From: Nitrospirota bacterium
Lineage (GTDB): Bacteria > Nitrospirota > Thermodesulfovibrionia > Thermodesulfovibrionales > JdFR-88
Direction: 5' to 3'
DNA length: 64,000 nucleotides
Assembly (NCBI GenBank): GCA_021840255.1
Contig: JAKBYX010000001.1
Span: 310,001-374,000 of the forward strand
The stretch's first letter is position 1. Every line of letters starts with the position of its first letter. The notes under the pieces are model-generated. The model was given only the letters and a program-made list of their open reading frames with translations. It was not told where the DNA came from and did no database searches. Made by a program: the position numbers and the translations under genes. Of the stretch, positions 1 to 64,000 are shown one piece after another.

Positions 1-50
1 GACTTCTCCAGTTCCTCAACCTTTTCCTTCAGAGCCATTTCGGTATTCAT
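1..50 (-). CDS. 5' end of an unidentified gene, cut by the window edge
   Basis: Reading leftwards from an ATG at 50 gives 16 codons (beginning MNTEMALKEKVEELEK) with no stop before the window edge. The visible residues are charged and heptad-like, which fits the start of a coiled coil, but this is too little to name a family. No clear ribosome binding site lies upstream, and an alternative ATG at 38 is in the same frame. If real, this gene is divergent from the amidotransferase at 322. Confidence 0.35.
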   Translation of the reverse strand, partial: MNTEMALKEKVEELEK

Positions 51-243
51 GAATAATGTATTTGCCAAAACCGTGCCAGACTGTAAATCATTGAAAATAC
101 ATAACTTTCAGGATTGGCCATCAATTGCAAAAATGTGAGCCTTTACATTTTTGTACTTACAAATTCGTGTATTGGTTTTGTATGCATGGGACTTTTCGGT
201 GTTACATAAGGGTCCGGGTGGGACATTATGGCGCCGCATATGA

Positions 244-268
244 GGGAAATCATATTTCCCACTTGACA
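244..268 (+). promoter_or_regulatory. inverted repeat next to a -35-like box, upstream of the amidotransferase
   Basis: GGGAAAT-CAT-ATTTCCC is a perfect inverted repeat at 244-260. It directly precedes TTGACA at 263-268, a consensus -35 box. A candidate -10 with 17-bp spacing is GACAAT at 286-291, which is weak. The arrangement suggests an operator beside the promoter of the gene at 322. A GGAGG at 307-311 serves as its ribosome binding site. Confidence 0.45.
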
Positions 269-321
269 GGCATTGCTATACTGGAGACAATTAACACCAT
301 GAAAGCGGAGGCAATAACACT

Positions 322-1008
322 ATGAAAGTCCTAGTCCTTAAAAACATACCCATGGAGGGGCCGGGCACCATAGAGGATTACTTAAAGAAACAGGCGATCC
401 CCTTTGACACGGTCGAGCTGATGGAGGGCGGGGAGCCAAAAGACCCCACCGCCGGGTACTCGCACCTGATAATGATGGGCGGACCGATGGCCGTTTACGA
501 GATGCACATGCACAAGCATCTTGAAAGAGGCGCATCTCTCATAGATGATTTCATAAAACAGAAAAAACCCGTTTTGGGTGTCTGCCTCGGGGCGCAGATG
601 ATAGCGCACGTTCTGGGCGCCAATGTCTATGCCGGGGGCCAGAAGGAAGTGGGCTGGTATGAGGTGGACATCTCTCCGGAGGGGATGGAAGACGGAGTTT
701 TCAAGACCCTTTCCATGGAGGGAGCCCCAAAGGCCGAGGTCTTCCAGTGGCATGGAGACACCTTCGACCTGCCTGCCGGGGCGGTAAGGCTTGCCTCCTC
801 GCCCGTTTATGCAAACCAGGCGTTCAGGTGGGGCAAAAGCGTTTATGCCCTTCAGTTCCATATAGAGGTTACCCCCCCGATAATCACGGAGTGGTTTGCC
901 GGAGAAAGGGATTTTTTCGAGACCCAAAAACTGTTTAAAAAGACGCTTGAGGTGTATCCAGAATATTCGAAACGGGCGGTTGAATTTTACGGGGAATTTT
1001 TCAGGTAG
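322..1008 (+). CDS. class I glutamine amidotransferase (GMP synthase-like GATase1)
   Basis: A 228-residue stand-alone glutaminase domain. The nucleophile elbow GVCLGAQ places the catalytic Cys at residue 88, and the His-Glu pair is in LQFHIEVTP (about residues 180 and 182), so the whole triad is present. The family hydrolyses glutamine and passes ammonia to a partner, or acts on gamma-glutamyl compounds. No synthetase domain is fused or adjacent, so the substrate is unknown. The start is ATG 322, 10 nt after GGAGG. The next gene, in the same direction, begins 85 nt downstream. Confidence 0.85.
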   Translation: MKVLVLKNIPMEGPGTIEDYLKKQAIPFDTVELMEGGEPKDPTAGYSHLIMMGGPMAVYEMHMHKHLERGASLIDDFIKQKKPVLGVCLGAQMIAHVLGANVYAGGQKEVGWYEVDISPEGMEDGVFKTLSMEGAPKAEVFQWHGDTFDLPAGAVRLASSPVYANQAFRWGKSVYALQFHIEVTPPIITEWFAGERDFFETQKLFKKTLEVYPEYSKRAVEFYGEFFR

Positions 1009-1093
1009 CAGGTTTTTTATCTAATTCCACCCCCCACACCTCTTTTTAATACCTTTTCCCCGCTGTCCCTTTTCTGTTAAATTAAATAATAAA

Positions 1094-3217
1094 ATGAGCA
1101 TGTTCGCCGACCTGAAAAAGGATTTCAGGGCCGTATTCGATAAGGACCCGGCCGCGGTGAATGGCCTGCAGGTCTTCCTCTTTTATCCTGGTTTTCACGC
1201 CATACTCTTCCACCGGGCGGCGCACAGCCTGCGGAGGCTTGGCGTTCCCTTCCTGCCGGGCTTCATCGCTTTCGTCTCCCGTGCCCTCACCGGCATCGAG
1301 ATACACCCTGCCGCAAACATCGGTCCCGGTTTTTTCATAGACCATGGGATGGGGGTGGTGATAGGCGAGACAACGGAGATTGGCGCGGACTGTCTTTTAT
1401 ACCAGGGGGTGACGCTCGGGGGCACCGGCAAGGAAAAGGGCAAGAGACACCCGACTCTTGGAAGCCATATAGTGGTGGGGGCCGGGGCGAAGATCTTGGG
1501 GCCGATTACCATCGGGGATTATGTTAAGATAGGGGCTAATTCCGTTGTGCTTAAGTCCGTGCCCGGAAATTCCATAGTGGTAGGGGTGCCGGGGCGGATA
1601 GTAAAACGGAAGGTCCTAAGGGTCCACCAGGACGGGCTGGAAGAGGTGCTTGATCATATACGCATGCCCGACCCTTACGAGGAGAAGTTCTCCGCTATCG
1701 AAGGACATCTGCAGGAAATCCTTGGGAAGATCGAACGGCTTGAAGGAAAGGAAGGGCCTTCTTTGAAGATATACAACACCCTTACGGGCAGGAAAGAGAC
1801 CTTCGTCCCGCTTGCGGCAGGCAGCGTGAACATGTACGTCTGCGGGGTGACCGTGTACGACGTCTGCCATATCGGGCACGCCAGGAGCGCCGTCGTCTTC
1901 GACGCCATAAGAAGGTATTTCCACTACAGGGGATACAACATCCGCTTCGCTAAAAACTTCACCGACATAGACGACAAGATCATTAACAAGGCGGCGCATG
2001 ATGGCATCCCCTGGGACCAGGTGGCGGAGAAGTACATAAACAAGTATTACGAGGACATGCACAGGCTGGGCGTGCAGGATGCGGACCTGGAGCCCCGCGC
2101 TACAGGGCACATCCGGGAGATAATAGATATAGTAAAAGGGCTTGTGGAAAAAGGCCACGCCTACGTTATAGAGGGCGACGTATATTTCTCCGTCCCCAGT
2201 TTTCCAGGCTACGGGAAACTCTCCGGCAGGCGGCTTGAGGAGATGCTTGCTGGGGCCAGGGTGGAAGTGGACGAAAGGAAGAAAAACCCGATGGACTTCG
2301 CCCTCTGGAAGTCCTCCAAAGAGGGAGAGCCCGCATGGGAAAGCCCCTGGGGGCCGGGACGTCCCGGCTGGCACATCGAATGCTCCGCGATGGTCCTTAA
2401 GCACCTGGGGGAAACCATAGACATACATGCCGGCGGGGCGGACCTCATCTTCCCCCACCATGAGAACGAGATCGCCCAATCGGAGGCCTACACGGGAAAA
2501 CCCTTTGTCCGGTACTGGATGCACAACGGGTTCATAACGGTCAACAGGGAGAAGATGTCCAAGAGCCTGGGAAATTTCTTTACCGTGGAGGAGATACTGC
2601 AAAGGTTCGACCCGGAAAGCGTGCGGCTTTTCCTGCTGCAGACCCATTACAGAAGCCCGATAGAGTTTTCCAACGAGCCCCTGGAAGAGGCGGAGCATAC
2701 CCTTGAGCGCTTCTATCAGAGCCTTGAACGCCTGGAGGACTTTTTGATACTGCCGGCGGGAAAGCTTGAATCAGTTCCCCCGGGGTTCGAGGATGAAGAG
2801 GGAATACTTGTTTCCTTTAAAAAACGGTTCATGCAGGCAATGGACGATGATTTCAATACAGCGCTTGCGATAGGGCACATATTCGAACTTATAAAGGAGA
2901 TAAACCGGTTCCTGGATGCAAAGCCTTCAGGCGCAAGGGCCGGAGAGATGATGTCCAGGGCAAAACAGGAGCTCGCGGAGGCGGCAAACGTTCTTAATGT
3001 CTTCAACAGGACCCCTGCCCAGTGGCAAAGGGCGCTTCTTCAGATAAAGAAGATCGAGCTGGATGAGACTTCCATAGAGAGGCTGATAGAGGAAAGACGC
3101 CAGGCAAGGGCGCAAAAGGACTGGAAGCGGGCGGACGAGATACGCGCGGAACTGGACGCAAAAGGCATTACGCTGGAAGACAAGACCGGATCGACCGCCT
3201 GGCGGGTAAAGATCTAG
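1094..3217 (+). CDS. cysE-cysS: fusion of serine O-acetyltransferase (CysE) and cysteinyl-tRNA synthetase (CysS)
   Basis: One uninterrupted 707-residue frame carries two enzymes. Residues 1 to about 220 are a complete short CysE of the Bacillus type: left-handed helix hexapeptides, the [12 protein letters not shown] catalytic His near 84, and the [12 protein letters not shown] loop that binds acetyl-CoA. Residues from about 224 are a full CysS: zinc ligand Cys250, HIGH motif at 259-262, WHIECSAM and HHENE zinc/active-site motifs, and KMSKS at 487-491. The protein would make O-acetylserine, the precursor of cysteine, and also charge tRNA-Cys. In many Firmicutes cysE and cysS are adjacent separate genes, so a fusion is a plausible derivative. 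No linker stop or internal ribosome binding site is obvious. Little 5' leader with a ribosome binding site is visible before ATG 1094. Confidence 0.93.
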
Positions 3218-3233
3218 CCTTCACCCTCACCCT

Positions 3234-4331
3234 TCAAAAACCAACCAGCTCTTTTGCCGCTTCCAGCACCTCCTGGACGCTTATCCCCTGAAGACATTTG
3301 AAATCGTATTTCCCGCCGCATTCAAGCGGCTCGGGGGAATACCTGAAGCAGGGCTCGCAGCCGGCCCGGGGGTTCCTCACCACCCTTGCCGGGGCTCCCC
3401 ACGGATAAACCCATTTAGGGTTGGTCGGTCCGAATATCCCTATCGTGGGCACTTTCAGCGCCGCGGCCAGATGCATGAGCCCCGAGTCGTTTGAGATAAA
3501 AAGTCCGCACCTCTTCATGATCGCGGCCGTCTGCCTGATACCCGGCATATCCACAGTATGGACAACCCCGCGTAAGCATCCCCGCTTTATCTCATTTTTC
3601 AGGCTGGTCTCTTCCGGGCCGCCAAAGACAAGGAATCTGCCGGCAGGGGAGATCTTTCCAGCGATCGTGCCGATAAGCTCAGAGAATCTTCCCGCGGGCC
3701 ATCTTCTGTTCACATGCTCCTTGAACGCGCTTGTGCCCGGATGGAACCCCACGAGCAGGGCCTTTTCATCTATACCCTTTCCCGCCATCCAGCTCAATGC
3801 TTCCTGCTCTTCCTCCACGCTCAAAAATATCTCCATCGGGCATGGACGGGGGTCTTTAATTCCCAGAAAAGCCAGAAGCCTCAGGTTTTCCTCCACATTA
3901 TGCAGATCGTCATCCTCTTTAAGGGTGCGGTTCTTAAGGAAGTTGAGCTCCCTTAGATTCCGTTTAGCGTATGTGTGCCCAATGCGGACACGGCAGCCGG
4001 AGAGAAACGAAGCCATATTGTAATCACGCCGGTTGGAGGGATAAAAATTAATGGCTATATCGTACCTGCCCCTCAGCCCGCGGATGAACCTTGTGCTTGC
4101 CAGCTTGCCTGCTTCAAGGAACGGGAAATGGATATTTTCATCTACGTTAGGGTTGTTGATCAGAACATCCCGTGTGGTTTTGAACATATGTATATAAGTG
4201 AGGCTGGAAGAGGGGAGGTTTTCCTTTATGTTCCTTAAGGCCGGGGTCGTCATCAGCACATCCCCTATGCCATAAAGAGGAAGAGCGAGTATTTTCAAAT
4301 TTTTATCCATCTGCTCTTTTAAATTTAACAT
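3234..4331 (-). CDS. glycosyltransferase family 9 (ADP-heptose:LPS heptosyltransferase-like)
   Basis: A 365-residue protein with the family 9 signature: an N-terminal Rossmann half beginning LYGIGDVLMTTPALRNIKE, a VGFHPGTS segment at the centre, and a C-terminal nucleotide-sugar site with FISNDSGLMHLAAALKVPT and GIFGPTNP. Family members (WaaC/WaaF/WaaQ) add heptose to the lipopolysaccharide inner core at the cytoplasmic face of the inner membrane. This supports a diderm host. It is convergent with cysE-cysS (16-nt gap) and divergent from yajC. The exact acceptor cannot be told from sequence. Confidence 0.88.
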   Translation of the reverse strand: MLNLKEQMDKNLKILALPLYGIGDVLMTTPALRNIKENLPSSSLTYIHMFKTTRDVLINNPNVDENIHFPFLEAGKLASTRFIRGLRGRYDIAINFYPSNRRDYNMASFLSGCRVRIGHTYAKRNLRELNFLKNRTLKEDDDLHNVEENLRLLAFLGIKDPRPCPMEIFLSVEEEQEALSWMAGKGIDEKALLVGFHPGTSAFKEHVNRRWPAGRFSELIGTIAGKISPAGRFLVFGGPEETSLKNEIKRGCLRGVVHTVDMPGIRQTAAIMKRCGLFISNDSGLMHLAAALKVPTIGIFGPTNPKWVYPWGAPARVVRNPRAGCEPCFRYSPEPLECGGKYDFKCLQGISVQEVLEAAKELVGF

Positions 4332-4438
4332 TTCCGGACAAAACGTTTCCGGCTCTTTCTGCTTTTTGGAATTGATTTTAAAAATCCTAAAAGGTAGTAT
4401 AAACTTTAGGCAATTAAGGCTTTAAAAGGAGGGTGGCT

Positions 4439-4771
4439 ATGTTTTCTTCACTGGCATGGGCGGCGCCCGCGGCGCCTGGTGCGCCCGCAGGGGGCCCCGG
4501 CAGCATGTTCAGCAGTTTTCTTCCGCTGATACTTATCTTCGTAATATTCTATTTCCTCCTCATCAGGCCGCAGCAGAAAAAGGCGAAAGAGCACAGGCAG
4601 ATGCTTGAGGCCATTAAAAAAGGTGACAAGGTGATTACCCAGGGCGGCATATACGGGGTAGTGGACCAGGTGGACCAGCACACCCTTATGCTCAAGATCG
4701 CTGAAAACGTGAAGGTAAAAATTGGGAAAGCCTATATCGCCGCAGTCAGACCCGAAAAAGAAACGGAATAG
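4439..4771 (+). CDS. yajC: preprotein translocase accessory subunit YajC
   Basis: A short protein (110 residues) with one membrane segment (about residues 19-37, rich in Leu/Ile/Phe) followed by the family signature LLIRPQQKKAKEHRQMLEAIKKGDKVITQGGIYG. YajC associates with SecDF at the inner membrane. ATG 4439 is preferred over GTG 4433 because AGGAGG at 4427-4432 lies 6 nt before the ATG. An Ala/Pro/Gly-rich N-terminus precedes the helix. It heads the yajC-HD-secD-secF-recJ run; the overlap with the next frame implies coupling. Confidence 0.93.
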   Translation: MFSSLAWAAPAAPGAPAGGPGSMFSSFLPLILIFVIFYFLLIRPQQKKAKEHRQMLEAIKKGDKVITQGGIYGVVDQVDQHTLMLKIAENVKVKIGKAYIAAVRPEKETE

Positions 4772-5483
4772 CAATCCGGGTAATAATCCGGGCGACAATA
4801 GGAGCAACAACAGCAACGGATTCCACGGCATTGTGGATTCCGTTCTTCATAACCAAAAGGCCGCCCTTTACATAGAGCTTTCAGACGAGTACCTGAGGCA
4901 GCTTGGCTACACGGAACACGGCTTGAGGCATGTAAAGATAGTGGCCAGTTCCGCCTACAACATACTAAAAAAACTGGGCTTTGGCGAGAAGGAGACCGAA
5001 CTTGCCGCGCTGGCCGGCCTCCTTCACGACGTGGGCAACCTGGCTGGCAGGCACGAGCACCACAGGACAGGCGCCATGCTTGCAAAAGAGGTCCTTGAAG
5101 AACTGAGCTATCCCCTGCGGGACATAGCCACGGTGATGACCGCCATCGTAGTGCACGATGAATCGGAAGGCGTGGTGCCAAGCCCCATTGCCGCCGCCCT
5201 CATTATCGCGGACAAGGCGGACGTACACAGAAGCCGGGTTAGAAAAGTTAATGATATAAAAGGCGACATACACGACAGGGTAAACTTTGCCGCCACGGAA
5301 GCTGACCTGAACGTGGACCCCGAAGCCAGGGTCATAACACTGAACCTTGTCATAGACACCCGCATCTCGCACGTGATCGAATATTTTGAGATCTTCCTGG
5401 CCAGGATGAAAGGCTGCCGGGAGGCCGCGCGCAAACTGGAGTCCGAGTTCCAGCTCTTTATAAACGGCCTGAGGATGGCCTGA
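4722..5483 (+). CDS. HD-domain phosphohydrolase inserted between yajC and secD
   Basis: The protein has an HD domain: HGLRHVKIV supplies the first His, LLHDVGNLAGRHEHHRTG the HD pair and further His ligands, and VHDESEG and ADKADVHRSR complete the metal site. The HD superfamily hydrolyses phosphoesters such as nucleotides or cyclic dinucleotides. The substrate here is unknown. The frame opens at TTG 4722 inside yajC and starts with a low-complexity Asn/Ser/Pro stretch; GTG 4833 is an alternative start without a good ribosome binding site. Its position between yajC and secD suggests it is cotranscribed with the Sec genes. Confidence 0.8.
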   Translation: MGKPISPQSDPKKKRNSNPGNNPGDNRSNNSNGFHGIVDSVLHNQKAALYIELSDEYLRQLGYTEHGLRHVKIVASSAYNILKKLGFGEKETELAALAGLLHDVGNLAGRHEHHRTGAMLAKEVLEELSYPLRDIATVMTAIVVHDESEGVVPSPIAAALIIADKADVHRSRVRKVNDIKGDIHDRVNFAATEADLNVDPEARVITLNLVIDTRISHVIEYFEIFLARMKGCREAARKLESEFQLFINGLRMA

Positions 5484-5649
5484 CCCGATATTTATTTAAA
5501 AAACCCCTTGCCCCTGCTCATCCATTTATGTCAAAATACGCGGAGTTTGCATATTTTTTAAACGTTTTTTTCTGAAACGGCCGCCCCGGAACATTTTGAA
5601 TTTGACTTCATTATGATTTCCAGGCGCCTTCTGGAGGTTTTTGGATACG

Positions 5650-7272
5650 ATGAAAAAAAAGATTGTATGGCGTGTCATCCTTATAGCAGCGGTGGTGATC
5701 GCCAGCGTTATTTTCTTTCTGCCCAACACCCCCGCTTTCAAGTACATGCCTTCCTGGTGGCAGGACAACATGCCCGCCAAAGGCATATCGCTTGGACTTG
5801 ACCTTCAGGGCGGCATCCACCTTGTATATGAAGTCGAAGGGGACAAGGCCGCTCAGAGCTCAACCCAGAGGATAGCGGATGCCATAAAGAGTGAACTCGC
5901 GCAAAAAGGCCTGAAAGACACGGTTACCGTTTCGGGGTTGGATATACAGCTGGTCCCCGGATCCCTTGACGCCAGGAAGATGGTGCAGGATAGCTACCCG
6001 GACCTGGCTGTCCGCGAGGGCGCAGGCATGGTTTCCTACGGGCTGAGCCCCAAGGCCATTGCGGACATAAAGAACAATGCGGTGGCTCAGGCGCTGGAGG
6101 TAATCAGAAACCGGGTGGATCAGTTCGGCGTTGCCGAGCCCTCCATACAGAAGCAGGGCCAAGACGAGCTTGTGGTGGAACTGCCGGGTATAAAAGACCC
6201 CGCGCGCGCCATACAGATAATAGGCAAGACCGCAAGGCTTGAGTTCAAGGTTGTGGATGACGAGTCCCCTGTGGCGGCCCAGCTTCCGGGCAGCATCATC
6301 CCTGGCGGGGAAAGCCAGGTGGTCTCGCAGTTTGCCGGAAAGATACCGGCGGATGACGAGATACTTTTTGGCAAGGTCACGAACCCGGACACCGGCGCGG
6401 TCACGGAAACCCCTTACCTTTTAAAGAAACTGACGCTCCTGACCGGCGAATACCTGACGGAGGCCAGGGTGGCCATAGACCCCAGGTTCAATGAGCCCTA
6501 TGTCGAGCTCAAGTTCAACCCGGAGGGGGCCAAGCTTTTCGACCAGATAACGGCCGCAAACGTAAAGAAAAGGCTTGCCATCATCCTGGACAACAACGTT
6601 TACTCCGCCCCTGTCATCAGGGAGAGGATCTCAGGCGGAAGCGCCCAGATATCCGGAAACTTCTCCATGGACGAGGCCAAGGACCTGTCAATAGTTCTTA
6701 AGGCAGGCGCGCTCAAGGCCCCGCTTAAGATGCTGCAGAATGTGACGGTCGGACCGTCCCTTGGCAGGGATTCGATACGCGACGGGGAAAGGGCCGGCAT
6801 CGTGGCCCTGATAGTCGTCCTTGGCTTTATGGTCTTCTACTACAAGGTTGCCGGTCTCATAGCCGATTTCGCGGTCATACTCAACCTGCTGCTTCTCATG
6901 GGGGCAATGGCATCGCTTAACGCCACGCTTTCTCTGCCCGGCATGGCCGGCGTTATCCTGGCCATAGGTATGGCGGTGGACTCCAACGTCCTCATGTTCG
7001 AGAGGATGAGGGAGGAGCTGAGGCTGGGCAAGACCCCGAAGGCGGCCGTTGAAAGCGGCTACAACAAGGCGTTCTGGACCATTTTCGACTCACACGTGAC
7101 CACGCTCATTACCTCAGCCGTGCTTTTCCAGTTCGGCACAGGCCCGATAAAGGGGTTCGCTGTCACGCTCTCACTGGGCGTCGCAATAAACCTGTTTACC
7201 GCCCTGATCGGCACTAAAACCATCTTTGACCTCATGCACCAGAGAAAAGAAGTGAGGAAATTAAGCATATGA
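5650..7272 (+). CDS. secD: protein translocase subunit SecD
   Basis: A protein of about 540 residues with an N-terminal membrane helix, a large periplasmic domain containing [18 protein letters not shown] and [11 protein letters not shown] (SecD P1 signatures), and a C-terminal block of five membrane helices with [15 protein letters not shown], the conserved Asp/Arg motif linked to proton-driven function. SecDF uses proton motive force to pull preproteins through SecYEG. ATG 5650 is chosen, with GGAGG at 5633-5637 12 nt upstream; an in-frame TTG at 5641 is too close to it. The stop overlaps the secF start (ATGA). Confidence 0.96.
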
Positions 7273-8180
7273 TAGAGTTCATAAAAAATACGAGCATAGA
7301 TTTCATGGGGAAGAGGAAGTTCATGTTCTTCATCTCCGGAGCGCTCGTTTCACTTGGCATATTCGGGCTGATCATGATCTGGAGCGGGCACGGCAATATG
7401 GGAATAGATTTTGCCGGGGGCACGGAGGTGCAGGTCAAGTTCCAGAAACTTGTCCCCATGAGCGATGCCAGAAACGCCCTGGAGAGCACCGGCCTTAAAG
7501 GGTTGCAGCTTCAGGAACTGCCGACCCTCAAAGAGCTGGTGGTTATGGTAAAGGGGAAGCAGGAGACCCTGGGCGGCATATCAAACACCATAATCAGCAC
7601 GCTTCAAACCCGTTTTGCCGCGGAGTCGCCCGTAGTGGACATGACGACCGAGGTGGGCCCCAAGGTGGGCAACAGGCTAAGGAAGGACGCCATCGTGGCC
7701 ATCATATTCGCTACCCTGGGCATCCTGGCCTATATCACCATTCGCTTCCAGTTCCGCTTCAGCGTGGGCGCGGCCATAGCCACTTTTCATGATGTCTTTG
7801 CGGTGCTCGGCATCTTTTACCTCCTGGGCAAGGAAGTAAACCTGATACTCATAAGCGCCCTTCTCATAATTGCAGGATATTCGCTCACCGACACGGTGGT
7901 CGTCTTTGACCGCATCAGGGAAAACATGCGCAGCATGCTCAAGGATCCTGTGGAAAAGGTGGTCAACAAAAGCATAAACGAGGTGCTCTCAAGGACGGCA
8001 ATAACGTCCCTGACGGTGCTTTTCTCCTCACTTGCGCTCCTGTTCTTCGGCGGCCAGGTGATACATGATTTTGCGCTCGCCATTACGCTTGGGGTCATCG
8101 TGGGTACTTATTCCTCCTGGTTTGTGGCAAGCCCCATGGTCATAATGATAGGCGGCAAGAATATAAATCGCAGGCGCTGA
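7269..8180 (+). CDS. secF: protein translocase subunit SecF
   Basis: A 303-residue partner of SecD with an N-terminal helix, the [14 protein letters not shown] periplasmic motif and a C-terminal six-helix module with [16 protein letters not shown]. It has the normal length for the family. It shares 4 nt with secD, so the two are translationally coupled. SecDF-YajC assists the late stages of Sec export. Confidence 0.96.
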
Positions 8181-8189
8181 TGCCCTGCT

Positions 8190-8239
8190 CCGGACGATGA
8201 TCCTGCCCCGGACGATGAACCGGCACGCCCATCGTCCGG
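8190..8239. repeat. direct repeat plus inverted arm between secF and recJ
   Basis: CCGGACGATGA occurs at 8190-8200 and again at 8208-8218 (18-nt period). The inverted copy CATCGTCCGG is at 8230-8239. The second copy and the inverted copy can form a 10-bp hairpin. No T-run follows, so it is not a standard terminator. It could be an mRNA-processing or attenuation structure before recJ. Confidence 0.55.
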
Positions 8240-8318
8240 TCGGCGGCTGGCACCCCGGAAGATCTTTAACGCACCGTCTTTCAGTCCGCCTTCCTTTATG
8301 GACCGTCCCTAGCCCGCT

Positions 8319-10001
8319 ATGAATCGTCTATGGATAGTCCAGCGGGCCGACAGGGAATATGTCGATTACCTTTCAAGGGTTACCGGCATCTCCCCAGTAG
8401 TCGCGCGCATACTCATCAACCGCCAGCTAAAAACCCCGGATGCGGTGCGGAATTTTATGGGAGCCGGACTGGGAGGCCTTCCTGACCCTTTTGAGCTGAG
8501 GGGGGTAAAAGAAGCGGTAGAGATAATCAACAGGGCAAAATCCTCCGGCAGAACCGTGCTTGTTCACGGCGACTATGATGTTGACGGCATATCATCCACC
8601 AGCATCATGGTGGAGGCCCTCCGCCGCTACGGACTTCAGACCGGCTATTTCATCCCCAACCGCTTCGATCACGGCTACGGTTTCCACGCCGCGGGTGTGG
8701 AGCGCGCCCTTCAGGCGGGGGCCGGGCTTATAATCACAACCGACTGCGGGATCACGGCTTTTGAGACGGCGGAGCTGGCGGCCCAAAAAGGTCTTGAGGT
8801 GATAATCACGGACCACCATGAGCCGACGAGGGACGAGGAGGGCAACCCGCTTCTTCCTGCCTGCGGCGCCCTCATAAACCCCAAACTGCACCCTGGGGAA
8901 ACCGAGCTTTCTGGAGCGGGAGTGGCCTTCAAGCTTGCCCAGGCCCTTCTTGGTGAGGATGCCCTTGCCTGCCTGGATCTTGCCGCTCTCGGCACCCTGG
9001 CCGACCTTGTCCCCCTTTCTGAAGAAAACAGGATAATCGCAAAGACGGGAATGGAGCTTATCGAAAAAAGCGGCCGCCCCTCTTTGCTGGCGTTAAAGGA
9101 GATAGCCGGCTGCCTTGGAAAGCCTATGGGCGCGCGCTCCGTATGTTTTGCTCTCATACCCAGACTCAACGCGCCGGGCAGGATCGATGACGCTTCCTTC
9201 GGGGTACGCTTTCTTCTTTTGCCGGAACAGGCGGCGGCCCTTGAGGCCGCGCGTGAACTGGACAGGATAAACAAGGAGAGGCAACGGTTGGAGGAGGCCG
9301 TGCACGTGCAGGCCAGGGCGGCTGTCGAGCGGGAAGGTTTCGATGGGGCGATCGTGGCTTCCGGCGAGGGCTGGCACAAAGGGGTCCTTGGCATAGTGGC
9401 CGCCAGGCTCTCGGAACGGCACATGCGGCCAAGCGCTGTCTTGACGGTGGAGGGCGATATGGCCAAAGGGTCCGCCCGGAGTATTCCCCAGTTCGATCTG
9501 TATGACGGCTTAAGCGAGCTAAAGGACATGCTTGTTGGTTTTGGCGGCCACAGACAGGCCGCCGGACTCAGGCTGAAGGCAGGCTCGGTGGAGGACTTCC
9601 GGCGCGCGTTTTCCGGCCTGGTTCGGCAACGAGTAAGCGAGTTCCGCGCCACATTAAAGATAGACGCCGAAGTCACCCTGAAAGAGCTGAGCCCTAACCT
9701 GGTTAAGGAGCTGGCCCGGCTTGAGCCGTACGGCTCCGGCAACCCGGAGCCCCTCCTGGGCGCAAAGAGGCTGCAGGTTCTGAATGCGCGGGTGGTTGGG
9801 AAAGGCCATCTTAAAATGAAGCTGAGGGAGGAAAAAGGCCACTTTCCGGTCGACGCCATCGGGTTTGATATGGCGGGCTCCCTCAAGCAGTTGGAGGAGT
9901 GCGCGGCAGTCGATGCCGTCTTTACCCCCGTCATGAATGAATGGGAGGGCGGGAAGACCCTCCAGCTTAATTTAAAAGGGATAAGGCCCTCCGCACCGTA
10001 A
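8319..10001 (+). CDS. recJ: single-stranded-DNA-specific exonuclease RecJ
   Basis: A 560-residue DHH-family nuclease. Motifs in order: HGDYDVDGISS (metal-binding Asp residues), TTDCGIT, and the name-giving ITDHHEP, then the DHHA1 region with GFGGHRQAAGLRLK and a C-terminal OB-like domain. RecJ degrades single-stranded DNA 5' to 3' in RecF-pathway recombination and base-excision or mismatch repair. RecO is encoded elsewhere in this window. It follows secF by 138 nt in the same direction; the spacer holds a hairpin. Confidence 0.95.
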   Translation: MNRLWIVQRADREYVDYLSRVTGISPVVARILINRQLKTPDAVRNFMGAGLGGLPDPFELRGVKEAVEIINRAKSSGRTVLVHGDYDVDGISSTSIMVEALRRYGLQTGYFIPNRFDHGYGFHAAGVERALQAGAGLIITTDCGITAFETAELAAQKGLEVIITDHHEPTRDEEGNPLLPACGALINPKLHPGETELSGAGVAFKLAQALLGEDALACLDLAALGTLADLVPLSEENRIIAKTGMELIEKSGRPSLLALKEIAGCLGKPMGARSVCFALIPRLNAPGRIDDASFGVRFLLLPEQAAALEAARELDRINKERQRLEEAVHVQARAAVEREGFDGAIVASGEGWHKGVLGIVAARLSERHMRPSAVLTVEGDMAKGSARSIPQFDLYDGLSELKDMLVGFGGHRQAAGLRLKAGSVEDFRRAFSGLVRQRVSEFRATLKIDAEVTLKELSPNLVKELARLEPYGSGNPEPLLGAKRLQVLNARVVGKGHLKMKLREEKGHFPVDAIGFDMAGSLKQLEECAAVDAVFTPVMNEWEGGKTLQLNLKGIRPSAP

Positions 10002-10170
10002 GAAGGAGCGTTTGGCTCAATCCGTCACTACACGGCGTTTATCAAACTGAAACATTATCGAACTCCTGCCGATGGTCATTTGAAGCCGCAAATATGTTAA
10101 AATTACATGTCGCGCGGATAAAACCGGGGGAAGTCGTTTCCTGTTCTTTGTTTTTAGCACACTTTAAATA

Positions 10171-10243
10171 GGGCGGTTAGCTCAGCTGGGAGAGCACCAC
10201 GTTCGCAACGTGGGGGTCGAGGGTTCGAATCCCTTACCGTCCA
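10171..10243 (+). tRNA. tRNA-Ala with anticodon CGC
   Basis: A 73-nt cloverleaf. The acceptor stem GGGCGGT pairs with ACCGTCC and includes the G3-U70 wobble pair that identifies alanine tRNAs. The D arm is GCTCAGCTGGGAGAGC. The anticodon stem CCACG/CGTGG encloses loop TTCGCAA, with CGC at 10204-10206. The T arm contains GGGTTCGAATCCC. The discriminator base is A and the CCA end is not encoded. Confidence 0.96.
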
Positions 10244-10365
10244 TTTTCCCTTTCCTTAAAGATTTTCTTTTTCTCTGGATAAAGATCGACTAACAGCCCC
10301 GAAGACCAAAAAAAAGCCCCTGGCCCCTGAATTTCCCGCTTTTCCAAAAAACCTTGCCCGTTTTG

Positions 10366-10381
10366 TGGCAAGCTACAGGGG
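10366..10381. repeat. short intergenic motif TGGCAAGCTACAGGGG
   Basis: The motif resembles a second intergenic copy at 56011-56030 (core GYRGCAAGCTAYAGGG), and similar bases follow both (ending in CAATT). The 56011 copy is a perfect-looking hairpin; this one is partial. The rest of 10244-10515 is A/T-rich spacer with no gene seen. Confidence 0.4.
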
Positions 10382-10515
10382 ATTGCAATTAAAAATCCCG
10401 AAATCCTGATAAGATTTAGTCAGGCGGCCACCCCGTCACGAATCGCGAAAAAAAGCCACGAAAAACAAAACACAATAAGCAAAGACTTTTTTTGATCCAG
10501 GAAAGGAGCGCACAA

Positions 10516-11409
10516 ATGAAAAAGATAACCGCCTTTACGGGGATTCTTTTCATAGCTTTTTTCTTTTCCTTTTTTTCTTCCTTTATCCAGTCCGCCGGTG
10601 CGGCGGAGATCAAAAAAAACGAAAGCCCTGAAGCTAAGGTACTGAGGCTGCGGGACAGGCAGGTGATCAGCTTCGGGCAGATGATCAGGGAAATTGGCGG
10701 AGCGGACATCATCATTCTTGGGGAAAGCCATGCCAGTGAGGCGGACCACCGGGCGGAACTGGCCGTTATCGAGGCGCTGCATGCCTCGGTGGCTCCCCTT
10801 GCCCTGGGGCTGGAGATGTTTCGCGCCGGCAGCCAGAAGGACCTGGACGCCTGGGTGCAGGGTGACATACCTCAGAAGGACTTCCAGCTGGTCTATTACG
10901 ACAACTGGGAACTCCCCTGGTCCCTTTACAAGGACATCTTTCTTTTTGCCAGGCAGGCCGGGATGCCGGTTTTCGGACTTAACGTGGACAGCGAGATAAG
11001 CAATAAGGTTTTTGAGCACGGGTTCGATTCCCTATCACCCGCCGAGAAAAAGGACCTGCCCTCCGGCATTACCTGCACGGTCGATGAGGAATACATGCGC
11101 TACATCAAGGAGATGTATCAATTCCACCAGGGGATGGGAGGCAAATCCTTTTATGATTTCTGCCAGGCGCAGATGCTCTGGGACTCGGTAATGGCGGCAA
11201 ATATCACGGCCCGTCTCAGGAAAACACCGGGAGTGAAGATGGTGGTGCTTGCCGGCATGGGACACGCCTGGAAAAAAGGCATCCCGGCCCAGATAAAAAA
11301 AATATCGAATTACCGGTATGTGGTCGTGCTCCCGGGGATGCAAAACAGCGAAGCGGACCAGGACATGACATCAGATGAGGCGGATTATTTATTGCTGGGT
11401 CCGGACTGA
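10516..11409 (+). CDS. ChaN-like exported protein (heme/iron-related family)
   Basis: About 297 residues with a signal peptide ending near SAGAAE. The mature part holds the ChaN/DUF399 signature: IIILGESHASEADHRAEL near the N-terminus, LGLEMFRAGSQ, and near the C-terminus MVVLAGMGHAWKKGIP. In Campylobacter ChaN is an iron-regulated lipoprotein that binds stacked hemes; others are of unknown function. ATG 10516 is chosen because GGAG lies 9-12 nt upstream, giving a clean signal peptide (MKKITAFTGILF). It stands alone, ending at a shared terminator. Confidence 0.82.
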   Translation: MKKITAFTGILFIAFFFSFFSSFIQSAGAAEIKKNESPEAKVLRLRDRQVISFGQMIREIGGADIIILGESHASEADHRAELAVIEALHASVAPLALGLEMFRAGSQKDLDAWVQGDIPQKDFQLVYYDNWELPWSLYKDIFLFARQAGMPVFGLNVDSEISNKVFEHGFDSLSPAEKKDLPSGITCTVDEEYMRYIKEMYQFHQGMGGKSFYDFCQAQMLWDSVMAANITARLRKTPGVKMVVLAGMGHAWKKGIPAQIKKISNYRYVVVLPGMQNSEADQDMTSDEADYLLLGPD

Positions 11410-11491
11410 TAAGGCGCCACCGGGTTCCAGAGCGAAAGCCTCGCCATCTGCCGGGCAGGTTCGGACTTGCGTGAAGAGCCTGTTACCTCAA

Positions 11492-11532
11492 AAAAGTAAA
11501 CCCGAGGTTAGTCTCCGCCGGGTTTTACTTTT
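11492..11532. terminator. bidirectional hairpin terminator between two convergent genes
   Basis: AAAAGTAAACCCG (11492-11504) pairs with CGGGTTTTACTTTT (11519-11532), with one bulged base. A-rich and T-rich arms give a U-run on either strand. It lies between the converging ChaN-like gene and the SPT-like gene. Confidence 0.7.
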
Positions 11533-11574
11533 CCGGTTCCTTCCGTGCCTGACCGGCTTATATGACGCAGACCT

Positions 11575-12771
11575 CTACCCTATCAGCCCCAGGGCCTTGC
11601 CAATCTTCTCGAAGGCCGCAAGCACTATGTCCAGATGCTCATCCGTGTGCGTGGCCATGTAGCTTGTCCTTATCAGCGCCTTGCCGTTGGGCACTGCGGG
11701 CGGGACCGCCACGTTGGCGAACACACCCTCTTCCTGGAGCATCAATATCATTTTAAATGCGGCCTCGCTGTCGTCCAGCATGACAGGGACTATGGGGGTT
11801 TCCGTTGGCCCGATCTCATATCCCATAGCCTTGAACCCGTCTATCATCTTGTGTGTGTTCTTCCAGAGCTGTTCAAGCCTCTCCGGTTCGCTGTCTATAA
11901 TGTCCAGCGCGGCGCTTACCGCGGCTACGGAAGCAGGGGGAGGACTTGCGCTGAATATCAGTGAACGCGCGAAATGCTTTATGTAATGGATCACTTCTTC
12001 GGAGCCCGCCACAAAGCCGCCTATCGAAGCCAGGGATTTGGAATAGGTGCCCATTATAAGGTCTACCTCATTTTCCAGCCCGAAGTGCTCCGCGGTGCCG
12101 CGGCCTGTCTTGCCCAGCACCCCTATGCCGTGGGCATCGTCCACCATGACCCTGGCGCCATGCCTGTGCGCGGTCCGGACTATCTGCGGCAGTTTTGCAA
12201 TATCTCCTTCCATGCTGAATACCCCGTCCACAACCACGAGGGCGGCGCTCCCCCCGGAAGCTCCCAGCACCCGCTCCAGGTCGTCCATCTCGTTATGCCG
12301 GAATTTTTTCACATCGGAGTAAGAGAGCCTGCAGCCATCTATTATGCTGGCATGGTCCATCTTGTCTATGACCACGATATCGTCTTTCCCGCAGAGGGCC
12401 GATATAACGCCAAGATTGACCTGGAAGCCGGTGGAAAAGACAAGCGCGGCCTCCTTGCGCATGAACCGGGCCAGCTTTTCCTCAAGCGCCACATGTATAT
12501 CCAGAGTGCCATTCAAGAAGCGGGAGCCCGCGCAGCCGGAGCCGTATTTCTTTATGGCCTCAATTGCCGCCTCTTTGACTTTCGGATGATTTGTGAGCCC
12601 AAGGTAGTTGTTTGAGCCGACCATGATCATCTTCTTGCCGTCCAGGTACACGATCGGGTCCTGGGCGCTCTCTATTGTTCTGAAATACGGGTATAGGCCG
12701 GCCCGTATCAGTTCCCTTGCTTTTGTGAATTTCCTGCATTTCTCGAACAAATCCTGACGCTTTATAGCCAT
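11575..12771 (-). CDS. serine palmitoyltransferase-like alpha-oxoamine synthase
   Basis: A PLP enzyme of about 398 residues. It carries GLYPYFRTIESAQD near the N-terminus, GSNNYLGLTNHP, GSGCAGSRFLNGTLD, DHASIIDGCRLS, VMVDDAHGIGVLG, and the PLP lysine in GTYSKSLASIGGF. The family condenses an amino acid with an acyl-CoA/ACP (serine palmitoyltransferase, BioF, or glycine C-acetyltransferase). SRFLNGT, FRHN and GTYSKS, plus the C-terminal PPAVPNGKALIRTSYMATHT, fit serine palmitoyltransferase of the Bacteroides type better than Kbl, which has GTLGKALGG. ATG 12771 is chosen: AGGA lies 7 nt upstream and the frame then overlaps the SDR gene by 10 nt. The neighbouring SDR could be the ketone reductase. 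BioF remains an alternative. Confidence 0.75.
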   Translation of the reverse strand: MAIKRQDLFEKCRKFTKARELIRAGLYPYFRTIESAQDPIVYLDGKKMIMVGSNNYLGLTNHPKVKEAAIEAIKKYGSGCAGSRFLNGTLDIHVALEEKLARFMRKEAALVFSTGFQVNLGVISALCGKDDIVVIDKMDHASIIDGCRLSYSDVKKFRHNEMDDLERVLGASGGSAALVVVDGVFSMEGDIAKLPQIVRTAHRHGARVMVDDAHGIGVLGKTGRGTAEHFGLENEVDLIMGTYSKSLASIGGFVAGSEEVIHYIKHFARSLIFSASPPPASVAAVSAALDIIDSEPERLEQLWKNTHKMIDGFKAMGYEIGPTETPIVPVMLDDSEAAFKMILMLQEEGVFANVAVPPAVPNGKALIRTSYMATHTDEHLDIVLAAFEKIGKALGLIG

Positions 12772-13754
12772 TGATGAATCCTGTACCAGTCTGCTGTCCA
12801 CTTTACCCCTTCCTTTAAGGTGATTTTGGGCTCGAATCCTATTTCCCTCCTTGCCCGGTCCGCGTCACAGCACCAGTCTTTGAATCCCATCTCTCGTATC
12901 TTATCCCTGTTTATTATACCTGAATCCCGCCCGCCTATACCGCAAAATACCGCGGCCATGGGAAGAAGGAACCTCGGCACGGGAACCCTGAACGGCTTTT
13001 CCCTTTTTGCCCAAGGCATGGCCCCTGCGATGGAGCCGGCTATTTCCGTTATGGTATAAATATTACCATCGGACAGAAAATAGATCCCCGCCTGCTGGCT
13101 GCCTTTCTGCCCCGGAATGCCCGCCGCCTTAACTATTGCATCCACAAGGTCTTGAACATATATAAGCGAATAACTACCTTCTCCCCAGTAAAGAAAGAGC
13201 CCTTTTTTGATCATCTTGAAAAGCAGGTAAAAGTCCTTGTCCCCCGGGCCGTAAACCGCCGTAGGCCGCAGTATGGTGACAGGGACCCGCCCTGCTATCT
13301 CCAAAACGGCTTCCTCTCCCTGCAACTTGCTTTTCCCGTAATGGGAGACGGGATGAGGAGGAATGTCTTCGGTCAGTGGCGGCATCCCGTCCAGAACCGG
13401 ACCGGCAGCTGAAAGGCTGCTCAGATAAATGAACTTTTTCAGCCCTGGGTTCTCCCGGGCAACCGCCTGGGCCAGGTTTTTGGTTCCCCTGGCGTTAACG
13501 TCATAGAACTCATGCTCTTTGTCTGTTTTGGTAAGCCCCGCGAGGTGAAAAACATAATCGACGCCCCGGACGGCTTTTTCCAGGGAAGCCGGATCGGAGA
13601 GGTCCCCAATGCAGAATTCCACAGGCAGTCCGCTTAACTTCTGCCGCGCGGCGCCGCTCCGCGTGAGACAGCGCACCTTGTATCCGTTTTCAAGGAGCTT
13701 AGGCAGCAAATGGCTCCCGATGAATCCGGTAGCTCCTGTGACCAGGGCGCTCAT
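12762..13754 (-). CDS. NAD-dependent epimerase/dehydratase (extended SDR), possible ceramide-type reductase
   Basis: A 330-residue extended SDR. The N-terminal NAD(P) motif is TGATGFIGSHL, followed by FHLAGLTK, the catalytic YGKSK (Tyr-x-x-x-Lys) and LRPTAVYGPGD. Extended SDRs act as sugar epimerases, 3-beta-hydroxysteroid dehydrogenase-like enzymes, or, in bacterial sphingolipid synthesis, as the reductase CerR. The 10-nt overlap with the SPT-like gene makes the last role attractive but unproven. It could also be a sugar-nucleotide enzyme or an SDR-type threonine dehydrogenase. Confidence 0.8.
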   Translation of the reverse strand: MSALVTGATGFIGSHLLPKLLENGYKVRCLTRSGAARQKLSGLPVEFCIGDLSDPASLEKAVRGVDYVFHLAGLTKTDKEHEFYDVNARGTKNLAQAVARENPGLKKFIYLSSLSAAGPVLDGMPPLTEDIPPHPVSHYGKSKLQGEEAVLEIAGRVPVTILRPTAVYGPGDKDFYLLFKMIKKGLFLYWGEGSYSLIYVQDLVDAIVKAAGIPGQKGSQQAGIYFLSDGNIYTITEIAGSIAGAMPWAKREKPFRVPVPRFLLPMAAVFCGIGGRDSGIINRDKIREMGFKDWCCDADRARREIGFEPKITLKEGVKWTADWYRIHQWL

Positions 13755-13792
13755 AGGTATGATATTTTGATGGATTATTGCAAAACTGTCAA

Positions 13793-14632
13793 CTAACGCA
13801 TGCCTTCCAGCCTTTTTATCCTCTCCTCGATAGGAGGATGGGTGCTGAAAAGCCTTAAAAGGTTTTTACCGCTGAGCGGGTTCACGATGAACATGTGCGC
13901 GGTAGCGGGGGTCGCCCTCTGCATGGGCACGTTCTTTGAAGCGTAATCCAGCTTCCTTAACGCGTTTGAAAGAAACCTCGGATTGCCTGCCAGCTCCGCC
14001 CCGCTGTCGTCAGCGGAATACTCCCTGGACCTTGAAATGGCCATCTGGATTATCATGGCTATTATGGGGGCCAGGATGAGCATGGCCAAGGCGGCCAAGG
14101 GGTTCTCATCGCGGTCTCTGCCGCTGCTGCCTCCAAAGATGAGCGCCCATTGCCCCATCTGGGCCAGGTAGCTTATGGCTGCGGCAACCGTTGCGGCAAC
14201 CGAGCTTATCAGGATGTCCCTGTGTTTGACATGCGAGAGCTCGTGCCCTATGACGCCTGAAAGCTCCTCCGGAGACAGCAGGCTTAGTATGCCCTGCGTG
14301 GCGGCAACCGCCGCATGCTTAGGGTTTCTGCCGGTGGCAAACGCATTTGGCTGGTCCTGGGGTATTATATAAATCTTGGGCATGGGCAGCCCCGCCTTAC
14401 TGGAAAGCCTTCTGACGATATTGTAGAGCTCCGGGGCCGACGCCTCGTCAACTTCCTGCGCCCGGTACATTTTCAGGACGAGTTTATCCGAAAACCAGTA
14501 GGCGAACGCGTTCATCGCAAGGGCAAAGAAAAGGGCGATGGTCATACCCTGCCGCCCCCCTATCATCCCTCCAACCCAGAGGAAAAAAAGCGAAAGCGCA
14601 ACAAGAAGAACCGCGGTCTTCAAGCCGTTCAT
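13793..14632 (-). CDS. htpX: HtpX-family membrane zinc metalloprotease
   Basis: A 279-residue M48B protease: two N-terminal membrane segments, [20 protein letters not shown], zinc motif [11 protein letters not shown], two further hydrophobic segments, and the third zinc ligand in [13 protein letters not shown]. Normal length for HtpX, which degrades damaged inner-membrane proteins and is often stress-induced. It follows the CheY-like gene by 85 nt on the same strand. Confidence 0.93.
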
Positions 14633-14717
14633 AAGTTTTCTGAAAGACCTCCTTTGAAAAGCAAACTACCTGCACCTCTACTTTTAGAATACTTAAGGTG
14701 AGGGGGTGTTTTCAACT

Positions 14718-15074
14718 TTACTCGGAAAGGATACCCTCCAGCTCTTCGAGCTTGAACGGTTTTCTCAGGACCTTGATCCCCCCGTTTTGGTAATTTTCGA
14801 CCATCTCGGAGGTTATATAGGCGGAACAGACAACAATTTTGGGGGATTTTTTGCTTTTCCCGTTGGTTATTTCACTCACCTTTTCTATAAGGGTTGAGCC
14901 ATTTTCCTCAGGCATCCTAAGGTCGGTGAACATCAGATCAAAGTCAGCCGCGGCAAGGGCGTCGATGGCTTCCGCCCCGTTGGAAACGGACACGATATCG
15001 TGTCCGCGGCGGGCCAGCGCCCTTTCCAGAAACCACCGGACAAGTTGTTCGTCATCAACTATAAGTATTTTCAT
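14718..15074 (-). CDS. single-domain response regulator (CheY-like receiver)
   Basis: A 118-residue receiver domain with no output domain. Acidic pocket VDDEQ near the N-terminus, phospho-acceptor Asp in FDLMFTDLRMPEENG (about residue 51), and conserved Lys in LRKPFKLEEL. It sits just downstream of the sigma54 regulator and heme-type kinase genes, separated by a 179-nt A-rich spacer, so it may be a second target of that kinase. This link is inferred from position only. Confidence 0.88.
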   Translation of the reverse strand: MKILIVDDEQLVRWFLERALARRGHDIVSVSNGAEAIDALAAADFDLMFTDLRMPEENGSTLIEKVSEITNGKSKKSPKIVVCSAYITSEMVENYQNGGIKVLRKPFKLEELEGILSE

Positions 15075-15253
15075 TACGATTTCCCTGAAACATATCTTGC
15101 AAAAAACATGCTATGTGCCGATCCTTAAAAAATCCGTGGAAGCGAAAAAGGTGCAAAACCCGAGAAATAAAAAAACCCGGACCAAAACCGAAGGGGTCAT
15201 CTTTAAAAAAGCAAAAAGACGAAAAGCAAAGCAAAACAAAACAAAAATATGTT

Positions 15254-16639
15254 TTATTCTTTATCCGGCAAAAAACCGAACTTCTGCATCCGGTAGCGCA
15301 GGGTGTCTCTGGTAAGGTTCAGAAGTTTGGCCGCCTTAGTCTGGTTCCCCCTGGTTGTGTCCAGGGCCTGCCTTATGAGTTCCTTTTCGACCTTTTCTAT
15401 ATCAATGCCCCCTGGCGGGAGTTTCACATCCGCGTCACTTTGCTCGCTCCTTCCGTCATTATCTATGCAAACCTCCAGCGGGAGGTGTTCGGGCAGTATC
15501 AACTCCTCGTTCTCCAGGATCATTGCCCTTTCTATCACGTTTTTAAGCTCTCTGATGTTTCCTGGCCAATGATACTCCAGGAAAAGACCCTCGGTATCCC
15601 TGGAGAGGCCTTTTACGTTCTTTCTGAACTCCCGGTTGAATGTATAGATGAAATATTTCGCCAGCTGCAGGATGTCTTCCCCGCGCTCCCGAAGCGGCGG
15701 CAGGAGTATGGGGACCACTTTCAGCCGGTAATAGAGGTCCTCCCTGAAATTCCCTTTTTTCACTTCCTCGCCAAGCGTCTTGTTGGTGGCGGCTATTATG
15801 CGCAGGTCCACGTCTATGTCCTTTATGCCGCCCACGCGTTTGAAGGATTTGTTCTCAAGCACCTTCAAGAGCTTTGCCTGTGTGCTCAGTTTCATGTCCG
15901 CGATCTCATCCAGATAGATGGTCCCGCTGTCGGCAAGCTCGAAAAGGCCTTTTTTCATGGATCTTGCATCGGTGAAGGCGCCCTTTTCATACCCGAAAAG
16001 CTCGCTTTCGATAAGGTTTTCCGGAAGGGCCGTGCAGTTGATCTCTATGAACGGCTTTTCCATCCTGGAACTCTGGTAATGGATGACTTTCGCCGCCAGG
16101 TCCTTGCCCGTACCGCTTTCCCCCTGCATTAGCACGGTGGTTGCATCGCTCCTTGAGACCTTCTCTATGAGCGAAAACACCTTCTTGATGGCCGGAGACT
16201 GCCCGATGATGCTGTCGTATCCGTAACGCGAGGACAGTTGCGAGCGGAACTGGGAGACCTCCTTTCTCAGGGAGCAGGTCTCCAGTGCCTTGTTTATTAT
16301 TATCTTGAGCTTGTCCATATTGAAGGGCTTTTCGATAAAATCGTGGGCCCCCAGCTTTATGGTCTTCACCGCCGTCTGGACGTCTCCGAAAGCCGTTATC
16401 ATTATCACAACGGCGTCCTTGTTTACCTCTTTGAGCCCTTCAAGAACGGTTATGCCGGAGATGTCGGGCAGATGGATATCCAGCAAAGTTATATCGGGAG
16501 ATTCCTCCCTGAATGCGGTCAGGCCGTCCAGACCCCTTTCGGCCACAACAACCTGATAGCCGTCTTTGGAAAGGTTTTGCTCCAGGGACCACCTGAGGAG
16601 TTTTTCGTCATCTATGACAAGAATCTTGGTTTTAGCCAT
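15254..16639 (-). CDS. sigma54-dependent response regulator (NtrC family)
   Basis: A 461-residue three-domain regulator. Receiver: IDDEKLLRW, phospho-Asp in PDITLLDIHLPD, and EKPFNMD. AAA+ domain: Walker A GESGTGKDLAAK, GAFTDA in place of the canonical GAFTGA loop that contacts sigma54, Walker B GTIYLDEIADM. C-terminal Fis-type helix-turn-helix: NQTKAAKLLNLTRDTLRYRM. It activates sigma54 promoters in response to the overlapping kinase gene (8-nt overlap). The D in the fifth position of the GAFTGA loop occurs in other family members and need not block function. Confidence 0.95.
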   Translation of the reverse strand: MAKTKILVIDDEKLLRWSLEQNLSKDGYQVVVAERGLDGLTAFREESPDITLLDIHLPDISGITVLEGLKEVNKDAVVIMITAFGDVQTAVKTIKLGAHDFIEKPFNMDKLKIIINKALETCSLRKEVSQFRSQLSSRYGYDSIIGQSPAIKKVFSLIEKVSRSDATTVLMQGESGTGKDLAAKVIHYQSSRMEKPFIEINCTALPENLIESELFGYEKGAFTDARSMKKGLFELADSGTIYLDEIADMKLSTQAKLLKVLENKSFKRVGGIKDIDVDLRIIAATNKTLGEEVKKGNFREDLYYRLKVVPILLPPLRERGEDILQLAKYFIYTFNREFRKNVKGLSRDTEGLFLEYHWPGNIRELKNVIERAMILENEELILPEHLPLEVCIDNDGRSEQSDADVKLPPGGIDIEKVEKELIRQALDTTRGNQTKAAKLLNLTRDTLRYRMQKFGFLPDKE

Positions 16640-18161
16640 CTTTTTGGGTAGTTATATGACTTTGCATTATAACATGAAAGGTGCTACCCAGGCCGGGCCT
16701 GCTCCCGGCCTCTATGCGCCCGCCATGCTGCTCCACTATGTTTTTGCTTATCGCAAGCCCCAGGCCGGAGCCCGCCAGGCCGGGGCCCGCGAGGCCGGCA
16801 CCCGAACGTTTCGTTGTAAAAAATGGCCTGAATATGTTTTTCAAGTCATCTTCCGGCATCCCCATGCCGGTATCGCTGATCGTGACCCTTACGGCATCTT
16901 CGTCATTTTCTCCGCCGCCCTTTTCAATGCTGACCTCCAGCACCCCGCCGCTTGGCATCAGGCCAAGCGAGTTCTGCATAATACTGAAGAAAACCTGCTG
17001 CATCTGCTCCGGGTCCGCCTCGACAATGACATCATCACTTGCCGCCGGCATCTTTATTTCCACGTACTGCGCCTCAGCCTGCCTGGCAAGAAGGCCTCTG
17101 GCCCTTTCCACCACGGAGGCTATGCCCACCTTGACCGGCCGCATCGTGGGAGGCCTGGCATAGGCAAGCAGGCTTCTGACGGACTGGTCCAGGCGGTCTA
17201 TTTCGTTTAAAATGTCCTGCATTATCTCTTTCCTCGGATCGCTGTCCGGTATATCTTCGGCGAAGACCTGGATGGCCCCGCTTATGCCAGCCAGCGGGTT
17301 TTTTATCTCGTGGGCCACGGCGGCCGCAAGCTCCCCCAGAGACGCCATCTTTTCCATCTTGGACATGGCCTCCAGGTGGCGCTCCTCGAGGGCGGCCCTC
17401 ATCTGCCTGAACTGCCCGAACGCCTGATTCAGGTCTGTGCATATGCCCGCCAGATCGTCATCTCCGGTGGCCTTGAACCTGACATCGAAACTTCCCCCGG
17501 CGGCCTTTTTTGCGGCTTCCTTCAGGCCCCTTACCGGGCCGTCGACAAGGCGCGAATACAGAAAAACAATGGGCGCAAAGATGAGCAGGAAGGCGGCGGC
17601 GAAAGAAAAGAGCGTTCCATCTCTGAGCGCCCCGATCCTTTGCGCAAGGCCGCTGTTAAGGAGTTCGACATTAAGGACGGCAAGGGTTTCCCCGTCTGTC
17701 CCATGGCAGGTCTGGCAGGGTCTGTCGTTATAGATCGGCGTGAACATGGCCTGGGGTATGCCGTCGGCGCCGGTGATTATTTTTCTCTCAAGGGGCAGGC
17801 CCCTGACAACGAAATTATTTTCGGAGGCCATGGTGGAGGAGATGACCTTGCCGTCGGGTGTTATAAGGCGCATGGCCTTCAATTCCGGGGTCATGCTCCT
17901 TGCTATGAAAAGGCCCAACTGCCTGTCCTGCCCGCCCAGCATCAGGCTGACAACGCTGTCCTTGGCCATCTCCGTCATTATGGAGAGCTTGACAGAGGTG
18001 TCCCTGATCATGTCTTCCTTGCGGGACTTGTAATACATGAGATGCCACAGACCCAGCACGGCCACCAGAAGGCAGGCAACCAACAGCAGATACCTGGCCC
18101 TTAACCTGTGAACTGCGGGCAGGCTGCGGGAGGAGGTTCCGTTTCCCCTACCGGCTCCCAT
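16632..18161 (-). CDS. membrane sensor histidine kinase with a periplasmic c-type heme motif
   Basis: A 509-residue kinase. Membrane helix at about 25-45, periplasmic domain to about 190, second helix to about 215, HAMP-like linker, HisKA with phospho-His in AAAVAHEIKNPLAG, and HATPase with N-box and DTGMGMPEDD. The periplasmic part contains RPCQTCHGTDG, a CxxCH heme c attachment site, so this is probably a redox or gas sensor matured by the adjacent ResB/CcsB. The gene overlaps ccsB by 14 nt and the regulator by 8 nt. The G2 box is expanded by a Gly-Leu-Ala-Gly repeat (SGAGLAGPGLAGSGLGLAI) where the usual form is GTGLGLAI. Confidence 0.92.
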   Translation of the reverse strand: MGAGRGNGTSSRSLPAVHRLRARYLLLVACLLVAVLGLWHLMYYKSRKEDMIRDTSVKLSIMTEMAKDSVVSLMLGGQDRQLGLFIARSMTPELKAMRLITPDGKVISSTMASENNFVVRGLPLERKIITGADGIPQAMFTPIYNDRPCQTCHGTDGETLAVLNVELLNSGLAQRIGALRDGTLFSFAAAFLLIFAPIVFLYSRLVDGPVRGLKEAAKKAAGGSFDVRFKATGDDDLAGICTDLNQAFGQFRQMRAALEERHLEAMSKMEKMASLGELAAAVAHEIKNPLAGISGAIQVFAEDIPDSDPRKEIMQDILNEIDRLDQSVRSLLAYARPPTMRPVKVGIASVVERARGLLARQAEAQYVEIKMPAASDDVIVEADPEQMQQVFFSIMQNSLGLMPSGGVLEVSIEKGGGENDEDAVRVTISDTGMGMPEDDLKNIFRPFFTTKRSGAGLAGPGLAGSGLGLAISKNIVEQHGGRIEAGSRPGLGSTFHVIMQSHITTQKDG

Positions 18162-19227
18162 AGGAGTGGAGCCCGCTCAGGAGCAAGTTGACCCCCAGAT
18201 ATGTGAATATGACAGCCACGAATCCCAAAACGGCAACCATGGCGATCTTGCGCCCCTTCCAGCCGCGCAAAAAGCGCGCGTGCAGGTAAAAGGCGTAGAT
18301 GAACCAGGTTATCAGGGACCAGGTCTCCTTCGGGTCCCAGCTCCAGTAAACGCCCCATGCCTGGTTTGCCCAGATGGCGCCGAATATGAGCCCTCCAAGC
18401 GTGAATATGGGGAAGCCTACCGCTACGCTCTTGTAGGTTATCTCATCGAGGACCGAGGACTGCAGGTTGAACCCCCCGATTATCTTTTTCAGGGCGTGGC
18501 CATATCTCCACACAAGGAAAACGAACACTGCCGTCGACAGGTAACTTATCACCTGCACGGCGGAGGAGCCGCTCTTGTAAGTGCTTTTGAAAAGGTAGTC
18601 CTTAACAAAGGAGTTCGAGTTCATGGCCGCATGGAACCTTGCATAATCCAGGCCCATGGCAATGAGCACGGCCGCAAAGATGCCCAGCGCCACCGTCCAG
18701 AATATATAGGCGCCCTCCCTGCGGTTGTCCGTGGTCATGACCAGGTACATCAGGCCCGTGCTGAAGGAAAGCGCGAAGGCCGAATAGGAGATGAAGCTCA
18801 GGGTCACATGCGCCAGCAGCCAGTTGCTCTGGAGGGCCGGGACCAAGGGCTCTATCTGGGTGGACATGCCGGAAAGGTTAATGAAAAGCAGGGCAAGCGC
18901 CGCCACCGGTGTAACAAATGCGCCGAATGACCGGTTCTTGTATCGGAACTCCATTATCAGGTACCCCAGCATAAGACACCATACGAAAAATATTATCGAT
19001 TCGAAGAGGTTCGTAAGGGGTATGGAGCGCAGGACGCCCATCCCCGAAAGCATATAAAACTCTCTCCACCTTAGCAGAATGGCCAGGGTCTGGGACACGA
19101 AGCCAAAGACCGCAAGCCCCGTCGCGGTGACCCCGACAGCTTTTTTCCTGAAGGCGAAGTGGGTGATATAGACAACCATCGCCAATATGTATGCCATTTC
19201 GGAAAAGCCGAAAAAACGCGAGCTCAA
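18148..19227 (-). CDS. ccsB: cytochrome c biogenesis protein CcsB/CcsA (heme handling)
   Basis: A 359-residue multi-helix membrane protein with the tryptophan-rich heme-handling motif WGVYWSWDPKETWSLITW near the C-terminus, flanked by conserved His-containing helices (LAHVTLSFISYSAFALS). With ResB it forms the system II cytochrome c synthase that exports heme and attaches it to CxxCH proteins. It overlaps resB by 4 nt and the kinase by 14 nt, so the three are translationally coupled. Confidence 0.94.
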   Translation of the reverse strand: MSSRFFGFSEMAYILAMVVYITHFAFRKKAVGVTATGLAVFGFVSQTLAILLRWREFYMLSGMGVLRSIPLTNLFESIIFFVWCLMLGYLIMEFRYKNRSFGAFVTPVAALALLFINLSGMSTQIEPLVPALQSNWLLAHVTLSFISYSAFALSFSTGLMYLVMTTDNRREGAYIFWTVALGIFAAVLIAMGLDYARFHAAMNSNSFVKDYLFKSTYKSGSSAVQVISYLSTAVFVFLVWRYGHALKKIIGGFNLQSSVLDEITYKSVAVGFPIFTLGGLIFGAIWANQAWGVYWSWDPKETWSLITWFIYAFYLHARFLRGWKGRKIAMVAVLGFVAVIFTYLGVNLLLSGLHSYGSR

Positions 19228-20777
19228 ATCTGATTACCTCCTTTTAGATGCTTGACCAGTTTTTCAATCTCCCTTTCGTAGGCATGCCTGTTCTTGGGGC
19301 ATGTCGCGGCCACCGTAAGGAGGGTGCCTTTTTTATCCGGCGCCATCCGGACCCAAATCTTTTTGTGGCTTATGAAGAAGGCCACATAAAGACCAAGGGC
19401 AAGCAGGATGCAGCCCAGATAGACGACCCACACCCCGGGGTCTTTCCTCACCTGGAGCCCTGTGGCCTGTACGCCCCAGAAATCGGTCAGGCCCACGCTG
19501 CTGCCGTCCGGCAGACTCCACGTCTCAGGGTACCTTTGGACGATCCATTTCGAACTCCGGGCCCCATCGGGACCTGAAATGTCGACCTTTACAGCCGGGT
19601 TGGTCATCATCTGCGAATATGTCTCGGCCCTGCCCGCATCGTCAAATGCGAGGGCCGGATTGAATTCGGTCAGTTTCACTGTTTCCTTGGTGCCCGGTAT
19701 GCTGAAGCTCTGCCCTATCTTCAGTTTCCGGGTCTCTGTTTGCCCGTCAGGCGACCTTATACCCAGTACGGCTACCCCGTTTGAAAGGTCGTGCCTTAAC
19801 CTGAAGCTGGACTGGTAAAACATGACCCCCTTGTACTTGAGCGGGTGGTTGACCTCTATCCATTTGGAAACGACAGGTTTGCCGTTTTCCAACACGGTAA
19901 CAAGGCTCCTGTACGCCTTGGGCATATCGGTCTGGCCGTAAAACTGAACCTGGAACTGCTGGCAGAGAACCTGGAAGCCCAGGGGGATGACGCCCACGGA
20001 CCGCAGGTCCTTTTCAAAGTCAGGGAGACTTTCATTTAACGATTGGGCCGCCGTCTGAAGGTCTCCGTTGCCGGAATAAAGCGCCCCCAGCAGGCTCGCC
20101 CTCCGGGCGACCTGGGACGGGTCGGACATGTCCATATTGTTCGAGTAGACGATGTTGGCGTTGAAACCCTCCGGCAGGTCCACATATCCCCTGAACCCAA
20201 GGAACACGCCAAGTACGGCGCCAAGCAGTATGACAAGTATGCTTACGTGCGTTACGTAAACTCCCGAACGGCTCCAGGCATTTTTTTGCGCGTATAACTG
20301 CACGGACCCATCCGGCCCCTTCTCACTCTTCGCGGTAAAACCTATGGATTTCATGGCGGAGACGGCCTTCTCCAGGGCCGAATCAGGACCGCCGGGGACC
20401 ACAAACTCATCCTTTAAAGGCATCCGCTTCATCTGGTCCGGGGCGATCGGTTTTACCGGGGTGCGCATAATGCGCCAGATGGCCGGGAACCGGTCTATGG
20501 AGCAGACAAGCAGGTTAAGGGCAAACAGGGAAAGAAGCGTCAAAAACCACCAGGACCGGTACATGTTCATGAACCCCAGAGCATACAGCACCTTGTATGC
20601 CGCAGGCGCCAGACCCTGCCCCACAAGGCTTGAAAGCACCCTCAGGTTTTCCGCATAAGAGGCCTGTTGCTCTATTACCGTACCGACGATCGACGTGAGC
20701 GCAACCAGCGCGAATATTACGATAGCGAGTTTTATGGAGGAGAAAAATGACCAGACCTTATCCAAAAAGCTCTTCAT
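19224..20777 (-). CDS. resB: cytochrome c biogenesis protein ResB
   Basis: A 517-residue membrane protein: N-terminal helices (FFSSIKLAIVIFALVALTSIVGT and WWFLTLLSLFALNLLVCSIDR), a large periplasmic domain containing PLKYKGVMFYQSSF, and a C-terminal helix near VWVVYLGCILLALG, the usual ResB topology. It is the partner of CcsB in system II. It begins the resB-ccsB-kinase-regulator run. Confidence 0.94.
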   Translation of the reverse strand: MKSFLDKVWSFFSSIKLAIVIFALVALTSIVGTVIEQQASYAENLRVLSSLVGQGLAPAAYKVLYALGFMNMYRSWWFLTLLSLFALNLLVCSIDRFPAIWRIMRTPVKPIAPDQMKRMPLKDEFVVPGGPDSALEKAVSAMKSIGFTAKSEKGPDGSVQLYAQKNAWSRSGVYVTHVSILVILLGAVLGVFLGFRGYVDLPEGFNANIVYSNNMDMSDPSQVARRASLLGALYSGNGDLQTAAQSLNESLPDFEKDLRSVGVIPLGFQVLCQQFQVQFYGQTDMPKAYRSLVTVLENGKPVVSKWIEVNHPLKYKGVMFYQSSFRLRHDLSNGVAVLGIRSPDGQTETRKLKIGQSFSIPGTKETVKLTEFNPALAFDDAGRAETYSQMMTNPAVKVDISGPDGARSSKWIVQRYPETWSLPDGSSVGLTDFWGVQATGLQVRKDPGVWVVYLGCILLALGLYVAFFISHKKIWVRMAPDKKGTLLTVAATCPKNRHAYEREIEKLVKHLKGGNQI

Positions 20778-20836
20778 TATCTAGGCAAAAACTCCTTTCA
20801 AGGGAAAATAATCCCCCCTAAACAGGAGGTGGAATG

Positions 20837-21343
20837 TTATTTTTTCTTTGCAGGGCATACATTTATATCCATTGATGATAATATTTTTAACTCTGAAATA
20901 GCAATCAACTCCTTCTTCCCGCGTTTCCTTATCAAGGGCACCGGCCTGTCGCGGAGGGCATCCACTATGCAGAAAAATCCGAATGGCTCCCCATACGGGT
21001 TGGACAGACGGTGGGGCTCCATAGGCCCTATGTAGGCTACGTCCAGGTATCCAAGCTCGCGTGTCCGCCCGCCAAGCCTCACCCTGCCCTGCCCCTTTAT
21101 GACCACCACGACGTGCTCATGGTTGTGCATCTCAAGACTTGTATATCCTCCGGGGGAGACCTCAAAATACCTTAAATGGAATTTTGTCTGCTCTCCCAAA
21201 AGGCCCGCGATCAGGGAATGCCTTGCCACATGGGTCCAGCCGTCTTCGCCATTTTCCTTATATACGGTTGGCTTTACCCCCTGCCAGGAGCAATTCCCTT
21301 TATGCTTATATACCTTGCCCGCTGTTTTGGCCTTTCTCTCCAT
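20837..21343 (-). CDS. cupin-domain protein
   Basis: A 168-residue single cupin. Metal motif 1 is GGYTSLEMHNHEHVVVVIKGQGRV (His-x-His then Glu-less variant), and motif 2 is near DVAYIGPMEPHRLSNP. The fold binds a metal and may serve an oxygenase, isomerase or binding role; the substrate is unknown. It is the first gene read after the two dehydrogenase genes on the same strand, 57 nt downstream of an A/C-rich tract. Confidence 0.78.
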   Translation of the reverse strand: MERKAKTAGKVYKHKGNCSWQGVKPTVYKENGEDGWTHVARHSLIAGLLGEQTKFHLRYFEVSPGGYTSLEMHNHEHVVVVIKGQGRVRLGGRTRELGYLDVAYIGPMEPHRLSNPYGEPFGFFCIVDALRDRPVPLIRKRGKKELIAISELKILSSMDINVCPAKKK

Positions 21344-21400
21344 TTGCCTTCTCCTTTTTCAAAAAAACAAAAAACAAAAAAATCAAAAAACATTTCCGGA

Positions 21401-22447
21401 TCAAAAACTGATCAAGACCTTCAGGGAATCGGCCGCCCGCGCCGCCAGCCTGTACGCCTCCTGTGTTTCCCCGATGGGGAAGCGATGGGTCACGACCATG
21501 TCCGCACGGACATGCCCGCCGTTTATCATGGCCAGGGCGGCGCGCGTATCTTCGGGGCCGGTGGAATAGCTTGGGATAAGGCTTACCTCCCTGAAATAGA
21601 TATCGTTGGGGTCTATGCTCAACACCTCTCCGGGCTTGGCCGGAGTAAAGAGCACTACCTTCCCGCCAGGCCCGGCCGTCTCCAGCGCCGTATGCATGGC
21701 ACGGACGCTGTTTGGCCCGGCTATAACGAGGTCCGCCATCTGCCCGCCCGTTATTTTCTTTACCGCCTGCACGGGATCTTCCCGCGAGACATCGACAACG
21801 CGGCCCGCCCCCAGCCGCAGGGCCTTTTCGAGCCGGAAAGGCACCGTATCCGCCCCGATTATGTTCTCCCCCTTCACCCCAAACGCCTTAAGTGCCAGGA
21901 TGTGGAGGATGCCCATAACTCCCAGGCCGATCACAAAAACAGAAATTGCGTTTTTAGCGGGAAGACCGGCCCTCCTGAGTCCCTTGAGCACACATCCCAG
22001 GGGTTCCACAAGAACACCGTCCTCGAAAGAAAGGGGTTCGGGAAGTTTTAGTGTATCGTGCATCAGGTTCACCGCCGGGATGAGTATGTATTCGGAAATA
22101 CCCCCTGGTATGAGCGAAGAACTCTTCCAGGTGCTGCAGTGGACGAACTGGCCTTTTTTGCAGAAGGGACAATTTTCCCTGTCCATGCAGGGGGCGTGGT
22201 GGTGGACGGACACCCTGTCCCCCTCGGCAAAAAAGTCCTCCACACCGCTGCCGGTCCTCACTATGACCCCGGAGGGTTCATGGCCCAGAACCAGCGGGGC
22301 CTTTTTCTCTATGTACCAGGGCATCAGATCCCCGGAGCAGATGCCGGAGGCCATGGTCTTCATGAGCGCCTCCCCAGGGCCGGGAGACGGAACCGGCATG
22401 TCCTCTATCCTTATGTCGCCAAAGCTATAAAGCCGTGCGGTCTTCAT
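21401..22447 (-). CDS. zinc-dependent alcohol dehydrogenase, MDR family (downstream copy)
   Basis: A 348-residue medium-chain dehydrogenase: catalytic zinc ligands in SGICSGDLMPW and LGHEPSG, structural zinc Cys cluster CMDRENCPFCKKGQFVHC, and the NAD motif VIGLGVMGILH. Residues resemble sorbitol/threonine dehydrogenase relatives. It overlaps the upstream paralog by 4 nt. Two tandem MDR enzymes suggest a pathway with two alcohol or polyol oxidations, but the substrates cannot be read from sequence. Confidence 0.88.
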   Translation of the reverse strand: MKTARLYSFGDIRIEDMPVPSPGPGEALMKTMASGICSGDLMPWYIEKKAPLVLGHEPSGVIVRTGSGVEDFFAEGDRVSVHHHAPCMDRENCPFCKKGQFVHCSTWKSSSLIPGGISEYILIPAVNLMHDTLKLPEPLSFEDGVLVEPLGCVLKGLRRAGLPAKNAISVFVIGLGVMGILHILALKAFGVKGENIIGADTVPFRLEKALRLGAGRVVDVSREDPVQAVKKITGGQMADLVIAGPNSVRAMHTALETAGPGGKVVLFTPAKPGEVLSIDPNDIYFREVSLIPSYSTGPEDTRAALAMINGGHVRADMVVTHRFPIGETQEAYRLAARAADSLKVLISF

Positions 22448-23535
22448 CTCTTCCCGTCTTTGATTACATATTTGATGCCCTTGCCCTCGGCAAGCTTTTT
22501 GAAAGCGCTCTCCGCCTCTGAGAGGCTATAAGTGCCGGAGATAAGAGGGGAGACGTCTATCCTCCTTTCCGCAAGCAGTCTGTATGCCTGCCGGACATCT
22601 TCCGGGCAAAAATGGAAGGAAGCCGCCAGGGCAAGCTCATCGTAATGTATCCGGCTTGAAGAAAAAACGACCGGAACGCCTTTTTTCAGTCCGCCAAAAA
22701 GCATCACGCTGCCTCCCCGCCTTACGTACTGCGGGGCTGCTTCCCAGACCTCTTTCCGCCCTGTGCACTCTATGACGTAATCCGCTCCAAGCGGAGCGAA
22801 CCTGGCGAATAACGGGCCTTTAAACCCATCGGGTTTGAAAACCGCCTCCGCGCCAAGCTGTTTTGAGAGCCTGAGCCTTGAGCTCTCCAGGGCGCACACT
22901 GCCACCCTTACGCCTCTGGCCTTTAAAAGGAGGAGGTGAAGGAGCCCTATCGGGCCTGCTCCGAAGATAAGCGCGGTCTCATCTGTCTTATTTTTTGAGT
23001 TTTTTGTTTTTTTTGAGGACGCTTTCTTTTGAGAGCCAGTGCCCAGCCTTTCAACCCCGTGCACCACACAGCTGAGGGGCTCCAGAAAGGCGGCCTCCTC
23101 AAATGAGAGGGCCTCCGGTTTTTTAAAGGTGTTGACCGCCACTATGTGTTCCGGCAAAAGTATGTATTGGCCGAAGGCGCCCAGCACCTTGGCGCCCATT
23201 ATCTTTTCGCAGAGGTTATAGAGCCCTTTTTCGCAGTACGGGCAGCTGAGGCACGGGGCCGTGTGGACGGCCATGACCGCATCGCCTTCCCTGAATTTTC
23301 TTACCCCCGGTCCTGCCGCGGTGACGATGCCGGAAAACTCATGCCCGAAAGGCCCGGGCATCGGTATGAGATCGTGCCCCCGCAGGTAAGCCTTCAGATC
23401 GGTCCCGCAGGTAAGCGAGGCCTTTACCTTTATGAGAAGCTCGCCGCGGCCGGGCCGGGGCACCGGGACATCCTCCCGGACAAGGATTGTCCCGGGAGCG
23501 GCAAGCCACAGCTGTTTTTGTTTTTGTATTGTCAT
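22444..23535 (-). CDS. zinc-dependent alcohol dehydrogenase, MDR family (upstream copy)
   Basis: A 363-residue paralog of the preceding entry: GTDLKAYL, FGHEFSGI, structural Cys cluster CLSCPYCEKGLYNLC, and NAD motif FGAGPIGLLHL. It has an unusual lysine-rich insert before the nucleotide-binding domain (QKKASSKKTKNSKNKTDE), encoded by an A-rich tract at about 22985-23035, and a short N-terminal KQKQ stretch from a second such tract. Both look like in-frame copies of the low-complexity tracts found between genes in this window. Confidence 0.88.
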   Translation of the reverse strand: MTIQKQKQLWLAAPGTILVREDVPVPRPGRGELLIKVKASLTCGTDLKAYLRGHDLIPMPGPFGHEFSGIVTAAGPGVRKFREGDAVMAVHTAPCLSCPYCEKGLYNLCEKIMGAKVLGAFGQYILLPEHIVAVNTFKKPEALSFEEAAFLEPLSCVVHGVERLGTGSQKKASSKKTKNSKNKTDETALIFGAGPIGLLHLLLLKARGVRVAVCALESSRLRLSKQLGAEAVFKPDGFKGPLFARFAPLGADYVIECTGRKEVWEAAPQYVRRGGSVMLFGGLKKGVPVVFSSSRIHYDELALAASFHFCPEDVRQAYRLLAERRIDVSPLISGTYSLSEAESAFKKLAEGKGIKYVIKDGKR

Positions 23536-23649
23536 TTTTGCGCTCCCGCAGCTGAAAGTTTTTCAAAAAATCACAAAAAGAAAGATGGAAAAAATGCCCG
23601 TCTCACGAACATCCCTTCGGGAACATCCCCTCAAACATCAATGAGCGGC

Positions 23650-23898
23650 CTAAAAAACGAGCTTCCCGCCGGAGATCTGCCCTATCAGCGCCGCCGCCAC
23701 GAATATGGGAATATAGCGGTAGTCCAGGTGGGACAGCCTCCGCCCAAGGAAAATGAGCGGGATGGGCAGATGTATATACAGGAACCAGCGGACTGAAAAT
23801 TTCCTTACCTTGGCACGAAGGAACCCAAAGGGCAGATTAAGGATGAACGTGAAGAGAAAAAGCCCCAGAACAAGCGCGATCGTTGCCTTTAATTCCAT
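23650..23898 (-). CDS. small hypothetical membrane protein
   Basis: 82 residues with a hydrophobic N-terminal helix (ALVLGLFLFTFILNLPFGFL), a basic loop, a second helix (FLYIHLPIPLIFLG) and a third weak one (YIPIFVAAALIGQI). No domain recognised. Function unknown. Basic residues between helices suggest an inner-membrane protein. Confidence 0.6.
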   Translation of the reverse strand: MELKATIALVLGLFLFTFILNLPFGFLRAKVRKFSVRWFLYIHLPIPLIFLGRRLSHLDYRYIPIFVAAALIGQISGGKLVF

Positions 23899-23986
23899 CT
23901 CTTCAAATTAACCTAAATACAAAAAAGCTGTCAAACCAAATGGGCATTTTTTATTCGATTTTAAGCTCTTCAGTAATTTTTTGTGC

Positions 23987-24151
23987 GGGGGGCGGACGGC
24001 ATTCGCTCCATTAAGTGCCGTCTCCCCCTGATTGCCAGCAGCCATGTATACCGCGCCGGGGTCTCCCCAGGTTGCTGCTGCGGCATGTGACTCTCTATAT
24101 TGGCACAGAGGGGCCCGCATCACACGCTGCGCTCACACCATCCGCCCCCCC
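23987..24151. repeat. intergenic repeat, copy A, with terminal inverted repeats (MITE-like)
   Basis: The 165-bp block begins GGGGGGCGGACGG and ends CCATCCGCCCCCC, an imperfect 13-bp terminal inverted repeat. It matches copy B at 31168-31312 in the opposite orientation over most of its length, including GGCATTCGCTCC and CGCTGCGCTCACACC. The 23899-24258 interval contains this and no gene. Confidence 0.7.
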
Positions 24152-24258
24152 ATTTGCATACTCCCTGTTTTTTGATGAGATTTTTTAAAAGGCCCCGCTG
24201 GCAAAAAAGCCGGTTTGGGGTAAGATTTATTCATGGCATACCCGGCCCGTAAGAGATC

Positions 24259-25482
24259 ATGGTAAATATCGAACGCCTGGCCGGCGTCCCGGTTTCAGAA
24301 GAAGCCGTGGAATGCGTAGAGCGGAAGGGGACCGGCCATCCGGACACCCTGGCGGACCTGCTTTCAGAGGCGGTCTCCGTTTCCCTGTCAAAAGAGTACC
24401 TCAGGCTTTTTGGCGCAGTCCTCCATCACAACACCGACAAAGGCTTTCTGGCCGCGGGAGGCGCCAGGAAAAACTTCCAGGGCGGCAAGATAACAAAGCC
24501 CATGCGGTTTTTCATGGGAGACAGAGCCACATTCAAGGCTGAAGGCATAAAGGTGCCGGTGGCGGACATCGCAGTGGAAGCGGCACGTAAGTGGATAAGG
24601 GAGAACATGCGCTTCATAGAGCCGGAGAGGCACATCGTCTTTCATCCGGAGCTGGCTCCGGGCTCGCAGCAGCTTTCCCGGATATACGCCACGGACGGCG
24701 CCCGCAAGCTTCTGGGGGCCAATGACACCTCGGCGGCCGTGGGCTACTGGCCGCTTTCGCCCACGGAAGAACTTGTCCTGTCCCTTGAGCGGTTCCTGAA
24801 TTCAAAAGCCTTCAAGCGTCGTTACCCGGAAACCGGCGAGGACGTGAAGGTTATGGCGGTAAGGGAGGGGCGGGCCCTTACGGTTACGGTGGCCATGCCC
24901 CTGATAGACAGGTTCTTAAGATCGGAAGGCGAGTACTTTGTCCGGAAGGAGATGGTGCTCGGGGAGATCGAGGAATTTCTGCGCACGAGACGCCTGAACG
25001 GATATTTTGAGGATTTCATGGTCCATCTGAACAGCCTTGATGTGCGCGGCGGGGGAATGGGAGGGATATATCTGAGCGTGCTTGGCACATCCGCCGAGGA
25101 TGCCGACAGCGGCCAGGTGGGCAGAGGGAACCGCGCAAACGGCCTCATAAGCCTTGGAAGGCCGCTGACCATGGAGGCGGCCGCCGGAAAAAACCCGCGC
25201 AGCCACACAGGAAAGATCTACGGGGTCCTGGCGCACGAGCTTGCAAGAAAGGTCTTCGAAGGCACACAGGGGCTAAGGGAGGTTTTTGTGCTCCTTGTAA
25301 GCAGGATCGGTATGGAGATCAACAGGCCAGCCCTCGTTTCCGTCAAGCTGAGGCTTCAGAAAGGAGCGCACCCAAGGGACGTTTCCGACCGGATAAACGC
25401 GATAATCGGGGAAGAGCTTTCAGAAAAAAACCTCCTTCCCTTTACAAGGCGGCTTTCTCTGGGGAAATATACCATCTGCTGA
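24259..25482 (+). CDS. mat: archaeal-type S-adenosylmethionine synthetase
   Basis: A 407-residue protein of the archaeal MAT family, distinct from bacterial MetK. It starts VSEEAVECVERKGTGHPDTLADLLSEA and has HNTDKGFLAAGGA, GDRATF, VMAVREGRALTVTVAMPL and GQVGRGNRANGLISLGRP. The enzyme makes S-adenosylmethionine from methionine and ATP. Length and N-terminal GTGHPD motif are normal for the family. It lies alone, so replacement of MetK by this form in the host is possible but cannot be judged from this window. Confidence 0.92.
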   Translation: MVNIERLAGVPVSEEAVECVERKGTGHPDTLADLLSEAVSVSLSKEYLRLFGAVLHHNTDKGFLAAGGARKNFQGGKITKPMRFFMGDRATFKAEGIKVPVADIAVEAARKWIRENMRFIEPERHIVFHPELAPGSQQLSRIYATDGARKLLGANDTSAAVGYWPLSPTEELVLSLERFLNSKAFKRRYPETGEDVKVMAVREGRALTVTVAMPLIDRFLRSEGEYFVRKEMVLGEIEEFLRTRRLNGYFEDFMVHLNSLDVRGGGMGGIYLSVLGTSAEDADSGQVGRGNRANGLISLGRPLTMEAAAGKNPRSHTGKIYGVLAHELARKVFEGTQGLREVFVLLVSRIGMEINRPALVSVKLRLQKGAHPRDVSDRINAIIGEELSEKNLLPFTRRLSLGKYTIC

Positions 25483-25572
25483 TGTGCGTTTTTTGTTTTT
25501 TGGTTTCTTAGGCTACTTTCGAAGGTGCGTTTTTTTAAATCCAACTGGCTGGCAGCGCAATTAAAAAAGTTT

Positions 25573-25929
25573 TTAACCGGCCGCTTCCACTCTTTTGCTT
25601 TTTATCCAGGCCAGGGTCCCCAACCCCGCGAGCGCACCAAGGGAAAGCAGGTAGGCCAAAAGCGCGCCGGCCCGCCCATCGCCAACCGCCCTGCCCCATT
25701 CCCCCCATTCCGGGGAATGATACAGCAGCATCCTCGGTATGCCGCCAAGGATAAAGAACACCATGGAGAACTTGGCCAGCCTGGACAGCATGCCGCCTTT
25801 AGGCCTCATCCGCATGAAATAGCTTAAAAAACCGCTAGCCGCGTAAAGCAATACGGCCAGGTCATACAGGGCATTGTTCAAGGCAAGCAGTGTCTTTATC
25901 GCAGGGTCCACAACCACTATTATACTCAA
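25573..25929 (-). CDS. small hypothetical membrane protein
   Basis: Up to 118 residues with about three hydrophobic segments (LYDLAVLLYAASGFLSYF, LAKFSMVFFILGGIP, AYLLSLGALAGLGTLAW) separated by charged loops. The frame opens at TTG 25929, but GTG codons at 25917 and 25911 are alternatives, because a TATAAT box lies directly upstream (25918-25923). No family recognised. Confidence 0.6.
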   Translation of the reverse strand: MSIIVVVDPAIKTLLALNNALYDLAVLLYAASGFLSYFMRMRPKGGMLSRLAKFSMVFFILGGIPRMLLYHSPEWGEWGRAVGDGRAGALLAYLLSLGALAGLGTLAWIKSKRVEAAG

Positions 25930-25984
25930 AAAAGCGGGAACTTCGGACTTTTTGGGTAGCGGGTCAGCTTAAGTGAAGGGATAA

Positions 25985-26030
25985 CCCGCCAGACGGGACG
26001 GCTTGAGCAAAAGCCGCCTCGTCTGGCGGG
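25985..26030. repeat. 20-bp imperfect inverted repeat
   Basis: CCCGCCAGACGGGACGGCTT (25985-26004) pairs with AAGCCGCCTCGTCTGGCGGG (26011-26030), two mismatches, 6-nt loop. No T-run follows on either side, so it is not a textbook terminator. It stands upstream of the PagL-like gene. Confidence 0.65.
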
Positions 26031-26096
26031 CATTATCAGACTGAGCCGCTGCTACTTTTTGCCCTTCCTTCCGTTTTTTGTAGTAATATCTATCCA

Positions 26097-26675
26097 ATGA
26101 AAAAAAACAGGGCCATCGCCCTGATTTTGCCCATATGTCTGATAATATCCGTATGCCTGCTGATCTTTGAGCCGGCCGCAATGGCCTCCTCCGGGGACAA
26201 ACCGGATCAGGCGGGGGCAGCCAGGGGTTCACTTCCGGGTTTTGAATTGGGGGTAGCGGGCGGCGGAAGCTTCAATGGCGACGGGTCCGCGCAGGCGATG
26301 CTTCTTGCGGCGTTCCAGAAACCGGTTTTCCCCGATTTCCTTCTGCGCGTGGAACCCACATTCGAATACCTGAACTCCAAGGGTGATGTGCTGTATGTGG
26401 CCGGGGCCTCGCTGGTGGCCAGAAGGCTTGCTCCGTACAAGGGGTTGACTCCTTTCGTGGACCTTGGCGCGGGGCTTAACTATATCTCCCATAACCATTT
26501 CGCGGACAGACAGCTTGGGGGCAATTTCATGTTCGACCTGATGCTGGGCGGAGGTTTTTATCTGACCAGGACAATAAGCCTCTCTTACAGGTACAGACAT
26601 CTTTCAAACGCCGGCATATTCAACCCCAACGAGGGGATAGACTCCTACTACATACTGTTTGGCATAGGAATATAA
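26097..26675 (+). CDS. PagL-like lipid A 3-O-deacylase / acyloxyacyl hydrolase
   Basis: 192 residues with a signal peptide (IALILPICLIISVCLLIF then AMASS). Beta-barrel-like alternating strands follow. Near the end is SYRYRHLSNAGIFNPNEGID, matching the PagL active-site pattern: catalytic His and Ser in HLSNA and a Glu a few residues on. PagL removes the 3-O acyl chain from lipid A in the outer membrane. The barrel ends at SYYILFGIGI, close to the normal C-terminal pattern. The start is the first ATG, 26097, with no good ribosome binding site visible. Confidence 0.82.
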   Translation: MKKNRAIALILPICLIISVCLLIFEPAAMASSGDKPDQAGAARGSLPGFELGVAGGGSFNGDGSAQAMLLAAFQKPVFPDFLLRVEPTFEYLNSKGDVLYVAGASLVARRLAPYKGLTPFVDLGAGLNYISHNHFADRQLGGNFMFDLMLGGGFYLTRTISLSYRYRHLSNAGIFNPNEGIDSYYILFGIGI

Positions 26676-26728
26676 AACACTACGGAATTCCCTCCCCCCG
26701 GAATTCCCTCACCCATCGTTTTGCTCCT

Positions 26729-26749
26729 CCCTCTCCCACTGTGAGAGGG
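26729..26749. terminator. hairpin after the PagL-like gene
   Basis: CCCTCTC (26729-26735) pairs with GAGAGGG (26743-26749). It is followed by A residues rather than T, so as a terminator it is imperfect on this strand. A direct repeat of CGGAATTCCCTC lies just upstream at about 26685-26712. Confidence 0.4.
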
Positions 26750-26857
26750 AAAAAGGATAAGGGATATGTACGGTAGCAGGACAATCTACAGGATAATCGT
26801 TCATGTATAATAGAAAAACTTTTTTTATTTTTAAAAAACTGGGAGGTTTCCTGTTCA

Positions 26858-28030
26858 ATGATAAAGGTTGAGTTTGCCGAGAGGCTTCGCCATCTGCCGC
26901 CCTACCTGTTTGCCGAGATAGACAGGCTCAAGCGGGAAGAGGTCAAAAAGGGGGCCGATCTCATAGATCTGAGCATCGGGGACCCGGATCTGCCAACGCC
27001 TGAACACATTGTCGCCTCTCTTAAAGAGGCAGCCGGGAGACCTGAAAATCACCGTTATCCCTCCTATGAGGGCATGCCTTCGTTCAGGCAGGCAGTGGCC
27101 CAATGGTACAAGAGGCGCTTCGATGTTTCCCTGGACCCTCAGGCGGAGGTCCTTTCGCTCATAGGCTCCAAGGAGGGCATCGGGCATATACCTCTTGCGT
27201 TTGCCGGCCCTGGCGACGTAGTGCTCTATACCTCTCCGGGCTATCCCGTTTATCCGGTGGGGGCGCTTTTTGCCGGCGCACAGGGCTATCCCCTGCCGCT
27301 CCTGGAGGCCAACGGTTTCCTGCCAGACCTTGAAGCGGTCCCGGCGGATATACTCAAGCGCTCAAAACTCCTTTTTATCAACTATCCCAACAACCCCACA
27401 GGGGCGACCGCGGATATGGAGTTTTTCAGGAAAGTGGTAGAGTTCGCCGGCAGGCACAATATTATCGTTTGCCATGACGCCGCCTATTCGGAGATATATT
27501 ATGACGGAAGGAAACCGGCCAGCTTTCTCCAGACGCCTGGGGCAAAGGAAGTGGGCATAGAGTTCCATTCGCTGTCAAAGACCTACAACATGACCGGCTG
27601 GAGGCTGGGTTTTGCGGTTGGTCACAGCGAAGTGCTGGCGGGCCTTGGGAAGATAAAGACGAACCTGGATTCTGGCGTTTTCCAGGCGGTCCAGGAGGCG
27701 GGCATTACGGCGCTTAACACCGGAGACGCGGAGCTCTCCGGCATCAGGCAGACCTACCAGGAAAGAAGAGACGCCCTTTACGCCGGACTCACCGGGCAGG
27801 GTATCCATGTAATAAAGCCCGGGGCCGCATTCTATCTGTGGGCCGGATGCCCGAAGGGGGTTTTTTCTGATTCCCGTTCCTTCGCAAAACACCTCCTTGA
27901 AAAGGCGGGCGTCGTGGCCACTCCCGGCGTGGGCTTCGGCCAGCCGGGGGAGGGATACATCCGTTTTGCGCTCACCGTGCCGGTCGACAGGATCGGCGAG
28001 GCGGTGCAACGGATAGCTAAGGTCCTCTAG
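26858..28030 (+). CDS. dapL: LL-diaminopimelate aminotransferase
   Basis: A 390-residue PLP fold I aminotransferase: GADLIDLSIGDPDLPTP, NYPNNPTGA, and the PLP lysine in EFHSLSKTYNMTGWRLGFAVG. FHSLSKTYNMTGWR is characteristic of DapL-type enzymes. It converts tetrahydrodipicolinate to LL-diaminopimelate in one step, for lysine and peptidoglycan, and is common in plants, Chlamydiae, Nitrospirota and some Desulfobacterota. GGGAGG about 16 nt upstream of ATG 26858 is a weak ribosome binding site. folK follows 31 nt later. Confidence 0.9.
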   Translation: MIKVEFAERLRHLPPYLFAEIDRLKREEVKKGADLIDLSIGDPDLPTPEHIVASLKEAAGRPENHRYPSYEGMPSFRQAVAQWYKRRFDVSLDPQAEVLSLIGSKEGIGHIPLAFAGPGDVVLYTSPGYPVYPVGALFAGAQGYPLPLLEANGFLPDLEAVPADILKRSKLLFINYPNNPTGATADMEFFRKVVEFAGRHNIIVCHDAAYSEIYYDGRKPASFLQTPGAKEVGIEFHSLSKTYNMTGWRLGFAVGHSEVLAGLGKIKTNLDSGVFQAVQEAGITALNTGDAELSGIRQTYQERRDALYAGLTGQGIHVIKPGAAFYLWAGCPKGVFSDSRSFAKHLLEKAGVVATPGVGFGQPGEGYIRFALTVPVDRIGEAVQRIAKVL

Positions 28031-28061
28031 TCCGGAAGGTTGAACAAAAAAGGCCGCCCTT

Positions 28062-28583
28062 TTGCCGACCGCTTACATTGGCATAGGTTCAAACCTTGGC
28101 AACAGGCTTGAAAATTGCCTCAAGGCGCTTGACCTGCTCGAACGGCGGGGCATAAGGGTAACGGCCCTCTCCAGCCCCTATGAGACAAAGCCCTGGGGGA
28201 TGGACAGGCCGGAAATAGAGCATCCCGGCATGGTGGCGGGCCAGCCCGACTTCATAAACATGGCCGCCAGGATCGAGACTGATTTGGGAAAAAATCCCTT
28301 GGCCCTGCTTGAGACCCTTCAGGAAGTGGAGCGGGAGATGGGGCGGGTGCGCAGGGAGAAATGGGGCCCGAGGATCATCGATCTGGACATACTTCTATAC
28401 GGGGATGAGGTAGTAGATATTCCGGATGGGCCGGAAGGCAGGCTTAAGGTGCCGCACCCGCTCATGCACTTAAGAGAGTTTGTCCTCAAGCCGCTCGCGG
28501 AGATAGCCCCGCAGGCCATCCACCCGGTTTTTAAAAAAACCATCTCGCAGCTTCTTGCGGAAAAATTGCCTGAAGGCAGCTAG
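28062..28583 (+). CDS. folK: 2-amino-4-hydroxy-6-hydroxymethyldihydropteridine pyrophosphokinase
   Basis: A 173-residue HPPK: IGIGSNLGNRLENCL at the N-terminus and EREMGRVRREKWGPRIIDLDILLYGD with the metal-binding DLDILL motif. It transfers pyrophosphate to the pterin in folate synthesis. It starts at TTG 28062 just after dapL. Cotranscription with dapL is likely. Confidence 0.93.
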   Translation: MPTAYIGIGSNLGNRLENCLKALDLLERRGIRVTALSSPYETKPWGMDRPEIEHPGMVAGQPDFINMAARIETDLGKNPLALLETLQEVEREMGRVRREKWGPRIIDLDILLYGDEVVDIPDGPEGRLKVPHPLMHLREFVLKPLAEIAPQAIHPVFKKTISQLLAEKLPEGS

Positions 28584-29485
28584 GCATCTGGACGGCTGCC
28601 GTCCATATGCACACATACCCGGTTTCTGCCGCCTTCTTTGGCCATGTATAGCGCCCTGTCCGCCTGCCGTATAAGCGCTTCCGGGGCGGGGTCGCCCGTT
28701 TCGAATGTGGCCACTCCAATGCTGATGGTGACGGAAGACAGCGGCGAACCGTCACAAAGAAGCTCTGCGTCCTGCACCGCCTGCCTGGCCCTTTCCCCAA
28801 CGGCAGCGGCGGTGCCACTGGATGTATTGGACATCATCACAATAAATTCTTCGCCCCCGTATCTGCCTGCGATATCGTTTCTGCGCACCGTGGACAATAC
28901 TATCTTCGCAATTTTCGCCAGAACCTCGTCTCCGCAGCGGTGGCCGTAAGTGTCGTTGATCTTTTTGAAAAAATCGATATCCAGCATCATGAGCGACAGG
29001 GGCTCGCCGTAGCTAAGGGACCAGGACAACTCCTCCACCAGCCTGTCCATGAAAAAGCCGCGGTTATAAAGCCCCGTAAGGCAGTCCCGGTCCATTGCGA
29101 ACTCAAGCTCCCTTGTCTTATTCCTGATGTAGGTGATATTTTTGAGCCGCGCTATGACCTCTTCCTTGAAATAGGGCCTGCAGATGTAGTCGTAAGCCCC
29201 CAGCAGGTAGCCTTTTGACAGTCTCTTTTGCGCCCTCCCCGCGCTGATAAGGATCACGGGCATATCCACCGTGGACGGGGCGGATTTCAATTTCTTCAGC
29301 ACCCCGAAGCAGCGGCCGCCGGTTGCATTTACGGAGAGGAATAAAACATCGGGAGATTCGCTATAGACCTTGCCCAGAACATCGCCGCCTTCTTCCACAA
29401 AGCAACACTCGTAGCCCTCGTCCGTGAGCATCTTCCCAAGGATTTGTTTTGTCTCAACAGCGGTATCGGCAATGAGCACTTTCAT
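28580..29485 (-). CDS. diguanylate cyclase with a degenerate receiver domain
   Basis: About 301 residues. The N-terminal 120 residues have a receiver fold (KVLIADTAVETKQILGKML), but the phospho-acceptor position reads FLSVNATGG (Ser for Asp) and the conserved Lys is replaced in YICRPYFKEE. The C-terminal GGDEF domain is complete, with FKKINDTYGHRCGDE and the active GRYGGEEFIVMM motif. It should make cyclic di-GMP, but phosphorylation is unlikely. An ATG at 29485 is chosen over an upstream TTG. Its stop overlaps the folK end (28580-28583), convergent. Confidence 0.85.
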   Translation of the reverse strand: MKVLIADTAVETKQILGKMLTDEGYECCFVEEGGDVLGKVYSESPDVLFLSVNATGGRCFGVLKKLKSAPSTVDMPVILISAGRAQKRLSKGYLLGAYDYICRPYFKEEVIARLKNITYIRNKTRELEFAMDRDCLTGLYNRGFFMDRLVEELSWSLSYGEPLSLMMLDIDFFKKINDTYGHRCGDEVLAKIAKIVLSTVRRNDIAGRYGGEEFIVMMSNTSSGTAAAVGERARQAVQDAELLCDGSPLSSVTISIGVATFETGDPAPEALIRQADRALYMAKEGGRNRVCVHMDGSRPDA

Positions 29486-29576
29486 AGATCGATTATTGCA
29501 GCCAAAACAAAAAGCTCCGGGGTGCAATCTGCGGCATTATAACAGATTTTTGATTTAAAATTAAAAACGGGATGCC

Positions 29577-30311
29577 TTATTTGCCCATTACCAGGATGGC
29601 GGCAAACACCAGCACCTTTGCCGTAGACAGAAGACCGATCTGCCTGAATTTTTCCTTCTTTTCGCGCCGTTTAACAGCTGACCAGACATCCTCCGCCAGC
29701 GGCAGAAAAGCCAGAAGCACCGGATGTCCAAGCGCGGCGCCGGCAAGGCCCGCCAAAAGGAGCGCCCCTGAATAAACGGCCCCGATGGGCCTGTACCTTT
29801 TCAATCCTGGATACCTCACCCTGAAGCAGCTGGCGAAATAGAACAGGGAAAACATCGCCCAAAGATATAAGTGCTTCCCGATGCCGCCCGTAACAGACGA
29901 GGAGATAACGGCCACTTGGCCCATGATGGCCATGCCGAAGCCCTCCGCGTATATGGGAGGAAATTTTTTACTTTTCCCGTCCTTCCCGAAATAATAATTA
30001 AGCGCAAAAAGGAGCGCCCCTGCAGCGTAAAGGAGACCCAAAGACGGATAAAGCCAGGCGGAATAGGCGAGCCCGGCAAACCCTGGCAGCGCCAGCATGG
30101 CCAGATCGGGCAGCCGGTCCAGGTTGCTGCTTCTTATCATATTGACCGCCGGGGTTTTTACGAGGAGCAAAAGCGTGAGCGACACGAATACTATAGCCGT
30201 TATCATTCTTGGGCCGCCAGATACCAGCACACCCGCTGCGAACGCCGCCAGGAACATTATCCATGAACCCGGTTCTTTTGTATAAGAAATGGGGTTTTTG
30301 TTTTTATTCAT
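29577..30311 (-). CDS. YwiC-like integral membrane protein
   Basis: About 244 residues with eight or so hydrophobic segments and the YwiC family opening YTKEPGSWIMFLAAFAAGVL. Function is unknown in this family; some members sit with heme or quinone genes. An ATG at 30311 removes a shaky upstream extension and yields MNKNKNPIS, another A-rich N-terminus. Confidence 0.7.
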   Translation of the reverse strand: MNKNKNPISYTKEPGSWIMFLAAFAAGVLVSGGPRMITAIVFVSLTLLLLVKTPAVNMIRSSNLDRLPDLAMLALPGFAGLAYSAWLYPSLGLLYAAGALLFALNYYFGKDGKSKKFPPIYAEGFGMAIMGQVAVISSSVTGGIGKHLYLWAMFSLFYFASCFRVRYPGLKRYRPIGAVYSGALLLAGLAGAALGHPVLLAFLPLAEDVWSAVKRREKKEKFRQIGLLSTAKVLVFAAILVMGK

Positions 30312-30470
30312 TATGGGATGCTTGAGCCTTCGTCTGATAGGAGAGCCCTGCACCGGTCATCTGCCCAGCCTCTTTGCTGTGCGGTAAAGTTTTTGATTTG
30401 CCATCATTTCCCTTTTTACCTCTGCTTTATGGCCTGTTTTAGTATATCGCCTCGGGGCGGAAATGGGTGT

Positions 30471-30998
30471 ATGATGGAAATCATAGAATCGCAATCCACC
30501 CTCAAAAAGGAGGGGAAGACCCTGCCCCATTTCGGGCTCATAAACGAAGATGCGCTGGGCCCTGTGAAAGGCCCGCTGATGAGGGCGAAGCTCCACATAA
30601 GGGGGGCAAGGCGAAGGTTTGAGCGCGGCCAGATAACCGATGGCATCCTGGCCCTTTACGATGCCCTCTGCTCGGCCATGGACTGGTATATCGCGGCGCC
30701 GGAACGCCGCAGGGGCCTTGTGGTGAAAGAAGGCGACGACCTGATGAACGATGAAAGCCTGTACAGGGTCCTCGTGCGATCGAGCGTCCTGGACGGCTCA
30801 TTCAACTATCAGGAAATGAGCTCCCTTGTAATGAAGGCCCTCGACAAGGACATACAGGAGTCCACCTCTGAGTTTGACTGGAGGGAATTCATGAAAAAAA
30901 CGGAGACGGTCTTTACTGCGCTTGGAGTAATGCCCTTCGATGAAAAAACGCTTCCTGAGGAAAGACCCGAACCCTTTCTGAAAAGACCGGGCCAATAA
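30471..30998 (+). CDS. hypothetical protein, possibly HEPN-like
   Basis: A 175-residue soluble, charged protein starting MMEIIESQSTLKKEG. A region resembling HEPN domains (ARRRFERGQITDGILALYDAL) is followed by conserved-looking segments SVLDGSFNYQEMSSL and EFDWREFMKKTE. No catalytic HEPN RxxxxH motif is clear, so this is only a similarity of pattern. It is divergent from the YwiC-like gene and followed by a repeat-filled spacer. Confidence 0.55.
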   Translation: MMEIIESQSTLKKEGKTLPHFGLINEDALGPVKGPLMRAKLHIRGARRRFERGQITDGILALYDALCSAMDWYIAAPERRRGLVVKEGDDLMNDESLYRVLVRSSVLDGSFNYQEMSSLVMKALDKDIQESTSEFDWREFMKKTETVFTALGVMPFDEKTLPEERPEPFLKRPGQ

Positions 30999-31083
30999 AA
31001 ATTGATCTCTTCAGGTATTTATTTATTCCTGTGGGCACTTTACTTCATTATTTTTTTATAACCCACCCTCCCGCCATTTCCTG

Positions 31084-31102
31084 TATGGGGCTTCGCCCCA
31101 TA
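31084..31102. repeat. stable CTTCG-loop hairpin
   Basis: TATGGGG-CTTCG-CCCCATA, a 7-bp perfect stem with an unusually stable loop. No T-run follows. It lies in the spacer after the hypothetical gene at 30471 and may block exonucleases at the 3' end of that mRNA. Confidence 0.5.
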
Positions 31103-31167
31103 CCCCATTCAAAAAACGAAAAGAAGGCAAACAAGAAACGGCGGGAAAAAAATCATGGAAGCGCAAA

Positions 31168-31312
31168 GGGGGGCGGATGGTGTGAGCGCAGCGGGTGACG
31201 CGGGCGCGTAACACAGCGCTGCAGCAACTGGAAAAACCTGGCGCGGCATGCTCGGCATGCAGCCTAACCAGATGAGACGGCGCTTAGCGGAGCGAATGCC
31301 GTCCGCCCCCCC
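31168..31312. repeat. intergenic repeat, copy B, with terminal inverted repeats (MITE-like)
   Basis: Starts GGGGGGCGGATGG and ends CCGTCCGCCCCCC, inverted relative to copy A at 23987-24151. Shared internal blocks include GGTGTGAGCGCAGCG and GGAGCGAATGCC. It is about 145 bp against 165 for copy A. The 30999-31327 spacer holds no gene. Confidence 0.7.
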
Positions 31313-31327
31313 AGCCCCCCGGTTTTT

Positions 31328-32047
31328 TCAGGCAGGGAACAGCCTTGGCAAAATGGAATAAAGCTCCGCGTAGCTGTTAAAGGAGGCCTCGGGGCTCAAG
31401 CCGCCGAAGGGCCCTGGTCCCCTTCCAAAAAGCACGCACCTGATGCCTGCGTTTCTTGCCCCCTGCAGGTCCCTCTCCGGGCTGTCGCCTATGTAAATGC
31501 AGTCTTCCGGCCGGACCTTCAGCTCCTTCATGGCTGCTTCAAAGGGCCTGGGGTCTGGTTTCCTGTGCCCTATGCGGCTGGAAAGTATAATTGATCGAAA
31601 ATAGCTTTCCAGGCCCAGCATTGCAAGCTCGGGCTCCGCAAAAGGCCACTGGGCATCGGAGACAAGGGCAGTCAGAAAATTTTCAGATGCCTCCTCAAGG
31701 AAGCCCTTCACACCCGGGAAAAGCCCAAACCTCCGCATGGTCAGGCTCCTGAAAAGGACTGTGGCCGAAAACACCACCTCCGGAGGGAATTTTTTGCCCT
31801 TTTCCCCATGCCTTTGCATTATGCTTTTGAATATCTCAAAGACGTCCACTTCCCTGTGGATATCCGCCCGTAGCCACAGGCTGACCTCCCCGAAATAGGC
31901 GGCCTTCAGGTCCTCAGGGCCGATCCTTACCTGGTAATAAGAGAGATATTTGGACAAGGCTGAATAGACGGAAAGGTCTTCTTCGTTTGTCTCTATATCT
32001 ATGAGAGTGCCGTAAAGGTCAAAGAGCACTGCGCCCCTTTTTTTCAT
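31328..32047 (-). CDS. HAD-superfamily hydrolase
   Basis: A 239-residue HAD enzyme: motif I FDLYGTL (nucleophile Asp; the usual second Asp is Tyr, as in dehalogenase-type members), motif II LVSDAQ (Ser/Asp variant), lysine in GHRKPDP, and motif IV IYIGDSPERDLQGARNAG. It may be a phosphatase or haloacid-type hydrolase; the missing general acid argues against a normal phosphatase. A phosphorylase gene lies 203 nt away in the divergent direction. Confidence 0.82.
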   Translation of the reverse strand: MKKRGAVLFDLYGTLIDIETNEEDLSVYSALSKYLSYYQVRIGPEDLKAAYFGEVSLWLRADIHREVDVFEIFKSIMQRHGEKGKKFPPEVVFSATVLFRSLTMRRFGLFPGVKGFLEEASENFLTALVSDAQWPFAEPELAMLGLESYFRSIILSSRIGHRKPDPRPFEAAMKELKVRPEDCIYIGDSPERDLQGARNAGIRCVLFGRGPGPFGGLSPEASFNSYAELYSILPRLFPA

Positions 32048-32097
32048 TTGCCCCCTTTTGGTAGTTGCCGGACGATGACGGCTTTCTCTTTTTAGGT

Positions 32098-32128
32098 CTT
32101 TTTGACTTTTTGACTTTTTGACTTTTGC
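32098..32128. repeat. tandem CTTTTTGA octamer repeat
   Basis: Three perfect CTTTTTGA units from 32098 to 32121, with a partial fourth. It lies between the divergent HAD and glucan phosphorylase genes. Similar pyrimidine-rich tracts recur at many gene edges here. Confidence 0.65.
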
Positions 32129-32250
32129 CTTTTCATACAGATTTTATCAAACGAGTCTTACTTTTATTCGTTTTCCGCTATAGAATTTATTTGTATAAAA
32201 AAAGATGGTTGAACCTGAGGCATGCTGACCAAAAAGGAGGGCATTTTACT

Positions 32251-34404
32251 GTGGACGGACTGAAGAGACTACCCATCGAGGCGCCGGACCGGATCTCGGG
32301 CATCGCGGCTCTTGCCTTTAACATGTGGTGGGGCTGGCATCCCGAAGCCAGGATGCTCTTTAAGAGACTGAGCCGGGCGGAATGGAAACTCTCCGGACAC
32401 AATCCGGTAAAGATGCTGACCGAGATAGACAGAAAAACCCTCGATGACGCCTCAAAAGACCAGGACTTTCTTGCGCATTACGACCGGGTGATGGAGCGGT
32501 TCCGTGAGGAAGTGGAAAACGGCGGAGGCAAATGGTTCTCGCAAAACGTCTGCGACCCGGAAGCCTTGCCCATAGCCTTTTTCTCAGCGGAATACGGCTT
32601 GCACCGCTCGCTGCCTTTTTACGCCGGGGGGCTTGGTTTTCTGGCCGGGGATTTCCTGAAGGAAAGCAGCGACCTCGGCCTGCCGTTGACGGCCGTGGGG
32701 TTTATGTATCCGGAGGGCTATCTGCGCCAAAAGATTTCCCTGAGCGGCTGGCAGGAGAACCTGGATGAGCCCCTGGACAGGGCGGGTGCGGCCATATCGA
32801 AGGTGACGGATGAAAAAGGCAGGCCGCTTCTTGTGAAGGTGCCTGTAATAGAGCCGCCTATCTATGTGGAGGTCTGGAAGATAGAGGTAGGCAAAATCCC
32901 GTTGTACCTGATAGACACGGACATAGAGGCCAATGACCCCTGGAACCGCAGGATATCGGCCCACCTCTATACAGGCAACATCGAGCAGCGCCTGAGGCAG
33001 GAGATCGTGCTTGGTATAGGGGGAAGCGCGGTGCTTGCCGCCATGGGCCTCAGGCACCCGGTCCTCCACCTGAACGAAGGCCATCCCGCCTTCGCCATAA
33101 TGGAAAGGATAAGGGAAGGGGTATCCGCGGGCACACGCTTCAGCGACGCCCTCCGGAATATTAAAGAAACGACAGTCTTTACCACGCACACCCCCGTTGC
33201 CGCCGGGACGGACGTCTTCCCCTTTGAGCTCATGGAAAAATATTTCAGCCCCTACTGGCCCGCCCTGGGGCTGGACCGCGAAAGTTTCTTCGATCTGGGA
33301 ATGAACCCGGCGGACCCCCGGGCCGGCTTCAACATGACCGTCTTTGCCCTGAAGTGCTCCTCCCACAGAAACGGGGTAAGCAAAAGACACGGGGAGATCG
33401 CCAGGCGGATGTGGCATTCCCTCTGGCCCGGCAGGCCGGAGGAGGATGTGCCCGTACGGTCGGTGACAAACGGCGTACATGTGCCCACCTGGATAGAGCC
33501 CAAAATGGAGCTGCTATTTAACAGGCACCTGGGCGAGGACTGGAAAAGCCGGCATGACCAGCCGGAGACGTGGGAGGCGGTAAGAAAGATACCGGACACA
33601 GAGCTGTGGAACACCCATTACTGGCTTAAGATGAAGCTCATCATGAGGATAATGGAGAGAGCGCGGGAAAGGTGGATCGAGAACGGGCCGGATGCCCGGG
33701 TGGTGCTTGCCGAAGGCGTTTTCCTGGACCCTAATGCCCTCACCATAGGGTTTGCCCGCAGGTTCACAACTTACAAGAGGGCATCCCTCGTACTGAGCGA
33801 CACCGAAAGGCTCAAGCGCCTGCTTAATAACAAGTGGATGCCCGTTCAGATAATATTTGCGGGCAAGGCGCATCCCGCGGATGACGCCGGAAAGCACATA
33901 CTCCAGCAGGTCTTTACCGCCGCAAGCGACCCGGCCTTCGGGGGCCGCATCGCATTCGTTGAGGAATATGATGAGCAGTTCGCCCAGTATATGGTCCACG
34001 GCGTGGACCTGTGGCTGAATACGCCGCTTCCGCCGCTTGAGGCAAGCGGCACAAGCGGCATGAAAGCGGCCCTGAACGGCGTGCCCAATTTAAGTATCCC
34101 GGACGGATGGTGGCTGGAAGGCTACAACGGGAAAAACGGCTGGGCCTTTGGGACAACAGAGAAGGACGAAACCAAAAACAGCCGGCAGAGGGACGCTGAA
34201 GACGCCGCCGCGCTATATGATATCCTTGAGAGCCTCATCATACCCCTTTTCTATCGAATGAACAGCGACGGGATATCAAAGGGTTGGGTGCAGGTGATGA
34301 AGGAAGCCATTATCAGCGCCGGCCCCGGTTTTTCCGCAAGGAGGATGGTCAAGGAGTACGCAACCAAGTTTTATGAAAAATGCCTGCTGGCCGTGGCTGG
34401 CTGA
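32251..34404 (+). CDS. glgP: alpha-glucan phosphorylase (short GlgP type)
   Basis: About 717 residues of glycosyltransferase family 35 in the short GlgP form, with an N-terminal extension domain (FNMWWGWHPEARMLFKRL), FFSAEYGLHRSLPFYAGGLG, EGHPAF, and the PLP-lysine motif EASGTSGMKAALNG. It releases glucose-1-phosphate from glycogen or maltodextrin. GTG 32251 is preferred: AAAGGAGG lies 10 nt before it, while the frame extends further upstream through an unlikely region. The HAD gene lies divergently upstream. Confidence 0.92.
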   Translation: MDGLKRLPIEAPDRISGIAALAFNMWWGWHPEARMLFKRLSRAEWKLSGHNPVKMLTEIDRKTLDDASKDQDFLAHYDRVMERFREEVENGGGKWFSQNVCDPEALPIAFFSAEYGLHRSLPFYAGGLGFLAGDFLKESSDLGLPLTAVGFMYPEGYLRQKISLSGWQENLDEPLDRAGAAISKVTDEKGRPLLVKVPVIEPPIYVEVWKIEVGKIPLYLIDTDIEANDPWNRRISAHLYTGNIEQRLRQEIVLGIGGSAVLAAMGLRHPVLHLNEGHPAFAIMERIREGVSAGTRFSDALRNIKETTVFTTHTPVAAGTDVFPFELMEKYFSPYWPALGLDRESFFDLGMNPADPRAGFNMTVFALKCSSHRNGVSKRHGEIARRMWHSLWPGRPEEDVPVRSVTNGVHVPTWIEPKMELLFNRHLGEDWKSRHDQPETWEAVRKIPDTELWNTHYWLKMKLIMRIMERARERWIENGPDARVVLAEGVFLDPNALTIGFARRFTTYKRASLVLSDTERLKRLLNNKWMPVQIIFAGKAHPADDAGKHILQQVFTAASDPAFGGRIAFVEEYDEQFAQYMVHGVDLWLNTPLPPLEASGTSGMKAALNGVPNLSIPDGWWLEGYNGKNGWAFGTTEKDETKNSRQRDAEDAAALYDILESLIIPLFYRMNSDGISKGWVQVMKEAIISAGPGFSARRMVKEYATKFYEKCLLAVAG

Positions 34405-34550
34405 GAGCCCGGACCTTATAAAATAACGACCCTCATAAAATAAAATGAGCTGAAAAACCGTCTGCCTCTCAGAGGCCCCTGTCCTGCTTTTCTGGCCCGC
34501 CTGCTGACCATTATTCATCCCAATGCCCTTTCTTTGACATCTTAATTTAC

Positions 34551-34585
34551 GACAAAATTGTATGATAGTGACAAAATTGTGTGAT
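34551..34585 (+). promoter_or_regulatory. two direct copies of an ACAA-N2-TTGT operator-like sequence upstream of glnK
   Basis: GACAAAATTGTATGAT at 34551-34566 and GACAAAATTGTGTGAT at 34570-34585 lie 19 bp apart, about two helix turns. Each contains an inverted ACAA-N2-TTGT. They sit 130-165 nt before glnK in a gene-free spacer (34405-34716) with a pyrimidine-rich tract nearer the start. No clear sigma54 box is seen. Confidence 0.5.
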
Positions 34586-34716
34586 TTTTTTTAATATTTC
34601 ATACTGAAAAATTTGGGGAAAGCATCTTTGAAGGTTTTTCCCCTTTTTTTGCTTTTTGTTTTTTTCTTTTTTGACTTTAATGTTTTTGAGTAAATCCATA
34701 AGGGGGAATTAATGGA

Positions 34717-35055
34717 ATGAAGATGGTTACCGCTATTATCAAGCACACCAGGTTTGAGGTTGTCCGCAAGGCGCTTATGGAAGCCGGCGTGCTTGGGATG
34801 ACCACGACGGAGGTGCGGGGGTTCGGCAGGCAAAAGGGTTTCAAGGAGGTGTACCGGGGGATGGAATATGAGGTCAGGTTCCTTCCGAAGGTAAAGATAG
34901 AGGTGGCCGTATCGGATGATAAACTGCAGGCCGTGGTAAACGCCATTGAGGAATCGGCCAAGACCGGAGATGTGGGCGATGGAAAGATATTCGTCACCGA
35001 TTTAAAGGAGTGCATAAGGATCAGGACCGGGGAAAGGGGAGAGGAGGCTCTATAA
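34717..35055 (+). CDS. glnK: nitrogen regulatory PII protein
   Basis: A 112-residue PII protein: GFGRQKGFKEVYRGMEYEVRFLPKVKIEV with the T-loop Tyr51 uridylylation site, and GDGKIFVTDLKECIRIRTGE. It senses 2-oxoglutarate and ATP and controls the ammonium channel. It overlaps no gene but ends 4 nt before amtB, a typical glnK-amtB pair. Confidence 0.96.
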   Translation: MKMVTAIIKHTRFEVVRKALMEAGVLGMTTTEVRGFGRQKGFKEVYRGMEYEVRFLPKVKIEVAVSDDKLQAVVNAIEESAKTGDVGDGKIFVTDLKECIRIRTGERGEEAL

Positions 35056-35059
35056 AAAG

Positions 35060-36283
35060 ATGATAAACACTGGAGATACCGCATGGATGCTTGTATCCAC
35101 GGCGCTCGTTATGCTGATGACCCCGGGGCTTGCCTTGTTCTACGGCGGGATGGTGCGCAGAAAAAATGTGCTTAGCATCCTCATGCACAGCTTTTCGGCC
35201 ATTGCCATCGTGAGCATTCAGTGGATGCTGTTTGGATATTCATTGGCCTTCGGCCCCGATATAAAAGGGGTCATCGGGAGCCTCGACTGGGCGTTCCTGA
35301 GGCATGTCGGCTTGACGCCAAACCCTGTATATGCGGCCGGGGTGCCGCATATGGCCTTCATGATCTACCAGGCGATGTTCGCCGTCATAACGCCCGCCCT
35401 CATAAGCGGGGCCTTTGCGGAAAGAATGAAGTTTTCCGCTTACGTGCTGTTTGTGGTCCTGTGGTCCACCCTGGTTTATGACCCCGTTGCGCACTGGATA
35501 TGGGCCGCCGGGGGCTGGATGAAGCAGCTTGGCGTTCTGGATTTTGCCGGAGGCCTTGTTGTGCATGCGACAAGCGGCTTTTCCGCGCTGGCGGCGGCCC
35601 TTCTTATCGGCAAAAGAAAGGGGCTTTCAAAGGAGCCCATGCCGCCCCACAACATGCCGATGACGGTGATAGGGGCTGGCCTTTTATGGTTTGGCTGGTT
35701 CGGTTTCAACGCCGGAAGCGCTCTGTCTTCCGGGCAGTTGAGCACGCTTGCCTTTGTTACCACACACGCCGCAGCCGTTACCGCCGCAGGCACCTGGATA
35801 ACTATCGAATGGCTGCACAGGGGAAGACCCACCGTATTCGGCGCGGTAACGGGCGCCGTAGCGGGACTTGCGACCATAACGCCCGCGGCAGGTTTTGTAG
35901 GCCCGGACACCGCGCTCATAATAGGGATAATCGCCGGCGGCATGTGCTATGCGGCCCTGAACCTGAAACCCGTGCTGGGTTACGACGACTCGCTGGACGC
36001 CTTCGGGGTTCACGGTGTGGGCGGGGTGACGGGGACACTGTGCGTGGGCCTTTTTGCCACGCTGGCCTTTAATCCCGCAGGGGCGAATGGCCTGTTCATG
36101 GGAAATGCCCGGCAGTTTTACGTCCAGTTGGGCGCGGTCGCGCTGGTTGCGGTATATTCGTTTCTGGCAAGCCTCGTCATCCTCAAGATCGTGGATGCCG
36201 TTACGGGGCTTCGCGTAACTGAATCCATTGAAGACAGCGGTCTCGACATAAGCCTGCACGGCGAGGAAGGCTATTACCTCTAA
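35060..36283 (+). CDS. amtB: ammonium transporter AmtB
   Basis: A 407-residue channel of eleven or so helices. Signatures include DTAWMLVSTALVMLMTPGLALFYGGM, VHATSGFSALAAALL with the first twin His, and FGVHGVGGVTGTL with the second. Transports ammonium under PII control; GlnK blocks the pore when nitrogen is plentiful. The neighbouring glnK supports this. Confidence 0.96.
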   Translation: MINTGDTAWMLVSTALVMLMTPGLALFYGGMVRRKNVLSILMHSFSAIAIVSIQWMLFGYSLAFGPDIKGVIGSLDWAFLRHVGLTPNPVYAAGVPHMAFMIYQAMFAVITPALISGAFAERMKFSAYVLFVVLWSTLVYDPVAHWIWAAGGWMKQLGVLDFAGGLVVHATSGFSALAAALLIGKRKGLSKEPMPPHNMPMTVIGAGLLWFGWFGFNAGSALSSGQLSTLAFVTTHAAAVTAAGTWITIEWLHRGRPTVFGAVTGAVAGLATITPAAGFVGPDTALIIGIIAGGMCYAALNLKPVLGYDDSLDAFGVHGVGGVTGTLCVGLFATLAFNPAGANGLFMGNARQFYVQLGAVALVAVYSFLASLVILKIVDAVTGLRVTESIEDSGLDISLHGEEGYYL

Positions 36284-36326
36284 AACTGCCCGTAAAGAGG
36301 CGGGGCCTCGAAAAAAAAGGTCCCGC

Positions 36327-36938
36327 TTATTCTTCCCTGTTTCCCCTCACCCACCAGTCGCTCTTGTCCGAAAACCACCAGAGCGAGGAGTCCGTCTCCA
36401 GTATCTTTCCGGCCAGTTTTCTGGCAGTTTCGGTAACCAGCCTTTTCAGCGCGAAAACCAGCCATTCATCGGCGTATTTGGAGCCCGTGTCCTTGCATTC
36501 CTTGAGGGCCAGTATGAACTCCAGTTGGTCGGCGTCCCTGGCAATGCGGGCCTCCCTGGTCTTGCCTTCCGCAAATTCCACCAGGAGCTCTTCTATCTCG
36601 GGACCAAACGGCACGCCGTTTGCCAGCTCGCTTCTGGCGCGGGACTCATCAACCTTCACGTATTTTTTATTTACGTAATTGAGGTCCCCGGTCCTTGCCT
36701 CAAGGAGGTCGTGGAAAAGCCCCATCTTTAAAAGCCGATCCTTGTCTATCTTCTCTCCGGAGGCCTTTTCCTCCATACCGCCAAGCACGTAGGTGATGCA
36801 GGCCGTGCGGAAGGAGTGTTCCGCCACGGATTCGCCCCCGGAGCCCAGGAACTGAAAGCCGCTCCTCGGTGTCCTCTTCAGCATCCCGGCCTCAAAAAGA
36901 AAATTCGCTATGCCTGTAAGAATGTCCTGTTCCTGCAC
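36327..36938 (-). CDS. HD-domain 5'-nucleotidase-like protein (YfbR/HDDC2 type)
   Basis: A 203-residue HD protein: SVAEHSFRTACITYVL provides the first His, LFHDLLEARTGDLNYVN the HD pair, and ARDADQLEFILALKE the final Asp. HDDC2/YfbR relatives dephosphorylate deoxynucleoside 5'-monophosphates. Substrate unproven here. It is convergent with amtB and follows a 61-residue gene by 2 nt. Confidence 0.83.
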   Translation of the reverse strand: MQEQDILTGIANFLFEAGMLKRTPRSGFQFLGSGGESVAEHSFRTACITYVLGGMEEKASGEKIDKDRLLKMGLFHDLLEARTGDLNYVNKKYVKVDESRARSELANGVPFGPEIEELLVEFAEGKTREARIARDADQLEFILALKECKDTGSKYADEWLVFALKRLVTETARKLAGKILETDSSLWWFSDKSDWWVRGNREE

Positions 36939-36940
36939 AC

Positions 36941-37126
36941 CTACTTCTTTCCGCGGTCTTTTCCGCGCAGGGATTTTTCAGCCGCCACTATCCTGTTTTG
37001 CTTCAGCAGAATGCTCTCTATCAACTCGGCCCTGCCTTTTATAACGGGAAGCTCCAAGTCAAGCGCGAGTTTTTTAAGTTCAAGCTCCTCCATTTTCTCA
37101 AGCTCTTTTCTCTCATTTCTGGTCAT
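36941..37126 (-). CDS. small charged protein with a SAP/Rho-N-like motif
   Basis: 61 residues, Glu/Lys-rich. The core LKKLALDLELPVIKGRAELIESILLKQ resembles SAP and Rho N-terminal helix-extended-helix motifs that bind nucleic acid. Its stop is 2 nt from the downstream HD gene, so the two are likely cotranscribed. Function otherwise unknown. Confidence 0.6.
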   Translation of the reverse strand: MTRNERKELEKMEELELKKLALDLELPVIKGRAELIESILLKQNRIVAAEKSLRGKDRGKK

Positions 37127-37203
37127 CTTTATTTCCTCCGTTTGTTAGAAGGTCGAAGATAAAAAAACCTTACACTTCCATGATGCTCACCGGCGCCCAT
37201 CCT

Positions 37204-39894
37204 CTAATGGGCCTCCGCCCAGTTGCGGCCGTACCCGGCCTCCACCAGCATGGGCACGCTCAGGTCCGCTGCCCTGCTCATCTCTTCTTTAATTATATCA
37301 GTCATCCTCGGGGCCTCCTCTTGAGGGGACTCGAAAACAAGCTCGTCATGCACCTGGAGCATGAGCCTGGTGGTGACCCGTTTAGACCCTGATGCCGCTC
37401 TCTTTTCCGCCTTCCATATGCTGATCATCGCTTTTTTTATTATATCCGCCGCGCTGCCCTGGATGGGAGAGTTCATGGCAAAGCGCTCGCCCAGCGCACG
37501 CACCCTGCGGTCCCTGCTCCGAAGCTCCGGTATGGGCCTTTTCCTGCCCGAGATGGTCCTTACATAGCCGGTCCTTTCCGCCTCTTCTATCACCCTCTTC
37601 ATGTAAGCGGCAACCCCGGTGTGCCGCTCGAAGTACCTGCTTATGTACCTGGCGGCCTCCTCGGGTGTTTTCCCGGTGGCCTGGCTCAACCCGAACGGCG
37701 TTATGCCGTAAATGACCCCGAAGTTCACGACCTTTGCAACCCTGCGGTGCTCCGGCCCGACCTTTGATGGGTCCAGACCGAATATCTCGGCCGCGGTCAT
37801 CGTGTGCACATCCGCCCCCAGGCTAAAATCCCTTTTAAGCGTCTCGTCGCCGGAGATATGCGCAAGCACCCTTAATTCTATCTGGGAATAATCCGCCGAT
37901 ATGATGTAAAAACCTTCCTCAGGGACAAAGGCCTCCCGTATCTTTCTGCCCCATTCTCCCCTGATCGGGATGTTTTGCAGATTGGGGTTCGTGCTGGAAA
38001 GCCTGCCTGTCGCGGTGACGGCCTGGTTGAACGTGGCGTGTATCCTTCCCGTGCGCGGGTTGACAAGCCCCGGAAGCACATCCACGTATGTTGTCTTCAG
38101 TTTAAACAGGGCCCGCCAGTCCAGGATCTCCCTGGGCAGCTCGTGCTCTTCCGCCAGATCTTCCAGCACGCCCACCTCCGTGGAATAACCCGTCTTTTTC
38201 TTTTTGCCTGGCGTAAGCTTAAGGACGTCAAAAAGCACATGTCCAAGCTGTTTTGGCGAGTTTATGTTGAACTCTTCGCCAGCCAGGAAGAAGATCCTCT
38301 TTTTGATTCCCTCAAGCTGCGTATCGAGTTCCCCTGACAGCTCCGCAAGCCTGCCCACGTCTACCTTAACTCCCGTCTCCTCCATCCCCGCAAGCACGCT
38401 TACAAGGGGTATCTCGTAGTCCGAATAACAGCGGGCCAACTCCTCTTGCCTGAGCCTCTCAAAGAGGACCCCTTTGACTGTGTGGACAAGCTCCGCCTCA
38501 TAGCAGGCAAAGCCCGCGGCTTCCTCCAGCGGCACGTCCGAGTACCGCCCGCCTTTTCCAACAAGCTCCCCCAGCGTCTTTTTCTTGATAGACAGGTATT
38601 CAAGCGCAATGGCCTCCAGGCTGTGGTCCTCCCTTAACGGGTTTATCAGATGCGAGGCTATCATGACGTCGTAGAGCTCCCTGCCCTTAAGCTCCACGCC
38701 AAAGTTTTTGTCTTTTTTCAAAAGGACCATCTCCAGCTTCAGGTTATGCCCGGCCTTGGGGACCAGCTCGTCTTCAAAAAGCGGCTTCAGGATCGCCAGC
38801 GCCTCTTCCGCCTTCATCTGCGCTCCATCGCATTCATGGGCAAAAGGGAGATAAAAGCCCCCATCTTTTCCTGTATAGAACGAAGCCCCGGCAACGGTCT
38901 CCTCACCGGATGGGGACCCGTCTGCCGGGGATGGGGCGTCTTCGGCAAAAAGCCTCAGGGAAAAACCCGCCCGAAGCCCCGGCAGCAGGGCCTTCAATCT
39001 TTCCGCGGAACGGACCACTTCATATTTTTTTTGCGGCGCAGCCTCCCCCGGAACGTACCTCATCAGAGACGTGAACTCAAACTCCTTGAAAAGGGCGGCC
39101 AGCGCATGCCAGTCCGGCGTGCCGGGGCTGAACAAAAAATCCTCCACATCGGCCTCGACGGGCACATCCCGGTCTATCACCGCAAGCTGCCTGGAGAGCT
39201 TTATGCTGTCTATGTTTTCCTCTATGAGCTTCCTTGTCCTTGGTCTTTTGATCCTCTCCGGATGGGCGATAAGCTCATCCAGGTCCTTAAACTGGGCGAA
39301 CAGCTCCTTTGCCGTCTTCTCCCCTACGCCCTTTACTCCGGGGATGTTGTCCGCGGCGTCACCGACCAGGGCCATGAACTCGGGTACCCTGTCGGGGGGC
39401 ACCCCGAAGCGCTCCATCACGTGCTCCGGCCCCAGGACCGCGTTTTTAATGGGGTCGTACACCCGGACCCGCTCTCCTATGAGCTGCAGCATATCCTTGT
39501 CCGCCGTGACTATATATACGTTATGGCCCGCCCTCGATGCGCGCGCCGCCAGCGTGGCTATAACGTCGTCCGCTTCGTAGCCCGGCACCTCGAAGAGTTT
39601 TACCCTGAAGGCCTCTATTACCTTTCTTATATAGGGAAGCTGCTCTATCATCTCATCGGGGGCCCCCGGCCTGTGGGCCTTGTATGCCTCGTAGAGCCTG
39701 TGCCTTTCAGTCTTGTGGGGGGTATCAAAGGAGATGGCGAGCCCGCCCGGTTGAAGGTCCCTTATTATCTTAAGCAGCATGTTCGTAAAGCCGAATATCG
39801 CATTTGTGGGGCGGCCCTTGGAGTCCGTCAGGCCGCGTATGGCGAAATAGGCCCTGTAGACATAGGAGTTGCCGTCTATGAGATAGATATCCAT
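37204..39894 (-). CDS. polA: DNA polymerase I, probably lacking proofreading
   Basis: About 896 residues. N-terminal 5' nuclease: IDGNSYVYRAYFAIRGL, GYEADDVIATL, TADKDMLQL. Then a proofreading-like domain in which the usual acidic residues are not conserved (GFSLRLFAED where DxE is expected, NLKLEM, CYEAELV), so 3' to 5' exonuclease is probably inactive. The polymerase domain is intact: motif A ISADYSQIELRVLAH, motif B RRVAKVVNFGVIYG, motif C LMLQVHDELVFE. It fills gaps and removes RNA primers. ATG 39894 is chosen over a longer upstream frame. Confidence 0.93.
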   Translation of the reverse strand: MDIYLIDGNSYVYRAYFAIRGLTDSKGRPTNAIFGFTNMLLKIIRDLQPGGLAISFDTPHKTERHRLYEAYKAHRPGAPDEMIEQLPYIRKVIEAFRVKLFEVPGYEADDVIATLAARASRAGHNVYIVTADKDMLQLIGERVRVYDPIKNAVLGPEHVMERFGVPPDRVPEFMALVGDAADNIPGVKGVGEKTAKELFAQFKDLDELIAHPERIKRPRTRKLIEENIDSIKLSRQLAVIDRDVPVEADVEDFLFSPGTPDWHALAALFKEFEFTSLMRYVPGEAAPQKKYEVVRSAERLKALLPGLRAGFSLRLFAEDAPSPADGSPSGEETVAGASFYTGKDGGFYLPFAHECDGAQMKAEEALAILKPLFEDELVPKAGHNLKLEMVLLKKDKNFGVELKGRELYDVMIASHLINPLREDHSLEAIALEYLSIKKKTLGELVGKGGRYSDVPLEEAAGFACYEAELVHTVKGVLFERLRQEELARCYSDYEIPLVSVLAGMEETGVKVDVGRLAELSGELDTQLEGIKKRIFFLAGEEFNINSPKQLGHVLFDVLKLTPGKKKKTGYSTEVGVLEDLAEEHELPREILDWRALFKLKTTYVDVLPGLVNPRTGRIHATFNQAVTATGRLSSTNPNLQNIPIRGEWGRKIREAFVPEEGFYIISADYSQIELRVLAHISGDETLKRDFSLGADVHTMTAAEIFGLDPSKVGPEHRRVAKVVNFGVIYGITPFGLSQATGKTPEEAARYISRYFERHTGVAAYMKRVIEEAERTGYVRTISGRKRPIPELRSRDRRVRALGERFAMNSPIQGSAADIIKKAMISIWKAEKRAASGSKRVTTRLMLQVHDELVFESPQEEAPRMTDIIKEEMSRAADLSVPMLVEAGYGRNWAEAH

Positions 39895-40062
39895 CAGTGC
39901 ATTGTAACATTTTGGCGGCGGGAAGCCGGCGGGATACTGCCTGTTCATTAAACTCTTTTTATGTTTTCCCGTTCAGGCTGAAAATTTCAACCACCCGCTA
40001 ATAAGACTTTTCCCAGAATGAAGATTATGAATCGAATTTTATCAGATATGGGAATATATAAT

Positions 40063-40093
40063 TTGACAAATATTAACAATATTGTTAATATTT
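40063..40093 (+). promoter_or_regulatory. promoter with palindromic operator of the decayed toxin-antitoxin locus
   Basis: TTGACA (40063-40068), a 17-nt spacer, and TAATAT (40086-40091). The spacer lies inside a 26-bp perfect palindrome (40068-40093) centred on AACAATATTGTT. The same architecture is seen in front of the intact HigBA pair at 51229-51257, which supports an autoregulatory operator. Confidence 0.8.
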
Positions 40094-40096
40094 TTT

Positions 40097-40262
40097 GTGA
40101 GCTGGGCAATCGTTTTAGATAGCGAGGGTGTTCTATTTTACGATGACCGGCCAGCGAATTGTTTTGTTGCATGGTTTTCTTAAGAAAACGCAAAGGACAC
40201 CGAAAAAGGAAATAGATACGGCGGTTGCCAGGATGAAGGAACTGATGGGAGAGCAACCATAA
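40097..40262 (+). pseudogene. HigB/RelE-type toxin remnant with an internal deletion
   Basis: GTG 40097 begins MSWAIVLD, parallel to MGWTVVVD of the intact toxin at 51223. The frame then jumps: the middle of the gene (about 167 nt by comparison with the intact copy) is missing and the reading frame changes, stopping at 40181. The correct C-terminal third is preserved in another frame from 40143 (MTGQRIVLLHGFLKKTQ to stop 40262). The toxin is therefore dead, though its promoter is intact. Confidence 0.8.
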
Positions 40263-40288
40263 GAATCCGTTTAGAGAAAGGAGAAAAA

Positions 40289-40594
40289 ATCGCAAAATTA
40301 AAAGACTTTAAAAAGATAAAAGCTGAATGGCTCAAAGATGAAGGGGTCAGGAAAGAATACGAGACCCAGAAAGAAGAATTCCAGATTGCAAACGAGGTCA
40401 TCAGGGCCAGGACGAGGGCCAAGATGACCCAGGCACAGCTCGCAAGGAAAATCGGCACAAAGACCCCTGCCATTTCAAGGCTGGAGTCACCTGGTTATGG
40501 AAAGGCCTCGCTTACAACTCTCAAGAAAGTCGCTCATGCCCTGGGATATGAAGTGCAAGTCAAATTCGTGCCAAGGAAACGAGCGCAAGCGTAA
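40289..40594 (+). pseudogene. Xre-type antitoxin copy without a normal start codon
   Basis: An open frame of 101 codons closely matching the intact antitoxin (AKLKDFKKIKAEWLKDEG ... TQAQLARKIGTKTPAISRLE). AGGAG at 40279-40283 is correctly placed, but the codon 5 nt later is ATC where the paralog has ATG. The next in-frame ATG is at codon 46 or so, inside the helix-turn-helix. Translation would rely on the rare ATC start, so it is either silent or very weakly made. Confidence 0.75.
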
Positions 40595-40673
40595 TCAGTA
40601 TAAAAAGATGCACAGAAATATGGGATGTGGATGCCTGGTTTTGTGGACGGTATCTACATTTACTTTAAAGACA

Positions 40674-40694
40674 GAGGGGGAATATTCCCCCCTC
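40674..40694. terminator. hairpin after the antitoxin remnant
   Basis: GAGGGGG-AATATT-CCCCCCTC stem with one extra C, followed on the plus strand by a short T-rich stretch (cacttttt). It probably ends transcripts from both flanks. The lipoprotein gene lies just beyond on the opposite strand. Confidence 0.6.
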
Positions 40695-40710
40695 TCACTT
40701 TTTCTCGCTC

Positions 40711-40932
40711 TTATTTTTGCGTGGTCTGCGTGGGTGTGGTTAGCGTAATGGACTCGTTAGTACAATTGCTTGTTTCCACAGTGCTGAGCTGTCTTTGTAA
40801 CTTGACCATGCATTTCTCCACGACAATCCCCCCCCGTCCGTCACTGGAAATATTGGTGACAAAAGGGCCTGCCTCGCTTGCACAGCCGGCAATCATAAGC
40901 ATAAGTAATGCAAGGGCTGCTACTTTTTTCAT
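40711..40932 (-). CDS. small hypothetical lipoprotein
   Basis: 73 residues from ATG 40932 with a lipobox: KKVAALALLMLMIAGCASE, cleaved before Cys17 or so. The mature part has few recognisable features (VTNISSDGRGGIVVEKC). A good AGGAG stands 7 nt upstream. A longer frame starting further upstream is less likely. Outer- or inner-membrane anchored. Confidence 0.72.
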   Translation of the reverse strand: MKKVAALALLMLMIAGCASEAGPFVTNISSDGRGGIVVEKCMVKLQRQLSTVETSNCTNESITLTTPTQTTQK

Positions 40933-40968
40933 TTTTTGACTCCTTTCTTTTTTGTTAAAATAGGCCAC

Positions 40969-41293
40969 GCAATTGCTGTATATTAAACAGCTGTCTCTTT
41001 TCCGTCAAGCGAAAATGAGGGCCATTTCCACATTTCTTCCGAAAATCCGCACATGGGTTGATCCGAATCTCTGATGCCTTATTCTCGAATTCCTCGCCTT
41101 CGGACAGGCGTTTATTTGTGCGGTGCTGGACGCAGTTTTGTTCATCGTGAATTCCAGGAAGCTTCCATGTTTTCACCAGAATTTATGCGTGCTTGTGGCC
41201 TTCGGCTGCGTTTACACATTAACAGTTGCCGACTTCGTTCTCCGGTTCTCGTCTTTGTTGCTTTTGGGCGCCGGGAATGAGCAGCAGATGCAG
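40969..41293. other. gene-free stretch with remnants
   Basis: Between the lipoprotein and the REP-like hairpin I see no gene with a ribosome binding site or recognisable motif. Short open frames run both ways but look like random reading. Together with the decayed toxin-antitoxin locus this suggests an old insertion region. Confidence 0.45.
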
Positions 41294-41319
41294 GTCGGGT
41301 TAGCGGAACATAACCCGAC
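41294..41319. repeat. REP-like palindrome GTCGGGTTA ... TAACCCGAC
   Basis: A 9-bp perfect stem (41294-41302 with 41311-41319) and 8-nt loop. Sequences of the form GTCGGGTTA/TAACCCGAC recur in intergenic regions of many bacteria as REP-type elements; this comparison is from memory. Confidence 0.5.
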
Positions 41320-41547
41320 ACTTCATTTATTGCCGCAAATCGCAAAGGCTATGTTTCAAGCGGAATTTGTTAATAAACAGGGACACATTCGGGACACATC
41401 CGAATGGCGCTAGTTTAAGCGGCCGCTGCTAAATTAGTATTAAACTGCGCCAGCAGCTTTTTCTTTCTTGGAGTCTGTTAGCTGAACTGTGCCAATCCAA
41501 CCGAAATAGCCGATTAGGCTAGAATACAACATTCCCAGGAGGATTGA

Positions 41548-41637
41548 ATGGAAGAGGATTTCAAGAAGTTATTGTCCCCCGATTTTGATTTTGAAGCCTT
41601 TCAAAATTTCATATATTTTTATCTGTACAAATTTTGA
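41548..41637 (+). CDS. 29-codon frame with a perfect ribosome binding site
   Basis: AGGAGG at 41537-41542 stands 5 nt before ATG 41548, giving MEEDFKKLLSPDFDFEAFQN and 9 further residues before TGA 41635. The strong start and abrupt stop suggest either a small peptide or the surviving 5' end of a longer gene. No family recognised. Confidence 0.35.
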   Translation: MEEDFKKLLSPDFDFEAFQNFIYFYLYKF

Positions 41638-41723
41638 ACATTTTTGGTTTTTTCAGGATCCCGGAGAACACCCCACATAATGCCGCTTTACACCAGAATA
41701 TGCGAGTAAATGAGCTTAAAAAG

Positions 41724-41749
41724 AAGCCGCCATCGGGCGATGGCGGCTT
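41724..41749 (-). terminator. terminator of the transglutaminase-like gene
   Basis: AAGCCGCCATCG pairs with CGATGGCGGCTT, and on the minus strand is followed by CTTTTT. A strong hairpin 7 nt past the stop at 41756. Confidence 0.8.
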
Positions 41750-41755
41750 TCTCCC

Positions 41756-42805
41756 CTAAAGCTGTTTAAAACTCATCTTGTATCCCAGGTCAAACCCGAA
41801 GAGGTCCGCGCTCAGAGGCTTGCCGTCCGCCTCGGCGTAGGGATACATGAAGTAATCGAGCCTGCCGCCCTGCTGCCTTGGGTTCAGAAGCACATCCCTC
41901 CCCGTGTAATAGACTATGCGGTTGTCGTCCACCGCGCCAAAAAAGTATTCCACCATCCCTTGCACGTCTTTCAGGTTGTTCGTCTTTTTCTGGAGCATGG
42001 CCTTTCTTACGTCCGCCGGGTCTACAGGCACCCACCCGTAACCGGGGTCGTAAAATTCCGCCCAGCAGTGCTGGTTTTTGGTCATATCGCCCGTCTTGCC
42101 CGCGGGCATCCGGATGCTGAATATCTCCCTTGCGGGCACGCCGGCGCTTCTGGCAAGCGCTACAAAGACGGAAGAAATATCCGCGCATTTGCCGCCCCTG
42201 GTGGTAATAAGCCGCTCCACCTTGCCGTATCCGCAGCCCTTTATCCCTTCATCGCGGTACATATTGGCAACTATCCAATTGTAAATGGCCCTCGCCTTCC
42301 CAACCACGCCGCTTTCATATCTGGTTATCTCCAGGGCAAGCGCCTTGACCTTCCCGCTTGTAGGCCCGAAACTGGTTGCCCTTAAGTACCGGGCGAACTC
42401 CTTTTTTGAAAAAGGCAGTTCCTGCTTCGGGAAATCCTTCATCACAAAATCCCTGCGGCTTACCTTGTAACTGTATGTGAGCACCCTTTTCCTGAACTGC
42501 CCCTTCCACTCGGCATAGAGGGCGATATTGCCGTGTTCGCCTTCCCTGTAGATGCCCTCCTTCGTGAAGTTGCCGGTTATGTTTACGTCATATATCCTCT
42601 GGTATTTGCCGGAGACGGGATAGGGTATCCAGAGCCTTACGTCTTTTGCCTTCACCGGCGCGTTCATATTGAGCTGCAAAGTGACCTCGCCCCTTCTATC
42701 CTGCGCGTATGCCCGCCTTTCAGTTGAAAATGTAACGGACGCGAAGGCCATGATGAACACTAAAACAAAGCAAGCCGTAAAAAGAGAGTTCTTGTTTTTC
42801 CTCAT
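41756..42805 (-). CDS. exported transglutaminase-like protein
   Basis: 349 residues with a signal peptide (SLFTACFVLVFIMAFASVTFS). The transglutaminase-like triad is present: Cys in RGGKCADISSVF, His in KNQHCWAEFY, Asp in VPVDPADV. Members of this superfamily are cysteine proteases or peptidoglycan-associated enzymes; the role here is not known. Leader sequence runs several hundred nt upstream on the minus strand. Confidence 0.85.
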   Translation of the reverse strand: MRKNKNSLFTACFVLVFIMAFASVTFSTERRAYAQDRRGEVTLQLNMNAPVKAKDVRLWIPYPVSGKYQRIYDVNITGNFTKEGIYREGEHGNIALYAEWKGQFRKRVLTYSYKVSRRDFVMKDFPKQELPFSKKEFARYLRATSFGPTSGKVKALALEITRYESGVVGKARAIYNWIVANMYRDEGIKGCGYGKVERLITTRGGKCADISSVFVALARSAGVPAREIFSIRMPAGKTGDMTKNQHCWAEFYDPGYGWVPVDPADVRKAMLQKKTNNLKDVQGMVEYFFGAVDDNRIVYYTGRDVLLNPRQQGGRLDYFMYPYAEADGKPLSADLFGFDLGYKMSFKQL

Positions 42806-43124
42806 AAGTTTTTGTTTTTTGCCCCCGAATTTTTTTTAATTGTTAATTTCAAGAAATTTTCAGGCAGTCCTCACCGGACGCCAAACCAAAAATTGCTCGG
42901 GTGTTTTCCGGGGGAAGTTTTAAACGGAGTTTTTGTTTTTTCTTTTTTGCTTTTTGCTGTTTCTTGCGGGGATCTTTTACAGGCTGTTCAAATGGGAGAT
43001 ATATCCCTTGGGATCTTTTTCTTCCTTATTTGAGCTGAGCGTTCCGCAAAAATAAAAAGAAAACCAAAACGGCTTCCGCGCCGGAAAACAAAAAAACCTC
43101 GACCAGGCCCTTTTCCGATGGGCC
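42806..43124. other. gene-free leader/intergenic stretch
   Basis: No gene with a ribosome binding site or recognisable motif was found. It has low-complexity A/T tracts around 42820-42840 and 42928-42965, and two terminator-like hairpins on the minus strand at its left end (see 43048-43125). Confidence 0.5.
43048..43083 (-). terminator. second hairpin plus T-run of the small minus-strand unit
   Basis: CGGC-GCGGAA-GCCG at 43083-43070 (minus reading) followed by TTTTGGTTTTCTTTTTATTTTTG. Good terminator shape for the unit that begins at the 43204-43232 promoter. Confidence 0.55.
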
Positions 43125-43125
43125 T
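43090..43125 (-). terminator. first hairpin of the small minus-strand unit, abutting the tiny frame
   Basis: AGGCCC-ATCGGAAAA-GGGCCT (minus reading, 43125-43105) followed after 8 nt by seven T residues (43096-43090). The stop codon of the 14-codon frame (43127-43125) meets the hairpin, as in attenuation leaders. Confidence 0.55.
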
Positions 43126-43169
43126 CAGCCAAAAGCCGTTTTAAAAAGTCCGGGCACGAAAACATTCAC
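43125..43169 (-). CDS. 14-codon frame with a near-perfect Shine-Dalgarno sequence
   Basis: GAAAGGAGGTGA (43187-43176) leads, after 6 nt, to GTG 43169: MNVFVPGLFKTAFG, TGA at 43127-43125. An ATG at 43165 in another frame opens 62 codons to 42977 but has a spacing of 13 nt and passes through both hairpins, so I favour the short one. The promoter is a consensus match. Either a leader peptide or a very small protein. Confidence 0.5.
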   Translation of the reverse strand: MNVFVPGLFKTAFG

Positions 43170-43203
43170 GGCCGCTCACCTCCTTTCAAGATTTATACGT
43201 AAG

Positions 43204-43232
43204 ATTATAAAAAGGCGGTTTCCGCCTGTCAA
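43204..43232 (-). promoter_or_regulatory. consensus sigma70 promoter with a palindrome in the spacer
   Basis: On the minus strand TTGACA (43232-43227), 17-nt spacer, TATAAT (43209-43204): a perfect match to consensus. The spacer begins with GGCGG-AAA-CCGCC, an inverted repeat that could bind a repressor. It directs transcription away from the DEAD-box gene. Confidence 0.85.
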
Positions 43233-43304
43233 CCGCGATACCGTTTATTTTTGATTCCCGCGGGGTCCCGCTGCCTTTAACTTGACATTGGCTTGATTTG
43301 TTTT

Positions 43305-43334
43305 TTGACATTGATTCGGCTAAAACAGCATAAT
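43305..43334 (+). promoter_or_regulatory. probable promoter of the DEAD-box helicase gene
   Basis: TTGACA at 43305-43310, 18-nt spacer, CATAAT at 43329-43334. A second TTGACA is at 43282-43287. The leader to GTG 43410 would be about 70 nt, suiting a cold-responsive RNA helicase, though no cold-box was identified. Confidence 0.65.
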
Positions 43335-43409
43335 TATAAGTTAGCATTCAAAAGAAAAAACTCAATGGATTTTCAGGGAAAATCCGCATGACCTAAAGGA
43401 GACCAGTTA

Positions 43410-45002
43410 GTGTATACCAATTTTCATGACTTTGGCATCTCGGACAAAGTATTGATAGCTCTCTCGGAGATGGGCTTCGAGGCGCCAACCCCCATACAGA
43501 TCGCGGCCATACCGCAGGCGCTCAAAGGTAAAGACATCATAGGGCAGGCCCAGACCGGCACGGGAAAGACGGCCGCTTTCGGCATACCCCTTCTTGAACT
43601 AAGGCCGGATGTCTCCCAAAAAAGCAGATACCCCTATGCCCTGGTCCTTACACCCACGCGCGAGCTTGCTGTGCAGGTGTGCGAGGAGCTTGGCAAGATG
43701 GGCGTACGGGCGGGCGTTGCCTGCCTGCCGGTTTATGGGGGGCAGTCCATAGAGCTTCAGATAAGAAACCTTAAAAGAGGGGTGGACATCGTGGTGGGCA
43801 CGCCCGGCCGTATCCTGGACCACATACAGAGAAAAACCCTTGTACTGAAGGAGATCAGGACCGTCGTCCTTGACGAGGCCGATGAGATGCTCAATATGGG
43901 GTTCATAGAGGACATAAAAAAGATACTGTCCGAGACGCCCGATGAGCACCAGACGATGCTTTTTTCAGCGACCATGCCTCGCGAGATACTTGCGATAGCC
44001 AAAAACCACATGAAAAAACCGGTGCACGTGAGCGTGGACGCCGGGCAGATGGTGGTGGCCAAGATAAAGCAGGTCTTTTATGAGGTGAGGGAAGAGGACA
44101 AGATAAAGGCGCTCACCCGCCTTGTGGATGTGGAGGGGCCCGCCCTTACGCTCGTCTTCTGCCACACCAAAAAAGAGGTGGATGACGTCTCCGGGAAGCT
44201 CCAGCAGATGGGATACCCGGCCGGCGCGCTCCACGGGGATTTTACCCAGAGCCACAGGGACGAGATGATGCGTAAATTCAAAAGCGGCGATATAGACATC
44301 CTGGTGGCCACCGATGTGGCGGCGCGCGGCCTCGACGTGCCAGATGTCTCACACGTCATCAATTTCAGCATCCCCCAGGACCCGGAGGGATATATACACC
44401 GCATAGGCAGGACCGGCAGGGCGGGCAGGCCGGGAATGGCCATTACCCTGGTGACCCCAAGGCAGTACCGCCAGCTGAGGCTTATAGAGCTATCGGCAAA
44501 GACCCGCATCATGAAGGAGAAGCTGCCCACCGGGGCGGAGGTCAAAAAGGCAAGAGAAGACGACCTGGCGGCCGGGCTGGAAGAGATGATCGGAGAGGGC
44601 AAGCACGCGGCCCTTTACCATCTGGCGGACAGTCTCCTTGAGAAATACGCCCCCAGGGACCTGGCGGCGGCGGCCATGTACATGATGTTGGGAGATGCCG
44701 AGGTAGAGGAGATCGAAGAGGTAAGGACCGGATTTTCCGAGGGCGGCAAGAAAGGTTTTACCCGTCTTTTCATGACCGTCGGCAGGAAGGACAAGATAAG
44801 GGTGGAAGATCTTGTAAGGTCCATCGCCGCGGAGGCGAACATCCCCCCCAGAAATATTGGCAATATAGCCCTTTTTGATACCTTCAGCTTCGTCGAAGTC
44901 CCGTCCGATATGGCCGATCGCGTCATCGGGGCGGTCAACGACAGCATCATTAAAGGCAGAAAAGTAAAAATAGGGCTCGCAAAAAAAAGGAAACAGGGAT
45001 AA
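43410..45002 (+). CDS. deaD: DEAD-box RNA helicase with a DbpA-type RNA-binding domain
   Basis: 530 residues. Q motif FHDFGISDKVLIALSEMGFEAPTPIQ, motif I QAQTGTGKTAAFG, Ia PTRELAVQV, II VLDEADEM, III SATMP, and VI HRIGRTGRAG. A C-terminal DbpA RNA-binding domain follows (FTRLFMTVGRKDKIRVEDLVR to VNDSIIKGRKVKIG). Such proteins (CsdA/DeaD) remodel ribosomal RNA or mRNA structure. AGGAG lies 7 nt before GTG 43410. Confidence 0.95.
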   Translation: MYTNFHDFGISDKVLIALSEMGFEAPTPIQIAAIPQALKGKDIIGQAQTGTGKTAAFGIPLLELRPDVSQKSRYPYALVLTPTRELAVQVCEELGKMGVRAGVACLPVYGGQSIELQIRNLKRGVDIVVGTPGRILDHIQRKTLVLKEIRTVVLDEADEMLNMGFIEDIKKILSETPDEHQTMLFSATMPREILAIAKNHMKKPVHVSVDAGQMVVAKIKQVFYEVREEDKIKALTRLVDVEGPALTLVFCHTKKEVDDVSGKLQQMGYPAGALHGDFTQSHRDEMMRKFKSGDIDILVATDVAARGLDVPDVSHVINFSIPQDPEGYIHRIGRTGRAGRPGMAITLVTPRQYRQLRLIELSAKTRIMKEKLPTGAEVKKAREDDLAAGLEEMIGEGKHAALYHLADSLLEKYAPRDLAAAAMYMMLGDAEVEEIEEVRTGFSEGGKKGFTRLFMTVGRKDKIRVEDLVRSIAAEANIPPRNIGNIALFDTFSFVEVPSDMADRVIGAVNDSIIKGRKVKIGLAKKRKQG

Positions 45003-45012
45003 AGGTAAAACA

Positions 45013-45044
45013 TTACGGGCGGCAGACGGCATTCGCGCCCGTAA
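45013..45044. repeat. hairpin carrying a fragment of the MITE-like repeat
   Basis: TTACGGGCG (45013-45021) pairs with CGCCCGTAA (45036-45044). The loop has AGACGGCATTCG, similar to the left end of repeat copies A and B. It probably also ends the opposite-strand gene at 45135 on the minus strand. Confidence 0.4.
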
Positions 45045-45053
45045 CAAAAAAGA

Positions 45054-45110
45054 AAGCCCCGCCCGCCTCGATTCCAGGGGAAACCCCACCGGGAAGCGGA
45101 TGCGGGGCTT
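45054..45110. terminator. large hairpin between convergent genes
   Basis: AAGCCCCGC (45054-45062) pairs with GCGGGGCTT (45102-45110), enclosing a second hairpin AGGGGAAACCCC. A-rich on the left. It lies between the helicase and the convergent gene at 45135, so it likely acts both ways. Confidence 0.65.
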
Positions 45111-45134
45111 GGCTGGCCTTGGTTTCCCCGCTTT

Positions 45135-45614
45135 CTACTTCATTCTCCAGCCCGCCCATTCCGGGATTCCGGCCTTGTTTCTGAGCACAAGAGTGCCGCC
45201 GTCTTTTTTGACCTCCTGGGCTATGATGGCAGGCTTGCCATCAAACGTAAGCCTGGAGCCGGTGACCTGGACACTGTCCCCTTTTGAGAACTTCATGTCC
45301 TGCCTTTCTATGTACCATTCCGGGCCAAGGTGAACGGATATGGTCTCCTTTTCAGTCTTCACCATCAGGTGAATGCCCGAATACATCCCGTGCATGGGGG
45401 TGAATTTCTGCACTGATTCGATCGTCCCTTTGACCGTCTCTACCGTTTGAGGATCGTACATCCGCTGGTAAGCCGACCCCGCCCCCCATCCGCCGCTACC
45501 CCTCCATCCGCGCCAGGCCTGGGCAAACGACGCTGAAGCGATCAAAAACACCGGGATGACGATACTGATCCAGACAATTTTTTTCCCGCTCATGGCTGTT
45601 TTCTTCCCGCTCAT
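45135..45614 (-). CDS. periplasmic OB-like protein of unknown function
   Basis: 159 residues (or 152 from ATG 45593) with a signal peptide and mature part of the pattern VETVKGTIESVQKFTP ... VHLGPEWYIERQDMKFSKGDSVQVTGSRLTFDGKP, typical of small periplasmic OB-fold proteins in anaerobes, some near magnetosome or redox clusters. The start region is duplicated: MSGKKTAMSGKK, with the ribosome binding site before the first ATG only. Function unknown. Confidence 0.7.
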   Translation of the reverse strand: MSGKKTAMSGKKIVWISIVIPVFLIASASFAQAWRGWRGSGGWGAGSAYQRMYDPQTVETVKGTIESVQKFTPMHGMYSGIHLMVKTEKETISVHLGPEWYIERQDMKFSKGDSVQVTGSRLTFDGKPAIIAQEVKKDGGTLVLRNKAGIPEWAGWRMK

Positions 45615-45810
45615 GGCTGTCTCCTTTCAGGGATAATGTGTGTCTGCCGTTTTTTTGGAACACGCCGGGAACATGACGCCGGGCAAAAAAAATTTAAAAA
45701 GGGAAATTCATTCCATTTTGAAATTGTGCATATACACATTTTTTCACAAAATCCATGAAAGTCAAATCAGTTTTTTACTTTTTGCTTTTTGTTTCTTGGC
45801 TCTTCAGGAT

Positions 45811-45840
45811 TTCGTGCGGGGGTGGACGACATTCGCTACA
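45811..45840. repeat. short fragment of the MITE-like repeat
   Basis: GTGCGGGGGTGGACGACATT resembles the left end of copy A (GTGCGGGGGGCGGACGGCATT), including a similar A/T-rich flank ending in TTCAG. Only about 30 bp is recognisable. No gene is seen in 45615-45867. Confidence 0.4.
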
Positions 45841-45867
45841 TCTAAAAATACGGGGACAAAAGCGCCT

Positions 45868-46989
45868 TCACTCGCAGACCACAAACGGCCTGGCCTTTCC
45901 CAGCCTTTTGCCTTTCAGGCCCAGCTCTTCAAGATGCCTTATCAGGCCCTCCCTGCGGAGCCTGATTATCCCCGTTACCGTCTGCGGCCCGAAGCCCGGG
46001 ACTTTCAGCAGGGACTCCCTGCAGGCGGTGTTTATCCGCACCGGGAAGAACTCCGGGTGCATGGAGGCCCATAGCTCTTTCGGATCTTTCTCCAGGCTCA
46101 GGTTCCCGTCACTAGCCAGCGGGATGTCGGTTTTGCTGAAACCGTACCTGCGCATCAGGAAGTCCACCTGGTACAGCCTGTGCTCGCGTGCGAACACGTA
46201 GTCAGGATCCGGAAGGCGCGTTTGCTCGCCGGGTATGGAAGGGCGGCCAAGACCCTTCTGGTACGCCGAAAAATACACCCGGTTGAACCTGAGCTTATTG
46301 TATATGCCGGACATGTATTCTATGATCTCGGAGTCCGTCTCATCGGATGCGCCCACGATGAACTGCGTGGTGCACTTGACCTTTTCGGCCCGTCCACCCT
46401 GTTGCCTTAACCTGGACATGAACTTCATCGGGCCGATAATGTCCCTCATGTAATCCTTCTGGCCGGAAAGCAGCTCAAAGCGTTTTTTACCGGGCGTCTC
46501 TATGTTCAGCGATACGGCGCTGGCAAGGGCAAAAGAATCTTCGATGGCCGCCTCCGAAGCCCCGGGGATCACCTTAAGGTGTATGTAGCCCTTGAACTGG
46601 TGCCTTTGCCTGAGAAGCCTCGCAACGGCGTTTATCCTGTCCATCGTGTTGTCCGGGTTGCCGATGACGCCGGAACTCAGAAACAGCCCGAACACCTTCC
46701 TTCTCCGTACGTAGTCCATGAATACATTGGCCACTTCCTCCGGCTGGAGCGTGCAGCGGGTTATGTCCGTGCCGGAGCGCAGGGGGCAATAGCCGCAGTC
46801 GTTTTTGCAGGTATTGGAAAGAAGCGTCTTAAGAAGGACGGAATAGCCGCCCTGGGGCAGTGCGACCGGATAAAGCCATTTACCTTCCTGCCCCCTTCTT
46901 CTATGGTCGTCCCTGTTCGTGCCGCACGCGCATGCCAGGTCAAAACGGGAGTCCGCGGACAGGACCCCAAGCTTCTCTATCGTGTCCAT
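45868..46989 (-). CDS. radical SAM protein of the DNA-repair-linked family with a helix-hairpin-helix
   Basis: 373 residues from ATG 46989. The radical SAM cluster motif is CKNDCGYC (Cys-x3-Cys-x2-Cys). Further core: FLSSGVIGNPDNTM, LKVIPGASEAAIEDSFALA, SLNIETPG, and FIVGASDETDSEI. The C-terminus has LLKVPGFGPQTVTGIIRLRREG, a helix-hairpin-helix. This matches a family annotated as putative DNA modification or repair rSAM proteins that is often paired with a uracil-DNA-glycosylase-like gene, not seen here. ATG 46989 overlaps the SIMPL-gene stop (TGATG), so an upstream extension of the frame is rejected. Confidence 0.8.
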   Translation of the reverse strand: MDTIEKLGVLSADSRFDLACACGTNRDDHRRRGQEGKWLYPVALPQGGYSVLLKTLLSNTCKNDCGYCPLRSGTDITRCTLQPEEVANVFMDYVRRRKVFGLFLSSGVIGNPDNTMDRINAVARLLRQRHQFKGYIHLKVIPGASEAAIEDSFALASAVSLNIETPGKKRFELLSGQKDYMRDIIGPMKFMSRLRQQGGRAEKVKCTTQFIVGASDETDSEIIEYMSGIYNKLRFNRVYFSAYQKGLGRPSIPGEQTRLPDPDYVFAREHRLYQVDFLMRRYGFSKTDIPLASDGNLSLEKDPKELWASMHPEFFPVRINTACRESLLKVPGFGPQTVTGIIRLRREGLIRHLEELGLKGKRLGKARPFVVCE

Positions 46990-47699
46990 CACTCTATACG
47001 AAAGACTATGTTCACCGTGGCTTTCAGTTCGATCTGCCCTGCCTCTATCGGGGTCTTTGCAGGCCCCTGGGCTTTTGCGCCCATCATGGTGAAGCCGTAC
47101 CTTGGGACCCTCCCGCAGGTGGGAGAAGCGCTCTTTATTTTTCCCAGTTTCACACCCAGAGAGGAGGCAAGCGCCTGCGCCTGCTGTTTCGCATTCACCG
47201 CGGCCCTGGCTATCAATCCGCCGCAATAGGCAGTTTCTTTCCCCAGCGTAAAATCAATGGATTCCATCCTGTTGGCCCCCGCGGCGAGCGCCTGGTCTAT
47301 GATCCGGCCAACCGTGTCCGTCTGGTGCGTTTTAACCAGCACCTGGTTTGTTACCTTGTAGCCGGTAAGGGTGTTCTTCTTCTGCTTTTCGTTCCATTCA
47401 TATACGGGGCGGACAGAGTATTTAAGGGTCTTCACATAGTCCCCGGCGCTGCCGTTTATCAGCCCCTCCAGCTTGCCCACCAATGCCTCCGCCTTGTTGG
47501 CGTTTTCCGTGGCCGCAAGCACCACGGATTTTTCAGTGGTTTCCACCGAAAGCACCAGTCCCGCCGTGTCCGGCTCAAAAAAACCCTGCTCTGAAGCGGA
47601 GATGGAGATGGCCCCCCCGGCTAGGCCTTCCTGCGCAAAGGCAATGCCGGATATGAGCAGGATACCTATCGTTAAAAATGCCGCTATGGTTAATTTCAT
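46989..47699 (-). CDS. SIMPL-domain exported protein
   Basis: A 236-residue protein with a signal peptide (AAFLTIGILLISGIAFAQ) and a SIMPL (DUF541) domain: ISISASEQGFFEPDTAGL, VLAATENANKAEALVGKL, YSVRPVYEWNEKQ, and AVNAKQQAQALASSLG. The family includes periplasmic antioxidant-type proteins of unclear activity. Its stop overlaps the radical SAM start. Confidence 0.85.
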   Translation of the reverse strand: MKLTIAAFLTIGILLISGIAFAQEGLAGGAISISASEQGFFEPDTAGLVLSVETTEKSVVLAATENANKAEALVGKLEGLINGSAGDYVKTLKYSVRPVYEWNEKQKKNTLTGYKVTNQVLVKTHQTDTVGRIIDQALAAGANRMESIDFTLGKETAYCGGLIARAAVNAKQQAQALASSLGVKLGKIKSASPTCGRVPRYGFTMMGAKAQGPAKTPIEAGQIELKATVNIVFRIE

Positions 47700-47834
47700 T
47701 TTTTATGATGCCTCCGGAGGATTTTTTATATCATAGAACAAAAAACCGGAATTGGGAAAGAGAGGCAAAAATCTGAATCATGCGCCCAATCGCCCGCCTG
47801 AGCTAACTTCCGCCCGGATCACTTCCGATTGCCT

Positions 47835-47870
47835 GTCTGAATACTTCCCGATCGGATGTATAATTCAGAC
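47835..47870 (+). promoter_or_regulatory. inverted repeat around a TATAAT box, upstream of the cytochrome gene
   Basis: GTCTGAAT (47835-47842) and ATTCAGAC (47863-47870) are a perfect inverted repeat; TATAAT (47859-47864) lies at its right edge. A -35 box is not convincing, which suggests activator dependence. ATG 47917 is 47 nt downstream. Confidence 0.55.
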
Positions 47871-47916
47871 ATATAAGCCGAAGGTCTTAATCATGCTGAT
47901 AGGCGAAGGCTGAAAA

Positions 47917-49827
47917 ATGAAAAAATATCTCCTGACGATGTTTTTTGGAACTCTTATTGCCTTGACGTTGGCTGGCAATGCAAAAACCGGAGCGCAAACA
48001 ACAAACACCGCTGACAGCTGCCCTTCTGCTAACAGTTGCATTTCATGCCACAGCGATGCGCAGAAAATGAAGGGGCTTGGCCACCCCGAATTCGCCATGA
48101 CCCTCAAAGAGGTAGCCAGGCAAACGGGCATGCCCGCCTCCTGTGAGATGTGCCACCTTGGCAACCCGGCGGACGGCACCGTTGCCGGCGCGCACAAAGG
48201 GGTTTTGGGGCTGTTAGTGGTCTTTAAAAAAGGGCAGACCGCCGTACCCCGAGGCTCACTGGCCGGGGAGGACAGGCAAGCAATAAAGAGTCTGAGGCCG
48301 CAAGGCCCCTTTGCGGGCACCGCGCTTTTCCCAAGGATAAAGAAGGATGGGAAACTCGTCCCCGATCCAAAAATTGCCGGCCTGCAGTGGCATGACAAGA
48401 ACCCTGGCACTATCGCATTTAATCCCGGCATCGCGCAAAGGACATGCGGCCTCTGCCACCCGGCTGAGGTGAAAAGCTACATGCACAGCACCATGGAGCA
48501 GACAGCGAACATGCGCCAATATGTGACATGGTTCAGCCCTCCGGGCCCTCAAAGTTGCGGTTTATGGACAGCCGGAAAAACGAAACCCGGCAATGAACAT
48601 TTCACGGCGCGCAACATGGGGGAATATAACGCCGTCAGCACCGCCCCGATAAACAGGCTGCAGGCGTTCACCAACCAGAGAAACTGCAACACCTGCCATG
48701 CGGGATGCCTGGACTGCCATTACACGCCTTTTAACAGTAAAGCCGTTAGTGTAAACGGAAAACCCAACACAGCCGGATTGCACACTTTTTCATTTACTCC
48801 TCCTGTGCTGTCATGCATGGGCGGCGGACGGTCGCTGATGTGCCATGCCACCCTCGAAAGGCGCAGAGGGGACGGGTTCATGAAAGGCGTGTTCGCAAGA
48901 AAAGCCGTAGCCGATCCGGACAATCGGAATTCACAGAAATACATCAACACCCCGGATGCCCATTATGCGGCAGGCATAACGTGTGTAGATTGCCACAGCC
49001 AAAACCACAAGACCCAAAACATGGGGGACCTGATAAGAGATCCAGAGCCGTCCCGGTGCGCCGGATGCCATAAGAGGGAAGCGGCCGCACACGGCAGGGG
49101 CGTACATAAAAACCTTTCGTGCGAAGCATGCCACACGTCTTTAGTGGCGGGATATGCCTTCAATTTCTGGGCGCCCGGAATCAGGTTTGGTATAAAAACC
49201 CCGCTGGACAGGCACCAGTTCTATAACGCAAACGCAATGCCTCCGGTCCTCATCAGAAATAAAGCCGGCCGATGGAACCCTTACCATATAGTCCCCCACA
49301 TTTCCTCCAACGTAAAAAAAGAAGAGGTCAGATTTTCGGGACGGCTGCTTTTCAGAGGCAGGCCCGATGTGAACATGGAAAGGCATTATCCCTCCAATGA
49401 TGCCTTTGCCGTTACAGGCGTGTATGAAAGCGGCGGGGACGGGGGCACGGTAATGGCATGGCTGAATGTGGACAAGGTGGCCCACGCGATCACGAAGGCG
49501 AGGAGCTGCGGCAGCTGCCATGGTGCGGGCGGAACGCAAAAAGTAACTGTTGATTATGAATGGATGTCATATCCGGATGCGGCTTACAAGGATGTGCTGG
49601 ACGGCCATTACACTATTGTGGCGGACAGGAAAGGCCTGAGGATAGAGGACATCACGGGAGCGGATGGCAAGACCGCGCCAGCGGGTCTTAGGCCGCTCGC
49701 GGGCAAATGGGACCTGCCCGGCGATTTTTCCATACCGGGAATCAAGGACAAAAAAGAATACGCCAAAGAGAAACGGAGATATGAGCGGATCTTGAAAACG
49801 GGCGGGAAATATCATACGGCGTTCTAG
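47917..49827 (+). CDS. exported nine-heme cytochrome c
   Basis: A 636-residue protein with a signal peptide (about 1-22) and nine CxxCH heme c motifs at about residues 41, 76, 177, 257, 264, 356, 381, 402 and 531. A tenth Cys-His pair, CMGGGRSLMCH (residues 300-310), has an eight-residue gap between the cysteines and may be a non-standard site. The C-terminal region beyond 540 lacks hemes. Multiheme cytochromes of this size carry electrons to periplasmic or extracellular acceptors; I could not assign a named family. It depends on the ResB/CcsB system found elsewhere in the window. No partner genes are adjacent. Confidence 0.88.
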   Translation: MKKYLLTMFFGTLIALTLAGNAKTGAQTTNTADSCPSANSCISCHSDAQKMKGLGHPEFAMTLKEVARQTGMPASCEMCHLGNPADGTVAGAHKGVLGLLVVFKKGQTAVPRGSLAGEDRQAIKSLRPQGPFAGTALFPRIKKDGKLVPDPKIAGLQWHDKNPGTIAFNPGIAQRTCGLCHPAEVKSYMHSTMEQTANMRQYVTWFSPPGPQSCGLWTAGKTKPGNEHFTARNMGEYNAVSTAPINRLQAFTNQRNCNTCHAGCLDCHYTPFNSKAVSVNGKPNTAGLHTFSFTPPVLSCMGGGRSLMCHATLERRRGDGFMKGVFARKAVADPDNRNSQKYINTPDAHYAAGITCVDCHSQNHKTQNMGDLIRDPEPSRCAGCHKREAAAHGRGVHKNLSCEACHTSLVAGYAFNFWAPGIRFGIKTPLDRHQFYNANAMPPVLIRNKAGRWNPYHIVPHISSNVKKEEVRFSGRLLFRGRPDVNMERHYPSNDAFAVTGVYESGGDGGTVMAWLNVDKVAHAITKARSCGSCHGAGGTQKVTVDYEWMSYPDAAYKDVLDGHYTIVADRKGLRIEDITGADGKTAPAGLRPLAGKWDLPGDFSIPGIKDKKEYAKEKRRYERILKTGGKYHTAF

Positions 49828-49832
49828 GCGGA

Positions 49833-50461
49833 ATGGATCGAGCGCTAATTTGGTTTAGACAAATTCCGATTGAATTCATTGATCGTGCGTGGGGGCGCAC
49901 CCATGTGTGCGCCCGTCATATCAATGGGCCCTACCATCAAGTAAGAGACAAAGCAGAGTTTCATAAACGGCTTAACAAGGCTATTTTGGTCAGTGCTACA
50001 GCAGATCCTTTCAATGTTTTCAAAGACAATAAAGACAGGTCTCTTTCCAGGTCCGAATGGGAAACAATCATAAGAAAAAGAATACAGGTCCAAAATTATG
50101 ATAAGCAAGAGACAATCTCGACTATAAAAACTCAGATTGGACAATATCTTTTTGCAGCAGTTTCTGGAAGCAAAATTTTATTTCATGCCGATAGACCTAA
50201 ATTGCTTTCTGCTCAAAAAAAGATGAAATTCCTGTTTTTGGAACCAAAGCAGAAGTCATAGAAGAGCGGAAAAGAAAAATGACTCGGCGGACAACAACAG
50301 GTGGCGGAAGGCGAAATTATAGCGGTTTTTCTTTCAGACTTGCTAAAGGCCTTTATTATCATGCTGGATCAAGCGCCCCTGCAAGTCAAAGGCAAACATC
50401 AGCACAAACCACTGAGGGCTTTTCCCCATGTCGAAAACTCTACTTTAAAACTTCTGGCTGA
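49833..50461 (+). pseudogene. frameshifted gene, or a gene using -1 ribosomal frameshifting
   Basis: A first frame (49833-50261) ends with LLSAQKKMKFLFLEPKQKS. At 50215-50221 is an A7 run in the phase A AAA AAG, a classic -1 slippery site. Shifting -1 there continues as DEIPVFGTKAEVIEERKRK through MTRRTTTGGGRRNYSGFSF to 50461. The downstream part resembles small proteins with a GFSFRLAKGLYY pattern. Lower GC than neighbours. It may be a decaying gene, a sequencing slip in the homopolymer, or real frameshifting. Confidence 0.5.
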
Positions 50462-50555
50462 TGGGGGGGAATGACTTCATAATATTTTAAAGGGGGTGTC
50501 ACCTTTTTGGTTTTTTCAAATTTAAACTACTTTTTCCAAAATCTGTCCCGCAAGC

Positions 50556-50861
50556 TTACGCTTGCGCGCGTCTTTTCGGCACAAATTTGATCTGCACCTC
50601 ATAGCCCAGGGCATGAGCGACTTTTTTGAGAGTCGTAAATGAAGCCCTTCCATAACCAGGGGATTCAAGTCTTGAGATGGCAGGGGTCTTGGTCCCGATT
50701 TTTCGCGCGAGTTGGGCCTGCGTCATCCTGGCCTTTGTCCTGGCCCTGATAACCTCGTTTGCGATCTGGAACTCTTCTTTTTGAGCCTCATATTCTTTCT
50801 TGACTCCCTCGTCTTTAAGCCATTCGGATTTTATTTTTTTGAAGTCTTTTAATTTTGCCAT
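50556..50861 (-). CDS. higA: Xre-family antitoxin (HigA type)
   Basis: 101 residues. The C-terminal half is a helix-turn-helix (MTQAQLARKIGTKTPAISRLESPGYG), and the N-terminal half (AKLKDFKKIKSEWLKDEGVKKEYEAQ) likely binds the toxin. AAGGAG is 8 nt before the ATG. It follows the toxin gene by 35 nt, the toxin-first order typical of HigBA. Controls its own promoter with the palindrome at 51231-51248 (inferred). Paralog: decayed copy at 40289. Confidence 0.88.
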   Translation of the reverse strand: MAKLKDFKKIKSEWLKDEGVKKEYEAQKEEFQIANEVIRARTKARMTQAQLARKIGTKTPAISRLESPGYGRASFTTLKKVAHALGYEVQIKFVPKRRAQA

Positions 50862-50896
50862 TGTGTTTTCTCCTTTTTGAAGATGCCACCCTAAGA

Positions 50897-51223
50897 TTAA
50901 TCTCCCAATATCTCCTTCATTCTATCGACTGCCATATCTATTTCTTTTTTCGGTGTCTTTTGCGTTTTCTTAATAAATCCATGCAATAAAACAATCCGCT
51001 GTCCGGTCATCGTAAAATAAAACACTCTCGCTATTCTATCCTTGCCTTTGGCCCTGATCTCAAAGAGCTTTCCACGTATATGTTTTACATAAGGCTCTCT
51101 TACATTTTGGGGTCCGTGCTCGATAAGCAGGTCCGTAATATTAATTATTCTGGCCTTGACGTCCGCCGGTATATCATTGAACCATTCCTCCAGTTTTTCA
51201 TCAACAACCACTGTCCATCCCAC
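50897..51223 (-). CDS. higB: RelE/HigB-type toxin
   Basis: About 108 residues from GTG 51223: VDEKLEEWFNDIPADVKARI, GKLFEIRAKGKDRIARVFYFT, and GQRIVLLHGFIKKTQKTPKKE, the pattern of HigB/GP49-like mRNA-cleaving toxins. GTG 51223 aligns with the decayed paralog (MGWTVVVD / MSWAIVLD). The -10 box ends only 5 nt upstream, so the mRNA would begin at or near the start codon, that is, be nearly leaderless. Confidence 0.86.
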   Translation of the reverse strand: MGWTVVVDEKLEEWFNDIPADVKARIINITDLLIEHGPQNVREPYVKHIRGKLFEIRAKGKDRIARVFYFTMTGQRIVLLHGFIKKTQKTPKKEIDMAVDRMKEILGD

Positions 51224-51228
51224 ATTCA

Positions 51229-51257
51229 ATATTAACAATATTGTTAATTATTTGCAA
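51229..51257 (-). promoter_or_regulatory. promoter and operator of the HigBA pair
   Basis: On the minus strand TTGCAA (51257-51252), 17-nt spacer, TAATAT (51234-51229). The spacer contains the 18-bp perfect palindrome (51231-51248) with core AACAATATTGTT, the same as in front of the decayed locus at 40063. Confidence 0.82.
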
Positions 51258-51398
51258 ATTGGATTTTTTGAAAAAGGCAAAATTCCTTTTTTTAATCCAT
51301 ATCAAATCCGTCCCTTAAATCTATAAATTTCCCCCCCTTCTTTTTCCGTGATATATTTTAAAAAAGCACTGTGCAAATACTCATACCGGAGGTGTGGA

Positions 51399-51989
51399 AT
51401 GGCGATTAGGACGGCTATAAAATGGGAGAACGATTTTGCGTCGGCCCTGGAGAGGGCAAAAAAAGAGAACAAGCCCCTTTTCCATGATTTCTGGTTCGAC
51501 GGCTGACTGGGCTGCGCGGCGATGAATGCGGGTCCGTATTCAGAGGAAAAAGTGCAGAGGTTCCTTGAGGAGGAGTTCGTGCCCTTGAAAAGCCAGTGTT
51601 TCTGGAAGGAACGCACGGAGCTTATGAAACAGTTCGATGTAATATGGACGCCTACCTTCCTTTTCCAGGATGCCGGCGGCAAGGTGCACAGAAAGCTGGT
51701 CGGGGCCCTTCCGTCTGACGATTTCCTGGCGCAGCTGAAAGTGGGCAAGGGGATGGTGTTTCTGGAGATGGAGCGCAACGAGGACGCAATAAAGTGGCTC
51801 CAGATGGCCATCGATGAACACCCGGATGCCGGGGTTGTGCCGGAGGCGGTCTTCTTCCTGGGCGTTGCCAGGTACAAAGCGACCCATGAAGCGGGCGCTC
51901 TGCGGAACATATACGACGCGCTTACGCAAAAATATCCTCAAAGCGAATGGGCGCGCCGCGCACTGCCTTACGCGCAGATACCGGGATAA
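51399..51989 (+). CDS. thioredoxin-like protein with an in-frame TGA: probable selenoprotein (Sec36-x-x-Cys39)
   Basis: ATG 51399 with GGAGG 6 nt upstream opens MAIRTAIKWENDFASALERA then KENKPLFHDFWFDG, followed by TGA at 51504-51506, then LGCAAMNAGPYSEEKV and a full thioredoxin-like body with a cis-Pro in FDVIWTPTFLFQD and a helical C-terminal region, stopping at 51987. The TGA occupies the first Cys of the CxxC motif, giving U-L-G-C. This is exactly where selenocysteine replaces Cys in redox proteins. A hairpin with a GGTC loop at 51523-51542 fits a bacterial SECIS. SelB is encoded at 59221. If TGA is read as a stop, only a downstream fragment from 51522 would be called. Convergent with recO. 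Confidence 0.82.
51523..51542 (+). promoter_or_regulatory. candidate bacterial SECIS hairpin
   Basis: TGAATGCG (51523-51530) pairs with CGTATTCA (51535-51542), eight pairs including one G-U. The apical loop is GGTC (51531-51534). The loop begins 24 nt after the TGA, within the usual range, and has the same GGUC as the Escherichia coli fdhF element, with G in the first two positions as SelB binding needs. All of it lies inside the open frame. Confidence 0.72.
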
Positions 51990-52041
51990 CGGGAGCCTGG
52001 TCCTTTTGCAGCCAGCAGCAGATTTTGAGAGCGGTTCTAAA

Positions 52042-52770
52042 CTAAAACTTCGCGGAGCGGATGTGCACGTTTACGCCCTCGGTGAAGTGGAGCTCCACGA
52101 ACCGCTCAAGCTCTGTAAGCAGGGCTCCGGAGGGTTTTATCCTTGAGAGTTTTTCAAGCGGAAAGGCGCTGAGGCTTTTGTGCATGGCGATAAGCGCGGC
52201 GGAAAGCCCCAGCGCCGGGCCTTCTTTTTTGCCTTTTTTGCACCCCCCGCACAAAAGGGCGCCGTCGCGCGGATAGAACACCTGGGCCTGCCCTCCGCAG
52301 CGCGCGCAGCCGTTCAATGCCGGGGCGTATCCGGCCAGCTCCATCAGCCTCATTTTAAAGACAAGCGGCACCAACGCGGAGGCGGGGTCTTTCTCCAATC
52401 CGTCCAGCCCCCAAAGCAGAAGCGCGAAGGCATCCGGGTTGTTCCGGCCATCTGAAGGCAGGAGCTTCAGCGCCAGCTCCGCGAACTGGCACGCCTTCAG
52501 GAACACCGGTATATTTTCCCTGAGCGGATGGAAGCTCCTTATGATGTCCGACTGCGTGAGTTTTGGAAGGTTTGCGTCTTCCCTGCCGGTCAGCGCGATG
52601 CGGGCGTAGGTGAAGGGTTCCAGGCTTCCGCCGAAGCGGCTTTTTATCTTCCTGGGGCTTTTGGCAAAGGCGCTGCGGGTCCCGAAATCTTTCGTGAGGT
52701 ATTCGATTATGAGATCGGCCTCGCCAAGGGTGCGGCTCCTTAAGACAATGCCCTCGGTCCGCGACGTCAT
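52042..52770 (-). CDS. recO: DNA repair protein RecO
   Basis: A 242-residue RecO: N-terminal OB fold (EGIVLRSRTLGEADLIIEYLT), helical domain, and a zinc finger (CARCGGQ ... CGGCKKG). It loads RecA on SSB-coated DNA with RecR in the RecFOR pathway. RecJ is also in the window. It lies in a minus-strand run after the nuclease gene (24-nt gap) and is convergent with the selenoprotein candidate. Confidence 0.93.
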   Translation of the reverse strand: MTSRTEGIVLRSRTLGEADLIIEYLTKDFGTRSAFAKSPRKIKSRFGGSLEPFTYARIALTGREDANLPKLTQSDIIRSFHPLRENIPVFLKACQFAELALKLLPSDGRNNPDAFALLLWGLDGLEKDPASALVPLVFKMRLMELAGYAPALNGCARCGGQAQVFYPRDGALLCGGCKKGKKEGPALGLSAALIAMHKSLSAFPLEKLSRIKPSGALLTELERFVELHFTEGVNVHIRSAKF

Positions 52771-52794
52771 CTACATCCCGTCCGCCATCCCCAT

Positions 52795-53247
52795 CTACAT
52801 TATGTTGCCGAAGTCCTCGGGCTTCAGGTTCTTAAGCCACTCCTCCAGCTCGTCGGAATTCTTCAGCTCAAGTATGCTGTCCTCGACGAAGATGGGGGCG
52901 CTCATCCTGAGGGCCACGGCAACCGCATCGGAAGGCCTGGAGTCCACGGGGGTCTCTCTCTTGCCGTCGGTCAGGTGGATAAGGGCGTAATACGTGTTTT
53001 CCTGGAGGTCCGTAATGATGATCCTGCTTACCTTCAGCTTGAGGTCGTCTATGATGTTTCTTATGAGGTCATGGGTAAGAGGCCTTGGCGTGGTCACCTT
53101 ACCAAGGGCCAGTGCAATGGAGTCCGCCTCGGGCTTGCCTATCCATATGGGAAGCGTGGAGGTCCCTTCTGTTTCCCTGAGAAGCAGTATGTACATATTG
53201 CTCCTGGGATCAAACAAAAGCCCTTCCACCTTCATTTCTATGAGCAT
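52795..53247 (-). CDS. bifunctional nuclease-family protein (DUF151)
   Basis: 150 residues with the DUF151 signature: GLLFDPRSNMYILLLRETEGTS, LPIWIGKPEADSIALAL, RPLTHDLIRNIIDDL, and VDSRPSDAVAVALRMSAPIFVE. Members have reported DNase/RNase activity. Usual length. Position between era and recO suggests the same transcript. Confidence 0.88.
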   Translation of the reverse strand: MLIEMKVEGLLFDPRSNMYILLLRETEGTSTLPIWIGKPEADSIALALGKVTTPRPLTHDLIRNIIDDLKLKVSRIIITDLQENTYYALIHLTDGKRETPVDSRPSDAVAVALRMSAPIFVEDSILELKNSDELEEWLKNLKPEDFGNIM

Positions 53248-53313
53248 GTCTTCGCCAAAACCCGCCTTTTTCAGCTTTTCACTGAATTTTTTTTAAAACA
53301 AAAAACAAAAGGA

Positions 53314-54285
53314 TCAAAACCCAAGCTCGGATATGGACTTTGTGTCCGAACGCCAGTCCTTCTTCAGCTTCACCCATATTTCTAAAAAGACCCTGGCATT
53401 AAGCAGCTTTTCCGCTTCGAGCCTTGCCGCCTGCCCGATCTCCTTGAGCATGCGCCCGCTCTTACCTATTATAATACCTTTCTGGCTGTCCCGCTCCACC
53501 CAGATGTCCGCGTTGATGCGCACCAGCCCGCGGGCCCCGCTGGCTGATCCGCCCTCTCCCTGGGGCTCCTCCCACCGCGTGATCTCCACGGCCACGGCAT
53601 GAGGGACCTCTTCGAAGGTGGCCTCCATTACTTTCTCCCTTATTATCTCAGAAACCATGAATCTTTCAAGCTGGTCGGTAACGAGGTCCTCCGGATAGTA
53701 CATGGGCCCCTCCGGCAGGTAGGCGGGGAGTCTTCCCAGCAGGACGTCCACCCCGTCGCCTGTGAGAGCGGAAATGGGGAACACCTCAGCAAAGGGGTAA
53801 AGCTCCGCATACGCCTGGATAACGGGCAGCAGCTTGGATTTCCGGACGGTGTCCACCTTGTTTATGACCAGGAACAAAGATATCTTTTTGGACAGCCTGC
53901 CTTTTTTACCGCCGGTTATGAGGTCCAGTATGTCTTTTTCCGCCTCGCCGGGGAACTTGGGCTCCACCATGAAAAGGATAACGTCCACCTCGCGCATGGC
54001 GTCTCGCGCCTCCCTCATCATGGCCTCGTCCAGCTTGGTGTGGAGCTTTTTATGTATGCCGGGGGTGTCCATGAAGACTATCTGCGCGCCTTCGAGCGTT
54101 TTTATCCCTATGATGCGGTTGCGCGTGGTCTGGGGTTTTTTGGTTACTATGGAGACCTTCTGCCCCAGGATGGTGTTAAGCAGGGTGGATTTGCCCGCGT
54201 TGGGCCTGCCGATTATGGAAACATACCCGGAGCGGAACGTTTTGGTTTCTTTGTTTTCGCCTTCGTTTTTTTCTTTTTCTTCCAT
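53314..54285 (-). CDS. era: GTPase Era
   Basis: About 323 residues: G1 GRPNAGKSTLLN, G2 near TTRNRIIG, G3 DTPGIH, G4 NKVDTV, and a C-terminal KH domain with IIGKSGRMLKEIGQAAR. Era binds 16S rRNA near its 3' end for 30S assembly. ATG 54285 is chosen. The first 18 residues are an A-rich-encoded Glu/Lys/Asn stretch (EEKEKNEGENKETK), longer than usual in Era. Confidence 0.94.
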   Translation of the reverse strand: MEEKEKNEGENKETKTFRSGYVSIIGRPNAGKSTLLNTILGQKVSIVTKKPQTTRNRIIGIKTLEGAQIVFMDTPGIHKKLHTKLDEAMMREARDAMREVDVILFMVEPKFPGEAEKDILDLITGGKKGRLSKKISLFLVINKVDTVRKSKLLPVIQAYAELYPFAEVFPISALTGDGVDVLLGRLPAYLPEGPMYYPEDLVTDQLERFMVSEIIREKVMEATFEEVPHAVAVEITRWEEPQGEGGSASGARGLVRINADIWVERDSQKGIIIGKSGRMLKEIGQAARLEAEKLLNARVFLEIWVKLKKDWRSDTKSISELGF

Positions 54286-54401
54286 CACTTAAGTGTAAGG
54301 CGGCGGGCGTGTTTATTGCAAGAGCACTTTATAAAAGCGGGCTGGGCGCTGGCGTAGAAAAGCGAAAGCCGCCCATCACCTGAGCGGCTTCAAATTAAAC
54401 C

Positions 54402-55592
54402 TTAAAACGCCGCGAGCGCCTTCTTTATCCTCTCCAGCCCCTTTTCTATCTCCCCGATGCCAGTGGCGTAAGACAGCCTTATGAAGTCATCGTCCCCGAA
54501 AGCGTCTCCGGGCACCACTGCCACATTGGCCTTCTCCAGAAGATACATGGCAAGCTTCGAGGAAGAGGATATCTCCGGAGACCTGCCGTACAGGGCGCTG
54601 GTGTTCGGGAAGGCATAGAACGCGCCGGTGGGCGGGACGCACTTGATGCCGGGGATGGCGTTCAGACCATCCACAATGAACCTTCGTCTCTTGTCGAATT
54701 GGGCGGCCATGGCCTTTACCGAATCCTGCGGCCCGTTAAGCGCCTCGATGGCCGCTGCCTGGGCTATGGATGTAGGATTGGAGGTAGACTGGCTCTGCAT
54801 GGAGGTCATCGCCTTTATGAGCGGGGCGGGCCCGGCGGCATACCCTATCCTCCAGCCGGTCATGGAATACGCCTTTGAAACCCCGTTTATGACTATCGTC
54901 CTTTTTTTGATCTCCTCTCCAAGCGAGGCGATGCTTACGTGCTCCGCGCCGTCATAGAGGAGCTTTTCATATATCTCGTCCGATATGACATAGATGCCCC
55001 TTTCCACGGCGATCTGCGCGATCCTGGCCAGGGCCTCACGGCCGTATGAAAAGCCCGTCGGATTGGATGGAGAGTTAAGTATGAGGGCCTTCGTCTTCCC
55101 TGTTATCCCCTTTTCAAAAGCGGCGGGGTCCAGGAGGAACCTGTCCGCCTCGAGCGTTTTTATAAAAACCGGTTTTGCCCCGGCAAGCGTGGCCTGCTCC
55201 GGATAGCTAACCCAGTAGGGGGCGGGGATGAGCACTTCATCTCCCGGGTCCAGGAGGGCCTGCATGGTGTTATAAAGGCTGTGCTTCGCGCCGCAGGAGA
55301 CCAGTATCTCCGCGCGTTCGTACTTAAGCCCGTTGTCCTTTTCAAGCTTCCCGATTATGGCGTCCTTCAGCTTGTCCGTTCCGCCCACGGGCGTATATTT
55401 GGTAAACCCGTCCCTTATCGCCTTTATGGCCGCCTCTTTGATGTTTTCCGGAGTGTCGAAATCCGGCTCGCCCACGCCGAAACTTATTACGTCTATCCCC
55501 TGGGCCTTCATCGCCTTGGCCTTGGAATCTATGGCTAAGGTGGGTGAAGGTTTTATCTCTTTTGCCCGCGATGAGAGCATTTTATCTTGCAT
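54402..55592 (-). CDS. aspartate aminotransferase-like class I aminotransferase
   Basis: A 396-residue PLP fold I enzyme: VISFGVGEPDFDTPENIKEAA, NSPSNPTGFSYGREAL, VISDEIYEKLLYDG, PLP lysine in INGVSKAYSMTGWRIGYAAGP, and the C-terminal RLSYATG with the carboxylate-binding Arg. Typical of aspartate aminotransferase of the thermophile/Bacillus subclass. It precedes era on the minus strand. Confidence 0.9.
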   Translation of the reverse strand: MQDKMLSSRAKEIKPSPTLAIDSKAKAMKAQGIDVISFGVGEPDFDTPENIKEAAIKAIRDGFTKYTPVGGTDKLKDAIIGKLEKDNGLKYERAEILVSCGAKHSLYNTMQALLDPGDEVLIPAPYWVSYPEQATLAGAKPVFIKTLEADRFLLDPAAFEKGITGKTKALILNSPSNPTGFSYGREALARIAQIAVERGIYVISDEIYEKLLYDGAEHVSIASLGEEIKKRTIVINGVSKAYSMTGWRIGYAAGPAPLIKAMTSMQSQSTSNPTSIAQAAAIEALNGPQDSVKAMAAQFDKRRRFIVDGLNAIPGIKCVPPTGAFYAFPNTSALYGRSPEISSSSKLAMYLLEKANVAVVPGDAFGDDDFIRLSYATGIGEIEKGLERIKKALAAF

Positions 55593-55761
55593 TTAATATT
55601 TCCGGCCTCCGTAATTTTTGTTTTTTTTATTTTTTAATCTTTTTGGATTTGGATTTGGATTTTACCACACCAGCAAAAAATGATAAAATAAGGAAGTTAT
55701 TAAAGGAAAATATTTATAAAATGGGTCTTCAAAAAATCCAATAAAAGGAGATAAAACGAAG

Positions 55762-55947
55762 ATGAAGAAACCAGTGGTTGATTTTGACACGTGCGTGGGA
55801 TGCGGTTCCTGCGTTGAGCTTTGCCCGGCGGTGTTCGAGCTTAAGGACGATAAAGCCTATGTCATCAATGCCGAGGGCTGCTCCACTTGCGACTGCGAAG
55901 CCGCCGCCGGCGTTTGCCCCGTTGAGGCAATAACACTGACAGATTAA
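55762..55947 (+). CDS. small [4Fe-4S] ferredoxin
   Basis: 61 residues with CVGCGSCVELCP (three cluster Cys residues and one more) and a final ligand in GVCPVEAITLTD, a single [4Fe-4S] site with extra cysteines in GCSTCDCEAA of unknown role. A low-potential electron carrier. AAAGGAG is 12 nt before ATG 55762. It stands alone with a strong terminator after it. Confidence 0.92.
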   Translation: MKKPVVDFDTCVGCGSCVELCPAVFELKDDKAYVINAEGCSTCDCEAAAGVCPVEAITLTD

Positions 55948-55963
55948 GAAAAATTTAGCAATA

Positions 55964-55997
55964 AAAAAAGGCCCGGAATTTCTTCCGGGCCTTTTTT
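55964..55997. terminator. rho-independent terminator after the ferredoxin gene
   Basis: GGCCCGGAA (55970-55978) pairs with TTCCGGGCC (55983-55991), A6 before and T6 after. Works in both directions, so it could also serve rnc on the minus strand. Confidence 0.9.
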
Positions 55998-56010
55998 GTT
56001 AAATGCATTA

Positions 56011-56030
56011 CCCTGTAGCAAGCTATAGGG
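56011..56030. repeat. intergenic hairpin CCCTGTAGC-AA-GCTATAGGG
   Basis: A near-perfect 9-bp inverted repeat with a 2-base centre, also similar to the motif at 10366-10381. It stands between the terminator and rnc. Confidence 0.45.
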
Positions 56031-56039
56031 AACCTCAAT

Positions 56040-56786
56040 TTAAACGTCCCCTTCTTTTTCCTCCAGTTTCAGCTTTTCAAGCGCCTCGCGGGCGGCCCGG
56101 CTTTGCGCCTCCTTCTTGGTCCTGCCCTCGCCGCGCCCGTAGGACTTGCCGGATATGTAGACCCCGGCCGTAAAGAGCTTCTCGTGCTCCCTGCCTTCTT
56201 CTTTCAATAGTTTATAGACCGGCAGGCTGCCCATCACTTTCTGGCAGAGTTCCTGGAGCTCCGTCTTGGGGTCCCGCGACTCGCCGCTTTCGATTATCGC
56301 CTCCAGCTTCTCCCTGAATATACCGATAACCGCCTTTTTGGCCGCTTCGTAGCCGCCGTCCAGGTAAATGGCCCCTATCATGGCCTCGAATGCCCCGGCA
56401 AGGATGGACTGCTTTGTGCTGCCCCCCGTGCCGGCTTCCCCTTTGCCAAGGAGCAGGTATGAGCCAAGCCCCAGGCCGTCGGCCGCTTTTGCCAGCTCCT
56501 GCCCGCGCACCATCTGGCTTCTTATCCTGGACATCTGGGCTTCGTCAAGGCCAGTATGATACAGGTATTCAGAAAAAACAAGCTCGACAACCGCATCCCC
56601 AAGGTATTCAAGACGTTCATTATGGGCCCTGATGCCACCTTTTTTATCGCCGCAGTAGGACCTGTGGGTCAGGGCCTGCCGTAGCAGCTCCTCGTTCCTG
56701 AAGACATGGCCCAGTTTTTCTGCCGGGTCAAAAAGTTTTTTTTCTTTTTCTTTTTCTTTTTCCGGGTTGGGCTTGGGGGCGGTCAA
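56040..56786 (-). CDS. rnc: ribonuclease III
   Basis: About 248 residues: catalytic region LEYLGDAVVELVFSEYLY with the acidic metal site, and a C-terminal double-stranded RNA-binding domain. Processes rRNA and double-stranded RNA. The start is taken as TTG 56786, immediately after the fabF stop (TGATTTG); extending upstream would run inside fabF. The N-terminus NPEKEKEKEKKLFDPAEK is encoded by an A-rich tract. fabF-rnc is a frequent pair. Confidence 0.91.
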   Translation of the reverse strand: MTAPKPNPEKEKEKEKKLFDPAEKLGHVFRNEELLRQALTHRSYCGDKKGGIRAHNERLEYLGDAVVELVFSEYLYHTGLDEAQMSRIRSQMVRGQELAKAADGLGLGSYLLLGKGEAGTGGSTKQSILAGAFEAMIGAIYLDGGYEAAKKAVIGIFREKLEAIIESGESRDPKTELQELCQKVMGSLPVYKLLKEEGREHEKLFTAGVYISGKSYGRGEGRTKKEAQSRAAREALEKLKLEEKEGDV

Positions 56787-56787
56787 A

Positions 56788-58026
56788 TCAGGAAAATCTC
56801 TTGAACAGCAGGCAGGCGTTCGTCCCCCCGAACCCAAAGGAGTTCGAGAGCGAGCAGTCCACGCGCTGCTGCCTGGCTTTATGAGGCACGTAGTCCAGAT
56901 CGCATTCCGGGTCCGGATCGTGAAGGTTTATCGTTGGAGGGATGACGGAATTGACGATGCTGAGGACCGCCACTGCCGCCTCCACGCCGCCCGCCGCGCC
57001 CAGCAGATGGCCGGTCATGGACTTAGTGGAGCTTACGGCTAACTTCCTGGCGTGAGGACCAAAGACTTTTTTTATGGCGGACGTCTCTATCTCGTCACCC
57101 TGCCTGGTAGAGGTCCCGTGCGCGTTGACATATCCCACTTCATGGGCGGATATGCCCGCGTCCCTGAGCGCGCTTGCCATGCACCTGGCCGCACCGTTCC
57201 CGTCCGGGGCGGGAGAGGTTATATGGTATGCGTCAGAGCTCATGCCGAAACCAACCAGCTCCGCATAGATGCGTGCGCCTCTGCGGCGTGCGAACTCCAG
57301 TTCCTCAAGGATCATGACCCCGGCCCCCTCGCCCATAACAAAGCCGTCCCTTCCGGAGTCGAACGGCCTGGAGGCCCCGGCCGGGTTGTCGTTCATTGTA
57401 GAAAGGGCCTTCATGGCGTTAAAGCCGCCGATGGCCATCGGCGTTATAACGGATTCCGTGCCGCCCGCTATCATGGCGTCGGCATCGCCATACTGTATTA
57501 TCCGGAAGGCCTCGCCTATCGAGTGGCTGCCGGTGGCGCACGCGGTTACGGCGGCCGAGTTGGGCCCCTTTGCCCCGAATTTTATCGATACGCTGCCCGA
57601 TGCCAGGTTTATTATCAGCATCGGTATGAAGAAAGGGGTTATGCGCCTGGGCCCTTTTTCCAGATACGCCTGGTGATAACGCTCTATGGTGCCCAGCCCC
57701 CCCATGCCTGCGCCGATAACAACGCCCACGCGCTCCGCGTTGGAAGGGTCTATCGCCAGGCCGGAGTCCTTGACGGCAAACTCCGCGGCGGCCATCGCAA
57801 AGTGGATGAAACGGTCCATCTTTTTGACTTCTTTGGCTTCGATGTAATCTTCAGGGACAAAACCATCCACCTCCCCGGCTATCTGCGTGGGGAAGCCGGT
57901 GGCGTCGAATTGCGTTATTCTCCCTATCCCCGAGCGGCCCTCAACGAGCCCCTTCCATGTTGCCTCCGTCCCTATCCCAATAGGGGAGATGAGGCCCAGG
58001 CCTGTTACTACGACTCTCCGTTTCAT
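56788..58026 (-). CDS. fabF: beta-ketoacyl-ACP synthase II
   Basis: 412 residues with the Cys-His-His active site: [14 protein letters not shown] (catalytic Cys), [15 protein letters not shown] and [15 protein letters not shown]. Catalyses chain elongation in fatty acid synthesis. It sits between acpP (39-nt gap) and rnc. Confidence 0.95.
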
Positions 58027-58064
58027 CTGGCGGGCTTTCTTCTTTTATTCTCTATTCCCTTTAA

Positions 58065-58298
58065 TTATTCACCTTTTTTCTTCTTTATGTAATCCACTGC
58101 GTCCTGAACCTTTATTATCTTTTCCGCGTCCTCGTCGGGTATCTCTATGTTGAACCCTTCCTCAAACGCCATTACAAGCTCCACCGTGTCAAGGGAGTCC
58201 GCCCCCAGATCTTCCACAAAGGATGCCTCGGGCTTCACTTCCGCGATATCCACCCCCAACTGCTTGGCTATGATGTCCTTAACGCTCTGCTCTACCAT
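58065..58298 (-). CDS. acpP: acyl carrier protein
   Basis: 77 residues, acidic. The phosphopantetheine Ser is in [18 protein letters not shown] (Ser35). Carries growing acyl chains and may supply acyl groups to the SPT-like enzyme. The fabG-acpP-fabF order is conserved across bacteria. Confidence 0.97.
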
Positions 58299-58350
58299 TG
58301 CGTTACCTCCTTATTAATTGCTTTTTTATTTTTTACTTGGGAACACGGCG

Positions 58351-59091
58351 TCACATGTACATGCCGCCGTTTACGTGTATGACCTGCCCGGTAACGTACC
58401 CGGTATCAGGCGAACAGAAAAAAGAGACTGCGCGCGCCACGTCCTCAGGCGTTCCGAATTTGCCGGACGGGATGGAGGCCAGCATCTGGTTCCTGACATC
58501 CTCCGGCAGTTTTTCCGTCATTGCAGTAACGATAAAGCCCGGCGCTACAGCGTTTGCCGTAATGCCCCTGCCTGCGTACTCTTTCGCTATGGTCTTTGTG
58601 AGCCCCACTATGCCGGCCTTTGAGGCGCTGTAATTTGCCTGCCCGGGATTCCCCATGAAGGCCACCACGGAGGCTATGCTTACGATCCTTCCGTATCTCT
58701 GGCGGGACATTATCTTTACCGCCTCTTTGCTGCATAGAAAGACGCTGCGGAGGTTCACGTTGATGACGAGGTCCCAGTCCTCGGGTTTCATCCTCATGAG
58801 CAGCCCGTCCCGGGTGATGCCGGCGTTGTTGATGAGGATATCCAGCCTGCCAAGGTCGTTCTTGATAGCCTCGAAGGTCTTCTCGACATCCTGCGCCTTT
58901 GAGACATCAAGCCCATACGAGCAGGCATCCGCCCCCGTTGCCTTGAGGGCCTCGGCCGTCCCGGCGGCCTCCTCCGGGTTCAGGTCCCCTAGGACAACCT
59001 TTGCGCCCCTTACCGCCAGCTCTTCAGCAATCGAGCGGCCTATGCCCCTGGCCCCGCCGGTTATGAAAGCCACCTGTCCTTTTAAATCCAT
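58351..59091 (-). CDS. fabG: 3-oxoacyl-ACP reductase
   Basis: A 246-residue short-chain dehydrogenase: FITGGARGIGRSIAEELA cofactor motif, NNAGITRDGLLMRM, and catalytic YSASKAGIVGLTK. Reduces 3-oxoacyl-ACP. Leads fabG-acpP-fabF-rnc. Confidence 0.94.
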   Translation of the reverse strand: MDLKGQVAFITGGARGIGRSIAEELAVRGAKVVLGDLNPEEAAGTAEALKATGADACSYGLDVSKAQDVEKTFEAIKNDLGRLDILINNAGITRDGLLMRMKPEDWDLVINVNLRSVFLCSKEAVKIMSRQRYGRIVSIASVVAFMGNPGQANYSASKAGIVGLTKTIAKEYAGRGITANAVAPGFIVTAMTEKLPEDVRNQMLASIPSGKFGTPEDVARAVSFFCSPDTGYVTGQVIHVNGGMYM

Positions 59092-59220
59092 TTTGCGCCA
59101 ATAGCCTCCCCGAATAAATTAACTGTAGATTTTAACAGGAGAATGAAATATTTTTCCATAGCCCGCCCCGGTATGCTCTTGACTTTTCGGGAAGGATGGG
59201 AATCACAGACTTTTTTCTGT

Positions 59221-61113
59221 TTACAGAAGTCCCTTAAGGGGTTTTCTCGTATCACCCACCCGCATGGTCAGCTTATGGGAATCCAGATATTCAAGATATG
59301 GCAGGGCGTATTTCCTTGTGGTGCCCAGGACGTCCCTGAACTCCGATACGGCCATCTCCGGCTTTTTTGCATAAAACTCCTTGAGCAAGGAGACCATCTT
59401 CTGGAAAACGACGGCGGGAAGATAAAGGGACTCGTTGATCCTCACCAGCGCCCCTTCCTTGTCCATGAGCCTCAGCACGTCCGTGAGCCTTTTTTCGTCC
59501 AGGGCCAGTTTTTTAGCCAGCTCGCTTTTTTCCGGGGGCTGGAACCCGGCGGCCCCAAGCTCCCTGATTATCTTCTCCCTGAGCTGCTCGTCCTTGCCGC
59601 TCAGGGCAGCTTGGAAAGAGGCCAACCTAACGGAATCCTTCTCGGAGACAAGCTCCCGGACCAGGGGCAGCAATCCGGAAAACACCTTCTGGTCCGCTTT
59701 GAGCTCCGCCCTCAACTCCTCCCTGGGAATTCCCGGCCTCAGAGGGTTTTTCTTGTGGAACTGCCCGGCCAGGCTAACGGCGGCCTGCATGAAGGCCGAA
59801 AGGGTGCTGGAGTGCACAAAAAAGGCCCCATCTCCAACCGGGACCACGGCATTCTCTTTCTGCAGCTCCTGAAGCGCCTTGTCCACCTCTTTGACTTCCG
59901 CCCTTATCCACCCTTCAAGCTCCGCCTTGCTGATTGATTTAAGCGCGGAGCTTTTTATCTTCATGGAGAGTTTTTCCTTAAGGGAACCCTTTTCATATAC
60001 CGAAAGGTCTTCAAGACCCATGCTTTTTTTCCTGCGGGCGGGCCTTGGGTCCAGCACGGAGCCCCCGCCCATCGTCTCAAGCGGCGAGAGGCGGCGGACC
60101 ACGAACCTGTCCATGCCCTGGGCCACAACGGGACCGGAAAGCCGGAGCTGGGCATAGGAGGATTCTCCGCTCTTCAGTTCCTGCTTATCATATAGAACCA
60201 CCCTGGCAACCTTCTCCGACGTGCCCAGATGGAAATGCACCCTGGCCCCGCTCTTAATGGTTGGCGCGCCCGCAAGGAGCTCTATTTTCACATCCATGGC
60301 GGAAACGGGCTGGAACCTTCCGGGGCTTACAACAACATCCCCCCTCTCAAGCTCGTCCTTTTCCACCCCCTGAAGGTTAAGGGCCACGCGCTGCCCCGCA
60401 TAGACCTCCTTTACAGGTTTACCGTGGCTTTGAATGCCCCTTATCCTGGTCTCTATCCCCCTGGGCAGTACCTGGACCGGCTCTTCCGCGCGCACCGTCC
60501 CGGAAAGGGCTGTGCCCGTAACCACGGTGCCGAAACCTTTCAGGGTGAAAACCCTGTCCACCGGTAGCCTGAAAAGCCCCCCCGCCTGTTTTTCCTTTAC
60601 GTCCAGGGCGATCTCTTTTATTTTTTCCTTTAAAAGGTCTATGTTCAGCCCGGTCCTGGCCGAAACGGGTATCACGGGGGCGCCCTCAAGGAAGCTGCCT
60701 TTTACAAACTCCCTGGCCTCGCCGGCCACAAGCTCCAGCCAGTCCTTTTCCACCAGGTCCGCCTTTGTGAGGGCCACCAGTCCCCTGCTTATCTTCAGGA
60801 GCTCGCAGATCTGCAGGTGCTCCCGGCTCTGGGGCATTATCCCCTCGTCCGCGGCGATCACAAGGAGCACGATGTCTATCCCTCCAGCCCCGGCAAGCAT
60901 GTTCCTGATGAGCCTTTCATGCCCCGGCACATCCACAATACCCACCGTCAGGCCGGCTTCGGGGTAATCAAGGTTGGCAAAACCCAGGTCAATGGTTATG
61001 CCCCTTTCCTTTTCTTCCTTCAGCCTGTCCGGGTCCGTGCCGGTAAGGGCCTTCACCAGAGTGCTCTTGCCGTGGTCTATATGCCCGGCTGTCCCTAAAA
61101 CCACATAGCGCAT
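59221..61113 (-). CDS. selB: selenocysteine-specific elongation factor SelB
   Basis: About 630 residues. GTP-binding domain with GTAGHIDHGKSTLVKALTG, DPDRLKEEKERGITIDLGF, VDVPGHERLIRNMLAG, and LTKAD; domains II-III; and four C-terminal winged-helix modules from about residue 370 that bind SECIS hairpins. SelB delivers Sec-tRNA to in-frame UGA. ATG 61113 is used: upstream extension is unsupported. Its presence shows the host can read UGA as selenocysteine; selA, selC and selD are not in this window. A TATAAT box lies only 15 nt upstream of the ATG. Confidence 0.95.
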   Translation of the reverse strand: MRYVVLGTAGHIDHGKSTLVKALTGTDPDRLKEEKERGITIDLGFANLDYPEAGLTVGIVDVPGHERLIRNMLAGAGGIDIVLLVIAADEGIMPQSREHLQICELLKISRGLVALTKADLVEKDWLELVAGEAREFVKGSFLEGAPVIPVSARTGLNIDLLKEKIKEIALDVKEKQAGGLFRLPVDRVFTLKGFGTVVTGTALSGTVRAEEPVQVLPRGIETRIRGIQSHGKPVKEVYAGQRVALNLQGVEKDELERGDVVVSPGRFQPVSAMDVKIELLAGAPTIKSGARVHFHLGTSEKVARVVLYDKQELKSGESSYAQLRLSGPVVAQGMDRFVVRRLSPLETMGGGSVLDPRPARRKKSMGLEDLSVYEKGSLKEKLSMKIKSSALKSISKAELEGWIRAEVKEVDKALQELQKENAVVPVGDGAFFVHSSTLSAFMQAAVSLAGQFHKKNPLRPGIPREELRAELKADQKVFSGLLPLVRELVSEKDSVRLASFQAALSGKDEQLREKIIRELGAAGFQPPEKSELAKKLALDEKRLTDVLRLMDKEGALVRINESLYLPAVVFQKMVSLLKEFYAKKPEMAVSEFRDVLGTTRKYALPYLEYLDSHKLTMRVGDTRKPLKGLL

Positions 61114-61224
61114 TTTTATAGAGTAATTATAACCTGAAATATGAACTTGCAAGGGAAAAGAAGACGGGGGTTTTGGGTTTGATATAATCTAGAGAGTTAA
61201 ATTCTCCGTCCAAGGAGCCATTCA

Positions 61225-62232
61225 ATGAAGGAAAAGGGAAAAGAAAAAGGGAAAAATCTTTCTTTCTTGTTCTTAGTTCCGTTTTTGTTCATGCTGGCCT
61301 CATGCGTCCACATCTCCGTCTCCCCGCAGACAAAGCCCTTACAGGAAAAGCTTATCGAGGGCCAGGGGCGCCCCAAGATCCTGCTTCTGGATCTGGACGG
61401 GGTCATATCGTTCAGCGGAAAGAAAGCAGGCATCGGGGCCGCGAGCCAGCCATCCCCAGTTGCGTATTTCAAAGAAGCGCTGGTGAAGGCCCAGGCGGAC
61501 AAGAACATCGCCGGCCTCATAATCAGGATAGATTCCCCTGGCGGCGGGGTTACCGCGAGCGACGTTATCTATCATGAGATAATGGCGTTCAAGAAAAAAA
61601 AGGATGTCCCGGTGTACGCATATATAATGGATGTGGGGGCCTCGGGCGGCTACTACGTGGCCCAGGCTGCCGACAGGATAATCGCAAGCCCCACGGCGCT
61701 TACTGGAAGCATAGGCGTAATAGCGATGAAGTTTGATATCCAGGGGCTCATGTCAAAGGTGGGGGTTCGGGAGGAGACGTATAAATCCGGGCCGGAGAAG
61801 GATTTCTGGTCGCCCTTCAGGCCAAGCACCCCGCAGGAAAAACAGATGCTGCAGGGCATAATAAACAACCTCTTCGCCCGCTTCCTTGATATCGTAGGCA
61901 AAAACAGGCAGAAAAACGCAAAACTCTCAAGACAGCAGCTAATGGCGCTAGCCGATGGGCGCATCTTTACCGCGGACCAGGCGCTGAAAGACGGGCTCAT
62001 AGACCGGGAGGCGTATCTGGATGATGCAATAGGCAGCATGAAAAAGTCCCTGGGGATAGAAAAGGCGAGGGTGGTTACGTATTTGCGTCCTTCGGAGTTC
62101 AAACCCACCGTTTATTCAACCGCGCTTTTTGAAACGGAAGGAAAGACGGCGGACCAGGAGCTTTTTTCGCTTTACATGGGCTCTCTCTGGCCCAAGCCCG
62201 GGGTTGAGTTCATGTATCTATGGAATCCCTAA
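61225..62232 (+). CDS. sppA: signal peptide peptidase SppA-type S49 protease
   Basis: 335 residues, with a lipobox-like FLFMLASCVH after an A-rich-encoded N-terminus (MKEKGKEKGKN). S49 motifs: IIRIDSPGGGVTASDVIYHEI, the catalytic Ser in DVGASGGYYVAQAADRIIAS, and TGSIGV. It cleaves signal peptides left in the membrane. Typical of the short form. The stop is close to a CBS-domain gene on the other strand. Confidence 0.88.
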   Translation: MKEKGKEKGKNLSFLFLVPFLFMLASCVHISVSPQTKPLQEKLIEGQGRPKILLLDLDGVISFSGKKAGIGAASQPSPVAYFKEALVKAQADKNIAGLIIRIDSPGGGVTASDVIYHEIMAFKKKKDVPVYAYIMDVGASGGYYVAQAADRIIASPTALTGSIGVIAMKFDIQGLMSKVGVREETYKSGPEKDFWSPFRPSTPQEKQMLQGIINNLFARFLDIVGKNRQKNAKLSRQQLMALADGRIFTADQALKDGLIDREAYLDDAIGSMKKSLGIEKARVVTYLRPSEFKPTVYSTALFETEGKTADQELFSLYMGSLWPKPGVEFMYLWNP

Positions 62233-62329
62233 AAAAGACGGGGAATCCATAGAAAGCCACGTTCCTGAAGCCCTGAGGGGAAAGGGAAAAGGGGATTTTT
62301 GGCCTTTTTCCTTTTCCGTTCTTCTTTCC

Positions 62330-62752
62330 CTACACTTTTGCGCTCGTATAGGACTCCTCAAGCTCCATGAACTGATTCAGTTCCTCCTTCATGGCGGAAG
62401 CCACATCGGCCGAGGAGATAACGCCTACCAGTTTGCCGTTTTCCAGCACCGGGAGTCTCCTGACGTTTGCCCTGTTCATTATCCGCAGGGCGGAATCCAG
62501 GTCGGCGTCCGCGTCCACGGTTATAGGGTCCTGGACCATTATGTCGCAGACACAGGTGGAGCCGGCGTCTTTCCTTTCCGCTGCCACGGAAAGGGCAATG
62601 TCCCTGTCCGTGAGGATACCCTTGATCTTCTGGTTTTCCTCGATGATTATGGAGCCGATCTTTTTTTCCTGCATTTTCAGGGCGGCCTCCCGCAAGGTGG
62701 CCGTCGCCGGAAGAGATATCATGTTTTTGTTCATGAACTGTCTTACGGTCAT
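62330..62752 (-). CDS. CBS-domain pair protein
   Basis: About 140 residues made of two CBS motifs: VRQFMNKNMISLPATATLREAALKM with IIIEENQKIKGILTDRDIALS, and MVQDPITVDADADLDSALRIMNRANVRRLPVLE with LVGVISSADVASAM. CBS pairs bind adenosine nucleotides and regulate partners; none is adjacent. The start is ATG 62752, as AGGAGG lies 8 nt upstream. Confidence 0.9.
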   Translation of the reverse strand: MTVRQFMNKNMISLPATATLREAALKMQEKKIGSIIIEENQKIKGILTDRDIALSVAAERKDAGSTCVCDIMVQDPITVDADADLDSALRIMNRANVRRLPVLENGKLVGVISSADVASAMKEELNQFMELEESYTSAKV

Positions 62753-62877
62753 AAAAATAACCTCCTTTGACCGCCAAAAAATCCCCTTCTTCATCCATAA
62801 GCTATCAAACCGCCGAAGTTAGTCAAGAGAGGGGGCAAGTGGGGCTCACTTGCGTTCCGGCATATTGTATCCGGCCA

Positions 62878-62907
62878 TTGTATTCAGTCTGCACGGTTTT
62901 TTATAAT
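62878..62907 (+). promoter_or_regulatory. probable promoter of the small Cys-rich gene and PAS/GGDEF gene
   Basis: TTGTAT (62878-62883), 18-nt spacer, TATAAT (62902-62907). It lies 26 nt before the ATG at 62933. Confidence 0.55.
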
Positions 62908-62932
62908 AACGCGTGGGAGAGGGGTTTTTTGA

Positions 62933-63043
62933 ATGGCCAGAAAGATGAAAAACGCTGCCGCACAGTGCTCCTCCGGCCTTTGCCGCAGGTGCGGGAATTT
63001 TTTATGCCCTCCGCCTGAAACGGAAAGGCAGTACCGCGTCTGA
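62933..63043 (+). CDS. 36-residue cysteine-rich protein coupled to the PAS/GGDEF gene
   Basis: A GAGAGGGG ribosome binding site, 8 nt spacing, then ATG 62933: MARKMKNAAAQCSSGLCRRC and 16 more residues including CPPPETERQYRV. Four Cys residues in Cys-x4-Cys-x2-Cys-x4-Cys could bind zinc. Its TGA (63041-63043) overlaps the next gene's ATG (63043), indicating coupling. Too short for routine gene finders. Family unknown. Confidence 0.6.
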   Translation: MARKMKNAAAQCSSGLCRRCGNFLCPPPETERQYRV

Positions 63044-64000
63044 TGCCTCACGTGGGAAAAAGCAAAAACCTCCTTGAAAAATTCAATTCCTCGAACCCCT
63101 GGAACCTGGTTTGGGGTTCAGTTGTTGCGGCCGAGCTTGTAGCGGGCCTTCTGGATTCGCTAATAAGCTTTGCTGCGCTTGGCAAATTAAGCGCCGGCCT
63201 GCTGCTGGCCGGAGCCCTGGACGCCCTCGTCATAGCCTCCGTAATCTCATCCGTCGTCGTCTACTTTGTGCTGAAAGAGCAGAAACGCACGGAAGACGCC
63301 CTCAGGACATCCACCGGTTTCCTGAACGACATCTTCGAAAGCATACAGGACCCTTTCTGCATCTTCTCGAACGATTACAGAATGATAAAGGTGAACAGCG
63401 AATACGCGGCCCTGAAAAACCGCTCCATAGAAGAACTGACTGGCTCCGGCAGGTGTTACGAGATAGCCGGCAAGAGCGGCGTTTGCGAAAACTGCGTGGT
63501 CCAGAAGACAATGCTTTCCGCCAATCCATGCGCGAAGGAAAAGCTCCTGCTCCTGCCGGACGGCTCCACGCGCTGGGTGGAGATATACACCTACCCACTG
63601 CTTGACGCCGGCTCACAGGTTTCCCATGTCATTGAGTACATGCGGGACGTAACGGACAGAAAAGTGGCCGAGGAGGAAAAACAGGAACTCATAGAAAAAC
63701 TGGAAAGGCTTTCGAAGACTGACGAGCTTACCGCGGTTTTCAACAAGAGGGCCATCATGGAGCGGCTTGATTATGAGCTGGACAGGGCCAGGAGATACCA
63801 CCTGCCGCTTTCCCTGATAATCTGCGACCTCGATCATTTCAAGCAGATAAACGACACATTGGGGCATGACGCCGGAGACAAGGTGCTTCGCGTCATGGCG
63901 CAGTCGCTTGTGGGAGCATTAAGGAAGACCGACATCATCGGCCGGTTTGGCGGAGACGAGTTCCTGATCATCCTGCCTCAAACGCCGCTTGAGGGCGCGG
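63043..64000 (+). CDS. membrane PAS/GGDEF protein, cut by the window edge
   Basis: From ATG 63043 the frame stays open to the end (319 codons and one base). Two hydrophobic segments at the start (VWGSVVAAELVAGLLDSLI and LSAGLLLAGALDALVIASVI), a PAS-like domain (FLNDIFESIQDPFCIF with CYEIAGKSGVCENCVV Cys motifs), and a GGDEF domain: LTAVFNKRAIMERLDYEL, ICDLDHFKQINDTLGH and the active-site GRFGGDEF. Probably a cyclic di-GMP synthase with a Cys-containing sensor. The 3' end lies outside the window. Confidence 0.85.
   Translation, partial: MPHVGKSKNLLEKFNSSNPWNLVWGSVVAAELVAGLLDSLISFAALGKLSAGLLLAGALDALVIASVISSVVVYFVLKEQKRTEDALRTSTGFLNDIFESIQDPFCIFSNDYRMIKVNSEYAALKNRSIEELTGSGRCYEIAGKSGVCENCVVQKTMLSANPCAKEKLLLLPDGSTRWVEIYTYPLLDAGSQVSHVIEYMRDVTDRKVAEEEKQELIEKLERLSKTDELTAVFNKRAIMERLDYELDRARRYHLPLSLIICDLDHFKQINDTLGHDAGDKVLRVMAQSLVGALRKTDIIGRFGGDEFLIILPQTPLEGA

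Follow-up and report, generated by a model that had tools for sequence, protein, structure and literature searches.

A gene at positions 51399 to 51989 of the 64,000-nt window (the whole stretch of DNA that was analysed) very probably codes for a cytosolic selenoprotein, in which UGA 51504 is decoded as selenocysteine (Sec) by way of an adjacent hairpin and SelB, and in which Sec36-x-x-Cys39 serves a DsbD-gamma-like oxidoreductase domain that is followed by a TPR-like domain; we refer to it as the Trx-TPR protein. Judged from the sequence and its relatives, insertion of selenocysteine at codon 36 is close to certain; the redox chemistry of an oxidoreductase and the binding of a partner by the TPR-like domain we infer. 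The features concerned are:

51388 to 51392, plus strand: Shine-Dalgarno sequence GGAGG, 6 nt 5' of ATG 51399, read from the sequence.
51399 to 51989, plus strand: predicted selenoprotein gene of 196 residues with Sec at residue 36 and a TAA stop at 51987-51989.
51414 to 51712, plus strand: thioredoxin-like domain of the DsbD-gamma/Thioredoxin_2 type, about residues 6-104 (PF13098, 40 bits; PF13899, 33 bits).
51504 to 51506, plus strand: TGA read as selenocysteine, codon 36, the U of GULGC, at the N-terminal position of the DsbD-gamma CxxC.
51523-51530/51535-51542, plus strand: apical hairpin of a bacterial SECIS, TGAATGCG-GGTC-CGTATTCA, 8 bp with the loop GGUC.
51714 to 51980, plus strand: TPR-like all-helical domain, about residues 106-194, from AlphaFold2 helices and TPR_6.
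59221 to 61113, minus strand: selB, the selenocysteine-specific elongation factor (TIGR00475, 364 bits against a cut-off of 242; SelB-wing_2/3).

The reading frame proposed in the earlier note, with an in-frame TGA at 51504-51506, is borne out: it starts at ATG 51399 behind the GGAGG and stays open to the TAA. Its Sec-read translation begins MAIRTAIKWENDFASALERAKKENKPLFHDFWFDGULGCAAMN..., and GGAGG or AGGAG stands 5' of the ATG in almost all relatives. The same note had described a full thioredoxin body after the TGA, and a thioredoxin domain is indeed found there, but residues ~106-194 form a second, TPR-like helical domain that had been overlooked. Thioredoxin_2 (PF13098) is the best Pfam match, with further matches to Thioredoxin_7 (PF13899) and to DsbD models over their DsbD-gamma portion, and the domain has a WTP motif at residues 83-85, where a cis-proline is expected; the C-terminal domain matches TPR_6 in 24 of 30 family members (E<=0.01). 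An AlphaFold2 model with the family alignment as input (pLDDT 95.8, pTM 0.91) predicts a thioredoxin fold with its active-site helix from residue 37 and WTP at 83-85, followed by six helices (106-123, 127-140, 147-162, 166-178, 183-187, and 189-193) at block pLDDT values of at least 95. The best PDB matches in a Foldseek search are DsbD-gamma (1vrs, the closest, TMt 0.80), DsbH (2ju5), and, third, YbbN/CnoX (3qou). The protein is presumably cytosolic, because neither a hydrophobic N-terminus nor a signal peptide is evident.

The SECIS hairpin lies where it was first placed; 16 nt separate the TGA from the 8-bp stem and 24 nt separate it from the loop. Taken singly, the hairpin says little, since 687 of 20,000 random stretches of the window (~3.4%) have a hairpin of equal or greater length at that position, and single-sequence folding gives thermodynamic z-scores of only -0.3 to -0.9, so the structure is not unusually stable. 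A chance origin is nevertheless dismissed, because the same TGA is present in 32 genomes and the hairpin codons are frozen at synonymous sites. Between the gene and three relatives, pS is 0.00 in the hairpin codons versus 0.61-0.77 in the flanking coding sequence. Subfamily 1 uses one codon only at each of +7, +9, +10, and +11, and subfamily 2 one codon only at each of +9, +10, and +11, the mean major-codon frequency outside the hairpin codons being ~0.6; codon +8 is ACG whenever it codes for Thr in subfamily 1 and is GCA or GCG in subfamily 2. A compensatory A-U/G-C exchange at columns 22-37 splits the subfamilies 13/13, and 90.4% of cells pair versus 16-58% in controls with the partner slid, the covariation evidence consisting of this one pair and one evolutionary split. 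A third subfamily (three rows) has a different hairpin, nearer to the TGA and with a UGG-containing loop, and the Cys forms described below have no such hairpin at the corresponding place. On these codon and pairing patterns, synonymous change in the hairpin is strongly constrained and the hairpin is conserved as RNA.

Homologues were sought in 230 genomes of the same class at a threshold of E<=1e-20. They are present in 31 of these, each with exactly one in-frame TGA, and a genome outside the class (G235) also has a homologue with an in-frame TGA, giving a total of 32 genomes with the Sec form. The TGA is thus retained by all close homologues, in keeping with the original Sec assignment, and its context is U-x-G-C in every case among those read out. 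Purifying selection acts on both sides of the codon, with pN/pS of 0.14-0.23 before and 0.18-0.26 after it. The gene is 73% identical to that of G108 (family f9) and 68% to that of G182 (family f13), but 50% to that of G010 in its own family; the higher identity to the two other families suggests horizontal transfer of the gene within the phylum Nitrospirota. A short-peptide scan of genome contigs yields only two records, both Nitrospirae/Nitrospirales metagenome-assembled genomes, viral contigs contain no Trx-TPR homologue, and plasmids contain distant Trx proteins only.

Five genomes of family f24 (L113-L117) code for full-length, stop-free homologues with the motif CTGC, which match the Sec family at 100% probability over 190 columns in hhalign. 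Cysteine, which the earlier note had proposed to look for at this site, thus stands exactly at the TGA column and does so in a lineage without selA. The selA gene is found in none of the five Cys-form genomes versus 26 of the 32 Sec-form genomes, a contrast that is suggestive and not independent, because the five share one family. In the tree, the Cys clade falls among Sec forms (support 88/89, root uncertain), and from this nesting the Cys forms may descend from a Sec ancestor, the direction not being settled.

Related thioredoxins occur elsewhere in these genomes. G048, which holds the Sec form too, has a stop-free Cys-form Trx-TPR paralogue with the motif RCPVCRQM on contig C10 (L122). There is also a sister family of short thioredoxins (~115-125 aa) with an in-frame TGA in the motif SPTU[GD]AC in several Nitrospirota (L118, L119, L120, and L123), and this family has Cys forms in G271 (L124) and G160 (L125).

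Components of the selenocysteine machinery are present in the source genome. The SelB reported earlier at 59221-61113 stands up, scoring above the TIGR00475 cut-off, and selA (593 bits) and selD (354 bits), which the earlier note had suggested seeking elsewhere in the genome, are both found. The selD gene (L003:1300-2500, source-genome contig C10) has an in-frame TGA of its own at codon 78, the catalytic position (SSCAGUAAKFSP), so the genome has a second selenoprotein, and a textbook one. The tRNA-Sec gene (selC) was not found in the source assembly, which is 76% complete, in a search with RF01852; the lone match over the cut-off (47.8 bits) was rejected, as it is a tRNA-Ser(tga). No tRNA-Sec lies beside the selA or selD of this genome. 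In some Nitrospirae selC is reported to overlap selB (PMC13188914, PMC9312934), and neither an Rfam scan of the window nor a low-threshold scan around selB revealed one there. A genome of the same genus (G007) has a tRNA-Sec with anticodon TCA, and one gene neighboring it aligns with the source genome; the rest of the region is not syntenic, and the absence is therefore not attributable to one gap. G100, G207, and G217, Sec-form genomes with completeness ratings of 91-96%, have neither selA nor a strong tRNA-Sec match, and these genes are assumed to be missing through incomplete assemblies. The Trx-TPR gene adds to the indications that many members of the class use selenocysteine, 174 of the 230 class genomes having a strong tRNA-Sec match.

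If the TGA were a genuine stop, the locus would code for a 35-residue peptide and a second protein beginning at ATG 51522 and lacking the active-site Sec/Cys pair. A standard ORF of 155 aa does begin at 51522, where the earlier note expected ordinary gene calling to start, but this ATG runs into the hairpin, and no clear ribosome-binding site precedes it. Purifying selection is moreover unchanged across the TGA, the codon is invariant in 32 genomes, and relatives without selA carry Cys in its place, making termination here highly improbable. A sequencing error, a pseudogene, or a general recoding of TGA as Trp is less probable still and is refuted in effect: the incompleteness of the source assembly could favor such a reading, but the same TGA recurs in 31 separately assembled class genomes and selection is intact. 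Recoding in particular conflicts with the use of TGA to end genes, the G007 orthologue having both an internal and a terminal TGA, and with the stop-free homologues, which show Cys and not Trp in the aligned column.

Selenocysteine decoding of codon 36 places the protein near a known kind of selenoprotein. Sec-containing 'thiol:disulfide interchange proteins' with PF13098 and a UxxC motif are listed in reviews (PMC13188914 Table 1, WP_011366075.1; PMC9312934), correspond to 'Trx-like 2', cd02953 (PMC2398784), and are carried by Geobacter and Syntrophus (PMC1794560). The Trx-TPR protein has the same Pfam domain and the same UxxC with Sec first, and DsbD-gamma is its closest fold, but these reports name Deltaproteobacteria and marine metagenomes, and a mention of Nitrospirota was not found in them. 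A text search of a 2026 selenoprotein review gave no mention of TPR, and the Trx-TPR architecture was not found in current selenoprotein lists. No NCBIfam model exists for the protein, the best scores being 39 bits (cut-off 330) and 38 bits (cut-off 805). Placed by domain and motif only, the Trx-TPR protein is of the PF13098 UxxC kind and likely constitutes a new subfamily beside the listed proteins.

The cd02953 domain we take to be the DsbD-gamma domain. The C-terminal domain of Escherichia coli DsbD (DsbD-gamma; 1vrs, 2fwe-2fwh) has the thioredoxin fold, and the nucleophile of its CxxC corresponds to Sec36. DsbD-gamma, however, belongs to a membrane electron carrier, of which it forms the periplasmic portion, whereas the Trx-TPR protein is free, has no evident signal peptide, uses Sec rather than Cys, and has a TPR-like extension. 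TsoB (NF045694, rhodanese/DsbD fusion-like) has a DsbD-gamma-like part that matches 30 of 30 family members (best E 3.4e-14), but it is far larger (572 positions) with other domains, and it accounts for the score of 38 bits. The Trx7/PDZ and VPGUxxT selenoproteins (NF041199, NF041382, and NF041383) are thioredoxin-like and score weakly here, but they have the motifs CxxU and VPGUxxT, with other Sec positions and partner domains, and the Trx-TPR protein falls far below their cut-offs.

A more specific version of the preferred reading, and one we consider rather unlikely, is that the protein is a selenium-dependent chaperedoxin similar to CnoX/YbbN, in a previously unlisted Nitrospirota selenoprotein family; its TPR arm would hold unfolded clients while Sec-x-x-Cys would reduce or shield client cysteines in oxidative stress. 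The order of domains is alike, with an N-terminal Trx and then TPR in one protein, the lack of an evident signal peptide indicates a shared cytosolic location, and E. coli YbbN is the third-best Foldseek match; CnoX of Caulobacter works as a reductase (PMC6282202). However, the two domains together superpose badly on YbbN (TMq 0.41, rmsd 12 A), the TPR geometry of CnoX/YbbN (3qou, 3qdn) does not superpose, and the Trx half belongs to another subfamily, being of the DsbD-gamma type and not WCGPC, with no YbbN/CnoX model matched. We know of no Sec form of CnoX/YbbN. Clustering across the relatives examined found no conserved gene neighborhood around the Trx-TPR gene, such as a chaperone gene, and indicates no partner. 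The Leptospirillum TFP2 chaperedoxin was considered as a characterized Cys form and rejected, as it has 110 aa and no TPR (PMC11241051).

Other features of the genomic setting are as follows. A scripted list of further in-frame TGAs in the window contains none that looks convincing on reading. Just upstream of the selenoprotein gene, on the opposite strand (50556-51238, minus), is a toxin-antitoxin-like pair comprising a Gp49/DUF891 protein of the RelE/HigB kind (PF05973, 103 bits) and then a Cro/C1-type HTH protein (HTH_3). A multihaem c-type cytochrome with many CxxCH motifs and matches to MtrC/MtrF-like and Cytochrome_C7 models is coded at 47917-49827 (plus). In a DNA search, a stretch of ~90 bp at L080:5800-5920 of G007 is also found at ~12 places in the source genome (G000), at 72-82% identity.

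Most likely the Trx-TPR protein is a thiol/selenol-disulfide oxidoreductase, which would be made and would act as follows. The hairpin 16 nt past UGA 51504 would bind SelB, encoded ~8 kb away, which would bring Sec-tRNA-Sec, so that translation goes on to the TAA at 51987; we infer these decoding steps because the mechanism is established in E. coli and its sequence requirements are found here. Sec36 corresponds to the nucleophilic cysteine of DsbD-gamma and Cys39 to its resolving cysteine, and the pair sits at the N-terminal end of helix 2. The Sec36 selenolate would then attack a disulfide or oxidized thiol of a partner, Cys39 would resolve the resulting mixed selenide-sulfide, and recharging would come from a system of the thioredoxin-reductase type. 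Binding of the partner protein probably falls to the TPR-like domain.

The active site lies wholly 5' of the start codon that standard gene prediction would pick next, and databases are therefore liable to hold truncated thioredoxin/TPR fragments of this family without the catalytic residue. With a TGA conserved over several subfamilies and a frozen SECIS, the Trx-TPR proteins provide a clean family for selenoprotein models. Set beside the Cys-form orthologues, which come from a lineage that lacks selA, they allow a natural comparison to learn what selenium gives the enzyme.
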